This document shows, piece after piece, positions 1 to 48,999 of a stretch of DNA of 48,999 bases. The stretch is from Methylococcaceae bacterium (GTDB lineage: Bacteria > Pseudomonadota > Gammaproteobacteria > Methylococcales > Methylomonadaceae), in contig JABFRM010000246.1 of the NCBI GenBank assembly GCA_013141155.1, forward strand, positions 1 to 48,999, in the 5' to 3' direction. The notes beneath the pieces are model-generated. The model worked only from the letters and a program-made list of their open reading frames with translations, was not told where the DNA came from and ran no database searches. Position 1 is the first letter of the stretch, and every line of letters starts with the position of its first letter. The position numbers and the translations under genes were made by a program.

Positions 1-132
1 TACAACTTCAACCTGAAGCTCCGTGCCATCGGGAGAAAAACACCCTTTGACGCAGTGCTTCAGTGGTACGATAAAAAACCAGATATTTTTCTTGTCAATC
101 CTAACCATTTATATGCGGGACTAAACACCTAA
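1..132 (+). pseudogene. IS481-like transposase, C-terminal end (cut by window edge)
   Basis: The frame is open from base 1 and ends at a TAA at 130-132. It gives 43 residues, including YNFNLKLRAIGRKTPFDAV and ending NPNHLYAGLNT. This matches the C-terminal tail typical of IS481/IS3-like DDE integrase-core transposases (aromatic-N-x-R/K-x-H/A-x-x-G-x-x-TP, then a PDxF-type segment). The catalytic DDE core lies outside the window, so whether the gene is intact cannot be judged. It converges on the DUF2062 gene with one base between the two stop codons. No terminal inverted repeat is visible between them. Confidence 0.7.
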
Positions 133-133
133 T

Positions 134-784
134 TTATTTAAACGGTACAAAATCCAAGATGCGTTTTAACCCAGTTTGCAAAAGGGTATTGCCAGGCGCT
201 GGGCGCAGCCAATTTTTGATTTTTTCAAAAGAATAAAGCGATGCCAGCTCAATGCCTATTTTTTTCTGTTGTCTGCGTAACCATTTGTGCCTGACATTTT
301 GCCGCCAAAAATAATGAATGCCGAAATATCCGGCACTGGCACTGATAATACCTAAAATAAGGCAACCCAATAAAAACGGTTCCCAAATATTACCCAAACC
401 ATTAAAAATACCCTCGATTGAGAATTGAACATCATCCGCAGGGGAAGGACGATCCATAAACCACAGCCCAACTCGATAAGCAAAATAGAATAATGGCGGC
501 ATGGTAATCGGGTTGGTTAACCAAACTAACCCCACTGAAACCGGCAAATTAGCCCTAAAGTAAAAAGCGCCTAAAGCGGCAATTGCCATTTGTCCGGGCG
601 TTGGAATCCACGCACAAAACAGTCCAACCGCAAAAGCCAACGCTACGGAACGACGATTTAAATGCCAAAGGTTGGGTTCATGCAAACGCGCCCCTAAAAA
701 CTGCAAACTCTTGTGGTTTTTGAGCTTTTCGGGGTCTGGCAGGTATTTTTTGAGAAACGCTTTTGACACGGCAACATCCTTCAA
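134..784 (-). CDS. DUF2062 domain membrane protein
   Basis: A 216-residue protein with the DUF2062 core at about residues 45-165. It shows the family's amphipathic, Pro/Gly-rich start (VGLFCAWIPTPGQMAIAALG), the WLTNPITMPPLFYFAYRVG segment, and a C-terminal transmembrane stretch at about 135-160 (LGCLILGIISASAGYFGIHY). The biochemical role of the family is unknown. Family members are small inner-membrane proteins, often near lipid or glycan genes. It lies 56 bp downstream of yicC on the same strand, so co-transcription is possible. Its 3' end abuts a transposase fragment, so the last few codons may have been altered by insertion. Confidence 0.85.
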   Translation of the reverse strand: MKDVAVSKAFLKKYLPDPEKLKNHKSLQFLGARLHEPNLWHLNRRSVALAFAVGLFCAWIPTPGQMAIAALGAFYFRANLPVSVGLVWLTNPITMPPLFYFAYRVGLWFMDRPSPADDVQFSIEGIFNGLGNIWEPFLLGCLILGIISASAGYFGIHYFWRQNVRHKWLRRQQKKIGIELASLYSFEKIKNWLRPAPGNTLLQTGLKRILDFVPFK

Positions 785-840
785 GGTGCTATTGTTATTG
801 GGTAACTTCAGATAAGTCCATCAGTTATGGGTGGGGTTCA

Positions 841-1710
841 TCACTCGATATTCTGCACCAATTCGCGCATTTGTTCGATCAGCACTTTTAGCTCAATTGC
901 AACCTGCGTCAGTTCTTTATCAACTGACTTGGAGCCTAAAGTATTAGCTTCACGGTTCAATTCCTGCATTAAAAAATCCAAACGCCTGCCCACTGGCTCG
1001 GACTGCTGCAACACCCGCAACACTTCGGTAATATGCGATTGCAACCGTTCAAGCTCTTCATTAACATCTAGCTTTTGGGCAAGCAATACCAATTCTTGCT
1101 CCAGCCGTTCCAGGTTAGGGTTTGCTACCGCTTCATTAATTTTATCGACCAGACGATTACGGGTATAGGCTAAAACTTCTGGTACTCTGGTGGTCGCAAT
1201 TTTGACAAAATCTTGCATTTTTTGACATTTTTCGGTTAACGATTGCGCGGTTTGCATGCCCTCCCGCTCGCGCGTTGTCAGCATTTGCTGTAACGCATCG
1301 GTCATTAAATCTAAGACGCTTTGGCGTATTTGCTCTTTATTGATTTCCGGCTCTTGTGAAATGCCTGGGAACGCCAGTACATCTAGCGCTGAAAAACTAC
1401 GGCTGCTGCGCATGTGCTGTTCAATGTCGGCAGTTGCTTGCAGTAAGGTTTTTAAGGCTTCAAAATTAATGTTAAAGCCACTTTCTTTATACAGCGCTGA
1501 TTTTTTATAATTAAACGTACATTCGATTTTGCCGCGTTTTAATTTATCGGTAACCAGGTGTCTTAATGCCGCCTCGGTAAAGCGTAATTGCTCGGGTAAT
1601 TTAAAACTCAGGTCATAGTAACGGTGGTTTACAGAACGTAGCTCACAGGTTATAGTCAAGTTACCTATTTTTATATCATTACTCGCAAAAGCAGTCATAC
1701 TTCTAATCAT
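841..1710 (-). CDS. yicC: YicC/YloC family endoribonuclease
   Basis: A 289-residue protein of typical family length. The N-terminus MIRSMTAFAS and the following CELRSVNHRYYDLSFKLPE are the YicC N-terminal signature. The C-terminal DUF1732 part contains GRRLDFLMQELNREANTLGSK, the most conserved block. The E. coli homologue is a metal-dependent endoribonuclease implicated in small-RNA turnover. That function is known for the family and inferred here. It is divergent from the kinase gene across 42 bp (1711-1752), which must hold both promoters. Confidence 0.95.
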   Translation of the reverse strand: MIRSMTAFASNDIKIGNLTITCELRSVNHRYYDLSFKLPEQLRFTEAALRHLVTDKLKRGKIECTFNYKKSALYKESGFNINFEALKTLLQATADIEQHMRSSRSFSALDVLAFPGISQEPEINKEQIRQSVLDLMTDALQQMLTTREREGMQTAQSLTEKCQKMQDFVKIATTRVPEVLAYTRNRLVDKINEAVANPNLERLEQELVLLAQKLDVNEELERLQSHITEVLRVLQQSEPVGRRLDFLMQELNREANTLGSKSVDKELTQVAIELKVLIEQMRELVQNIE

Positions 1711-1752
1711 TATCCACCTATATATTTAATTCAGATTGATCATCTTACGGTA

Positions 1753-2649
1753 ATGACAGAATACTACGATCCAGACACCTACCCACAAGAATGGAATTAC
1801 CTAGAACCCGGTACCATTATTGATCAGTATATTATAGAGCGGCGCTTAGCACACGGCGGATTTAGTTCTGTGTATTTGGCGCGGCAGTTATCTGACCAAG
1901 TTCAGGTTGCCATTAAGGAATATCTGCCCAGAAAACTGGCTCATCGTACTTGGAACAATACCGTCATTCCACATGATGAGACCGCCAGTGTGTTATTCAT
2001 GCGTGGTCGGGAGTTATTTTTTAAAGAAGCCAAAGTGCTGGTTAATCTAAAACATGCCAACATTGTTGAGGCCATCAATTTTTTTGAAGCCAATGCGACG
2101 GTGTACATGGTGATGAGTTACGATTATGGGATTTGCCTTGATAAACTCATCAAAAACGCGGCCATTGAAATAAACGAAGCCTTTTTATTGACGGTTTTTA
2201 GGCAATTACTGCTCGGGGTTGCCGCGATCCATGCACATCACTTAATCCACCTGGATATTAAGCCCGCAAATATTTTGATTCGTCCCGACAATAATCCGTT
2301 ATTACTCGACTTTGGCGCCATCCAACATTTCCCCATGTCGTCGAAGCGGCAACAGGCGAGAATTTGTTCGCAAGGCTTTTCGCCCCTTGAGCAATATGAA
2401 AACAAAGGCAATATGGGGCCTTGGTCAGATGTCTATGCCGTCGGTGCCAGTATGCGTACCTGCTTAGACGGTAAAATTCCGCCCGCTGCCCCTGAACGCG
2501 CCAAACAAGATACATTAAAAAGTGCCGCTAAGGTTTATAAACAACGCTATTCTCAGGTTTTATTGCAGGTTATTGACGCGGCAATGCAGGTGCAGCCGCA
2601 AGATCGCCCACAATCCATCGCAGTTTTACAAAGGCTTTTAAACTATTAA
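1753..2649 (+). CDS. Hanks-type Ser/Thr protein kinase
   Basis: A 298-residue protein that is essentially one kinase domain, with no membrane segment or sensor domain. Visible motifs are the glycine-rich loop AHGGFSSVYLA (about 34-44), the VAIKEYLP lysine (about 56), the catalytic loop HLDIKPANILI (about 165), the DFGA metal-binding motif (about 184), and the GFSPLEQYENKG activation segment. The catalytic Asp is preceded by Leu rather than Arg, so this is a non-RD kinase. The substrate is unknown. It is divergent from yicC. A soluble kinase without a sensor domain suggests input from a partner protein, but none is adjacent. Confidence 0.9.
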   Translation: MTEYYDPDTYPQEWNYLEPGTIIDQYIIERRLAHGGFSSVYLARQLSDQVQVAIKEYLPRKLAHRTWNNTVIPHDETASVLFMRGRELFFKEAKVLVNLKHANIVEAINFFEANATVYMVMSYDYGICLDKLIKNAAIEINEAFLLTVFRQLLLGVAAIHAHHLIHLDIKPANILIRPDNNPLLLDFGAIQHFPMSSKRQQARICSQGFSPLEQYENKGNMGPWSDVYAVGASMRTCLDGKIPPAAPERAKQDTLKSAAKVYKQRYSQVLLQVIDAAMQVQPQDRPQSIAVLQRLLNY

Positions 2650-2692
2650 GCCTTCGTGCTTGATTAATAAACTCCCACATCATCCTGACCAA

Positions 2693-3865
2693 ATGAACAA
2701 ACAAATTTATCCCCTATTGATTGCCCAGTTTTTATCAGCATTTGCCGATAATGCCATTTTGTTTACGGTTATTGCTATGGTCATGCAATCAGCCCAGTTA
2801 GCAAGTTGGTATGTTCCGGCATTACAAAGTGTGTTTTTAGTTGCATTTGTGGTGCTGGCACCGTGGATGGGGGCGTTGGCAGATAACCATGCTAAATCTA
2901 ATATATTAATTCTAGGCAATCTGGTGAAAGCAGCGGGTGCCGGTTTATTATTGCTACACACCGAACCGTTAATTGCCTATTGCATCGTCGGTGTCGGTGC
3001 GGCTATTTACAGCCCTGCAAAATATGGCATTCTACCGGAATTAGCCGGACACACAGAGCTTGTCAAAGCCAATAGCTGGATTGAAAGCTCGACTATCTTG
3101 GCCATTTTAGCGGGCATGGTGATTGGTGCCAAAGTAGCCGATTATTCGACAACTTACGCCCTGATCGGCACGATTGTATTATTTTTGGTTTCGGCTGCGG
3201 CGACGTTAACCTTACCTAAAAACATCAACCGACCGGCCAAACAAGAAAATTCACAAATCAGTCAATTTACACAGCAAATCAGGGATTTTTTTATTAGCCC
3301 CCGCTCCCGTTTTGCCATTTTGGGGGCTTCACTATTTTGGGCAACGGCGGCGACACTCAGAGTCATCATTGTCGCGTGGGCGCCCGCGATTTTACTGTCG
3401 CATAACGCCAGCGATATTGCGCAATTAACGGTCTTTTTAGCCGTTGGCATTATTGTCGGCTCCGCTATCGTGCCAAAATTGATTCCCTTAGAGCAATTAC
3501 AACGGGCGCGCCTGCCGGCTTATGCCATGGCGCTATTGATTATTGTCTTAAGCAACGTCTCCAGCGTCTTACCCGCTCAAAGCGTGTTATTCCTGATCGG
3601 CATGGCAGGGGGCATGTTTATTGTACCCATTAATGCGGCAGTGCAAGAATTAGGTCAACAAGCTATAGGCAGTGGTGCGGCGGTGGCATTACAGGGATTT
3701 TTTCAGAACGCCGCCATGTTGCTCGCCGTCGGGACTTATACTTATGCGACCGCTCAAGGTTTAAAGCCAGTTAGTGCCATGTTGAGTTTAGGTGTAACGG
3801 TATTGCTCTGCGCGTTTCTGGTTGCCATGCGCTTGGCGGCTTCCAGACCAGTGAATTCTGGATAA
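2693..3865 (+). CDS. lplT: Lysophospholipid transporter LplT-like MFS permease
   Basis: A 390-residue major facilitator superfamily protein of about 12 membrane segments. The start MNKQIYPLLIAQFLSAFADN closely follows the LplT N-terminus (VAQFLSAFGDNALLF in E. coli). I chose the ATG at 2693 because the in-frame upstream TTG at 2660 adds a non-conserved leader. LplT flips lysophospholipids across the inner membrane for re-acylation by Aas. No aas gene is visible here, so acylation must be encoded elsewhere or the substrate may differ. It follows the kinase gene by 43 bp. Confidence 0.88.
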   Translation: MNKQIYPLLIAQFLSAFADNAILFTVIAMVMQSAQLASWYVPALQSVFLVAFVVLAPWMGALADNHAKSNILILGNLVKAAGAGLLLLHTEPLIAYCIVGVGAAIYSPAKYGILPELAGHTELVKANSWIESSTILAILAGMVIGAKVADYSTTYALIGTIVLFLVSAAATLTLPKNINRPAKQENSQISQFTQQIRDFFISPRSRFAILGASLFWATAATLRVIIVAWAPAILLSHNASDIAQLTVFLAVGIIVGSAIVPKLIPLEQLQRARLPAYAMALLIIVLSNVSSVLPAQSVLFLIGMAGGMFIVPINAAVQELGQQAIGSGAAVALQGFFQNAAMLLAVGTYTYATAQGLKPVSAMLSLGVTVLLCAFLVAMRLAASRPVNSG

Positions 3866-4109
3866 GCTTGGTGATTGAGCAGGAATTTTTTTTGATTAAA
3901 AACTGCCAAGCGGGGTGCGGGTTTGCAATCTCGATCCAAACGGTACATTGGTAACATCAATTACCAAGTGATTTTGGTAATATATCACAGATTTGCAGGG
4001 TAATAAGGGAGTACTATTAATCCGACATCAGCGCATTCATCTGCAAAGATGCCTATTAATATTGGCAGCTATTTATCTGCCATAGCCTTTTATCCTTTGG
4101 AGCTTGTTT
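3866..4109. other. Intergenic region upstream of the secreted protein
   Basis: There is no gene in these 244 bases. The stretch GGTAACATCAATTACC near 3950-3965 is a small inverted repeat (GGTAA/TTACC), followed by a second TTGGTAA, and could be an operator. A GGAG ribosome-binding site lies just before the ATG at 4110. Confidence 0.4.
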
Positions 4110-4703
4110 ATGAAAAAATTACCCACCCCCATGAAGTTTTTTGGTCTGTTAATGCTTGGTTTTATGAGTGATTCCTATGCTATTGATAATTACGATCCTG
4201 CAACCCAAACCTTGACCATACCCCAGGTGTTGGTTGGTAACACAACATACAATAATGTCGTATTGAGTTTAAGGGATTTTGGATTGGTTAAAATTGATGC
4301 AAATCCATCGGTTGGAATTGTGCATAGCGGCTTTTTGATGCAGTTTGTCAGTGCTAAATTACAAGGCGGACAAGCTAAAATTACCCTAAACCTGACCAGT
4401 CAAGGAAAGGATTTAGCCGTTGAAGTGGGGGATGATGGTACGCTCGCCAAGGCAAGATTTACGGATGAGAACGGCAATATTTATGATCCCGTTACTGTAC
4501 AAATCAGAAATAAAACGCACGATAAATATATTAATTATCAATTTGATGCCGATATACCTTCAACCGTTGTACTCACTTACGACAACGTGCCATCGAATAC
4601 TAAAAGCATCAGCTTGTTCGATATGAAACTCTTCTATAGTGATGCCAAATTTTCATTTGGAAACATACCTTTCCAAACAGTGGATGCCGCTACGCCATTT
4701 TAA
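4110..4703 (+). CDS. Secreted protein of unknown function
   Basis: A 197-residue protein beginning with a clear Sec signal peptide (MKKLPTPMKFFGLLMLGFM, cleavage probably after SYA). The mature part opens with NYDPATQTLTIPQVLVGNT, a pattern seen in many exported proteobacterial proteins of unknown role. The remainder is beta-rich and Asp/Asn/Thr-rich with no cysteine pair, no lipobox and no catalytic motif that I recognise. The start is set by the GGAG ribosome-binding site 6 bp upstream and by the signal peptide. The in-frame TTG two codons earlier is rejected. It stands alone between convergent or unrelated genes. Confidence 0.7.
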   Translation: MKKLPTPMKFFGLLMLGFMSDSYAIDNYDPATQTLTIPQVLVGNTTYNNVVLSLRDFGLVKIDANPSVGIVHSGFLMQFVSAKLQGGQAKITLNLTSQGKDLAVEVGDDGTLAKARFTDENGNIYDPVTVQIRNKTHDKYINYQFDADIPSTVVLTYDNVPSNTKSISLFDMKLFYSDAKFSFGNIPFQTVDAATPF

Positions 4704-4830
4704 TTCAGTTAACACAGCAAAATGCAATTGTGGGGTGCGATAGGCGCATAGCACCTTATGAGTTTAAATTAAGCGATATATACGCTATTCGCCTACGACA
4801 ATATGCAGTTAAGTATGTCCAATGTTTCAG

Positions 4831-5388
4831 TTAATCTTCTTCATGGTATTTTTCAGCGATATGCAATAACACCATCACCGCACCGGCACCACCATCCTTC
4901 TGTGCCGCTGAGCAGAACGCCTGCACGTCATGATATTGCCTAAGCCATAGGTTTAAATGATTTTTGAGGACGGGATGGTTATCTTGGGAACGATAGCCCT
5001 TGCCGTGAACAATATGCACACAGCGACAACCTTCTTCAACGCAATCATGCAAGAATTTTAGGAGTTGCTGTTTGGCAGCGGCACTGGTGAGTCCATGTAG
5101 ATCAAGCTCGCCATCCAGCCCATAATGTCCTTGGCGCAGTTTTTTTAAGACATTTTTTTGTAGGCCATTACCCAAATAACTTAAGGTATCTTCCTGGCTA
5201 ACCGTTAAAATATCAGGGTCATCAGCGCTATTTAGTTTGGCGGTATAATCTGGCGTATGCTGTTTGGGGTAGGGAGAAGGTTTAGTGCCAGAACGCAGCA
5301 ATAATTTGTCGGTCTTGATCTTTTTAACCGCCCCTATAGTTTGCCGAAATAACGCAGACTCGGCAGCGGAAAGTATTTTTTTAGCCAC
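4831..5388 (-). CDS. Smr/MutS2-type domain protein (SmrA-like)
   Basis: A 185-residue protein with a basic N-terminal half and a C-terminal Smr domain from about residue 95. The two Smr signature motifs are present: LDLHGLTSAAAKQQLLKFL and the VHGKGYRS loop (HGKG). Stand-alone Smr proteins act as DNA- or RNA-nicking endonucleases. Related proteins in bacteria cleave mRNA on collided ribosomes, but the E. coli SmrB role should not be assumed. It is transcribed divergently from surE across 74 bp. Confidence 0.9.
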   Translation of the reverse strand: MAKKILSAAESALFRQTIGAVKKIKTDKLLLRSGTKPSPYPKQHTPDYTAKLNSADDPDILTVSQEDTLSYLGNGLQKNVLKKLRQGHYGLDGELDLHGLTSAAAKQQLLKFLHDCVEEGCRCVHIVHGKGYRSQDNHPVLKNHLNLWLRQYHDVQAFCSAAQKDGGAGAVMVLLHIAEKYHEED

Positions 5389-5462
5389 GTTAGCTGATTT
5401 TGTAAGTATTAATTGTTAATATAAGGGATTTTATAACTTTTCATTCACCAGAGCGATAGCTA

Positions 5463-6218
5463 ATGCACATATTGTTAAGTAATGATGATGGTTATCTCGC
5501 TACAGGTCTGATCACGCTTGCGGATTATTTACGCGAATATGCGCAAATATCTGTGGTTGCACCGGACAAAAACCGCAGCGCTGCCAGTAATTCATTAACG
5601 CTGGAAATGCCTTTACGCGCGGTAACGCTTGAAAATGGCTTTGTCAAAGTGGATGGCACCCCAACAGATTGTGTGCATTTAGCCATTACCGGACTATTAC
5701 AGCAGGAACCTGATATGGTGTTTGCTGGGATTAATCATGGTGCCAATTTAGGCGATGATGTATGGTATTCTGGAACTGTTGCCGCAGCCACCGAAGGGCG
5801 TTTTTTAGGTTTACCGGCGGTGGCTATTTCGTTAGCCGCCAGCAACCCCGTTCATTTTGATACCGCCGCCAGTGTGGCGGTCAAATTACTCCAGCAGCTT
5901 ATGCGCCACCCGTTACCGAAAGACACGCTATTAAATGTTAACGTACCTGATATCCCCTTAGCCGATCTTAAAGGTTTTCAGGCCACGCGCCTGGGGCAAC
6001 GGCATAAATCCGAACCCGTCATTAAAGCGCAAGATCCGCGTGGACGGCTTATCTATTGGGTAGGCCCGCCTGGCGCTGAACAAGATGCAGGCCCTGGCAC
6101 CGATTTTTATGCCATTAATGCGGGATTTGTATCCATAACCCCCTTACAGCTTGATTTGACGCGCTATGAACGACTTGATGAACTCAGTGCCTGGATTATG
6201 GAGGAGCAGTTAGCATGA
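5463..6218 (+). CDS. surE: 5'/3'-nucleotidase SurE
   Basis: A 251-residue enzyme of normal length. The metal-binding NDDG motif is at residues 7-10 ([16 protein letters not shown]). The second ligand block is [20 protein letters not shown] (about 92-111), and NVNVP is present at about 160. SurE removes phosphate from nucleoside monophosphates and short polyphosphates. Its stop overlaps the pcm start (ATGA), the classic surE-pcm stress and stationary-phase arrangement of Gammaproteobacteria. No nlpD or rpoS follows pcm in this window, which differs from enterics and pseudomonads. Confidence 0.97.
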
Positions 6219-6874
6219 ATACGCATTTACAGGGCAGCGGCATGACTTCGCAACGTACCCGTGAACGCATGGTGACTAGGCTGGAAGGGCAAGGCATTAA
6301 AAACAAAAAAGTATTAGCGGTGATGGCGAAAACCCCTCGGCACATTTTTGTAGATGAAGCGCTACAAAGCCGTGCTTATGAAGATACCGCTTTGCCGATA
6401 GGCTTTAACCAGACCATTTCGCAACCGTATATCGTCGCCAGGATGACGGAATTGCTGTTAGAAGCGGGCCCTTTAAAACGCGTTTTGGAGATTGGCACGG
6501 GCTGTGGTTACCAAACGGCTATTTTGGCGCAATTGGTTGAACATGTGTTTACCGTGGAACGCATTTTACCTTTGCATGACAAAGCCAAAACTATCTTACG
6601 GGAATTAAAAATTGATAACATCAGTTTTCGGCATCAGGATGGTGGCTGGGGCTGGGAATTAAAGGCCCCTTTTGACGGCATTTTAGTCGCTGCCGCCCCT
6701 ACCGAATTACCGGCAATGCTGTTGGAGCAAATGGCACTGGGTGCAGTGATGGTAATCCCCATCGGTAAATATGGCAGCCAAGAGTTGCAGCGCGTAACGC
6801 GTACCGAAGATGGCTATGACGTTGAAGAATTGGAGATGGTGAATTTTGTGCCGTTTTTATCAGGTAAAGAATAA
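6215..6874 (+). CDS. pcm: Protein-L-isoaspartate O-methyltransferase
   Basis: A 219-residue class I SAM-dependent methyltransferase that repairs isoaspartyl residues in ageing proteins. The substrate-side motif [15 protein letters not shown] (about 66-80) is diagnostic for PIMT. SAM motif I is [15 protein letters not shown] (about 91-105), and the later block [14 protein letters not shown] is conserved. It overlaps surE by 4 bp and is almost certainly translationally coupled to it. An internal ATG at 6242 ([10 protein letters not shown]) is an alternative start, because many PIMTs begin near there, but the coupled ATG is preferred. Confidence 0.96.
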
Positions 6875-6892
6875 TCAGGCGGCGCCAATACT

Positions 6893-7486
6893 ATGGCAAG
6901 ACGGAGTGAGCATACCCAGGATGAAATCAAACAAATGGTGCTGCAAGCGGCCGAACGTATTGTTATTGAACAAGGCTTAGATAGCCTCAGTGCGCGCGCC
7001 ATTGCGCTGGACATTGGCTACACGGTCGGCAGCATTTATAAGGTATTTGATAACATGGCCGATTTAATCCTGCATTTAAAAACCCGCACCCTAGATGATA
7101 TTGCCCTGACGTTACAGCAAGCCCTAGTTGTCGATGATTCGCCGCAATGCTGCTTAGTGGCATTGTCAAAAGCCTATTTAACCTACGCAAAACATAATTT
7201 TAATCGTTGGCAGATGTTGTTTAATCAGCGTCAAACAGCCGCATTAGTTACGCCGGATTGGTATAAACTTCAAACAGCTCAACTATTCAAACTGATTGAA
7301 GGTCAACTTAAACGCCATACCCCGATGGCATCGGACGAACAGGCACACAGAGCCGCCCAAGCTTTATGGGGGGGTGTAAATGGCATCTGTTATTCGGCAG
7401 TACTGGAGGATGTCAGTGATACTGAACGGACGGTGGGGTTATTAGTGGAAAGCTTTATGCGGGGTTGGATGCTTGAAGAGCGCTAA
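6893..7486 (+). CDS. TetR/AcrR family transcriptional regulator
   Basis: A 197-residue protein with the TetR DNA-binding helix-turn-helix at about residues 13-60 (QAAERIVIEQGLDSLSARAI, then IGYTVGSIYKVFDN) and a helical ligand-binding C-terminal half (TetR_C_33-like, with WQMLFNQRQ). It is 18 bp downstream of pcm, so probably part of the same transcript. The effector and target genes are unknown, and no transporter sits next to it. A palindromic operator was not recognised upstream. Confidence 0.9.
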   Translation: MARRSEHTQDEIKQMVLQAAERIVIEQGLDSLSARAIALDIGYTVGSIYKVFDNMADLILHLKTRTLDDIALTLQQALVVDDSPQCCLVALSKAYLTYAKHNFNRWQMLFNQRQTAALVTPDWYKLQTAQLFKLIEGQLKRHTPMASDEQAHRAAQALWGGVNGICYSAVLEDVSDTERTVGLLVESFMRGWMLEER

Positions 7487-7592
7487 ATATAAAATCCCAC
7501 CTACCCCCTCCTTTTTTCAGCGTGGGAACCGGATTCATCATTCCCAGGCTTCAGCGTCCTAATACGAGTTATTATAAGCGAGCATTTAATCT

Positions 7593-9881
7593 ATGCCTTT
7601 AAAAGTGTTGGCGTTTGCGCTTGGCATAGGCTTGTTTCAGCAATTATCAAGCTTGCCAGAAGGCATCACCGCACTTAGCATTTGTTTATTGAGCGTCTTG
7701 TTGGCTTACCGACGACAATGGCTGGTGTTTGCATTTTTTGCCGGTTGGCTATGGGCAGGCTTATTTGCTTTTTGGCATTTAACCCATACGCGTTTACCTG
7801 CCGCTTTAGAAGGCCAAGAGCTAGCCGTACAAGGCAGCATCACCAGCCTGCCACAACACGATGAACGCAAAACCCGCTTTGACTTCAAGATCACCAAGGC
7901 AACTGAAGGCGTTCCTACTAAATTAAAACTCAGTTGGTACCATCCGCAACAACCACTAAAAGCTGGGCAGCGCTGGGCATTTAACGTTAAACTTAAACAA
8001 CCGCATGGTTTATTAAATCCCGGTGGCTTTGACTATGAACGCTGGTTATTCACCCAAGGGGTTGGTGCAACGGGTTATATCCGTCAACCGGAACAGGCAC
8101 AGCGCCTCGGTCAAGAAACACCGCTGCAAAATATCACCGTCCTACGGCAAAATATTGCCGATCACATCAGTGCCTTTACCTCGCTGCGCTACCCAGGTTT
8201 TATTAAAGCACTGACCATTGGCGATACCACGGACATTTCTGCTGAGCAATGGCAGGTTTTGCGTAAAACCGGCACCTTGCATCTGATTGCCATTTCTGGC
8301 TCGCACATTAGTTTAATTGCAGGCTTAATCTATCTGCTCACTCGATGGATGTGGGCAAGAACACCGTTATTGCAGACTTCACCCCAGCGCATTGCTGCCA
8401 TTGCTGCGATAGGCATAGCCTTATTTTATGCACTGTTGGCGGGATTTACCCTCCCGACGCAACGCGCCTTGATCATGCTCAGTGTCGTCATGATTAGCCT
8501 TCTCTGGCAGCGGCATATACAGGCAACTCAAACTTTAGCCATTGCCATGGGGTTAATTTTACTCAGCGATCCTTTAGCAGTGTTGTCTGCGGGTTTCTGG
8601 CTGTCTTTTTTAGCGGTTGCCTTGATTTTCTTTATGATCTCGGGGCGTTTGGCAAAACCCAATTATTGGGTGGGCGTCTTTAAAATACACAGCATGATGG
8701 CTTTTGGATTAGCGCCGATACTGCTGTGTTTCTTTCAACAAATATCACTGATTTCACCGTTTGCCAATTTAATTGCCGTGCCAGTGATCAGTTTTTTAAT
8801 TGTACCGTTAGCCTTAATCGCGGTGCTATTGTTAAGCGTCGCGCCGAGTTTGGCACACCTGCTTTTATCCGCCGTAGATTTTAGTTTGGCGCAACTCTGG
8901 TGGTTATTAACGATACTGGCAGAATGGCCTTATGCTGTTGTAACCGGCATCACTGCTTCCACTTTCGCGATGGGGCTGGCGACTATTGGCGGTCTGGTAT
9001 TATTTATGCCAAGAGGATTGCCGGGGCGATGGTTAGGCGGGATATTATGCCTCCCGCTGTTTTTTAACGCGCCTAAGCCCTTAGCGCCAGGGAGTCTGCG
9101 CGTGACCCTATTAGACGTGGGGCAAGGCTTGGCAACCGTGATTCAAACCACAGGGCATGTATTAATTTTTGATACCGGCATCAAGTTTTCGGAACACGCC
9201 GACAGCGGCCAAAGCGTCTTACTGCCTTTTTTGGCGCAACAAGGCATTCAACATCTTGATGGACTAATCATCAGTCATGGCGATAATGATCATATTGGGG
9301 GTACGGCGGCCGTAATAGCAAGCTACAAACCTGACTGGCTGTACACCAGCGTACCCCAATTATTGCCAGGTTACGCGCCACAACCGTGCGTACAAGGGCA
9401 GCACTGGCTATGGGACAACGTTGAATTTACCATGCTTAGCCCAAAACCAGCCGGCTTCCTCACCGAAAATGACAATTCCTGCGTGTTACACATCAAAACT
9501 GCCAACGGCTCAATCTTATTGACCGGTGATATTGAAAAAACCGCAGAAGCTTGGCTGGTGGACAGCTACGGGCAGGCATTAAAGGCCAATGTATTAATCG
9601 CACCGCATCATGGCAGCAACACCTCATCAAGCAGCGAATTTTTACAACGGGTTGCGCCTGAGGTTATTCTTATTCCGTCGGGTTATCGTAACCCGTTTCA
9701 TTTTCCACATCCGGCGGTTTTACAACGCTACCAGGCACAGCACGCAAACTGGCTGAATACCGCCGACCAAGGGGCTATTCAAGTGGACATTTCCGCAGCG
9801 GGAACAAAGACAACCCCCTATCGCGCCCAAGCAGGTAAATATTGGCAGGCTTTACCGACCGAGACCATTCACCAGAATTAG
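7593..9881 (+). CDS. comEC: DNA internalization protein ComEC/Rec2
   Basis: A 762-residue inner-membrane channel protein for uptake of single-stranded DNA during natural transformation. Its three parts are all present. The N-terminal DUF4131/OB-like region is at about 1-180. The polytopic Competence domain (about 200-500) has TLHLIAISGSHISLIAGLIY. The C-terminal metallo-beta-lactamase-like domain (about 505-740) has LLDVGQGLATVIQTTG, SHGDNDHIGG, LLTGDIE and APHHGSNTSSS. The metal-binding motifs look complete, so it could be functional. No other competence genes are in the window. Confidence 0.96.
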   Translation: MPLKVLAFALGIGLFQQLSSLPEGITALSICLLSVLLAYRRQWLVFAFFAGWLWAGLFAFWHLTHTRLPAALEGQELAVQGSITSLPQHDERKTRFDFKITKATEGVPTKLKLSWYHPQQPLKAGQRWAFNVKLKQPHGLLNPGGFDYERWLFTQGVGATGYIRQPEQAQRLGQETPLQNITVLRQNIADHISAFTSLRYPGFIKALTIGDTTDISAEQWQVLRKTGTLHLIAISGSHISLIAGLIYLLTRWMWARTPLLQTSPQRIAAIAAIGIALFYALLAGFTLPTQRALIMLSVVMISLLWQRHIQATQTLAIAMGLILLSDPLAVLSAGFWLSFLAVALIFFMISGRLAKPNYWVGVFKIHSMMAFGLAPILLCFFQQISLISPFANLIAVPVISFLIVPLALIAVLLLSVAPSLAHLLLSAVDFSLAQLWWLLTILAEWPYAVVTGITASTFAMGLATIGGLVLFMPRGLPGRWLGGILCLPLFFNAPKPLAPGSLRVTLLDVGQGLATVIQTTGHVLIFDTGIKFSEHADSGQSVLLPFLAQQGIQHLDGLIISHGDNDHIGGTAAVIASYKPDWLYTSVPQLLPGYAPQPCVQGQHWLWDNVEFTMLSPKPAGFLTENDNSCVLHIKTANGSILLTGDIEKTAEAWLVDSYGQALKANVLIAPHHGSNTSSSSEFLQRVAPEVILIPSGYRNPFHFPHPAVLQRYQAQHANWLNTADQGAIQVDISAAGTKTTPYRAQAGKYWQALPTETIHQN

Positions 9882-9990
9882 CGCTTAATTCACATTTAAG
9901 TCATCTATATGCGCTACAATCAACGACGAGCAGTTGCAAAAATTTCCTCAGCGTTGTCTTCTCAATCAACATCTACAATGGGTAATTCGT

Positions 9991-11427
9991 ATGCCACAGT
10001 CAGCTAGCAACTATGATTACGATGTTATCGTAATAGGCGCAGGGCCTGCTGGTTATGCGGCAGCAATTCGTGCCGCACAATTGGGATTTAAAACCGCCAG
10101 CATTGATCATTGGCGTGATCCAGCAGGATTGCCTAAACTGGGGGGCACTTATGTTAATGCTGGTTGCATTGCGTGCATCAGCTTATTGGAGTCGGCCAAA
10201 ATTCATCAGTTACTCAAATATGATCTAGCCGACCATGGCTTGCATATTGAGGGACTAAAAGTTGATTTAGCGCAAATGATCGCCCGCAAAGAAGGCATTG
10301 CTGACAAGCTGAGTGCCAAAATTGTTACGGTGTTTACCGCGCTTAATATTACGCGCCTATTTGCCCAAGGCCGCTTGCTGAATGCCAAGCAAATCGAAAT
10401 AACCCCCGTCGATGGTGGCAATAAATCAACGCTTTCCGCTAAAAACATTATTCTCGCCAGCGGCTCACTGCCCGTTAAACAAGCCTGTGCAGCGATTAAT
10501 AACGATACCATCATTAACGCTGACAAAGCCCTAGCACTGCAAAGCATTCCCAAAACCTTAGGCATTTTAGGCGCTGGCATTATTGGGCTTGAACTGGCGG
10601 GTATTTGGCAAAGAATGGGGGCTAAAGTTACGCTTTTTGAAGCTCAAAACCATTTTTTACCGGCGCTGGATCAAGATGTATCTCAAAACGCGTATGATTT
10701 TTTTAAAGCACAAGGCTTTACCATTCATTTAGGTGCGCGGGTTATTTCGTCAGCTCCCTCGGTAGCAGAGGTTAAGGTGACATATCAAGATGCTAGCGGA
10801 ACTCATGCCCTGATTTTTGACAAATTGATTGTCGCGGCAGGCCGCAAGCCCAACAGTGAAAATCTCGCTGCCGCAGAAGCGCAATTATTATTAGACGAAA
10901 ATGGTTTTGTACACGTTGACGAACACTGTAAGACTAACTTGCCGGGGGTTTACGCGATTGGAGATTTAAATGTGCTAGGCGCCATGCTCGCACACAAAGG
11001 TATTGAAGAAGGTATTTTCGTTGCTGAACATATTGCAGGACTCCACTCACCGATCAACTATCTGAATATTCCCAATGTCATTTATTCCGATCCTGAAATC
11101 GCATGGGTAGGACAAACAGAACAAACCTTAAGGGCGATTGGTGAACCCATAAAAACCGCTGTTTTTCCTTTTCAAGCCAATGCCAAGGCGCAGGCCATCA
11201 GTAAAACGACCGGCGTAGTTAAATTAATTACCCACGCTGAAACCGATAAAATTCTGGGTGTACACATTATCGGCACACACGCTGCCGAACTGATTGCAGA
11301 AGCCGTATTGGCCATGGAATTTTCCGCCAGCAGCGAAGATCTTGCCCGCACTATTCATGCACATCCTAGTTTATCCAGTGCCCTGTATGAGGCGGCGCTA
11401 ATGCTTAATGAACGGGCTTTGCCTTGA
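9991..11427 (+). CDS. Dihydrolipoamide-dehydrogenase-like flavoprotein with altered redox motif
   Basis: A 478-residue pyridine nucleotide-disulfide oxidoreductase. FAD motif VIVIGAGPAGYAAAIRAAQL is at about 12-31, NAD motif GILGAGIIGLELAG at about 180, the second FAD motif with AIGDL at about 320, and C-terminal HAHPSLSSALYEAAL keeps the His-Pro catalytic pair. The active-site segment, canonically GGTCLNVGCIPSK, reads GGTYVNAGCIACISLLESAK: Cys 1 of the CX4C pair is Tyr54, Cys59 remains, and a new Cys62 forms C-I-A-C. Normal E3 chemistry is therefore doubtful. I chose the ATG at 9991 because it sits just before the FAD motif; an upstream in-frame start at 9934 adds 19 unconserved residues. 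Confidence 0.85.
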   Translation: MPQSASNYDYDVIVIGAGPAGYAAAIRAAQLGFKTASIDHWRDPAGLPKLGGTYVNAGCIACISLLESAKIHQLLKYDLADHGLHIEGLKVDLAQMIARKEGIADKLSAKIVTVFTALNITRLFAQGRLLNAKQIEITPVDGGNKSTLSAKNIILASGSLPVKQACAAINNDTIINADKALALQSIPKTLGILGAGIIGLELAGIWQRMGAKVTLFEAQNHFLPALDQDVSQNAYDFFKAQGFTIHLGARVISSAPSVAEVKVTYQDASGTHALIFDKLIVAAGRKPNSENLAAAEAQLLLDENGFVHVDEHCKTNLPGVYAIGDLNVLGAMLAHKGIEEGIFVAEHIAGLHSPINYLNIPNVIYSDPEIAWVGQTEQTLRAIGEPIKTAVFPFQANAKAQAISKTTGVVKLITHAETDKILGVHIIGTHAAELIAEAVLAMEFSASSEDLARTIHAHPSLSSALYEAALMLNERALP

Positions 11428-11528
11428 TCTCAGGGGGGGTTTGATAAGGTGCGAATGAATTCAAAACCGTCCCTTGCCTACCCTGTTATTGCCAGAATAT
11501 CCTCTACCACCACGGCTAATATTGATAT

Positions 11529-12149
11529 ATGCTAAGCGGACTCTATGCGATAACCGACGCCACGTTAACCCCCGACAAAACGCTATTGACACAAGTGACG
11601 CAAGCCATTTTAGGGGGTGTAAGCATTGTGCAATTACGTGATAAAACCCGTACCGATGCACAGCTTTATGATATTGCCGTCGCGTTGCAAAAACTGTGTG
11701 CTGCACATCAAGTCTGCTTCATGCTTAATGATCGGCTGGCGTTAGCCCAGCAGCTCAACGTCGATGGTTTGCATATTGGTCAACATGACCTGGATTTTAA
11801 TATCGCTAGAGCTGAGTTTCCCAATAAGATTCTGGGGATGTCTTGTTACGGTGATATTGAGCGAGCGCTGCTTTATCAAGCGCAAGGTGCTGATTACGTC
11901 GCTTTTGGGGCGTGTTTTAATTCACCCACCAAACCCTTAGCCAAAGTCATTTCGCCGTCGTTATTCGCTGAAGCAAAGCAGCGTTTAACAATCCCCCTCT
12001 GCGCGATAGGAGGCATTACTCTAGTCAATGCGCCACAACTACTTCAGCACGGAGTGGATATGGTCGCCGTGATTAGTGATTTGTGGTGCAGTCGAGATAT
12101 TACGCGTAAAGCGCAAGCTTACCGAAATTTATATGCTCAAATAAGATAA
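11529..12149 (+). CDS. thiE: Thiamine-phosphate synthase
   Basis: A 206-residue TIM-barrel enzyme that joins the HMP pyrimidine diphosphate and thiazole phosphate to give thiamine monophosphate. Diagnostic blocks are LYAITDATL (start), VQLRDKTRTD (about 36), CFMLNDRLALA (about 64), DGLHIGQHDLD (about 80), the phosphate-binding YVAFGACFNSPTKP (about 125) and LCAIGGITLVNAPQLL (about 160). The length is normal. It lies 101 bp after the flavoprotein gene. No TPP riboswitch is evident upstream. Confidence 0.95.
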   Translation: MLSGLYAITDATLTPDKTLLTQVTQAILGGVSIVQLRDKTRTDAQLYDIAVALQKLCAAHQVCFMLNDRLALAQQLNVDGLHIGQHDLDFNIARAEFPNKILGMSCYGDIERALLYQAQGADYVAFGACFNSPTKPLAKVISPSLFAEAKQRLTIPLCAIGGITLVNAPQLLQHGVDMVAVISDLWCSRDITRKAQAYRNLYAQIR

Positions 12150-12168
12150 ATTCATAAGGGCTAGGCGT

Positions 12169-13083
12169 TCATTTTAAAAACAAGCTATACCCTGCATGAC
12201 AAGTAACCACCAAACCATCCAATAGCGCAATTAACGCGAACACTTTTTTAGTCATCCGTAAACTAATCCATTGCGCCAAAAACGGCCCCAGCCGCCCTCC
12301 CCATAATACTCCGAGCATAGTAAACGCTGCCATATCCCAAGGTACACCGCCAAAATAAAACGCATGAATTGCCGCTAACAGCAGCGAATTAATGGCGAGT
12401 AACACTACCCCTAAGCCAATCGCTCGATTAGCATTAAGACCATAGCTCAGCATACAAAATGCCGCAATAATCTCACCCTCACCAATTGCTACCCAGCCGG
12501 TAATCATTCCGCCAATAAAGGCCACCAGCAGCGTTGGCAAAAATGCTTTGGCAGGCAACTCTGTCAAGCCACCTTTTCGATCCAGCGTAATCAGCGTTAG
12601 CAAACCGGTTATAAAGGCGACTGGCCCAAACAGCCCCTTAACCAACATCGGCTGTGGATGAATGAGAAAGGTAGAAACCAAGGTGCCGAGAATCAACGGT
12701 GGCACCGTCCATTTTAACAAGCCTAATGGCACCTCACCGCGCCGTAACCAGCCGGATGCACCACTGGTCATCCCGACTGCCTGCGTAACAAAAGCCAATT
12801 TTAAGGCACTCACCGGATCAATTTTGTAAGCAAACATCAAAACCGGAATAAATACAATACCGCCGCCGATAGCGGTGATGTTACCGATGAAAGCGCCTAA
12901 AACCCCCACCAGAATCAACGGCCAATTATGGGTAGCCAGGGTTAATGGATCAGGGAATGCTCGCCAATAAATCACGCATCCAATTAGGGATAAGATAAAC
13001 AGCCAGGGAGTGAAATAACGAAAAGTGCCTACATCAGCAGGGTTGGTAGTCGTTGAGGAAAGTAATGGCAGTTGGTTTGGCAT
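12169..13083 (-). CDS. TSUP (TauE/SafE) family permease
   Basis: A 304-residue polytopic membrane protein of about 8 helices with two TauE/SafE repeats. Each half has the characteristic Gly-rich entry: VLGAFIGNITAIGGGIVFIPVL in the first and AFIGGMITGWVAIGEGEIIA in the second (first shown by key positions G-GNxxxxGGG). Family members export sulfite or sulfonates or transport other small anions. The substrate is not predictable here. The ATG at 13083 is preferred over a TTG at 13116. It converges with thiE, with 19 bp between stops. Confidence 0.87.
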   Translation of the reverse strand: MPNQLPLLSSTTTNPADVGTFRYFTPWLFILSLIGCVIYWRAFPDPLTLATHNWPLILVGVLGAFIGNITAIGGGIVFIPVLMFAYKIDPVSALKLAFVTQAVGMTSGASGWLRRGEVPLGLLKWTVPPLILGTLVSTFLIHPQPMLVKGLFGPVAFITGLLTLITLDRKGGLTELPAKAFLPTLLVAFIGGMITGWVAIGEGEIIAAFCMLSYGLNANRAIGLGVVLLAINSLLLAAIHAFYFGGVPWDMAAFTMLGVLWGGRLGPFLAQWISLRMTKKVFALIALLDGLVVTCHAGYSLFLK

Positions 13084-13222
13084 CAAGCCGATCCGTATGA
13101 TTATAGCAATCGTCAATTAATTGGCGGCGCAGTTAATGTGTATGCCAATGATACCGTCATTTATAAAGACTACCCAAAAAATAATTATCATTCTTATAGG
13201 GTGTAGACATTGCCACCAAAGC

Positions 13223-13387
13223 ATAAGTATTTACACAAGTTTAGTTATACGTCATTCCGGCAGGAAAGCCGGAATCCAGTCACAGGGATGTGTTCATCTG
13301 ATGCCATCCGTGGCTTCTGGATCGCGGCAATCCCTGCCGAGATGACTATATTTTGGCTTGGCTTGAGTATCTTCATAATCAGGTTAA
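13223..13387. repeat. MITE-like dispersed inverted-repeat element, copy 1
   Basis: The core 13251-13346 is an imperfect long inverted repeat: GTCATTCCGGCAGG on the left pairs with CCCTGCCGAGATGAC on the right, and GGAATCCAG pairs with CTGGATC. The left flank ATAAGTATTTACACAAG matches the left end of the element at 14710. The right flank (GAGTATCTTCATAATCAGG) matches the right end of the element at 38258. No gene is inside. It is probably a non-autonomous mobile repeat. Confidence 0.7.
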
Positions 13388-13399
13388 GTTATAAGCAAC

Positions 13400-13444
13400 A
13401 CACAGCCGTTCATGCTGAGCGTGTCGAAGCATGAACGGCTGTGT
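13400..13444. repeat. Perfect 16-bp-arm hairpin repeat
   Basis: Left arm 13400-13415 (ACACAGCCGTTCATGC) and right arm 13429-13444 are exact reverse complements around the 13-base loop TGAGCGTGTCGAA. The arm-plus-loop wording resembles a small palindromic repeat that recurs in many proteobacterial genomes. It is not followed by a T-run, so it is better read as a repeat than as an intrinsic terminator. The rest of 13445-13620 holds no gene I can support. Confidence 0.7.
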
Positions 13445-13620
13445 TGCGAGGAGCGAACGGAAAAAAGCTTAGCGTAATGGCAGAACACCAACGCGGAAAC
13501 AGTAAAAACTTGAAATGTTTATTAAGATGAAAGTGGGCATGAAAATTGCTTTAACTATGTCAGTCAATAACGACGTCATTATTTAATGAATACTGATCAC
13601 GGTAAATACAGAGAACGCAG

Positions 13621-14673
13621 ATGAATAATAACTGGAACAACATAAAGATACCCCCCTCCACCAGCCTGCAAGAGACTATTCGGGTTATTGATCAAGGCGC
13701 TTTACAAATTGCCTTGGTTACTGACGAACAAGGCAAATTGGTTGGCGTCGTTACCGATGGTGATATACGCCGCGCCCTGATTAATGGCGTAGATTTAACT
13801 CAGCCGGTTGCCAGTGTTATGAACGCAAACCCTAAGGTGGGCAAGCGCGATGACTCGAAACAGCAGCGCATCGTGCAGATGGAGAAATATAAATTATTTC
13901 AACTGCCGATTCTGGATGAAGAGGGCAAGCTGTTGGGGCTGGAGACTTTACAAGACTTATATAAACATCCGCAATTTGACAATCCCGTATTTTTAATGGC
14001 GGGGGGCTTTGGTAGACGGCTACATCCCTACACCGATACGTGTCCCAAACCCATGTTGCATGTCGGCGGCAAACCCATTTTAGAAACCATCATTGATAAT
14101 TTTGCACAAGCGGGGTTCAAACATTTTTATATCGCCGTACATTATTTATCCCATCAGATTAAAGATCATTTCGGTGACGGTCAGCGCTGGGGTGTTGACA
14201 TTACCTACGTTGACGAACATGAGCCCTTAGGTACCGCAGGTGCATTGGGGTTGTTGCCGGATGATTTGCCAGATTTACCGATGATTATCATGAATGGCGA
14301 CATTTTGACGCAAATTGATTTCCCAAGGCTCCTACAATTTCACACCGAACACCAGGGTGTTGCCACGCTGTGCGTCAGAAACTATGATTACCAAATTCCT
14401 TTCGGCGTGGTGGAACTGACCAATCAACGCATTACTGGCATTGTCGAAAAGCCAACGCACAGTTGCTTCACCAGCGCAGGCGTGTATGTGCTTAATCAAG
14501 CGTTAGTAAAAGCCGTTACCCGCGAAAAACGGCTGGATATGCCAGATTTACTGAACCAAAAAATCGCCCAAAATGAATTGGTCACCATGTTCCCCGTACA
14601 TGAATACTGGATGGACATTGGTCAAAAAGCCGATTTCTTAAGGGCGCAAGGGGATTTCACCAAATATTTTTAG
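13621..14673 (+). CDS. CBS-domain sugar-1-phosphate nucleotidyltransferase (PtmE-like)
   Basis: A 350-residue two-part protein. Residues about 5-115 form a pair of CBS domains (VTDEQGKLVGVVTDGDIRRA and QLPILDEEGKLLGLETLQDL). Residues about 122-350 are a nucleotidyltransferase fold with LMAGGFGRRLHPYTDTCPKP (signature G-G-x-G-x-R-L plus KP), then HEPLGTAGALGLL and IIMNGDI (metal-binding Asp). This architecture is known from PtmE, which makes GDP-glucosamine for legionaminic acid on Campylobacter flagellin. Its place directly before the flagellin gene suggests a filament-glycan role, which is inference. Other legionaminate genes are not in the window. Confidence 0.85.
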   Translation: MNNNWNNIKIPPSTSLQETIRVIDQGALQIALVTDEQGKLVGVVTDGDIRRALINGVDLTQPVASVMNANPKVGKRDDSKQQRIVQMEKYKLFQLPILDEEGKLLGLETLQDLYKHPQFDNPVFLMAGGFGRRLHPYTDTCPKPMLHVGGKPILETIIDNFAQAGFKHFYIAVHYLSHQIKDHFGDGQRWGVDITYVDEHEPLGTAGALGLLPDDLPDLPMIIMNGDILTQIDFPRLLQFHTEHQGVATLCVRNYDYQIPFGVVELTNQRITGIVEKPTHSCFTSAGVYVLNQALVKAVTREKRLDMPDLLNQKIAQNELVTMFPVHEYWMDIGQKADFLRAQGDFTKYF

Positions 14674-14709
14674 TCAGCATTAGCACACTATACGATGTTA
14701 TTACACCCT

Positions 14710-14809
14710 CTAAGGACATAAGTATCTACACAAGTTTCAAACCACGTTATTCCGTCATCCCTGCCGGAATGACGGATAACTATGCTTATGTAGATACTCA
14801 TGCTCTAAG
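14710..14809. repeat. MITE-like palindromic element, copy 2
   Basis: A 100-bp near-palindrome. Left arm CTAAGGACATAAGTATCTAC (from 14710) pairs imperfectly with right arm CTTATGTAGATACTCATGC (14785-14803). Inner arms TTCCGTCATCC and GGAATGACGGA also pair. It shares the ATAAGTATYTACACAAGTTT left end with the repeat at 13223. A partial end (CAGTATCTACACAA) occurs near 28835. It separates the nucleotidyltransferase gene from the flagellin promoter. Confidence 0.7.
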
Positions 14810-14837
14810 GGCGGACGATATGTCTGCCCTTTTTTTT
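14808..14837 (+). terminator. Rho-independent terminator downstream of the CBS-nucleotidyltransferase
   Basis: Stem AGGGCGGAC (14808-14816) pairs with GTCTGCCCT (14822-14830), 9 bp with one G-T wobble and a 5-base loop. A run of eight T follows (14830-14837). It isolates the flagellin gene from upstream transcription. Confidence 0.8.
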
Positions 14838-14886
14838 GCCCTTAACACGCCCGCAACAATATTTTTAAAAAAAATCAAAACAGCAT

Positions 14887-14913
14887 TAAAGAAATCATGA
14901 CCCAGGACGATAA
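14887..14913 (+). promoter_or_regulatory. Sigma-28 (FliA) promoter of flagellin
   Basis: TAAA at 14887-14890, then exactly 15 bases, then GACGATAA at 14906-14913. The FliA consensus is TAAA-N15-GCCGATAA, so 11 of 12 positions match with the correct spacing. The start of transcription would lie about 70 bases before the flagellin ATG. Confidence 0.88.
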
Positions 14914-14993
14914 CCTTGGTGAGTTTCACTTTCATCAACCAATCATTCTTCGGCTAACAAATCCGGGGAATAAACACACTAGGAGATACGATC

Positions 14994-15857
14994 ATGGGTA
15001 TGGTAATTAACACCAATATGGCTTCAATCAACACACAAAGACAGTTGAAAAAGAATGATGACGCGTTGTCAACTTCAATGCAACGTTTGTCTTCCGGTCT
15101 GCGCGTCAATTCATCCAGAGATGATGCGGCTGGTTTAGCCATCGCCACACGGATGACCACGCAAATTAGAGGGATGACCGTTGCTTCACGGAATGCCAAC
15201 GATGGCATCTCTATGGCGCAAACGGCTGAGGGCGGCATGGCTGAGATGACCGATACTTTGTTAAGAATGCGTGATTTAGCAGTACAAGCAGCCAACACCG
15301 GCGCCGTCAGTTCGCAAGACAGACAAAAACTGCAAGACGAATTTAAACAAATGGGTCAAGAACTGAAAAGAAACATTGACAACACCACCTTCAATGGTCT
15401 CAAAATTTTCAAAGGACAAGCGTCTGGCAAAAACTTCCAAGTGGGTTGGGGCGCTTCTGCACATAACCAAATCAGCATTACGATTCCTAACTTTTCAGCC
15501 GCTGCGTTCAGTGCGACTAAATTATTTGGAACGGCTGCTGGTGCATTTTCAATTGGTTCTGCGGTATCAACCACCGTTAAGTTTGGGTCAGTTTTAAACA
15601 ACATTGATAAGGTTTTAGACAACATCAATAACAGCCGCGCTAAATTAGGTGCCACGCAAAACCGCTTCATGTCTGCGATCTCAAACTTGTCGCAGTCAAT
15701 TGAAAATAACTCTGCTGCCAGATCACGTATTATGGATGCTGATTTTGCCACTGAAACCTCTAACTTAAGCCGTAACCAAATCCTGCAACAAGCCGCTACG
15801 GCGATGTTGGGTCAAGCTAATCAGTCCACTCAAGGTGTATTGGGCTTATTAAGATAA
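14994..15857 (+). CDS. fliC: Flagellin
   Basis: A 287-residue filament protein with both conserved ends. The N-terminal D0/D1 part starts MGMVINTNMASINTQRQLKK and includes LSSGLRVNSSRDDAAGLAIA and LLRMRDLAVQAANTG. The C-terminal coiled segment ends ILQQAATAMLGQANQSTQGV and then LGLLR. The middle (about 140-205) is short and Ala/Ser/Thr-rich, so the surface D2/D3 domains are almost absent. An AGGAG ribosome-binding site precedes the ATG, and a sigma-28 promoter drives it. Followed by flaG, fliD, fliS and fliT, it forms a typical polar-flagellum filament cluster. Confidence 0.97.
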   Translation: MGMVINTNMASINTQRQLKKNDDALSTSMQRLSSGLRVNSSRDDAAGLAIATRMTTQIRGMTVASRNANDGISMAQTAEGGMAEMTDTLLRMRDLAVQAANTGAVSSQDRQKLQDEFKQMGQELKRNIDNTTFNGLKIFKGQASGKNFQVGWGASAHNQISITIPNFSAAAFSATKLFGTAAGAFSIGSAVSTTVKFGSVLNNIDKVLDNINNSRAKLGATQNRFMSAISNLSQSIENNSAARSRIMDADFATETSNLSRNQILQQAATAMLGQANQSTQGVLGLLR

Positions 15858-15874
15858 ATTGGTCTAGGCGGGAG

Positions 15875-15911
15875 GAGGTCTTAAATAAACCTTAAGCCTC
15901 TTCCTCGTTTT
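15875..15911 (+). terminator. Weak stem-loop after flagellin
   Basis: GAGG-T-CTTAA (15875-15884) pairs with TTAAGCCTC (15892-15900) with one bulged base and a 7-base loop. A short T4 comes 6 bases later. It could be a weak terminator or an mRNA-stabilising hairpin that lowers read-through into flaG. Confidence 0.35.
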
Positions 15912-15933
15912 AATACATTACAGGGGTTATGTT

Positions 15934-16335
15934 ATGAATACTGATATTACCAATATCAATAGACTTGCGCCTGCCACCAGCCCTGTTTCTGCCATTACCC
16001 GCAACACTCTAAAAGATGACGCTGCTTTAAAAGCTGCAACGGTTAGCTTTTTACCGTTGCCTCTGCAAGATAAACGGGATGCGGACAAAAGCTTAGACGT
16101 GTCGCCTGAAGCCTTAAAAACGGCAGTTAAACAGGGTAATGATCTGTTTCAGGCCGAGCAGCGAAATTTACAAATGGAAGTGGATGATGCTACCAAGCAA
16201 GTCGTAGTAAAAGTGATTGATCAGGCAAGCGGCGATATTATCCGGCAAATGCCGACGATAGAAGTGCTTGAGTTTATGAAGAAAATGCAGGAATTAGAAG
16301 GCGGGCATGGCGCGCTGATTAAAAGTATCGCCTAG
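15934..16335 (+). CDS. flaG: Flagellar protein FlaG
   Basis: A 133-residue protein. The C-terminal FlaG core (about 65-125) contains LQMEVDDATKQVVVKVIDQA, then DIIRQMPTIEVLEFMKKMQE, the family's hallmark I-R-Q-x-P block. FlaG affects filament length in polar flagella of Pseudomonas, Vibrio and Campylobacter. It lies between flagellin and fliD, the usual place. The N-terminal 60 residues are low in conservation, as in homologues. Confidence 0.9.
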   Translation: MNTDITNINRLAPATSPVSAITRNTLKDDAALKAATVSFLPLPLQDKRDADKSLDVSPEALKTAVKQGNDLFQAEQRNLQMEVDDATKQVVVKVIDQASGDIIRQMPTIEVLEFMKKMQELEGGHGALIKSIA

Positions 16336-16449
16336 TTTGGCGGTTAGTTTATGGCTGTCGTTATACATGATTTAAGCTAAAAACCCAATCGAACGCTTGT
16401 AGAGGTAACACAGCACTTCTAAGGCGTTCACCAACCTATTTGTGGTAAT

Positions 16450-16490
16450 TATTCATTTCCCCGCCAGTACCCACAGTGGGGAAATGAATA
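16450..16490. repeat. 13-bp perfect inverted repeat between flaG and fliD
   Basis: TATTCATTTCCCC (16450-16462) and GGGGAAATGAATA (16478-16490) are exact reverse complements around a 15-base loop. The T-rich tail is only three bases, so it is a poor intrinsic terminator on the plus strand. It lies about 80 bases before fliD and may be a terminator for flaG or a regulator site. The remainder of 16336-16568 shows no gene, and no convincing sigma-28 or sigma-54 promoter. Confidence 0.65.
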
Positions 16491-16568
16491 TTTGCACACT
16501 ATTGACTAAAACACATAATCTACAGCGCTGTAAAAGCCTGTCGATTTTCCGTATTTAAAGGAGTTAAC

Positions 16569-17948
16569 ATGGCTATATCAGCGGCGCAGGGTGTCGGCAG
16601 CGGCATGGATATTAACGGTTTGGTTAAATCATTGGTGCAGGCCGATGGGCAGCCGGCGATGAATGCGCTTAACACTAAAGAATCGGCCACTAAGTCGCGT
16701 TTAAGTGCTTTAGGTAAATTTAAAAGCGCACTGTCTGATTTTCAGACCGCGGTTACAAAATTGAATACTGGCGCTGGCGCGGCATTTAAGAGTCAAATTG
16801 CAACGTCCACAAATGAAACGCTTGCCACGGTAAAAGCCGGTTTGGGCGCGGTTTCTGGTAATTATTCGCTTGAGGTGGTGCAACTGGCTAAACCTCAAAA
16901 ATCAGTGAGTACGGCGAGTTTTACGGATTTAAATGCAGCAGTTGGCGAGGGTACCCTGACTTTTGCGGTGGGCGCTAAAACCCCATTTTCGATCACCGTG
17001 GGCCCTGCTAATAATACTTTAGCAGGGGTTAGGGACGCGATTAATGCGGCTACCACTAACAATGGCGTGTCTGCCAGCATTATCAATGTCGATAACGGCA
17101 GTGGCGGCACCATTTCTAAACTGGTGTTGGCAGCAAAAGATCCAGGTTCGGCGAATAGTTTTACGGTGTCTGGCACCGCAACAGGGGGTGCTGGCGCTGG
17201 TTTACAACAATTGTTTACGCCAGGTTTAACTCAGCTAAACGCTGCGCAAGATGCCATCATTAAAGTGGATGGACAAACTGCAACCCGTAGCACTAACAGC
17301 CTGAGCGACGTTATTCCTGGGGTAACATTGGATTTAAAATCAGTACCGGCAGTTGCAACGCCTTTTAATGTCAACATTGCACTGGATACCAAGTCGATTA
17401 CCGATGCCGGAACAGGTTTTGTCGATGCGTACAATAAGCTGCAAACCGTCATGAAAGATTTAGGTAAATTTGATCCTGTCACCAAGGCGGCAGGTCCGTT
17501 AGCTGGGGATTCAACCTTGCGTGCTGTGCAATCGCAGGTTAGGCAAATAAGCAGTGCCGTGGTTGCATCAGCTACGACTAACGTTAATTCATTAGCTACG
17601 ATAGGTATTGGCATTGACCGTAACGGCGTTATGTCTTTAGACAGCACTAAATTTACGGGTGTTATGAATACTAATTTAAACGCTTTAAGTCAGGTATTTA
17701 CAGCAACCGATGGTGTCGCCACAAAATTAGGCACGACTTTAACGACATATTTACAACCTAGTGGTACTTTTCAAGGACAAACTGGCACATTAAATGACCG
17801 GATGAAACAAATTACGGTCAGCCGTGAAAAAGTGCAGATGCGCTTGGATACCCTAGAAAAGTCCTTGTTAAAACAGTTTCAAGCAATGGATAGCATTGTG
17901 GGTAAATTTAAGTCAACCGGCAACTTTCTAGCACAAAAATTCGGATAA
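16569..17948 (+). CDS. fliD: Flagellar filament cap protein FliD (HAP2)
   Basis: A 459-residue cap protein that folds incoming flagellin at the filament tip. N-terminal FliD_N (about 5-105) begins GVGSGMDINGLVKSLVQADG and contains YSLEVVQLAKPQKS. FliD_C (about 225-440) ends with the coiled-coil TLNDRMKQITVSREKVQMRL. A Phe-Gly-type C-terminus (AQKFG) is typical. The length fits the family. It is followed at 34 bp by fliS. Codon use and flanks show no sign of disruption. Confidence 0.96.
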   Translation: MAISAAQGVGSGMDINGLVKSLVQADGQPAMNALNTKESATKSRLSALGKFKSALSDFQTAVTKLNTGAGAAFKSQIATSTNETLATVKAGLGAVSGNYSLEVVQLAKPQKSVSTASFTDLNAAVGEGTLTFAVGAKTPFSITVGPANNTLAGVRDAINAATTNNGVSASIINVDNGSGGTISKLVLAAKDPGSANSFTVSGTATGGAGAGLQQLFTPGLTQLNAAQDAIIKVDGQTATRSTNSLSDVIPGVTLDLKSVPAVATPFNVNIALDTKSITDAGTGFVDAYNKLQTVMKDLGKFDPVTKAAGPLAGDSTLRAVQSQVRQISSAVVASATTNVNSLATIGIGIDRNGVMSLDSTKFTGVMNTNLNALSQVFTATDGVATKLGTTLTTYLQPSGTFQGQTGTLNDRMKQITVSREKVQMRLDTLEKSLLKQFQAMDSIVGKFKSTGNFLAQKFG

Positions 17949-17982
17949 CCTCACTTTAATACGGAGATAACAGGAAAAACTT

Positions 17983-18372
17983 ATGTACCCCAATAGTTAT
18001 AGACAAAAAGCGGGTCAGTACGCGAGCGTGCAAACCAGCTCGCAAATAGAAGACGCATCACCGCACCAATTAATCGTGATGTTGATGGAGGGTTTTCTGG
18101 CCCGTGTCAATTCCGCCAAAGGCGCTATTGTCCAAAAAGATGTAGAAGCCAAAAATGTCTTCATTAATAAAGCCATCGGCATTATCGGCGGTTTGCATGA
18201 AGCACTGGATTTAGAGAAAGGCGGTGAAATTGCGCAAAACCTAAATAACTTATACACTTATATCTCCAAACGCTTATTTCAAGCCAGTATAGAAAATAAC
18301 ACAGAAATGCTGGACGAAGTCGCCGGTTTGATGCGCGAAATCAAAGGTGGCTGGGATGCGATTAAAACCTAA
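17983..18372 (+). CDS. fliS: Flagellar export chaperone FliS
   Basis: A 129-residue helical chaperone that binds the C-terminus of unpolymerised flagellin. The conserved early block ASPHQLIVMLMEGFLARVNS (about 25-44) and the middle NLNNLYTYISKRLFQAS (about 88-104) are diagnostic. It is in the fliD-fliS-fliT order, 29 bp before the fliT-like gene, so these three genes probably share one transcript. Confidence 0.95.
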   Translation: MYPNSYRQKAGQYASVQTSSQIEDASPHQLIVMLMEGFLARVNSAKGAIVQKDVEAKNVFINKAIGIIGGLHEALDLEKGGEIAQNLNNLYTYISKRLFQASIENNTEMLDEVAGLMREIKGGWDAIKT

Positions 18373-18401
18373 GCGATGTGTTTGGTAAATAGGAGCAAAT
18401 A

Positions 18402-18722
18402 ATGAGTACCTTAACAGCCAGTGCTGGAAATATTCAGCAAACAAAAGCCATACTGGCAAGTTATATGATCGAACTGGAGCGCTGTATTCTCAATGCGCAA
18501 TGGGAGATACTTTCTGATATTCTGGATAAGCGCCAGCACTATTTTGAGATGCTGTTTGCGGATCCTGAATTGGCTAACACCGCCGAATTTAGCGCCTTGA
18601 TTAAGCAAGTCTTTGAAGAAGACAACACCATGATTAACAAAATCATGGCGCAGAAAGCAGTTATTGAGCAGGAGCGTTTGGGTTTGATGCGAAGCCGGCA
18701 GGCGGCTAAGGCTTATGAGTAA
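18402..18722 (+). CDS. fliT: FliT-like flagellar chaperone
   Basis: A 106-residue, highly helical protein after fliS, with an AGGAG ribosome-binding site 6 bp upstream of the ATG. Sequence such as YMIELERCILNAQWEILSDI and the late IEQERLGLMRSRQAAKAY fit the small, poorly conserved FliT/FliT-like family that chaperones FliD and regulates flagellar genes. The call leans mostly on position, size and helix content. Confidence 0.75.
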   Translation: MSTLTASAGNIQQTKAILASYMIELERCILNAQWEILSDILDKRQHYFEMLFADPELANTAEFSALIKQVFEEDNTMINKIMAQKAVIEQERLGLMRSRQAAKAYE

Positions 18723-18724
18723 CT

Positions 18725-18944
18725 GATGTTACACGGATTGGTCGGAAGTCGGGCTTCAGCCCGACAATAACTCGTCCAGCCAAACGGCATCCCATAAGCA
18801 ATAATCGCCAACCCGTTTAAGCACGCTTGCCCGCAGCGGATTCGCCACAATATCGCGCCATTCTTTGCGCGTCTTCATCTTTACGCACCGCATGGCCAAG
18901 CTAATATCTCGGGTTTTGACCCGACTTCCAATCTGCGTAACATC
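18725..18944 (-). mobile_element. REP-flanked remnant of a REP-associated tyrosine transposase, copy A
   Basis: A 220-bp element with terminal inverted repeats (GATGTTAC...GTAACATC) and internal REP-like hairpins (GTCGGG...CCCGAC) at both ends. Read on the minus strand the interior encodes KEWRDIVANPLRASVLKRVG followed by DYCLWDAVWLDELLSG and a stop. This is the C-terminal signature (NPLRA...DY..WDAVWL) of RAYT/Y1-transposase-like proteins. The catalytic HUH domain is missing. A copy about 95% identical lies in the opposite orientation at 24698-24917. It separates the flagellar genes from dnaB. Confidence 0.75.
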
Positions 18945-19062
18945 AGTGCGTAAGTGTTTCTGAGCAATGAATTGCCACTACGATTGGCGATGTAGTCGGT
19001 GCATTTATCGCCCCCCTTTCAACCTTACTGCACAATACTTCAAGCGGCTATCCAGCTTCACG

Positions 19063-19068
19063 TATAAT
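19063..19068 (+). promoter_or_regulatory. Possible -10 element of dnaB
   Basis: A perfect TATAAT lies 31 bases before the chosen dnaB ATG. There is no good TTGACA at the expected 17-base spacing, so the call rests on the -10 and position only. Confidence 0.35.
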
Positions 19069-19098
19069 AGACAATTGTGTTTAACTCATTGTTTAGCC

Positions 19099-20493
19099 AT
19101 GTCTGAAGATTTCTATTATCCCCCCGATTACGCTGTAGAAGCGCTCAAAATCCCCCCGAATTCCATCCAGGCCGAGCAATCTGTGCTGGGCGGCTTAATG
19201 TTGGATAACCAAACCTGGGATACGGTTGCCGATAAAGTCGTGGAAGAAGATTTTTACCGCAAAGATCATCGCTTAATCTTTAATGCCATTACGCAATTAG
19301 CCGATAAACAAGAGCCGTTTGATGTAATCACGCTTTCAGAAACGCTGGCGGCGACGGGGCAACTGCAAGAAGTCGGCGGCTTGGCTTATCTAGGCCTGCT
19401 CGCTAAAGATACCCCCAGCGCTGCGAATATTGTTTCCTACGCCAATATCGTCAGGGATCGTTCCGTGTTGCGGCAGTTGATTCATGTCGGCACCAATGTG
19501 GCTGACTCCGCGTTTAATCCAGAGGGTCGCGATACCGCCGAGTTATTGGAAAATGCCGAACGCCAAGTATTTAAAATCGCCGAACAACGCCAACGTGGAC
19601 AAGGCGGTTTTAGTTCGATCAAAACGCTGTTGGCGCAAGCCGTCAATAAAATCGAAACCCTGTTTGAACAAGAAGGCTCGATCACGGGTGCCAGTACCGG
19701 CTTTACCGATCTGGATGAAATGACCTCCGGCCTGCAACCTGCCGATTTAGTGATTGTCGCGGGCAGGCCGTCGATGGGTAAAACCACCATTGCCATGAAT
19801 ATCGCGGAAAATGTCGCCATCAAAGGCGATAAGCCAGTCGCCGTATTCAGTATGGAGATGCCCGGCGACTCATTAGCCATGCGCATGATGTCGTCCTTAG
19901 GCCGTATTGATCAACATAAAATCCGCACCGGAAAATTAGAAGATGACGAATGGCCGCGCTTAACCTCCGCCATTAATATCCTCGCCGAAACTAAACTGTT
20001 TATTGACGACAGTGCCGCCCTCACCCCCACCGAAGTCCGTTCCCGCGCCCGTCGCCTGATGCGCGAACATGGGCAGCTCGGTTTGATCGTGGTCGATTAT
20101 TTACAGTTAATGCAATCGCCCTCCAGCGGCGACAACCGTACCCAGCAAATATCCGATATTCCCCGTGGCTTAAAAGCCTTGGCGAAAGAGTTGAATGTGC
20201 CGGTAGTCGCCTTATCGCAGCTTAACCGTAATCTGGAACAACGCCCCAATAAACGCCCGATGATGTCGGATTTACGGGAATCGGGCGGTATCGAGCAGGA
20301 CGCGGATTTGATCATTTTTGTTTACCGTGATGAAGTGTATAACGAAGACAGCCCCGACAAAGGTATTGCTGAAATTATTATTGGCAAACAGCGTAATGGC
20401 CCTATTGGCACGGTGCGCTTAACCTTTTTGGGGCAATACACCCGCTTTGAAAATTTTGCCGGTGATATTTATAACAACGAGGATTATGAATGA
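19099..20493 (+). CDS. dnaB: Replicative DNA helicase DnaB
   Basis: A 464-residue hexameric 5'-3' helicase. The N-terminal DnaB domain (about 15-120) has PPNSIQAEQSVLGGLMLDNQ. The RecA-like domain (about 195-450) has Walker A VIVAGRPSMGKTTIAMNIA, FSMEMPGDSLAMRM, Walker B LIVVDYLQLM, and the SDLRESGGIEQDADLIIFVY block. The frame is open upstream to 18967. I chose the ATG at 19099 because the 44 extra residues are Cys/Arg-rich, not conserved, and run into the transposase remnant. Its stop overlaps the alr start by 4 bp. Confidence 0.96.
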   Translation: MSEDFYYPPDYAVEALKIPPNSIQAEQSVLGGLMLDNQTWDTVADKVVEEDFYRKDHRLIFNAITQLADKQEPFDVITLSETLAATGQLQEVGGLAYLGLLAKDTPSAANIVSYANIVRDRSVLRQLIHVGTNVADSAFNPEGRDTAELLENAERQVFKIAEQRQRGQGGFSSIKTLLAQAVNKIETLFEQEGSITGASTGFTDLDEMTSGLQPADLVIVAGRPSMGKTTIAMNIAENVAIKGDKPVAVFSMEMPGDSLAMRMMSSLGRIDQHKIRTGKLEDDEWPRLTSAINILAETKLFIDDSAALTPTEVRSRARRLMREHGQLGLIVVDYLQLMQSPSSGDNRTQQISDIPRGLKALAKELNVPVVALSQLNRNLEQRPNKRPMMSDLRESGGIEQDADLIIFVYRDEVYNEDSPDKGIAEIIIGKQRNGPIGTVRLTFLGQYTRFENFAGDIYNNEDYE

Positions 20494-21581
20494 CACCAGC
20501 GACCTACGCGGTGCTGAATCTGGAGGCACTACAACATAATCTGGCTTGCGTACGTCAGGCAGCACCGAATGCCAAAGTCATGGCGGTCATTAAAGCCAAT
20601 GCCTATGGGCATGGCTTGTTACGCGTTGCGGCGAAATTACCCAATGTCGATGCCTTTGCCGTGGCCCGGGTTGATGAAGCAGTGCGTTTGCGGCAAGCGG
20701 GTTTTACGCAGCGTATTGCGGTATTAGAGGGCTTTACCTGTAATGAAGAATTACAGGCGTTATTGCGCTACGACATCGAGGCGGTGATTCATTGCCCTGA
20801 ACAATTGGCCATTTTAAATACCTACAGCGCAGAACAAACGCTTTCAGTTTGGCTAAAACACGATAGCGGCATGAATCGCTTAGGCTTTAAAACCGCTACA
20901 GTCCTAGCGGCTTATCAACAGCTTATGGCCTGTAAAGCCGTCAAAAAACCCTTGCAGTTAATGACACACTTAGCCAATGCCGACAACCGCCAGGATGCAA
21001 CTACTGATAAGCAAATACACTTGTTCAACCAAACCATAGCTCAATTCAGCGGCGAACGCAGCATCGCCAATTCCGCAGGCATTTTAGGTTGGACGGAGGC
21101 CTTAAGCGATTGGGTAAGACCGGGCATTATGCTCTATGGTGTTTCCCCTTTTGCAGAACAAACGGCCGCGCAACTGGGCTTAAAACCGGTGATGAGTTTG
21201 CATTCACAGTTAATTGCGGTTAAAGACATCACCATCGGTGAAAGCATTGGTTACAGTGGTCGCTGGGTGTGTGAGAAAACCACGCGCTATGGAGTGGTCG
21301 CCATTGGGTATGGCGATGGTTATCCACGTTACGCAAAAACGGGTACGCCCGTGTTAGTCAATGGTCAGCGCGTGCCGCTGATCGGGCGGGTATCTATGGA
21401 TATGATTACCGTTGACTTAGGTAGCCAACCGCACGCCAAGCCCGGCGATCCAGTGATTTTGTGGGGTAATGGCTTAGCGGTAGAAGAAATTGCTGCGTGG
21501 AGCGACACTATCCCCTATACCTTGCTCTGCGGTATTACACAGCGGGTGCAAATAGTTGAACAAGCAGAGGTTAAAGGGTAA
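20490..21581 (+). CDS. alr: Alanine racemase
   Basis: A 363-residue PLP enzyme making D-alanine for peptidoglycan. The PLP lysine lies in VMAVIKANAYGHGLLR (about 31-46). SGMNRLGF is at about 130, the YGDGYPR loop at about 277 and [12 protein letters not shown] with the catalytic-region Met/Asp at about 305. It overlaps dnaB at ATGA. Bases 21019-21547 recur identically at 24097-24625. The end differs: this copy reads RVQIVEQAEVKG, the duplicate RVQIIEQ. The 3' end here may therefore be of different origin from the 5' part. Confidence 0.96.
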   Translation: MTPATYAVLNLEALQHNLACVRQAAPNAKVMAVIKANAYGHGLLRVAAKLPNVDAFAVARVDEAVRLRQAGFTQRIAVLEGFTCNEELQALLRYDIEAVIHCPEQLAILNTYSAEQTLSVWLKHDSGMNRLGFKTATVLAAYQQLMACKAVKKPLQLMTHLANADNRQDATTDKQIHLFNQTIAQFSGERSIANSAGILGWTEALSDWVRPGIMLYGVSPFAEQTAAQLGLKPVMSLHSQLIAVKDITIGESIGYSGRWVCEKTTRYGVVAIGYGDGYPRYAKTGTPVLVNGQRVPLIGRVSMDMITVDLGSQPHAKPGDPVILWGNGLAVEEIAAWSDTIPYTLLCGITQRVQIVEQAEVKG

Positions 21582-21619
21582 TTTATCGTTTTTATGAATA
21601 TGTAGATGTAGACTAATAA

Positions 21620-22348
21620 ATGCTTGAAATAGTAGAAATTATTAGACCTGCCGATCAAGGCAGAACAACGCCTTTCCTATGCAACGCATCCGATGGCAAA
21701 GCTTATTATGTTAAAGGCTATGCCGCCTCGATTGCAGGATTAATAAAGGAGTGGTTAGGTGCGCATTTAGCAAAGGCTTTCGAGTTGCCAGTGCCGCCAT
21801 TTCAAATAGCTTTTTTGGATGATCGACTTGTTGATGGTTTTGGCGGTAAGGCTGCTTCAGAACTAAAAAGTGGTTATGTATTTGCATCTGAACAAATCCT
21901 ATCGGTCACTGAGTTAAAATATGAAACTGCAAAACAAATTGATACTCAACTGAAATTAAGGGTATTAATTTTTGATCTTTGGTTAGAGAACGAGGATCGA
22001 ACCTTATCAGAAAAAGGCGGCAATCCTAACTTACTCTGGAAAACTGATGCTTCAGGCTTGTATGTGATTGATCATAATATGATCTTTGATGACGCATTTA
22101 ATAAAACGAATTTTTGGGATACGCATGTTTTTAAATCAATGTTTGATCAAAAACAATACGATCTTTTTGAAAAAGGCGACTTTGAAACGCGAATGCAAAA
22201 ATCTCTTGCTAGTTGGCAAACAGCATGGGATAACATTCCTTCAGAATGGATTGAATTAAACAATGAACTACGGTGTTTCGATCCTGAAAAACACCTACAA
22301 CGTCTTAGCAATGAAGCAAACGGAGACATTTGGTCAAAACTACCATGA
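21620..22348 (+). CDS. HipA-like kinase domain protein (HipA_2 family)
   Basis: A 242-residue protein. It has a HipA-type catalytic loop (LIFDLWLENEDRTLSEKGGN, with N-x-D-R at about 123-126) and a metal-binding VIDHNMIFD at about 148. An N-terminal sheet region contains YYVKGY, whose Lys is a candidate ATP-binding lysine. It lacks the full-length (about 430-residue) HipA architecture. It overlaps the DUF3037 gene at ATGA, a pairing known from many genomes. It is a plausible toxin-antitoxin or defence pair, but the target is unknown. It lies directly after alr, within an apparent insertion. Confidence 0.8.
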   Translation: MLEIVEIIRPADQGRTTPFLCNASDGKAYYVKGYAASIAGLIKEWLGAHLAKAFELPVPPFQIAFLDDRLVDGFGGKAASELKSGYVFASEQILSVTELKYETAKQIDTQLKLRVLIFDLWLENEDRTLSEKGGNPNLLWKTDASGLYVIDHNMIFDDAFNKTNFWDTHVFKSMFDQKQYDLFEKGDFETRMQKSLASWQTAWDNIPSEWIELNNELRCFDPEKHLQRLSNEANGDIWSKLP

Positions 22349-23157
22349 ATAAACAAATTTGTAAGTACAGCATTATTCGCTTTCAGCCTTATCCTGAAAC
22401 AGAAGAGTTTGCCAATATAGGTATTGTGCTTTATGCCACTACCTCTAAGCAACTGGAGTTTAGGTTGTTAGAGAGTAAACAGCATGCAAGAATCACTGGT
22501 TTTTTTGATCCCATTTGCAAAGCGGTTTTTGTACAAACGACCAAAATTATTCGGGCAGAAATTGAACGGATTAAGCAGCTTTTAACCCTGACCACTGGAA
22601 CTGATGTCGATCTTTATGGAGAATTAATTCGCCGTCGGGAAGATATTATTCGTTTTAGTGAAAACCGGGTGTTGTTTTCTCTTGATCCCGTGGCGACGGT
22701 TGATAAGCTGTTTGAACATTATGTGTATCGTAGCTTTATCCATGAACCTGGTCATGAAGATAAAATGAAAAAGCAAGTGCGTGGCTTGCTTGATCGTTGT
22801 AATCTTAGCGAAAAATATAAAGAAGGCACAATTGGCGAACCTGCTAAATACGAAGTTAAATTTCCTTTTGTGTCCAATATCAGTAAGCGAAAGATTATTA
22901 AGCCCATTCATTTTAAGCATGAGCAACCTAGTCAACTGATTGATCATGGGCTTGAGTGGCTTGCAAAAATTCAGCAATTGGAAAAGTATACGTTTATCAA
23001 ACCTGATGAAGTTTTGTTTGCCTATGATGCCCCTGATAACCTTCAAAGCGATTTATTTAGTGCGTTTAATGAAATTAAAGCGCAAATTAAAAATGAAGGC
23101 GTGGTGATGGCAGATATAAAAAACAACGATGATATTATTAGATTTGCAGACGTATAA
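22345..23157 (+). CDS. DUF3037 domain protein, partner of the HipA-like kinase
   Basis: A 270-residue protein. The N-terminal DUF3037 core reads YSIIRFQPYPETEEFANIGI then VLYATTS, and EIERIKQL follows at about 73. The ATG at 22345 overlaps the kinase stop (ATGA). The in-frame TTG at 22330 is rejected because it lies inside the kinase and lacks conservation. DUF3037 has no assigned activity. Genetic coupling to HipA-like kinases is conserved across bacteria, so it may be an inhibitor, substrate or scaffold for the kinase. Confidence 0.82.
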   Translation: MNKQICKYSIIRFQPYPETEEFANIGIVLYATTSKQLEFRLLESKQHARITGFFDPICKAVFVQTTKIIRAEIERIKQLLTLTTGTDVDLYGELIRRREDIIRFSENRVLFSLDPVATVDKLFEHYVYRSFIHEPGHEDKMKKQVRGLLDRCNLSEKYKEGTIGEPAKYEVKFPFVSNISKRKIIKPIHFKHEQPSQLIDHGLEWLAKIQQLEKYTFIKPDEVLFAYDAPDNLQSDLFSAFNEIKAQIKNEGVVMADIKNNDDIIRFADV

Positions 23158-23168
23158 CGGAGGCAATC

Positions 23169-23762
23169 ATGGGCTTAGCCTTAAAAGACAGCCAAACCTA
23201 CACTTACGCTGATTATTTAACTTGGTCGGACGATGCTCGTTATGAGTTAATTGACGGTCATGCGTATTACATGGCACCTGCGCCAGATTTGACGCATCAA
23301 GATATAGCGGGTGAAATCTTTCGGCAAGTGGCTAATAGCTTAAAGGGTAAAAAATGTCGTGCGTTCATTGCCCCTGTAGATGTTCGTTTATCTGATTCAA
23401 ATCAAGACAATGCGAATATCATTAATGTTGTGCAACCCGATGTGTTTGTGGTTTGTGACCCGAACAAGTTCACGCGACGCGGTATTCTTGGCGCGCCAGA
23501 TTGGATTGTGGAAGTGTTATCACCCTCAACTGCCGGTCATGACCAAATTATCAAGCGGCAATTGTATGAACATCACGGAGTACGCGAATACTGGCTGGTA
23601 CATCCCACTGACCGGGTATTGACGGTGTATCGGTTGGAAAATGGTGAATATGGCAAACCCGAACTGTATGAATTAATCGGTGCAACGCCGATTGGTGCAT
23701 TGCCTGGGTGCGTTATTCAGTGGGATGAGTTGGTTGCCAGTCTTCCAAATGATTACGAATAA
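23169..23762 (+). CDS. Uma2 family (DUF820) putative endonuclease
   Basis: A 197-residue PD-(D/E)XK-fold protein. The fold residues are visible as PDVFVVCDPNK (Asp), DWIVEVLSPSTAGHD (Glu and following LSP), IIKRQLYEHHGVREYWLVHP (Lys and EYW) and a C-terminal VIQWDEL. A strong GGAGG ribosome-binding site lies 7 bp upstream. It is 11 bp after the DUF3037 gene, so the three genes look like one operon. Uma2 proteins are frequent accessory genes of unproven function, abundant in cyanobacteria and present in methanotrophs. Confidence 0.85.
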   Translation: MGLALKDSQTYTYADYLTWSDDARYELIDGHAYYMAPAPDLTHQDIAGEIFRQVANSLKGKKCRAFIAPVDVRLSDSNQDNANIINVVQPDVFVVCDPNKFTRRGILGAPDWIVEVLSPSTAGHDQIIKRQLYEHHGVREYWLVHPTDRVLTVYRLENGEYGKPELYELIGATPIGALPGCVIQWDELVASLPNDYE

Positions 23763-24096
23763 ATAATGCGCTGTGTCAGTGCGAAACTTGGCAATTACGT
23801 GTCAAGTTCCGCATGATCCTATACAGATTCAACTCACGGTTGAAATTCCAGAAGCGAATGCCAATTCTTTATTACAGTCCGCTTTTTAACCTCAAGGACG
23901 CAAACTATCGGTGGTTCTTAGCCAATAGCGAAAATTTAGCCACAGGCTTAAGTCTGTAGGGATTGAAGCGTGATACATCGCTAATGCCATCATGCTCTTG
24001 TAAATCAGCCCCTTAAACCTACATTAGGGTAAACGATCCCTGATTTTCACTGCGACCGCACCAGAATAATATTAGGAATTGAGGTAAAGGCTATCG
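23763..24096. other. Gene-poor junction between Uma2 and the truncated alr
   Basis: No complete gene is seen. A short frame without a start codon (about 23767-23889, containing HDPIQIQLTVEIPEANANSL and a stop) may be the tail of a broken gene. TGTCAAGTTCCGCAT at 23800-23814 recurs at 24663-24677, with similar bases beyond (ATCCTATAC versus ATCACATAC). The pair flanks the duplicated alr fragment as direct repeats. Confidence 0.4.
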
Positions 24097-24644
24097 ACTT
24101 GTTCAACCAAACCATAGCTCAATTCAGCGGCGAACGCAGCATCGCCAATTCCGCAGGCATTTTAGGTTGGACGGAGGCCTTAAGCGATTGGGTAAGACCG
24201 GGCATTATGCTCTATGGTGTTTCCCCTTTTGCAGAACAAACGGCCGCGCAACTGGGCTTAAAACCGGTGATGAGTTTGCATTCACAGTTAATTGCGGTTA
24301 AAGACATCACCATCGGTGAAAGCATTGGTTACAGTGGTCGCTGGGTGTGTGAGAAAACCACGCGCTATGGAGTGGTCGCCATTGGGTATGGCGATGGTTA
24401 TCCACGTTACGCAAAAACGGGTACGCCCGTGTTAGTCAATGGTCAGCGCGTGCCGCTGATCGGGCGGGTATCTATGGATATGATTACCGTTGACTTAGGT
24501 AGCCAACCGCACGCCAAGCCCGGCGATCCAGTGATTTTGTGGGGTAATGGCTTAGCGGTAGAAGAAATTGCTGCGTGGAGCGACACTATCCCCTATACCT
24601 TGCTCTGCGGTATTACACAGCGGGTACAGATTATTGAGCAATAA
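24097..24644 (+). pseudogene. 5'-truncated alr duplicate
   Basis: Bases 24097-24625 are identical, as far as I can compare by eye, to 21019-21547 of the full alr. The fragment covers the C-terminal half (about residues 178-352) and then diverges to end RVQIIEQ-stop. The PLP lysine segment is missing, so no racemase activity is expected. It could be the native 3' end of alr left behind when the DNA at 21548-24096 entered, or a later duplication. A TTG at 24099 keeps the frame open, but there is no reason to expect translation. Confidence 0.92.
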
Positions 24645-24697
24645 GTGACCGGATAGCTAGATTGTCAAGTTCCGCATAATCACATACTGATTTAGCT

Positions 24698-24917
24698 GAT
24701 GTTACGCAGATTGGAAGTCGGGTTTTAACCCGACATATTAGCTTGACCATGCGGTGCGTAAAGATGAAAACGTGCAAAGAATGGCGCGATATTATGGCGA
24801 ATCCGCTGCGGGCAAGCGTGCTTAAACGGGTTGGCGATTATTGCTTATGGGATGCCGTTTGGCTGGGCGAGTTACTGTCGGGCTAAAATCCGACTTCCGA
24901 CCAATCCGCGTAACATC
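24698..24917 (+). mobile_element. REP-flanked remnant of a REP-associated tyrosine transposase, copy B
   Basis: The inverted partner of 18725-18944, same length (220 bp) and about 95% identical by eye. Ends are GATGTTACGCAGATTGGAAG and the reverse complement-like tail, with GTCGGGTTTTAACCCGAC as a near-perfect REP hairpin at 24717-24734. The plus-strand interior encodes KEWRDIMANPLRASVLKRVG then DYCLWDAVWLGELLSG-stop, the RAYT C-terminal signature. It lies between the alr fragment and mch. Confidence 0.75.
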
Positions 24918-24952
24918 AGATATTAAATCCCCACCCAAAACCATACCCCTAT

Positions 24953-25936
24953 TTAAAGTCCAAAAGATTGATCTAACAAAGCGTTATCTAATTGACCCGC
25001 ACGGAAACTTTTACCGGATTCAACAGCGGTTACGATCACGCTGGCGGGGCTAAACAACAACGGATCAATCTTAAAGAAATCATACTCGACCGCTTTAAAA
25101 ATCTCAGCAAAGGGTTTGCCATAGTCTTTAGAGGTTGAACTTGGCAATGCTTTTGCTAACTGTTCAGCATCAGTATCACTGCCTTTCACGAACAAATGCA
25201 CCTGTCCTGCAAATAAAATGGCATCATTGGTACGTCCCATCGCCTTAACGAATTTGGGATGTGGCGGACAAATCGGTGCGCTGCCACTACCGTCGATAAT
25301 ATTTTCCAGCGGAAAATGCAGGGCATGCGCTTTGTGCATAGCCACTTCCAACACTCTCGACACCACTTGTACGCCACCTGCCAAGCTGCTAGTGGGTGTG
25401 ACGATAATGGTTAAACTGGAGGGATCGACTTGGCAAGCGATGGCAACTTTTTCGACAATTTCGATAGGCGGTATCGCATCATTTTCAATCACCAATACCG
25501 TGCTATCGGCGCTGTCTTGATAAGCCAGTTCTTTATACAGTTCTTCAACAGGTTCCCGTTGACCTTCTTTCACTTTGCTTGCCATAGCGCGTGCAGGGCC
25601 TGAGCCTAAGGCGTAATATTTCTCGTGCGACAAGCTCCAACCCGCATATTGACTGCCTAAGCACGCTAACACTGGGTTGCCGGTATGCACCGTGACAGAT
25701 AATGGCCAATGTTCAGTATAAGTTGAATGTGTAATTGTCACCGTCCCCATTCCCCCTAAACATATTTCCGCAATAATCCGTCCTGCCTCAAGACCACCCG
25801 GCACGTTAATGCCAGCATCGACAATCGTGCAGCCATTGGGCAACCGGTCTATGCCCACTCTTAATTTATCGGCTTGTGCAACGAGCTGTTGCACTAACGG
25901 TTGAGATAATTTATTAACGCTTGCTGTATATCGCAT
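24953..25936 (-). CDS. mch: Methenyltetrahydromethanopterin cyclohydrolase
   Basis: A 327-residue enzyme of the H4MPT-linked C1 pathway. It hydrolyses methenyl-H4MPT to formyl-H4MPT during formaldehyde oxidation in the cytoplasm. Family blocks include [79 protein letters not shown] and [20 protein letters not shown]. The ATG at 25936 is preferred over the TTG at 25945, which overlaps the upstream stop. It is the distal gene of a minus-strand unit with the ATP-grasp gene. Its presence is the best sign that the host is a methylotroph. Confidence 0.97.
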
Positions 25937-25941
25937 GAGAA

Positions 25942-27096
25942 TCAAACACCTTGATCAAGTTTATAAAGTAACCATTGCTGGCGGGTATGCAGCTTTTCCC
26001 TAAGGCGCCGCACACCGGAATCATCGGCAATAATACTGCAAATTGGCTGCGTTGTGCCAATTATTGCACCCGCTTTAGGTAAATCCCTACACCAATCGGG
26101 CCAAGTAAATTGCTCAGGAATACGCGTCGTCTGCTGCGCATAAACCAGTTGATAGCCGCTATAACCTTGACCTGGCAGCAATGTTAGCGCCGGTTTAACA
26201 AAATCCTGAAAAATCACCTGAGCGGCAACTACATCAGTGGCACAGGCTTGAATATGCTTGAACAGCCAAGTAGCTGAATATAACTGCATACTGGCAGAGG
26301 GTCTGGGATTAATTTCCAATACATAAATATCCTTACCCGACATTATAAAATCTAAACAATTCAAACCTTTCAGGTTAAAAGCCCCAACTAACTTACACAA
26401 CCAAGCTGTCATTAATGCGGCTTGCTTACTCGAAACAACCGCACCAGTCATAATCCCAGAAAATAAAAACGGCTGATTTTCACCCCCATCAACCGTCCAT
26501 TGCGTATTAAATCCAATAACCTGCACCTCGCCCTTATCCGCTAAAAACAACACAGATTGTTGCGCCCCAGGCTGATATTTTTGCCAGTACACGGATCCAG
26601 CCGCTTTAAATTGCCCCAAACCAGATTTCGACCGATAACGTTTAATGCCGACCCCCCCCTGCCCTCGCATCGGCTTAATTAACCACGTATTTAAGCTATG
26701 GTCAGGTGCTTGAAATGCAACGTCAGGATGTGCAATAGCCAAAGCATCCAGCCGCTTAAAAAAAGCGGCTTTGTTAAGCAGTCCAACAAATACCACCGGA
26801 TCATTACCTAACAGTATTAGACGTTCCGCCAAATAGTCCAGACTTTCTGGGTAATATTCCAAGCCGCTGCCATATATAACCCATTTAACCCCATACTGTC
26901 GTATAACCTCTTCAACAGCGGGGATTAGTTGCATTTTCGCGAGAGAAGTTATTTGATAACAGCTTTCGGCATACTGTTGGGTATCCAGATCTGCGTAACA
27001 ATCAATCACCAAAGGCTTTAATCCAATGGCTTGTGCCGCCTGCGCCAACATTCTGCCGGAGCTGGCAACAATCAAAACCGCATTAACAAAGGGCAT
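25942..27096 (-). CDS. ATP-grasp protein linked to mch
   Basis: A 384-residue protein with an N-terminal pre-ATP-grasp region ([20 protein letters not shown]). The ATP-grasp domain (about 110-320) shows [19 protein letters not shown] (phosphate-binding loop) and [18 protein letters not shown] (metal-binding E-I-N-P-R). Such genes sit in the H4MPT gene clusters of methylotrophs and have been linked to methanopterin cofactor biosynthesis. The exact ligase reaction is not established from sequence. Its stop lies just before the mch start, which indicates translational coupling. Confidence 0.88.
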
Positions 27097-27134
27097 GGCT
27101 AATTTGAATGAACGTCACTAAACTAAAGTAATCG

Positions 27135-28688
27135 TTAACGCACCAATAATTCCGCCCCAAACCAATCCACCAAAACGTGGCGATAATGCTCAGCCTTCGC
27201 TGTTTGTAGGTGTTCCAAAGGATTAAAATCATCAGTCAAAAGCGAACCCCTAGTTTTATCAACATTAAACACCCGCTGTTTTAGCCAATCGGTTTGCTCA
27301 GGCAACAATGCTTTTGCCTGAATATCCAGCGGTTGCTGGCTACTCAGAAAAATAAAATCGTTAAAATCTTCCCCTGGCTCGGCAATAAACACGGACAATT
27401 GTGGCAATACTTGGGTTAGGGTTTTAGCAACCGAGGCTAAGGCAAGATTGCGATCATTGGCGAACCCGACAAAATTCAACGCGAGAATGCCCTGTGCCGA
27501 GAGCAAGCCTTTTAATTCGGTTATGGTTTCAACCGTCAGTAAATGCGCGGGTTCCGAGCCACCGGTAAAACAATCGTGGATGATTAAATCATACGGCCCA
27601 GTTAAATGCCGAATTTCATAACGTGCATCACCAACAATAGCGGTTCCAGTTGGCTTAAAACCAAAGTAATCACTCGCAGCCGTCGCAACCGCAGGATCTA
27701 TCTCCAAAGTATCGGTCTTAATGCCGTACTGTTGATGTAACACTTTCGCCATGTGACCGGCACCAAGGCCAATAATCAGGGCGCGGGTCATTTGCTGCGT
27801 TGCTAAAGCGGGCATTAACCCCACAATCTTTTGATAGCCAAGCGCGCTTTTACCTGTGGCAATACTCGCCGCACCAATCATCGAGGCGTCGGCGGTGAGA
27901 AAGCGTAAATCACGAGCAGGTTCTTCAATAACCCTTACCCAGCCATACAAACTTTCACGCGCAGACAAAATAGTAAACTTAGTACCGCCTGTATAGGCAT
28001 GGCCTGCACCCACTATTTTGGGTAATAAACATAGGCCAATCACCAATAAGCCAATGCAGGGCAATAAAGACTTTAGGGTTTTTGGCCGCTTTTGTTCATA
28101 AAACGCAACGGCGAGTGCCAAGACCATTAAAATGAGGCCCGAACTAATCAAAATAGCCCGAGAACCCACTAAGGGAAACAGAAAAAAGCCTAATGCCAAA
28201 GTACCTACGACGCTGCCAACCGTACTGACCGCATACATCGAACCAGCACTACTACCAATGCCGTCTAATCGCAAAGTAGCCAATTTAATGGCAAAAGGAC
28301 TGACCATGCCCAGCAGAGTCAAACTTGGGGAAAATAACACCAGCGCACTCACAAAAGCCCCCGCACGAAGCCCCAATAGATCGGTTGCTAATAATACCGG
28401 ACGCGTTAGCCAGGGTATTAACAACGTAAACAAGCCCGCCAGCGCAATAATCAGCGAAAGTCCTATGTGTTCGGCGCGATCTGCCAGGCGTCCGCCGATA
28501 AAATACCCCAGCGCCAATGCAATCATGGTGACGGAAATAAGCGCTGACCAAACCGTCAGGCTAGTGCCATAAAATGGCGCAATCATACGTGTACCCAGCA
28601 ATTCGATGACCATAACCGCCGCACCAGTTATAAAAACAGTTAGGAACAGCCCGCGTCTACCGAAGCTATTGGGTGCCTTATTATTCAT
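27135..28688 (-). CDS. Fused MFS-like membrane / spermidine-synthase-like protein
   Basis: A 517-residue protein. The N-terminal half (about 12-230) has about eight membrane helices (e.g. FLTVFITGAAVMVIELLGTR, GYFIGGRLADRAEH). The C-terminal half (about 240-490) resembles spermidine synthase: LIIGLGAGHMAKVLHQQYG (SAM-type motif I), TLEIDPAVATAASDYF, IVGDARYEIRHL and LIIHDCFTGG. Aminopropyltransferase activity is not assured, as most fused proteins are uncharacterised. It is 38 bp upstream of the ATP-grasp gene on the same strand and may head that operon. Confidence 0.85.
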   Translation of the reverse strand: MNNKAPNSFGRRGLFLTVFITGAAVMVIELLGTRMIAPFYGTSLTVWSALISVTMIALALGYFIGGRLADRAEHIGLSLIIALAGLFTLLIPWLTRPVLLATDLLGLRAGAFVSALVLFSPSLTLLGMVSPFAIKLATLRLDGIGSSAGSMYAVSTVGSVVGTLALGFFLFPLVGSRAILISSGLILMVLALAVAFYEQKRPKTLKSLLPCIGLLVIGLCLLPKIVGAGHAYTGGTKFTILSARESLYGWVRVIEEPARDLRFLTADASMIGAASIATGKSALGYQKIVGLMPALATQQMTRALIIGLGAGHMAKVLHQQYGIKTDTLEIDPAVATAASDYFGFKPTGTAIVGDARYEIRHLTGPYDLIIHDCFTGGSEPAHLLTVETITELKGLLSAQGILALNFVGFANDRNLALASVAKTLTQVLPQLSVFIAEPGEDFNDFIFLSSQQPLDIQAKALLPEQTDWLKQRVFNVDKTRGSLLTDDFNPLEHLQTAKAEHYRHVLVDWFGAELLVR

Positions 28689-29003
28689 AGCCTTAGCCCT
28701 TCGTTAATTTAGTTGAAAATAATTCTGCTTACAACACCCTAAGGTTCGCTGCGGTAATGGTAACGGTGACACGAAAAAAATGGCATTGATGTTATCACTG
28801 CCATTAACCTTGCCTCCTCTCCATTAGGCATCAGTATCTACACAACTCACCCTTCAGTAAAGCGCGAAGCTAAAATTTATCCATTTTTTATTTATTGACA
28901 CTTTCTCCACCCTTTTCTACACACATCCACGAATAAACCTTAAGCGATTGGCATTAAATGCTAAAATTCGCATTTTTACGTTCTCTTACCGCAACCGCTC
29001 TGC
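28689..29003. other. Intergenic region between the divergent SpeE-like and Lon genes
   Basis: No gene is seen in these 315 bases. AATGGCA...TGCCATT (about 28779-28805) is a 7-bp inverted repeat. CAGTATCTACACAA near 28835 matches the end of the MITE-like repeats at 13223 and 14710. The region must carry both divergent promoters. Confidence 0.5.
28895..28923 (+). promoter_or_regulatory. Possible sigma-70 promoter of the Lon-family protease
   Basis: A perfect -35 TTGACA (28895-28900) is followed after 17 bases by TACACA (28918-28923), a poor -10. No sigma-32 heat-shock consensus was recognised. Confidence 0.35.
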
Positions 29004-31400
29004 ATGTCTCATTCGCTAAAACTGCCCCCTGAAGCCCTTAAATTAACCGTTAATCTGGCGGATTACCCCTGGCCGCCGACACCCTCACTGCAAGAGCAGG
29101 CTATTTTAGGGCAAAAACGTGCGCAATCGGCATTGGCATTCGGGGTTGCCATGCCCACCCCTGGCTACAATATTTACGTGAAAGGCGATTCCGGCACCGG
29201 TCGCTTAACCATGATTAACCAGCTCTTGGATAATCACGCTAAAGCCCAAGAAACCCCGTGGTCTTATGCTTACGTGGAAAATTTTGATAACGCGCGGGAA
29301 CCTTTAGCCCTTGCCTTACCTGCGGGTCAGGGGCAGGCGTTCAGCAAAGCCATTGAAAAACTACTGGATAGCCTGTTAGCAACGTTTCCGGCGGTGTTTG
29401 AAAACCCAACTTACCAACAAAAAAAAGGCGTTATCGAACGGGATTTTAACCAGCTTTACAATAATGCCATCGAGTTGGTTGATGTCAAAGCCACGGCGTA
29501 TGCTATCGCCTTATTTCGGGATAATGAATCCATTAGCTTTGCCCCGATTCGCGATGATAAAGCCTTGGAAGAAGACCAATTCATTTTATTGCCGCCAACT
29601 GAACGCGAAATCTTTCATAAACAGGTTCAGGAATTAGAAGCGTATTTAAGTGAGGTGCTGCTGGAGTTACCGCAATGGCGCAGAAATTCGGTTGAAAAAA
29701 TTCGGGAGCTGGATAACGACACCATTAATGTCGCCATCGCACCCTTATTTGATGAGTTGCATGACCACTATGCAGACATTGATGATGTGATCAGTTATTT
29801 ATCGGCTATTCGTGAGAATATCGGCACTACGATTATGGCTTATTTACAACCCGGTCGTTCTTTAGAAATCCGCGACAATACCACCAAGCGCCTGTTATTA
29901 ACCGAACAATATCTGCCGAATATTTTGGTGGATCATAAAGACGAGATCGGCGCGCCAGTGGTTTACGAGGTGCATCCGACCTATCAAAATCTCTTTGGTC
30001 GCATTGAATACAGCAGTGAACAAGGCACCTTAATCACCAATTATCGCCGTATTTGCGCCGGTTCTTTGCATAAGGCCAATGGTGGTTACCTGATTATTGA
30101 CGCGGAAAAACTCCTCAATTATCCCTTGGTGTGGGAAGGCTTAAAACGGGCGCTAAAGTCAGGTCGGATTGAAATAGAATCGCCTTATTCCGAGCTGGGC
30201 GTTAACACCATCACCCTGAAACCGGAAGTCATCCCTTTAAACATCAAAGTCATTCTCTTAGGCTCTGAAGAAATTTATTATCTGTTGCAGGATTTGGATA
30301 GTGAGTTTAACGAAATGTTTCATATCCTGGCAGATTTTGATCATGATATTCGGCTCGATAAACTGAGTATGCAGCAATTTGCCAATTTAATGGTGAACCG
30401 AGCGCACGACTTAGGCATTGCAGCGTTAACCCGCTGTGCGGTGGAGCGCTTAATTGAACACAGTTGCCGCCTGTCTGAAAGTCAGTACCATTTATCTGCG
30501 CGCATCAATGATTCTTTGGAAATTATTGGCGAAAGTAATTTGCTTTGCAAACAAGCGCAGATCGCCCAGATTGATAAAGCAGCGATAGAAACCGCATTAG
30601 CGGCTAGGGATGAACGCAATGGGCGGATTTCCGAAAATATTTTGGAAGAAATGCTGGACGGCACCATTCTGATCGACACCGATGGCGAAGCGGTTGGCAA
30701 GGTCAATGGTTTAACCGTACTGGAAATCGGCAACAGTATTTTTGGCGCGCCCGCCAGAATCACCACCACCGTCTATCCCGGCTCCCGTGGCATTGTGGAC
30801 ATCGAACGCGAAGCGGAATTGGGGCAATCCATCCACTCCAAAGGCGTGTTAATTCTAACGGGCTATTTAGGGCATTGTTACGCCCAACAATTCCCTTTAG
30901 CCATTTCCGCCAGTATCGCCATCGAACAATCCTATGGCTTTGTCGATGGCGATAGCGCCTCACTTGCTGAATTGTGTTGCTTAATATCGGCGCTCACCCG
31001 TGTGCCTGTTAAACAAGCCATCGCCGTGACCGGTTCCATTAACCAATATGGTGAAGTACAGGCCATCGGTGGGGTTAATGAAAAAATCGAAGGTTTTTTT
31101 AGGCTATGCCAAGCGCGGGGACTTAACGGCAAGCACGCGGTGATCATTCCAACCGCCAATAAACGCAACCTGATGTTAAAACAAGAGGTGATTGATGCAG
31201 TGGCAGCAGGCTTATTTGCAGTGTATTGCGTTGCCTCGGTGGATGAAACCTTAAGCTTATTGACCGACTTAGAGGCAGGGGTGATGCAAGCAGATGGCAG
31301 CTATCCCTTGGACACCCTCAACTATAAAGCCATTTGTAGACTGAAAGAGATTGCGGATATTACCCAAGATGCGGATAAGGATGATACTGAGACGGGTTGA
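29004..31400 (+). CDS. Lon-family ATP-dependent protease (AAA_32 type, YcbZ-like)
   Basis: A 798-residue protein. The N-terminal region (about 20-200) carries a Walker A-like loop YVKGDSGTGRLTMINQLL. The C-terminal S16 protease domain (about 560-760) has the catalytic Ser in FVDGDSASLAELCCLISAL and Lys in GGVNEKIEGFFRLC, with the IAVTGSINQYGEVQAIGG strand between. This order and length fit the LonB/YcbZ-like branch rather than classic Lon. It probably degrades selected cytosolic proteins. The gene stands alone, divergent from the SpeE-like gene. Confidence 0.9.
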   Translation: MSHSLKLPPEALKLTVNLADYPWPPTPSLQEQAILGQKRAQSALAFGVAMPTPGYNIYVKGDSGTGRLTMINQLLDNHAKAQETPWSYAYVENFDNAREPLALALPAGQGQAFSKAIEKLLDSLLATFPAVFENPTYQQKKGVIERDFNQLYNNAIELVDVKATAYAIALFRDNESISFAPIRDDKALEEDQFILLPPTEREIFHKQVQELEAYLSEVLLELPQWRRNSVEKIRELDNDTINVAIAPLFDELHDHYADIDDVISYLSAIRENIGTTIMAYLQPGRSLEIRDNTTKRLLLTEQYLPNILVDHKDEIGAPVVYEVHPTYQNLFGRIEYSSEQGTLITNYRRICAGSLHKANGGYLIIDAEKLLNYPLVWEGLKRALKSGRIEIESPYSELGVNTITLKPEVIPLNIKVILLGSEEIYYLLQDLDSEFNEMFHILADFDHDIRLDKLSMQQFANLMVNRAHDLGIAALTRCAVERLIEHSCRLSESQYHLSARINDSLEIIGESNLLCKQAQIAQIDKAAIETALAARDERNGRISENILEEMLDGTILIDTDGEAVGKVNGLTVLEIGNSIFGAPARITTTVYPGSRGIVDIEREAELGQSIHSKGVLILTGYLGHCYAQQFPLAISASIAIEQSYGFVDGDSASLAELCCLISALTRVPVKQAIAVTGSINQYGEVQAIGGVNEKIEGFFRLCQARGLNGKHAVIIPTANKRNLMLKQEVIDAVAAGLFAVYCVASVDETLSLLTDLEAGVMQADGSYPLDTLNYKAICRLKEIADITQDADKDDTETG

Positions 31401-31410
31401 AGGTATGCTG

Positions 31411-31426
31411 TAAGGTGTACACCTTA
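31411..31426. repeat. 16-bp perfect palindrome after the Lon-family gene
   Basis: TAAGGTGTACACCTTA is its own reverse complement and lies 10 bases after the stop codon. It has no loop and no proper T-run, so it may be an operator-type site or a poor terminator. The rest of 31401-31667 holds no gene. Confidence 0.6.
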
Positions 31427-31667
31427 TTTGGTTATACAACGGATAAAGTTAAGAAACATTTTTACAATGGCTAAAAAATTGTTGTAACATCTGTGACGGC
31501 ATTCTTTTCTGTCAAGTGGTGATTTTATCTTTTCGTTTTAGCACCTTGCGATGCCGCAAAAAAGGGGCATACCATTGCATTATAACTAACTTAGCTAGGA
31601 TATTAGGGGAATGCCACTATTCGCTGCGCTTCGTACAGGCTACGCTTTATCTAGGAGATATTAATCG

Positions 31668-32777
31668 TTGAAGAATAAGCTTACCCTCCTAATTTTCGGT
31701 GAGATAGAATTTAGGGAAGATGAGGAATACCTAAAATTTCAATTCCGTCTCATGTATGCTCTGCTATTAATGGCAGCCTTTTTTTCTGGGGCTTTTATTC
31801 TGGCCGAATGGCTAGGCTTGAACACCTTACCGCATGCCCAGTTGATTGTCATTAAAATTTATTTTGCATACAGCCTGCTATTGTCTTCTGCGCTGAGGGG
31901 ACGAAAACACCGCTTTCTTGCTATTGCATGGCTATTTGCCATCGCCAGTTTTTTGAGTTTCCTGTCCACCCTGCTATTGGTTCCAGAAGACGAGCTTCGG
32001 ATACTCTGGTTTTACCTCAACTTATCTATCGTCTACATCCTGTTAGGCCAAATTTCCGGTATCGTGATAACCATCCTATCAATTGTCTGCATTTTTTTTG
32101 CGAATCAACATCTTTTAATCCCGTACTCAACCAATGCACTGACAACCGTCATTTTGAGCCTAAGTTTTACCAGTGCTTTCTTCTATGCCTACACCAGCCG
32201 CTCCATCTCGTTTTTTCGACGTATGACAGAGTCTAATTCCCTGCTACGTGAACTAGCGACCCGTGACCCGCTGACAGATGTTTTAAATGCGCGAACTTAT
32301 TACGAAGTCTGTGACCGTTTAATTAGCTTGGCATTGAGAACGGGGGATTCGTTTTCCGTGTTATTTATTGACCTGGATCACTTCAAGTCAATTAATGATC
32401 AATATGGACATGAAGCTGGGGATGCGACCCTAAAGGAAGTTGCGGCCTGCCTGTCTCGACACACAAGGCAAAGTGATGTGCTAGGTCGTATCGGCGGTGA
32501 AGAATTCTCAAAGTTTCTTCCGAACACCGACCTTACAATGGCGATGCTGCTGGCAGAAAAATTGCGTGAGGATATTGAAAAACTCACACCTACCATAGAC
32601 GGTAAACACATCCGAATCACCGCCAGCTTTGGCGTTGCCAGCAATCAGCAGCACCATCAATCCATTACGGACATTCAGCGCGAAGCGGATCAAGCCATGT
32701 ATCGTGCTAAGCAGCAAGGGCGCAATCGAGTTATAAACTTCGAGCAACTTTATGAATCGGTTGAAATAAAATCATGA
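31668..32777 (+). CDS. Membrane-bound diguanylate cyclase
   Basis: A 369-residue protein with an N-terminal membrane sensor of about six helices (about 25-185), then a GGDEF domain (about 198-360). The catalytic signature is GRIGGEEF, and the inhibitory I-site R-x-x-D (RQSD) lies five residues before it, so product inhibition by cyclic-di-GMP is expected. The FIDLDHFKSINDQYGHEAGD block is complete. A TTG start is chosen because AGGAGA lies 9 bases upstream and the next ATG would remove residues before the first helix. No phosphodiesterase is adjacent. Confidence 0.9.
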   Translation: MKNKLTLLIFGEIEFREDEEYLKFQFRLMYALLLMAAFFSGAFILAEWLGLNTLPHAQLIVIKIYFAYSLLLSSALRGRKHRFLAIAWLFAIASFLSFLSTLLLVPEDELRILWFYLNLSIVYILLGQISGIVITILSIVCIFFANQHLLIPYSTNALTTVILSLSFTSAFFYAYTSRSISFFRRMTESNSLLRELATRDPLTDVLNARTYYEVCDRLISLALRTGDSFSVLFIDLDHFKSINDQYGHEAGDATLKEVAACLSRHTRQSDVLGRIGGEEFSKFLPNTDLTMAMLLAEKLREDIEKLTPTIDGKHIRITASFGVASNQQHHQSITDIQREADQAMYRAKQQGRNRVINFEQLYESVEIKS

Positions 32778-32922
32778 GGGCATCACAAAAAGTGCAAATG
32801 AAAATATATTCAACGAGTTAAGACGCGGTTGTAGTCGATGTTTTGTTATAAACGCGTTAAGGCGGAAATTTATAAGGCGTATTGCGCGCTATAAACAGCC
32901 CATTAGCTTAATATTGTGCCAA

Positions 32923-34272
32923 TCAAGACTTAGCCAAAGTCAACCATTGATTAACAGTCTGTAAAAATTGCTCGTTAATCAAGCCGGTCGCTCTTTCAAA
33001 ACGCGCACGATTTTTGATGTAGGCGTATTTAGCCTGCAATATTTCCCGCTTGGCTTTAAACTCGCGATCTTCTGAAACTAACACATCACTGATGGTTTGC
33101 ATACCATACTGAAAGCCTTTGTCCATGGCTTGGCGGGCTTTGGTGGAGGTTTGTAAGGCTTTTTCTGTGGCACTAATGCGTTTTACACTGGCGTTGGTGC
33201 TTAAAAAAGAATCACGGGTATCTTTAATTAACGTCCTTAAAATCGCGATGCGTTTTTGTTTGTTGATTTCAAGGTTTTTGGACGCTTCTACGGCTGCGGC
33301 AGAAGTTGTACCGCCTGAAAATATCGGAATGTTGATGTTAACCGCCGCCATTTCCGTATCCACTTCGCTGGTTTGGTTCTGGTAGCCAGGCTGTCCGGTA
33401 TTGGTATGGTAATAATTCAACTGCATATCAACCGTCGGCAAATGTCTGGACTGTTGCGCCCACAGATTATCATCTGCGGCTTCAATCGCTTTGTTCTGCG
33501 CACTCAAGCCAGGATTAAGCGCCTCCGCTTGGGTTACCCACTCATCAATGGAACCTTTTAATTCTTTAAAGCTAATATCGGTGCGTAATTCCGCCAAATT
33601 TTTAGTGGGTTGCCCCGTAAGCTCAGTTAACCCTTGCAGCGCAATATCCAGTTGCGTTTTAGCGGCGATTTGATCAGCCACTAATAAATCCAGCTTTGCT
33701 TCTAGCTCATATACATCAGTGATTTGCACCAATTGTTTTTCAAATTGGCGCTGCATTTGAGTCACTTGTTTTTGAGTGGACGCTATTTCTGATTCAATAA
33801 GCGACAAAGTATCGCGTGCTTCTAAAGCTTGAAAATAGCGTTCTATCACATTGTGTATCAAGGTTTGCGCCGCCTCTTCGTTAGTGGATTGATACTGCGC
33901 CACAATATTTTGATAGCGTTTCCAATTCCATACTTTGGGCAAATCAATAATGGATTGGGTTAACGCGACGTTATAGCGCTGACCATTATAGAGACTGGCA
34001 TTGGAAGTGACTGGGTTACCCGGCAGGCTTGGATTATGGTTATCAATATTTTGATTGTTACCGGAAATATTAACGTTAGCACTGATCTGCGGCAATAACA
34101 TACCACCAACCTGACTGCGCTGCGCCTCGCTCATTTCCACCTGCAATTGTGCCGACTTTATATTAGGATCAAATTGCAGGGCTTGCTGATACAGGGTTTG
34201 CAAATCTTCCGCACTTGCCACTTTTATACCAACGGTTAATAGTAATATTAGATAAGCAGATTTGTGGGTCAT
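32923..34272 (-). CDS. TolC-family outer membrane protein of a type I secretion system
   Basis: A 449-residue protein with a signal peptide (YLILLLTVGIKVASA) and two outer-membrane-efflux repeats rich in coiled-coil helix. The beginning DLQTLYQQALQFDPNIKSAQ and the DARxxY-like YGMQTISDVLVSEDREFKAK are typical of the TolC/PrtF group. It forms the trimeric outer-membrane tunnel. It is the last gene of a three-gene minus-strand operon with the HlyD and ABC genes (75 bp after the HlyD gene). Confidence 0.92.
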   Translation of the reverse strand: MTHKSAYLILLLTVGIKVASAEDLQTLYQQALQFDPNIKSAQLQVEMSEAQRSQVGGMLLPQISANVNISGNNQNIDNHNPSLPGNPVTSNASLYNGQRYNVALTQSIIDLPKVWNWKRYQNIVAQYQSTNEEAAQTLIHNVIERYFQALEARDTLSLIESEIASTQKQVTQMQRQFEKQLVQITDVYELEAKLDLLVADQIAAKTQLDIALQGLTELTGQPTKNLAELRTDISFKELKGSIDEWVTQAEALNPGLSAQNKAIEAADDNLWAQQSRHLPTVDMQLNYYHTNTGQPGYQNQTSEVDTEMAAVNINIPIFSGGTTSAAAVEASKNLEINKQKRIAILRTLIKDTRDSFLSTNASVKRISATEKALQTSTKARQAMDKGFQYGMQTISDVLVSEDREFKAKREILQAKYAYIKNRARFERATGLINEQFLQTVNQWLTLAKS

Positions 34273-34347
34273 AACTATTTTCTATATAAAAACTGAAGCC
34301 AAATTAAACGTATTGAATATTCACGCATTCAATACTGTTATTTAAAA

Positions 34348-35670
34348 TTACTCTTCTATAAAAGAGCGGGCAAACGCATCGGTAATCGGTTGCATTAAAT
34401 ATTCAAACAGCGTTCTTTCACCGGTATTGATTAACACTTCTGCGGGCATACCAGGAATAAGCTTTAAGCTCCCCAGCTTCTTCATGCTCTCTGCGGTTAA
34501 ATCAACCGTTGCCAAATAATACTGTAAACCATTGGCCTCATTAACAAAGCTGTCTGCGGATAATTTACTGATAACCCCTTCCATCGTGGGCGTAGTCTTG
34601 CTGTTAAAGGCGGTGAATCGCACTTCTGCAATGGAACCGATTTTAATGCGGTCAATATCTAAAGGCGATACTTGCGCGCTAATGATCAAATCTTCCCCTT
34701 CCGGCACAATATCCAAAATGGGTTTACCTGGGGTGATAACCCCCCCTTCAGTATAGATAGATAAATTAAACACCAAGCCGCTGACTGGCGCTTTAATCAG
34801 CGTTTGCGAGGCTTTATCTTTTACTGCGTGTAGCTTTTCAGTAATTTCAAACAACTGCGCATTGACTTCTTCTTGCTGATTGGCGACATCTTCCTGAAAT
34901 TTCTTATTAGTTTGTAAAATTTCTAACTCCGTTTCACCGCGCTGCATTTGGGTACTGGCTACATCTGACGTCAAGGTAGCGATTTCGCCGGTGACCAACG
35001 TATGGTTGCGCTCTAAGTCACGTAAACGCTGTTTATCTGCAAATCCTTGTGCTAACAGTTCTTTTAAATCGGCTATTTCATCCGCATAAGAAACAACCAG
35101 ATTTTTCTTGCTGTCTTTTTGTGCGTTCAATCCGACAATTTTAGAATTAAGCTGTTGTATGCGTTGTTGCAATACTTTAATTTCACCGTTGTAGCTGTTC
35201 TTACGCGAGGTAAAAATATTCGTCTGCCCTTGAATGGCTTCTTGCACGCGCGCATCCTGCATCGCCAGTAATTCTGGTGAAAATTTAATTTCCCGAAATT
35301 GATCACGCTCAGCTTGTAATCGGTCACTTAAGGATTTTTGGGTGATAAACTGCCCGCCCAACATATCCAACTGGGCTTTTATTTGCGTGTCATCCAAAAT
35401 TAACAGGTTATCCCCAGCCTTCACCGCGTCACCGTCTTTGACCAGCAATTTGCTAATGATGCCACCATCCAGGTTTTGCACGGTTTTGCGATGGCTTTTT
35501 ACCGCGACTGTTCCAGTTGCTAAAGCTGAACTATCAATGGGTGCGATAAAACTCCAAGTTCCAAATACGCCAAAAGTAAGCAACAAAATAATATAGCCGA
35601 TCATGCGGATCGGTTTGTCATCGGTTTCAACGCTTAAAGTGGCGTTGTATTGTTTGGACGAATTTGTCAT
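34348..35670 (-). CDS. HlyD/PrtE-family periplasmic adaptor of type I secretion
   Basis: A 440-residue membrane-fusion protein. One N-terminal transmembrane helix (about 22-42, MIGYIILLLTFGVFGTWSFI) is followed by a lipoyl half-motif (VKSHRKTVQNLDGGIISKLL). A long coiled coil is at about 110-290. The second lipoyl half and beta-barrel (LIKAPVSGLVFNLSIYTEGG, then PGKPILDIVPEGEDL) come next. It links the ABC exporter to the TolC-like tunnel. The gene lies between both partners, 75 bp from each. Confidence 0.94.
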   Translation of the reverse strand: MTNSSKQYNATLSVETDDKPIRMIGYIILLLTFGVFGTWSFIAPIDSSALATGTVAVKSHRKTVQNLDGGIISKLLVKDGDAVKAGDNLLILDDTQIKAQLDMLGGQFITQKSLSDRLQAERDQFREIKFSPELLAMQDARVQEAIQGQTNIFTSRKNSYNGEIKVLQQRIQQLNSKIVGLNAQKDSKKNLVVSYADEIADLKELLAQGFADKQRLRDLERNHTLVTGEIATLTSDVASTQMQRGETELEILQTNKKFQEDVANQQEEVNAQLFEITEKLHAVKDKASQTLIKAPVSGLVFNLSIYTEGGVITPGKPILDIVPEGEDLIISAQVSPLDIDRIKIGSIAEVRFTAFNSKTTPTMEGVISKLSADSFVNEANGLQYYLATVDLTAESMKKLGSLKLIPGMPAEVLINTGERTLFEYLMQPITDAFARSFIEE

Positions 35671-35745
35671 AGTTTTTGCAATTGAATATTAAGACTAAAT
35701 CTGTAGGGCAGTTTCGCGACAGCAAACCACCGATGAATGGGTGTA

Positions 35746-37467
35746 TTAAACAGGCGCAGCTTGTGTTGCTGCATTGGGTGCAGCCGCTTGTTGTTGCAAA
35801 TGCGCAATAACCTCATTACGCGGCCCGTAAAGCGCAAGCAAGCCGTCTTTTAATATTAAAAGCTTATCCAGTTGCCCCAAAATATTATTCCGATGCGTGA
35901 CGATAATAACCGTCACCGCCTTATCTTTCAGGCGTTTAATGGCATTAGACAAAGCCATTTCACCCTGATCATCCAAATTAGAATTGGGTTCATCCAGCAC
36001 CACCACCTTCGGATTTCCATATAAAGCCCTAGCTAAACCAATGCGTTGCCGTTGACCACCGGAAAGATTACCGCCAGATGCGCCGATTAAAGTGTCATAG
36101 CCTTCCGGTAAATGTAAAATCAATTCGTGTACATCCGCCATTTGTGCCGCTTCAACCACTTTTTGTGCATCTATTTCTCCAAAACGGGCAATGTTTTCAC
36201 TGATCGTCCCATCAAATAATTCAATATCTTGTGGCAAATACCCAATAAACGGCCCCAGCTCCATACGATCCCATTCAAAAATATCGGCACCGTCCAGACG
36301 AAATTTACCATGCGATGCAGGCCAAATACCCAACAAACCCCGCAGTAAAGTTGTTTTCCCCGAGCCGCTAGGCCCCAGAATCCCAACTGAGTCACCTTGG
36401 GCTATGCTTAAGGAAATACCTTTGATGACTGGCGTTTTAGCGCCCGGCGGCACCACCACCGCCTGATCTACCTGAATGTTACCTTTAGGCTCTGGCAAAG
36501 ACATTTTGTCCTTATCTTCAGGCACTTGCTGTAATAACGTATTCAACCGTGCATATTGGGCGCGAGCCAAAATAAAGCCTTTCCAACTGCCGATCATCAT
36601 ATCAATCGGCGCCAGCGCCCTACCCAGTAAAATAGAACCGGCGATCATCAATCCAGGGGTAATTTCTTGTTTGATTGAAAGATAAGCGCCTAAGCCTAAA
36701 ACCAGTGATTGTAAAAAAATACGTAAAGTTTTTGACAATCCAGTGATTAAGCCCGCACGCGAACTGGCAACCGCTTGTAAACTCAAAATTTTATAGCTGC
36801 CTTCCAACCAACGTTGCTGAAGATTATCCAGCATCCCCATGGATTCGATGACTTCGGCATTTTTAAGGTTTTTATTCAGTAACGCCCGTCCATTGACCGC
36901 CAAACCATTCGCATCGGCAAGTATTTGGCTGGTCACTTTTTCATTAACTGCTGCTAGAATTAACAGAATAATAATCGAAACCACCGCCGTCCACCCATAT
37001 AGCGGATGAAACATAAACATGACCGCGACATAAAAAATCATCCACGGGGCATCAAAAAACGCAAACAATCCATTGCCGGTTAAAAATTGCCGAAGCGAGG
37101 TTAAATCATCCAGTGGCTGCGATGAGGCGCGTTGTCCGCCGCTATAAAGCGATTGTTTATACGCCACTTTATAAAGCCGTTTATGCAACAATGTTTCCAA
37201 ACGGGCACTGACTCTCACCAGCAACTGCGAGCGCACCCACTCTAAAGCACCCTGGGTAAGATAAATGGCCGATACGATCAGGGTTAACATCAGCAACGTT
37301 GACTGACTGCGACTACTCAATACCCTATCATACAGTTGCAGCATATAAATAGTTGGCGTAAGCATCAGCAAATTAATGACCATACTAAAGCCAGCCGCCG
37401 CGATAAAAGCCCCTTTACATAATTTTAGCGCTTCTTGTAAATCAGATTTAATGCTTTTATTGCTCAT
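35746..37467 (-). CDS. Type I secretion permease/ATPase (PrtD-like)
   Basis: A 573-residue ABC half-transporter. The membrane domain (about 15-310) has LMLTPTIYMLQLYDRVLSSR, the PrtD-family start. The nucleotide-binding domain (about 330-555) has Walker A GILGPSGSGKTTLLRGLLG, the Q-loop YLPQDIELFDGTISENIARF, signature LSGGQRQRIGLARAL and Walker B VVVLDEPNSNLD. There is no N-terminal C39 peptidase domain, so substrates are not cleaved at a double-glycine leader and should carry an uncleaved C-terminal signal. It is first in the secretion operon. Confidence 0.94.
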   Translation of the reverse strand: MSNKSIKSDLQEALKLCKGAFIAAAGFSMVINLLMLTPTIYMLQLYDRVLSSRSQSTLLMLTLIVSAIYLTQGALEWVRSQLLVRVSARLETLLHKRLYKVAYKQSLYSGGQRASSQPLDDLTSLRQFLTGNGLFAFFDAPWMIFYVAVMFMFHPLYGWTAVVSIIILLILAAVNEKVTSQILADANGLAVNGRALLNKNLKNAEVIESMGMLDNLQQRWLEGSYKILSLQAVASSRAGLITGLSKTLRIFLQSLVLGLGAYLSIKQEITPGLMIAGSILLGRALAPIDMMIGSWKGFILARAQYARLNTLLQQVPEDKDKMSLPEPKGNIQVDQAVVVPPGAKTPVIKGISLSIAQGDSVGILGPSGSGKTTLLRGLLGIWPASHGKFRLDGADIFEWDRMELGPFIGYLPQDIELFDGTISENIARFGEIDAQKVVEAAQMADVHELILHLPEGYDTLIGASGGNLSGGQRQRIGLARALYGNPKVVVLDEPNSNLDDQGEMALSNAIKRLKDKAVTVIIVTHRNNILGQLDKLLILKDGLLALYGPRNEVIAHLQQQAAAPNAATQAAPV

Positions 37468-37635
37468 GTGTCGCCTAAATATTTGGATAACTGCTTATAG
37501 TATAGACTACATTTAAAACTTTACTTTTTATGGTAGCTGAATCCGGCAACTAGCAACATGCAATCCAGGCAGATGATATGATCTTGAAACTACGGGCAGA
37601 TAAGATGATTTTAAATTGCGCAAACGGCAACAGCT

Positions 37636-38181
37636 TTATAGATATTTTTTAACCTCTTCAAGACAGCTAACCACTTTTATACCTTGTAATGTGGGATCAA
37701 TAACTTTCACCGCAACATATAAAATATTACAGCCGACGCCCGCCGCTAGCCCCGCTTGCATATCAGATTCTTTATCACCGACTAACAGGGATGAAGACAA
37801 ATCTACTTCATGCTCCCGTGCTGCTTGCAAAATCATTCCCGGTTGCGGTTTGCGATAAAAGGATTCGCGTTTATATTGACCCAAGCCATAGTCAGGATGA
37901 AAGGGGCAAAAATAAACCTGCGCAATTTTAATGCCGCGCAGCAAAAATTGCTCGCACATCCACTCTGTAAAATCATCAAATTGTTGCTCAGTATAATAGC
38001 CACGCCCGATACCCGCTTGATTAGTCACCACAAAAACAAGATAACCACATTCAATGGCTTTTAGGCACAAATCAAAAATCCCTGCAACAAACTCAACCTG
38101 TTCAGGAAGATAAACGTAGCCATGATCAATATTGATCACCCCATCCCTGTCTAAAAAAAGCGCTGGTTTTTTATCAATCAT
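37636..38181 (-). CDS. HAD-superfamily histidinol/heptose-bisphosphate phosphatase-like (GmhB-like)
   Basis: A 181-residue HAD phosphatase. Motif I is FLDRDGVIN (nucleophile Asp11, acid/base Asp13), followed by VTNQAGIGRGYYTEQQF (motif II), RKPQPGMIL (motif III Lys) and LLVGDKESDMQAG (motif IV). In characterised GmhB enzymes a zinc knuckle reads C-x-H...C-x-C. Here it is CPFHP...SFYRKP, so Phe94, Ser107 and Tyr109 stand where His, Cys and Cys are expected. The protein probably dephosphorylates a sugar bisphosphate for surface glycan synthesis, but substrate specificity is open. Confidence 0.83.
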   Translation of the reverse strand: MIDKKPALFLDRDGVINIDHGYVYLPEQVEFVAGIFDLCLKAIECGYLVFVVTNQAGIGRGYYTEQQFDDFTEWMCEQFLLRGIKIAQVYFCPFHPDYGLGQYKRESFYRKPQPGMILQAAREHEVDLSSSLLVGDKESDMQAGLAAGVGCNILYVAVKVIDPTLQGIKVVSCLEEVKKYL

Positions 38182-38257
38182 CTAAGCAGCAACCATTCAA
38201 GCTGTGTCCAATCATAAGTTTCTGAAATCCCAAAAATACGCATTCGATATAAACACT

Positions 38258-38440
38258 CCTGATTAGCAAGATGCTTCAGCTAACGGCAGGGAAGCCGGAA
38301 TCCATAGCCAAGAACGGTACAATCCAGATACATTGCGCTCGATTTAAGCCCTTACCAAGTCATATATTCACATCCGTGTGACTGGATACTGGCATCCCTG
38401 CCAGTATGACGGTGTTGGCTGAAGCATCTTTATAATCAGG
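38258..38440. repeat. MITE-like element with 23-bp terminal inverted repeats, copy 3
   Basis: A 183-bp element. The left end CCTGATTAGCAAGATGCTTC (38258 on) and the right end (38418-38440, reading GCTGAAGCATC...AATCAGG) match as inverted repeats in 21 of 23 positions. The core has the same CCGGAATCCA/CTGGATACTGGCATCC wording as the repeat at 13223. It codes for nothing. The remaining 38182-38528 shows no gene. Confidence 0.75.
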
Positions 38441-38499
38441 TAAACGCTTGGGGAGACAATGAATCGCAATGATGCAGCAATACCCTAGCTTTATATTAA

Positions 38500-38525
38500 A
38501 AAGGGTCTGATCCCTTTATTTTATT
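38500..38525 (-). terminator. Bidirectional terminator-like palindrome (AAAGGG type)
   Basis: AAAGGG (38500-38505), loop TCTGAT, then CCCTTT (38512-38517). T-rich tails lie on both strands, so it could terminate vapC on the minus strand. Related words occur at 39281-39298, 39312-39323, 40041-40058 and 40455-40472, each at an edge of a toxin-antitoxin module. Confidence 0.65.
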
Positions 38526-38528
38526 TTT

Positions 38529-38942
38529 TTAAACTTTAGTGAAACTATTTGGAGATCTAACGGAAGGTTTTAATTTGAGCTTAACAGCAAGCTTTTCAAA
38601 TTTTTTATCAAAGCTTGCTAAACCAGTACAATCAACCGTAGCGCTATGATGTAAAGCATCTGCAAAATCAAATCCTTGTGCATAATGTTTTAGCGCTTGC
38701 TCAATATTCGCCTGACGTTCAAAGCTGATGTTTCTAATAGACAACAAATGCTCAAATGTACGTAAAACTGCCGCCACGTCTAAACGATAAGCACCCCGCA
38801 ACACCCATTCCAACTCCAGCATGACCGTGAGTGGCACAAACAAAGCCACACCACTGTCTATTAAATTGGCTGCTTCTTTCGCTTGCACCTTATCGTCATT
38901 AACGACTAGCCTTGCCAGCACGTTGGTATCTAAAGCGATCAC
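38529..38942 (-). CDS. PIN-domain toxin (VapC-like)
   Basis: A 137-residue PIN-domain ribonuclease, the toxin half of a type II module. Acidic metal-binding positions are visible: Asp5 (MIALDTNVLARLV), Glu44-46 region (MLELEWVLRG), Asp in FADALHHSAT, and Asp in ASFDKKF. The start codon is GTG, 16 bp after the antitoxin stop, with AGGTGA before it. Its antitoxin partner is the AbrB-type gene upstream (38959-39195). All catalytic residues appear intact, so it could be active. Confidence 0.9.
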   Translation of the reverse strand: MIALDTNVLARLVVNDDKVQAKEAANLIDSGVALFVPLTVMLELEWVLRGAYRLDVAAVLRTFEHLLSIRNISFERQANIEQALKHYAQGFDFADALHHSATVDCTGLASFDKKFEKLAVKLKLKPSVRSPNSFTKV

Positions 38943-39304
38943 CGTGTATGATCACCTATCATTTGGTTGCATAGAGCGCTGCGTCCATAGCTTCAATGGA
39001 TACCCGCTCACCTTGATAACCAGCAATACCAATGCAGTCAATAGCACGTTTAGTTTTACGAACATCATCAACCAACACTTTAAAACCGCCAGGCTCAGGA
39101 ATAATATCAAGACGCGTTCCAGCGGTAATACCCAAACTTCGCCTAAGCTGCGCAGGAATCACCAATTGACCTTTTTCTGATACGGTAATAATCATAATTC
39201 GACCATTCTTATCCAATAAACTAAAGCTGCATCTTATCATAATAACTTACCTATGTAAGTCGCATTATGAGGCATATTTAAAAGGGCCTGACTCCTTTAT
39301 TTTA
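38890..39304. repeat. 415-bp direct repeat, copy 1
   Basis: This stretch matches 40064-40478 with a constant offset of 1174. It spans the vapC start, the whole AbrB gene, its promoter and the AAAGGG-type palindrome. The two copies flank the second vapBC pair. Confidence 0.88.
38959..39195 (-). CDS. AbrB/MazE-type antitoxin, copy 1
   Basis: A 78-residue swapped-hairpin DNA-binding protein. The beginning MIITVSEKGQLVIPAQLRRS and LGITAGTRLDII are the AbrB core. The C-terminal tail (about 45-78) should bind the PIN toxin. I chose the ATG at 39195 because homologues start at this strand. An ATG at 39240 has an upstream AGGTAAG and would add 15 residues. It is paired with the toxin gene 38529-38942. 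A second copy, differing at about five residues, lies at 40133-40369. Confidence 0.9.
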   Translation of the reverse strand: MIITVSEKGQLVIPAQLRRSLGITAGTRLDIIPEPGGFKVLVDDVRKTKRAIDCIGIAGYQGERVSIEAMDAALYATK

Positions 39305-39332
39305 AAAAAAATCTGATCCCTTTCTGGTTTTT

Positions 39333-39737
39333 TTAAGCTAATTTCACCCAATTTTCAACGTTTAATTCAGGATAACCGCAAAAGTCATCCACATTATTCG
39401 TAACCAGAATTAAACTTCTGCTAACGGCATGAGCAGCAATCAAGCGGTCTAACGCATCACGTTTGCGGTCACGCATGACAGCCCGAACAATGCCATAACT
39501 AACACAAGCATCCTCAGCAAACGGCAATACCGGAATATCGATAATTAAATTTTTCAAAGCCAAATCTGCCGTCTCCCGTTCGGATGGGTTACGCTCCACG
39601 CCGTAACGCAGCTCAGCATAAGTGATGGCAGACATCACTACATCACCACGGCGTAAACTATGAAAACGTAGCAATACCTCAGGTGGGTGATGCTTAATCA
39701 GATAAATACAAATATTTGTATCCAGCATATAACGCAT
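39333..39737 (-). CDS. vapC: VapC-family PIN toxin (second system)
   Basis: A 134-residue PIN nuclease of the VapC group. MRYMLDTNICIYLIKHHP carries the first Asp, SAITYAELRYGVERNP the Glu, RDALDRLIAAHA the third acidic residue and LVTNNVDDF the last. It is a likely tRNA or rRNA endonuclease. It lies 3 bp after vapB, a typical operon. The pair sits between two copies of the AbrB module and is not similar to the first VapC. Confidence 0.93.
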   Translation of the reverse strand: MRYMLDTNICIYLIKHHPPEVLLRFHSLRRGDVVMSAITYAELRYGVERNPSERETADLALKNLIIDIPVLPFAEDACVSYGIVRAVMRDRKRDALDRLIAAHAVSRSLILVTNNVDDFCGYPELNVENWVKLA

Positions 39738-39740
39738 AAC

Positions 39741-39974
39741 TTAAGTCTCACGTTCCTGTTCATCATGGAAATCCCGACCATCCGCCATAAATCCCTGAGG
39801 GAATGCACTAAATTTAACCCCCACTGAAGCCAAACTTTGTCCATTAACGAGCCTTATTAAAATTGAATCACCCACCCGTTCAATTTCCACATCCCCCGGA
39901 GCATCGACAACCCCAATCTCTTGGGGAATCCTGACCGCAATGGAATTGCCTGACTTAAACGCTCGACTTAACAT
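39741..39974 (-). CDS. vapB: VapB-type antitoxin (second system)
   Basis: A 77-residue antitoxin. MLSRAFKSGNSIAVRIPQEI is the AbrB-like DNA-binding core with the SGNSIAVRIP signature. The tail FPQGFMADGRDFHDEQERE is rich in Phe, Asp and Glu, as in toxin-neutralising tails. The ATG at 39974 has GGGAG exactly 6 bases upstream and is preferred to the TTG at 39980. Confidence 0.9.
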   Translation of the reverse strand: MLSRAFKSGNSIAVRIPQEIGVVDAPGDVEIERVGDSILIRLVNGQSLASVGVKFSAFPQGFMADGRDFHDEQERET

Positions 39975-40056
39975 AACCAACTCCCAGGATAAAATATACG
40001 TATATACAATACCAAAAATTCAGTAACACATCAGTAATAAAAACGGGCTGACCCTT

Positions 40057-40116
40057 TTATTCATTATCGTCATTAACGACTAGCCTTGCCAGCACGTTGG
40101 CATCTAAAGCGATCAC
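40057..40116 (-). pseudogene. VapC stub left in the duplicated module
   Basis: From a GTG at 40116 the frame reads MIALDANVLARLVVNDDNE then stops. The first 16 residues match the toxin at 38942 except Thr6 to Ala. The remaining 120 residues are missing, so the toxin is dead. The upstream AbrB copy is therefore without its cognate toxin at this site. Confidence 0.85.
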
Positions 40117-40478
40117 CTTGTATGATCACCTATCATTTGGTTGCATAGAGCGCCGCATACATTGCTTCAATTGATACTCGCTCACCTTGATAATCGGCAA
40201 TACCAATACAGTCAACAGCGCGCTTAGTTTTACGGGCATCATTAACCAACACCTTAAAACCGCCAGGCTCAGGAATAATATCAAGACGCGTTCCGGCAGT
40301 AATCCCTAAACTTCGCCGAAGCTGGGCAGGAATCACCAATTGACCTTTTTCTGATACGGTAATAATCATAATTCGACCATTCTTATCCAATAAACTAAAG
40401 CTGCATCTTATCATAATAACTTACCTATGTAAGTCGCATTATGAGGCATATTTAAAAGGGCCTGACTCCTTTATTTTA
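40064..40478. repeat. 415-bp direct repeat, copy 2
   Basis: The partner of 38890-39304. Identity is high but not complete (a few coding changes), so the duplication is not very recent. It stops exactly at the end of the palindrome CTTTATTTTA. Confidence 0.88.
40133..40369 (-). CDS. AbrB/MazE-type antitoxin, copy 2 (toxinless)
   Basis: A 78-residue duplicate of the antitoxin at 38959-39195, with changes such as DD-V to ND-A, AI to AV, GY to DY and MD to MY near the C-terminal end. The DNA-binding half is unchanged, so it should still recognise the same operator. Its toxin is reduced to an 18-codon stub. It may act as a spare antidote to the toxin at 38529 or be decaying. An alternative ATG lies at 40414. 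Confidence 0.88.
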   Translation of the reverse strand: MIITVSEKGQLVIPAQLRRSLGITAGTRLDIIPEPGGFKVLVNDARKTKRAVDCIGIADYQGERVSIEAMYAALYATK

Positions 40479-40485
40479 TAAACAA

Positions 40486-40869
40486 TTAACGAAACGTCAA
40501 AAACTTGTGTCCAAAATAACTGGTAATTACTGGTGTCAAAACTCCCACTAAATGAGCCAACGCCTCCACATTCTCAATCACACCCCACTGAAGCAAAACA
40601 AAACGAGCCAGCACCACACTAATAATCAGTGTTTGCATAAGAGCGAGAATATTTATGAATACATATTTAGATGCTTGAAATATCAATGGCTTTCCCCTGG
40701 CGTTAAATACATAAAAACGCATTAGCAAAAAACCAGAAGTTAAACCAACAAAAAAAGCACATGTTATGGATAATTCAAAAGACAACCATTTTGAAAAAAG
40801 AAACCGTGATGACCAATTTAAAAAAGCCGCCACCCCGCCTGACACTAAAAACTTCAGAAATTGTGGCAT
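40486..40869 (-). CDS. GtrA-family membrane protein
   Basis: A 127-residue protein with four membrane helices. The start FLKFLVSGGVAAFLNWSSRF and end ITSYFGHKFLTFR are the GtrA signature. The family is thought to help move polyprenyl-phosphate sugars across the inner membrane for glycan modification. Its start overlaps the stop of the methyltransferase gene (TAATG), so it belongs to the glycan operon. Confidence 0.9.
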   Translation of the reverse strand: MPQFLKFLVSGGVAAFLNWSSRFLFSKWLSFELSITCAFFVGLTSGFLLMRFYVFNARGKPLIFQASKYVFINILALMQTLIISVVLARFVLLQWGVIENVEALAHLVGVLTPVITSYFGHKFLTFR

Positions 40870-41531
40870 TATTTTTTAGCTACTATAAAAAATTGCTTTC
40901 CAAACAGCGGCCAGATAACGCGCATACGCAGATATATTTTTAAAGCAAACAAAGGTGGGGTGCTTCCATCTGACATTGTATATGGCAAAAAACGGTCAAC
41001 AACTTCATTAACGTTAAACCCTTGCAAACTAAGCGCTTCTGTCATTGACGCATCAGTAATAGGGACATAATGATCCCAATAATCCCAATATGTGCCTGGT
41101 AAATATTTAATATTTGGTCCAAGACAAATCATTGTTCCACCTTTTTTTAAACAACGAAACGCTTCTTGAAGGGTTAAATCTATTGCAGCTTTACTAGGTA
41201 AATGCTCCAAAAAATTGCTCGTAAAAACCACATCAAGTGAATCATCTTGTAAAGGCCACGCTGTAGAGCAGTCTTGCTGTAGAAACTCTGCATAACCATA
41301 AACTCGATTTCCACAATCAGGATTTAAGTCCATAGCGTATTTTTTTTTCGCTTTAATATTTCTTGAAAACTCGCCCCAGCCAGCTCCAAGGTCAAGCAAT
41401 ATGGCGCTCTGATTGATATAACTTGAAAAAAAATCTCGACATAATATCTGCCACACTGCTTCACGATACAGAGCGTTTAACTCAAATCTTTTTTGATACT
41501 CGTTTTGTAATGCCTTAGATCGTTGATCCAT
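40869..41531 (-). CDS. SAM-dependent methyltransferase (Methyltransf_11 type)
   Basis: A 220-residue class I methyltransferase. SAM motif I is ILLDLGAGWGEFSRNIKAKK (about 42-61), the acidic loop MDLNPDCGNRVYG follows, and VVFTSNFLEHLP is at about 110. The substrate is unknown, but the cluster suggests a lipid-linked or O-chain sugar. It is transcribed just before gtrA and 24 bp after the FAD oxidoreductase gene. Confidence 0.87.
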   Translation of the reverse strand: MDQRSKALQNEYQKRFELNALYREAVWQILCRDFFSSYINQSAILLDLGAGWGEFSRNIKAKKKYAMDLNPDCGNRVYGYAEFLQQDCSTAWPLQDDSLDVVFTSNFLEHLPSKAAIDLTLQEAFRCLKKGGTMICLGPNIKYLPGTYWDYWDHYVPITDASMTEALSLQGFNVNEVVDRFLPYTMSDGSTPPLFALKIYLRMRVIWPLFGKQFFIVAKK

Positions 41532-41555
41532 TTTGGATTCCTACTATATTTATAT

Positions 41556-42845
41556 TCAGAGTTTTAAAACCATTTTCGCCAAATTTCGTCCAAAACCAAT
41601 ACTTTCAGAGATACCCCTATCTTCAGGATAATAATATGAAGTATCAGCTATCCATAAGCCATTGATAGGCAATTCCACTGGCGGCAGTGTACTTAAATAG
41701 CTAGGTTCGCAAATCGGCTGAGCATAGCGGTAACGGCTGGCGCGTATGTCTAAAAAATCCGAATCTTGTAATGTAGGATTGATTTTTTTGCAATAGCATC
41801 GAACCTTATCTAAAAAAACCTGATCGGGTTCTTGAAATTTAGCATGCTCTCCAGGCATGTAAAATGGCACATAAAGCACATGTTGCTCTAGTGGGCGAAG
41901 GTTGCTATATTCAATCAACCCTGGAATGTCCATATCAGGATCATTAATGTTTAACCAGAAGTTTTCCGTAAGTTGTTTGCTTAATTTGGCAATCACACAT
42001 ACAACAGCAATATTTTTACGTGACTGAAAAACAGTTAACAGGTTTGGAGGCAAATCTGGCATCAGCACGGCTATATAAGGTAAAGGTATGGTGCTGACCA
42101 CTTTATCAAACGCCTCAAATTGACCACCAGCCATAACGCCCTTAACGCTTTCGTCTGCAAATATTACTTTAGTTGCAGGTGATTTGAGACGAATTTCTCC
42201 GCCGTGGATTTCAATAGATTGCTTCATCGCCTGAAGTAATGTATCTGAACCACCATCAAGATAACCTAATTTTTCCCGAAATATACTGTAACGAGAGCTG
42301 CCAATCCGTCGAATACGGCTCCAAATCCAAGCGGCAGACAAGCCTTCGGCATAATTGTAAAACTTGTAATCAAATAATCGTCGCCATAATACCTCATAAG
42401 CCTCTGCGCCCACCCAGCGTTTTATCCAGCCCATCGCCTCGACGTTATCTAAAGGTTTCCAATTTTGTCTTTTAATTGATAAAAAAGCATGCAATCCATA
42501 TCGGAATTTCGCTGACAGACTTAACCCTTGAAATCTTAACAACGCCAGAGGATTTCCCCACGCTTGCAATTTGTTTTGATACCAATAACCCATTTTGGTT
42601 TCAACCCAGTGCATTTTTTGAAGCAAATTTAGCTCATCTAATATTTGAAAAAATGCAATATCTGAAATGCAATGAAAATGATAATAACGTTCAATGGTAA
42701 GGCCATTAAAATCAAATGTAGCTGTCATGCCGCCAATGCGATCATCCGCTTCAAATACTACCGGCTGATGACCATCCAAAGCAAGTTGATATGCAACAGC
42801 CAAGCCCATAGGGCCTGCACCTAATATTGCAATACGCTGTCCCAT
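41556..42845 (-). CDS. FAD-dependent oxidoreductase of a glycan cluster (amine-oxidase fold)
   Basis: A 429-residue flavoprotein. The dinucleotide motif IAILGAGPMGLAVAYQLALD is followed by the FAD motif FEADDRIGGMTATF (E-x-D-x-x-G-G). ERYYHFHC lies at about 55. Similar proteins, annotated as protoporphyrinogen-oxidase-like or UDP-galactopyranose-mutase-like, are frequent in polysaccharide loci. The reaction is not known. It is followed by the methyltransferase gene and preceded by the epimerase gene with a 2-bp gap. Confidence 0.85.
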   Translation of the reverse strand: MGQRIAILGAGPMGLAVAYQLALDGHQPVVFEADDRIGGMTATFDFNGLTIERYYHFHCISDIAFFQILDELNLLQKMHWVETKMGYWYQNKLQAWGNPLALLRFQGLSLSAKFRYGLHAFLSIKRQNWKPLDNVEAMGWIKRWVGAEAYEVLWRRLFDYKFYNYAEGLSAAWIWSRIRRIGSSRYSIFREKLGYLDGGSDTLLQAMKQSIEIHGGEIRLKSPATKVIFADESVKGVMAGGQFEAFDKVVSTIPLPYIAVLMPDLPPNLLTVFQSRKNIAVVCVIAKLSKQLTENFWLNINDPDMDIPGLIEYSNLRPLEQHVLYVPFYMPGEHAKFQEPDQVFLDKVRCYCKKINPTLQDSDFLDIRASRYRYAQPICEPSYLSTLPPVELPINGLWIADTSYYYPEDRGISESIGFGRNLAKMVLKL

Positions 42846-42847
42846 TA

Positions 42848-43786
42848 TTAAAACTCCATTTCTATTGTGCTATATATTGGATCATTAAAGGTTTCATCGA
42901 TAGCTTTAGCAAACGGGGTATAAGGTACACCAAAGATATTTGGCCAATCGAGTACCTCAAACTCATCTTTGGCGATTAAAGCTGCCAATTGCTGAGTAGT
43001 AAAAGGTGGGTTTTTATCAAACAACCCCCAAATCCATAGTAAACAATGAAACAGGGCATAGGGCATTTTTACAAGCATTGCCTTGGCTCCCGTAACGCGT
43101 TTAATTTCACGGATAATATCAATGTAATCAATTTTCTCATGCCCAGAGATATTGTAAACCCCACCCTGAATGTGATTTTCGATGCAGCTAATAATAATAT
43201 TGCAAAAATCTCCGACATAAAGCGGTTGGCGCATATAACGCCCATGACCGGGAATTGGAAATGCTGGCGTTTTTTGCATAAACCTTGATAGCCAACCTAA
43301 ATGCTTGCGATCAAACCAACCAAACATGAGCGTGGGACGCAGGATCGGACAAGGGATTCCACTTTCCAACACCATGCGCTCTTGATCTTTCTTGGTGCTG
43401 GTATAGGCATCATTTGCTGCAGATTCGACCACGGAAGAACTGATATGCACCAAATAAGGTACGTTATGTGCCTTAATTTGATCGAGAATCAAACGTGTAG
43501 CGTCAAGGTTATTATGCACAAATTTGTTGTACGCATTGCCGCCAATCTGCGCTTGTAACATAATGACTACATCGGCAGCTTCAAAATGACGCTGCCATTT
43601 GCCAGGCTCAGCAAGATCAGCATACTCAATATCAATATCAGGCTGTACTTTTTGCAAAATTTTTAGGTTAGCTTGGTGCTTGTCAAGCACGATTATATTG
43701 TTATACCCAGCTATTTTTAAACGAGCAACTAGATTTTGACCGACAAGTCCAGCACCACCAGGTAATATAATGCGTTTTTTTTTCAT
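42848..43786 (-). CDS. NAD-dependent epimerase/dehydratase (extended SDR)
   Basis: A 312-residue extended SDR enzyme. The Rossmann motif GGAGLVGQNLVARL is at the N-terminus. The catalytic Ser/Tyr/Lys set is visible as HISSSVVESAAND then YTSTKKDQERMV (YxxxK). LRPTLMFGWFDRKHLGW follows. The substrate is probably a nucleotide sugar or a lipid-linked sugar. The ATG at 43786 is chosen, with GGA before it; in-frame starts at 43801 (ATG) and 43855 (TTG) extend into the neighbouring gene. Confidence 0.88.
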   Translation of the reverse strand: MKKKRIILPGGAGLVGQNLVARLKIAGYNNIIVLDKHQANLKILQKVQPDIDIEYADLAEPGKWQRHFEAADVVIMLQAQIGGNAYNKFVHNNLDATRLILDQIKAHNVPYLVHISSSVVESAANDAYTSTKKDQERMVLESGIPCPILRPTLMFGWFDRKHLGWLSRFMQKTPAFPIPGHGRYMRQPLYVGDFCNIIISCIENHIQGGVYNISGHEKIDYIDIIREIKRVTGAKAMLVKMPYALFHCLLWIWGLFDKNPPFTTQQLAALIAKDEFEVLDWPNIFGVPYTPFAKAIDETFNDPIYSTIEMEF

Positions 43787-43832
43787 ATAATATCCATTCA
43801 TCAAATTTAAGGGTAATGGCAGGCTGATTGCC

Positions 43833-45491
43833 TTATTTAATAGGATGCCGTCCAATCTTCAAAACAAAAACATCACGAAAAATATTATGACTAGCAGAAA
43901 GTCCTACCCCATAAAAAATTGCCACCAAGGGAATGATAGAAATATATTCTTTAAATCGCATTCCCAATAAAACATAAGAAGCGGCAGAAAATGTTGCTAT
44001 GGCGCAAAGCAATACAAAGCCAAGAAATCTAACGCTAGCGTTAGTAGAAAACAAAACACCCAGCATAGCACCTACAAAAATCAATAACTCCATCCAGCGT
44101 GGCATAATAATTGAGGTGAAACTCTCGAAGCCTAAAATGCCAGGACGCCAAACTACCTCTTGCGGGTTCCAATATAGCTGAGAGATAGGAGGATTATGTA
44201 CATGCACAGTTGGAATGATTTTAATAAATCCATTTTTATGATTGATGTTTTCACCAAAAATTAATGCCAGTTTATTTGAATAAAACGGCACCATTATCAT
44301 TTGCTTATCGTAAGTAGACCAAGACTTAATACCCGTGAAAATCTTATTTATATAAATCATAGGATTAGACAATAATGCTTCTTTAAAAGTTGCAATTCCT
44401 AAAGCATCAATTTCAGGAAATCCGATATACCAATATAAGGGAATTGCAGAAAGTTCAGTGATAAACCCATTAGGTAAAGGATTTGACTTTAAAAAAACAA
44501 TTAACTCATTTTTAGAAAGACGCATAATTTGGCGATACTTAATGTAGTATGCGTCACGCACATCCGCTGGGGCGCCCGTTTCAATACAACAATATGCCCT
44601 AGCCGTAGAATAATCAACAGGTACTACTGAGCTGAGCGCTTTCCATCGAAGGGAGTTAATTTCAAGTTGCTCAGACGGCAAAGAAAGATATTGACTAGGT
44701 AAATCGTTTAACAATACCCATGCATGATCATAATTTAGCTGTTTTGACTTTGTTGTAGGATAGTGAAAAAACTCGACGAAAGCTAAAATTAAAGCCAAGC
44801 ATGACACTATAGACATTGAGATTACAAAAAATTTCCAACAAACACTTTTTCTATCAAATATGAGAATTAATGCAAGGATTGGAAAAACAAGTAAGGCGTT
44901 ATATTTAACCAAATAAGCATAAGAAAAAATGACCCCTGAAAAAGCATAACCTATTATTTTTTTTTTATTAGACTTACAAATAAATGCCTGTGCGGAAAGT
45001 AAAAATGATAGTGCCATTAATTCTCCAAGCAACCATTCTGGAGCTGCTGAGTCAACTCCAGCCATAAACAAGGTACTTAAACCCCAAACAAGGCACATTA
45101 TAATCGCTGACAATTGGTTAAATACATTCGTACAAATGATAAGGCAGCATAGCAGTAAGCCAGTATGCAACAAAAACTGAAGCCGTTGAATTTCGTTAAG
45201 CCAAGCTATATCATATATAGTGCTTCCTTGCGGCACATCAAAAATGCTTAGCAAAACCATGAAAAATGCGGGATAACCACTTGCGTGAACCAAGTTAGAC
45301 ACTTGATCATGCATCATTGCTAAATAGTTTGGATAATCATAGGCAGCTACATTGATTGGATAAGTAAAAAAGAAGAAAAAATTAACCACCAATACAAACA
45401 AAAAGATAAACGCTAAATACTTATTTTTTGACAACAATAACAATGAATGCCTTTTCGCAGAAATCATAGACTGCATTTTCAATAATTTCAT
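43833..45491 (-). CDS. Polytopic membrane protein, glycosyltransferase-like
   Basis: A 552-residue protein with about ten membrane helices, a large extracytoplasmic part at about 250-450 and a helical end. The early acidic and aromatic loop AYDYPNYLAMMHDQVSNLVH then ASGYPAFF resembles the first loop of dolichyl/undecaprenyl-phosphate-sugar-dependent glycosyltransferases (GT-C fold). No closer family was recognised, so the sugar and acceptor are unknown. The 3' end runs to 47 bp before the epimerase ATG. Confidence 0.7.
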   Translation of the reverse strand: MKLLKMQSMISAKRHSLLLLSKNKYLAFIFLFVLVVNFFFFFTYPINVAAYDYPNYLAMMHDQVSNLVHASGYPAFFMVLLSIFDVPQGSTIYDIAWLNEIQRLQFLLHTGLLLCCLIICTNVFNQLSAIIMCLVWGLSTLFMAGVDSAAPEWLLGELMALSFLLSAQAFICKSNKKKIIGYAFSGVIFSYAYLVKYNALLVFPILALILIFDRKSVCWKFFVISMSIVSCLALILAFVEFFHYPTTKSKQLNYDHAWVLLNDLPSQYLSLPSEQLEINSLRWKALSSVVPVDYSTARAYCCIETGAPADVRDAYYIKYRQIMRLSKNELIVFLKSNPLPNGFITELSAIPLYWYIGFPEIDALGIATFKEALLSNPMIYINKIFTGIKSWSTYDKQMIMVPFYSNKLALIFGENINHKNGFIKIIPTVHVHNPPISQLYWNPQEVVWRPGILGFESFTSIIMPRWMELLIFVGAMLGVLFSTNASVRFLGFVLLCAIATFSAASYVLLGMRFKEYISIIPLVAIFYGVGLSASHNIFRDVFVLKIGRHPIK

Positions 45492-45594
45492 AATGAATTT
45501 TCCAATTTAGCGGCTCTAACATCGGATACCAGTGCAAGCCTTGATTTATCTTTTGTTTCGTAATATTAACTAGAATGTTAGATGTAACTAAACC

Positions 45595-46503
45595 CTAAAC
45601 GCGTTCTATCCATAAACTTCCACCACCACCGAGCTTCGGATAGCGCGGAAATGTGTCTTGAACCTCAGCAGTGTATCGAGTGCCCATAAAATGCGCTGCC
45701 CACATTACCTTCCACTCGTTATTAAATTGTAAAAATGCACGAAGCAAATACTGTTCGTTCCAATTTCGCCCTTGGTCAATTACCCATACTTTAGGGTATT
45801 CATCGGGCAAGAAAATATCATGCACATGCACCATGACACCTTTTTTCAGGCGTGGCAACACTTCAAAAAACAAATAATTGACATCACTGCCTACTTTGGA
45901 AACATGAGATGAGTCGATAAACAGAATATCGCCAGAATCTAGTCGGTCAAAGAATGATAACTCAACATCCTCAACTTTTTGTTGAACGAGTCTGGTGATG
46001 CCCTCTACTCCATCAATCAGGAATTGTCTTGGAAACGGCTCAATACAACTGAAATCAAGTTTTGAATCTAGTAGACGGCGATTTACGTCGGCGGTAATTA
46101 AAGATGAAAAACCACTGCCAACCTCAATCACAGCCTTTGGGCGGAAATGACACAAAGCGGCATAGAGGAACTCAGCATCAAGCACTGGGTATTGGTCATT
46201 GCTGTAAAAATAGGTAGTTGAATTGCCTGGGTGTTCAAGCGGATAGTCAATAGCAGCAGTGTAGGGCTTTAGCTTCAGTAATAATGCTAATTGGTCTTGT
46301 ATGTTCAATTCAATACCAGGCATCTCGTTGACTGGTGCCCATAATTTTTCTTCACGATTACGAATATCAACTGGATCAGCTATTGGCGAGTAGAAATGCC
46401 CAATGGGGAATAATAATGAAATATCATCGGTATTACTAGAGGTGCTTGTGGGTACAGCATCAACAATTTTGTTGCATATCTTTGATAAATTTTTTTTTAA
46501 CAT
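45595..46503 (-). CDS. SAM-dependent methyltransferase (Methyltransf_24 type)
   Basis: A 302-residue class I methyltransferase. The SAM region AVIEVGSGFSSLITADVNRR lies at about 126-145. CIEPFPRQFL contains the acidic residue for the ribose, and ILFIDSSHVSKVGSDVNYL plus MVHVHDIFLPDEYP add metal-binding acidic residues typical of the TylF/CmcI-like group. It probably O-methylates a sugar. It lies between the acyltransferase and the polytopic protein genes. Confidence 0.87.
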   Translation of the reverse strand: MLKKNLSKICNKIVDAVPTSTSSNTDDISLLFPIGHFYSPIADPVDIRNREEKLWAPVNEMPGIELNIQDQLALLLKLKPYTAAIDYPLEHPGNSTTYFYSNDQYPVLDAEFLYAALCHFRPKAVIEVGSGFSSLITADVNRRLLDSKLDFSCIEPFPRQFLIDGVEGITRLVQQKVEDVELSFFDRLDSGDILFIDSSHVSKVGSDVNYLFFEVLPRLKKGVMVHVHDIFLPDEYPKVWVIDQGRNWNEQYLLRAFLQFNNEWKVMWAAHFMGTRYTAEVQDTFPRYPKLGGGGSLWIERV

Positions 46504-46558
46504 ACATTTAGATACCTTGGAGATTTATTGAAGTACGGTAAGTAATGAATCATTTTCT

Positions 46559-47614
46559 TTAGTAACTTGAAGCATTGCTCATTGTGTCCGAGCTTAAATC
46601 ATTGTTGGACGGGGGGCGACGCGGCTTAAGTGCTAAGAAGGGGCGTTCGATTAGATGCCAAGACAGAATTGCGCAGACAAGGGCGAACGTGAAACAAATG
46701 GGCAGATAAATCTCAAAAGGCAAGTTCGGATATAGATAAACTACCGCCTGCTGAATTGGAAAAGCGTAAATATATATCCCATAAGAATAATCGCCACTAC
46801 TGGTCAGCCATGAAAGCAGTCGATTTTGATCTAAACCAAAAGCTAATACTGCTACAGGTAATAATAACCATGACATAATTGACAACGTTGGTAACCAGCG
46901 TTCAAGACAGAGTAATCCAATGCAGGCCAGTAGAGCCGTTGATAAAGAGAAAAATCTTTTGATATTGAATAAATAAAATGTAGCGCCTACCCAAAAATAA
47001 GTACCACAAATAAATGCTTGCCGCAAATCAGAGGCATACATAATAAACATTTGCTCAGTGCGCTGTGCCCAGAAGTAAGTAGTAAAAACAAAGATTATCG
47101 TAAGCATGAGAAATACCCATCTATTTCCCCGTAAAAAACCAATAATTGCAACGATTATGTACATTAAAAATTCAATGGGTAAGCTCCATAATGAGCCATT
47201 GACAGCATTTGGAACCCGATTCTCTGCAAATACGCCAGGCAAATAATAAGTAATATAAAGCCTAATATTGTGTAAATAGCCCCAAGTAAAGGCGCTTTTA
47301 AAATAATCGTTAAGCGTTAAGGTGGTTAAAATAGGGCCTAATACAAAAATAGATAACAAAATACAGCCTATCAGCCCTGGAAATATTCTTAATGCTCTTC
47401 GAATGAAAAACCGACCAAGATGGGGATCACTCTGCCAACTTTGAGTAATTAAATAACCACTGATTGTAAAAAATATAAAAACACCTAATGATCCCAATGG
47501 TGACCAAGATAAAAACAGGGGAGCGGGAAATCCTAAAAAAACAAATGAATGTCCATAAAGAACTAAACTAGCCGCAATCATGCGCAACGCATTGAGGTTA
47601 TTATTTATCATCAA
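46559..47614 (-). CDS. Acyltransferase 3 family (OafA-like)
   Basis: A 351-residue membrane protein with about ten helices. The catalytic His sits in AASLVLYGHSFVFLG (about 21). The conserved FFIRRALRIFPGLIGCILLS (R-R-x-x-R-I-x-P) lies at about 70, and the end has HLIERPFLALKPRR. Such proteins add acetyl groups to O-antigen or exopolysaccharide. It lacks the C-terminal SGNH domain of some relatives. It overlaps the GT2 gene by 14 bp. Confidence 0.92.
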   Translation of the reverse strand: MMINNNLNALRMIAASLVLYGHSFVFLGFPAPLFLSWSPLGSLGVFIFFTISGYLITQSWQSDPHLGRFFIRRALRIFPGLIGCILLSIFVLGPILTTLTLNDYFKSAFTWGYLHNIRLYITYYLPGVFAENRVPNAVNGSLWSLPIEFLMYIIVAIIGFLRGNRWVFLMLTIIFVFTTYFWAQRTEQMFIMYASDLRQAFICGTYFWVGATFYLFNIKRFFSLSTALLACIGLLCLERWLPTLSIMSWLLLPVAVLAFGLDQNRLLSWLTSSGDYSYGIYIYAFPIQQAVVYLYPNLPFEIYLPICFTFALVCAILSWHLIERPFLALKPRRPPSNNDLSSDTMSNASSY

Positions 47615-48999
47615 ACCTACTCAACAAGTTTTCATTATTCTTTACTGCGGCATCGTAACTTATATCCAATAGCTTTTGTCTTTTAACCCTTTCGTTAAGA
47701 TCGAACGGCGTCCTAAAAATAGACGTTGTTTTTTTAATAAATTTAAACTCATTATTCACCGCATATTTTATCCATAAGTTCCAATCTTCTAATTGATCCA
47801 TGGACTCGTCAAAACCACCGAGATTATCAAATAATTCCCGCATAAATAAAATAGACTGTATAGGTATATAGTTTTCTTTTAATAACCGTTCTCTTGAAAA
47901 TTCTTGATAAAAATAAGGCAAGGTTGTGTGCATCATTTCTTGATAGCTTTCTATATTACCTTGGGTATCTTTATTGACCTTGGTGTGAACATCCCAAGCC
48001 AAAGAATAAGCAGCTTTAATTTTATCGTTACTCATTAACTCAGCAACCAAAACTTCAACATGATCTGCCATTAATAAATCATCATCATCTAAGAACATTA
48101 GCATTTTGCCTTTTGCTAAGCTCAATGCCTTATTGCCTGCATAAGAACGTCCTTTTTTAGGAAGTGCCTTATAAATAATATTGTATTTTTTAGAATAGCT
48201 TTCTTTCAACCTATCAACAAGTGGCGCCATGGTGTCACCACCATCCTCCACAATAAGGTGTTCAATATTAGGATAAGTTTGATTAAGTACCGATACGATG
48301 CAATCTTTAAGCAATAACTCTCTACCTCGATAAGTGCGCGTAATAATACTGACTAAAGGCAATGCTTCAGTAGTTGCAATTTGTTTTTTGCATTCATAGA
48401 AAGCACCCTCTCTTATCATTTCATAGTCAAATTTTCTGAAGGGAAAATATTGATCAGAAGATTTTCGTGACCCAAGAAAATATCCCGTATTTTTAATCAG
48501 CTCGCCTAAGTTACCAAATACCAATCGCCTGCTACCTTCAAATCCAGCACCTTTTATTAATAATCCAATTTGTAAAGTAATGGCGCCAAAAATATCTCTA
48601 ATGCTCCCATATCTAAAGCGAATATAGGTATTTGATAATATGCTGCCAGTAAATTGTAATGTTTTAATTTGATGCGCTTCTTCGTAAGTGTAGTGATAAA
48701 CCACTGCTGACGGTACGTACTTTAAAACAAAACCATTCGATCTAAAACGGTAAGATAACTCAACGTCTTCACCATACATAAATATTTTTGGATCATAGCC
48801 ACCAACATGCTCAAAGGTTGTTCTGCGCATTAATATGCAGGCGTGTGAAGACCAAGAAACGTGAAAAGTAATGGGATCGTAATATTTTGGATGTTCATAA
48901 GGTTTTTGACGAAACTCCCATGATGCAACATTTTTATCGTCACACACGGCCAAACAAACTGCATTGATTATGGCATCAGTTTCAAATTCAATATCTATA
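47601..48999 (-). CDS. Two-domain glycosyltransferase family 2 protein (5' end outside window)
   Basis: The frame stays open to the window edge, so the N-terminus is missing. About 465 residues are visible. The first 160 are the C-terminal half of one GT2 domain (YGEDVELSYRFRSNGFVLKY and VVYHY). The next part starts a second, complete GT2 domain: LVSIITRTYRGRELLLKDCI, VLNQTYPNIEHLIVEDGG and the D-x-D-like MLFLDDDDLLMADHVEVL, with QLEDWNLWIKYA. Two active sites suggest a bifunctional or alternating enzyme. An in-frame TTG at 48953 is not a credible start. Confidence 0.85.
   Translation of the reverse strand, partial: IDIEFETDAIINAVCLAVCDDKNVASWEFRQKPYEHPKYYDPITFHVSWSSHACILMRRTTFEHVGGYDPKIFMYGEDVELSYRFRSNGFVLKYVPSAVVYHYTYEEAHQIKTLQFTGSILSNTYIRFRYGSIRDIFGAITLQIGLLIKGAGFEGSRRLVFGNLGELIKNTGYFLGSRKSSDQYFPFRKFDYEMIREGAFYECKKQIATTEALPLVSIITRTYRGRELLLKDCIVSVLNQTYPNIEHLIVEDGGDTMAPLVDRLKESYSKKYNIIYKALPKKGRSYAGNKALSLAKGKMLMFLDDDDLLMADHVEVLVAELMSNDKIKAAYSLAWDVHTKVNKDTQGNIESYQEMMHTTLPYFYQEFSRERLLKENYIPIQSILFMRELFDNLGGFDESMDQLEDWNLWIKYAVNNEFKFIKKTTSIFRTPFDLNERVKRQKLLDISYDAAVKNNENLLSRFDDK

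Follow-up and report, generated by a model that had tools for sequence, protein, structure and literature searches.

A HipA-like kinase gene coupled to a DUF3037 gene in a methanotroph: a probable HipA/HipD (PDC-M66, DS-6) defence module

Phage defence by a HipA-like kinase paired with a DUF3037 protein has been described in two independent papers. Within the Retron-Sda1 operon, such a pair defends against phage Bas51 while the retron parts are dispensable; deletion of the kinase abolishes defence and deletion of the DUF3037 protein is toxic (PMC12548924). The DS-6 system of E. coli, renamed HipAD, has the same architecture and was validated, and a mutant in a catalytic residue no longer defends; a complex of kinase, partner and DNA was predicted, and the second domain of DS-6B was labelled DUF1829 (PMC13092281). 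HipAD of E. coli is attributed to Brenes & Laub 2025 (cited in PMC13092281; DefensePredictor 2026).

Here, we compare with these systems a gene pair from a Methylococcaceae bacterium, located in a stretch of 48,999 nucleotides that was analysed as a whole (the window). An earlier note on this DNA had taken the pair, together with the Uma2 gene that follows it, for a possible toxin-antitoxin or phage-defence operon, and knew of no established function for HipA-like/DUF3037 pairs. The latter statement is overtaken by the homologues that were shown to defend (PMC12548924, PMC13092281). The former holds for the kinase and its DUF3037 partner, given these homologues and the match to PDC-M66 reported below, and does not hold for Uma2.

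Identity of the kinase/DUF3037 pair

The two genes at 21620-23157 (Table 1) very probably form a two-gene HipA/HipD (PDC-M66, DS-6) toxin-antitoxin defence module, with the kinase as toxin and the DUF3037 protein as antitoxin. This assignment is based on direct comparisons of the proteins and not on their names. The kinase and its partner are 36% (over 214 aa) and 28% (over 263 aa, or 269 columns) identical to the 'HipA toxin' and the 'HipD antitoxin' of Escherichia phage PhiR5_1, respectively, and the phage pair has the same gene order and the same ATGA overlap. In the window, the kinase stop and the partner start overlap in the ATGA at 22345-22348, exactly as the translational coupling had been noted before. 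Both models of the PADLOC candidate PDC-M66 are matched at moderate scores, PDC-M66A by the kinase (4e-11) and PDC-M66B by the partner (2e-20), and no difference between this candidate and the window pair is evident. The partner also covers the complete Pfam DUF3037 model (positions 1-118 of 118, E = 3e-19). An NCBIfam search with the kinase, the DUF3037 protein and Uma2 gave a match for none of the three.

Table 1. Features of the kinase/DUF3037 locus and its surroundings (positions in the window)
Feature	Position	Strand	Remark
Repeat copy 1, 3' half of intact alr	21019..21547	+	529-bp perfect direct repeat
HipA_2 kinase, probable HipA (toxin) component	21620..22348	+	242-aa ORF
Predicted catalytic Asp126 of N-x-D-R	21995..21997	+	invariant, 42 sequences
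Predicted metal-binding Asp151 of I-D-H-N	22070..22072	+	invariant, 42 sequences
DUF3037 protein, probable HipD (antitoxin) component	22345..23157	+	270 aa from ATG
DUF3037 domain, residues 1-128, putative neutralising module	22345..22728	+	kept in relatives with intact kinase
Partner C-terminal domain (residues 133-270); fold predicted as PD-(D/E)XK-like, catalytic acids missing	22741..23154	+	AF2, VIA-align
Uma2-family gene, adjacent but not counted as a component	23169..23762	+	197 aa; Pfam Uma2, E = 2e-35
yigZ/IMPACT-family remnant, start and end only	23766..23891	+	intact after Uma2 in G002
Repeat copy 2, truncated alr fragment behind the insert, with the ancestral type of gene end	24097..24625	+	

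Although the kinase had been described as only 242 residues long, it is not shortened, as this is the full length for HipA_2 (positions 1-239 of the 240 of the Pfam model, E = 3e-75). The N-x-D-R motif (N124, D126 and R127) and the I-D-H site (D151 and H152) are kept, as had been pointed out, and these five residues are invariant together with K32 in an alignment of 42 rows of relatives. Searches of the solved structures with sequence profiles yielded nothing meaningful for the kinase (a single match, E = 0.22) and no relative for the partner, so only fold comparison was informative. The AF2 model of the kinase (pLDDT 93.6) resembles CtkA (VIA Z 13.8), PI4K II (13.2), the HipA of Shewanella oneidensis (12.2) and Legionella HipT (11.5), with values of 10.1-12.2 for the HipA proteins of E. 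coli and Shewanella. In these model comparisons, the kinase aligns with HipA starting only at about residue 145-151.

Like HipAD/DS-6, the window pair comprises a HipA-like kinase without HipB that is followed by a two-domain DUF3037 protein. Unlike those relatives, to which it is 28-36% identical, it is located on the chromosome of a methanotroph, between alr and Uma2, and not in a prophage. The pair in Retron-Sda1 has the same two domains and acts as a stand-alone defence unit, whereas neither a reverse transcriptase nor a retron RNA was identified at the window pair. With HipBA of E. coli and Shewanella, the window kinase has its fold and catalytic motif in common; the antitoxin of HipBA is the HTH protein HipB instead of a DUF3037 protein, and HipA carries an N-terminal region of some 145 residues that the window kinase lacks. 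Membership in HipBA was rejected on these grounds, as alr lies upstream, the DUF3037 gene downstream, and neither a HipB gene nor such an N-terminal region is present. HipBST also comprises a short kinase without the N-terminal subdomain (see HipT above), but the window system consists of two genes, with no HipS and no HipB. It was rejected as well, since the interval between alr and the kinase holds no small ORF for HipS. This interval measures 38 bp, and no promoter of the pair's own is evident, so that its expression is uncertain.

Recurrence, neighbourhood and horizontal origin

Two collection scans using a kinase alignment yielded 160 related loci. A DUF3037 protein lies directly downstream of the kinase in 159 of them, the exception (L189) being situated at a contig edge. 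In an even sample of the class (369 genomes), the kinase occurs in all seven genomes with a long DUF3037 protein, while four further genomes contain only distant kinases, of the type that adjoins DUF3037 proteins of about 130-140 aa. Among the near relatives, Methylobacter and Methylovulum are those with names. At another locus (L268 728-2354, contig 108, region of L059), a congener (G002) encodes a divergent HipA_2 kinase and, behind it, a DUF3037-like protein.

A gene-neighbourhood survey, as proposed in the earlier note, finds the relatives enriched near defence genes. The 150 neighbour proteins of related pairs match 328 PADLOC models versus 9 for 120 control proteins drawn from related genomes at arbitrary positions, where both numbers count models and not distinct proteins, and the loci are not all independent. 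One model of a type I methyltransferase is matched by up to 10 and type I specificity models by up to 8 of the 150 neighbour proteins, against none of the 120 controls; indeed, no restriction system was matched in PADLOC among these control proteins. In five loci (L259, L048, L128, L139 and L149), genes that look like those of a type I restriction methyltransferase and a specificity subunit precede the pair, so that it looks embedded in the restriction operon. The window does not form a defence island of its own; beside the pair, PADLOC gives only matches of weak specificity there, and no further clear defence system was found. Two PIN-domain genes, possibly encoding VapC-type toxins, are located at 38532-39737 on the minus strand.

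Both genes of the pair are poor in GC (37.9% for the kinase and 37.1% for the partner, compared to 50% for alr and 45.5% for Uma2). In addition, the pairs of two other genera of the family are 76-78% (kinase) and 74-77% (partner) identical to those of the window, whereas alr of these genera is only 65-68% identical and located elsewhere. Low GC content and a cross-genus identity above that of alr point to horizontal acquisition of the pair, which lies between housekeeping genes. The earlier description of an acquired insert thus holds for the kinase and its partner and not for Uma2, which adjoins alr in G002. Such horizontal movement, a location among housekeeping genes and the decayed copies of the pair within the same family are also what speaks for a plain toxin-antitoxin system for stress or stabilisation, i.e., a selfish addiction module with no role in phage defence in its host. 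We consider this improbable in view of the phage defence by homologues in both papers (PMC12548924, PMC13092281) and of the relatives that are embedded among restriction-modification genes and that also occur in phages and prophages.

The Uma2 gene and the rearranged surroundings

The earlier note had linked the pair to Uma2 as a nuclease. The 11-bp gap between the partner and Uma2 on the same strand is exactly as described there, and the Uma2 protein itself matches a PADLOC single-gene candidate (PDC-S03), which would both fit a three-gene system with Uma2, a PD-(D/E)XK nuclease, as the effector and the kinase/DUF3037 pair as its regulator. This is extremely improbable: a Uma2 profile found no Uma2 gene in the flanks of any of the 160 related pairs, while its positive control, the Uma2 of G002, was recovered (6e-67). 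All 11 Uma2 proteins of the source genome went into the profile, which a very divergent Uma2 could escape. Moreover, the gene order in G002 is dnaB-alr-Uma2-yigZ, without the kinase pair, and Uma2 has diverged between the window and G002 to the same extent as its neighbours (80% protein identity, compared to 80% for alr and 79% for yigZ, the latter using the copy from another contig of the source genome; dnaB is 95% identical). Finally, the GC content of Uma2 sets it apart from the 37-38% of the pair. Uma2 was therefore rejected as a third component and is an older, unrelated neighbour, a bystander of the pair. In the simplest reading, Uma2 was already located beside alr and the pair was inserted between them, or G002 lost the pair.

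The surroundings of the pair are rearranged. The 3' half of alr is repeated downstream of Uma2, and the two copies are identical at all 529 bases and bound a 3,078-bp segment that carries the pair; an exact repeat of this length in an assembly of 354 contigs could also stem from a tandem array, from a circle or from a mixture of strains. If the copies recombined, the 3,078-bp segment would either be lost, with an intact alr left behind, or be amplified. The intact alr ends in ...QIVEQAEVKG and the downstream fragment in ...QIIEQ, like alr of G002, so the fragment keeps the ancestral-type end. An intact yigZ is present on another contig of the source genome (C283; L087 2900-3460), preceded by a few bases that resemble the end of Uma2, which is a sign of an old rearrangement. 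The truncated alr copy and the yigZ remnant, along with broken copies of the pair in several relatives of the same family, could indicate that the pair is itself a decaying, non-functional remnant that a rearrangement left behind between the two alr copies. Both ORFs are nevertheless full length, free of stops and in possession of every invariant residue, which makes this highly improbable.

Several smaller repeats were observed in the same region. A MITE-like repeat, about 235 bp long and inverted at its ends, occurs at 24690-24927 and 18720-18946, and some 20 or more copies of it are present in the genome at 85-96% identity. The two copies in the window are oppositely oriented and flank the segment that comprises dnaB, alr, the pair and the alr fragment. 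A short repeat, TGTCAAGTTCCGCATRATC, is found at 23800-23818 and 24663-24681. At up to two mismatches, it occurs at seven places in the genome and at none in the control. Its copy at 23800 forms an inverted repeat with the preceding bases and is possibly a transposon end. A methanopterin cyclohydrolase gene lies further downstream at 24956-25945; together with the named relatives, it marks the host as a methanotroph from the group of Methylobacter and Methylovulum.

Domains of the partner and the proposed mechanism

The AF2 model of the partner (pLDDT 88.4, pTM 0.54) consists of two domains that are joined by a low-confidence linker at residues 130-135. Its C-terminal domain, in which the elements are ordered alpha-beta-beta-beta-alpha-beta, is most similar in VIA-align to BstEII (Z 9.5), Cdn1 (9.0), BsoBI (8.3), Can2 (8.3), Card1 (8.0) and PspGI (7.9), values that barely exceed the usual background of 7-8, so that the argument lies in the agreement of the fold class. 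Thirteen of the 14 best rows (Z 7.5-9.5) are structures that we take, from their titles and general knowledge, to be restriction-endonuclease-like. The C-terminal half of the partner is thus predicted to have a PD-(D/E)XK nuclease-like fold. The catalytic (D/E)xK signature is missing: K186 is found in 41 of the 42 aligned rows, yet position 184 is acidic in none, and nuclease activity of this domain is therefore unlikely. The C-terminal domain aligns with that of the phage HipD, and a Pfam search for DUF1829 recovered this domain neither in the window partner nor in the phage HipD.

Naturally broken copies suggest which part of the partner matters for the kinase. Both genes are full in 148 of the 160 loci, and four loci are cut by contig ends. 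A broken kinase next to an intact partner occurs in three loci (L097, L107 and L124), and an intact kinase next to a partner that is damaged solely beyond the DUF3037 domain in five (L122, L125, L187, L204 and L227). In L122, an aldo/keto reductase gene has taken the place of the C-terminal domain. One genome in addition to the 160 loci (G866, L299) likewise combines an intact kinase with damage beyond the DUF3037 domain. Conversely, among the relatives not cut by a contig end, damage to the DUF3037 domain was never encountered beside an intact kinase. All six breaks lie beyond position 134 of the 277 of the model, for which our own, post hoc arithmetic gives a chance of about 0.02 if breaks were evenly spread; the breaks in L125, L187 and L204 may in part be sequencing errors or assembly joins. 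The plain test of whether the toxin is broken more often than the antitoxin is not clean (3 versus 5 among the 160 loci), and the pattern emerged only after the partner had been divided into domains, a division that was made post hoc.

As six relatives have an intact kinase beside a partner with a damaged C-terminus, the whole partner is not always needed. In a separate lineage (L065-L073), the HipA_2 kinase measures about 257 aa, retains N-x-D-R and I-D-H, and stands next to a free-standing DUF3037 protein of about 130-140 aa. Together, the pattern of breaks and this family of short partners suggest that neutralisation is the task of the DUF3037 domain within the partner. New here are the predicted pseudo-nuclease fold at its C-terminus and the consistent retention of the DUF3037 domain beside an intact kinase.

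For the window copy, we infer the activity, the trigger and the target as well as the roles of the two partner domains, which may be pictured as follows. The co-translated DUF3037 protein would keep the kinase inactive through direct binding, presumably by means of its N-terminal DUF3037 domain, while the C-terminal PD-(D/E)XK-like pseudo-nuclease domain may bind DNA or otherwise regulate or sense. Phage infection would disturb the complex and free the kinase, which would then phosphorylate an essential substrate and stop growth before phage release. In a more speculative and, in our view, rather doubtful version, locking the kinase would take no more than the DUF3037 domain, and the C-terminal half, a catalytically dead restriction-endonuclease fold, would free the toxin on recognising the operator or DNA that is damaged or of phage origin. 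If true, the infection detector of a kinase toxin would be a dead nuclease.

As a probable HipA/HipD module, the pair extends to a methanotroph a defence family that was validated only in 2025-2026, and Uma2 is removed from the picture. It also provides a directly testable idea on how the partner works, namely that the kinase is neutralised by the DUF3037 domain, while sensing or regulation would fall to the dead PD-(D/E)XK-like domain.
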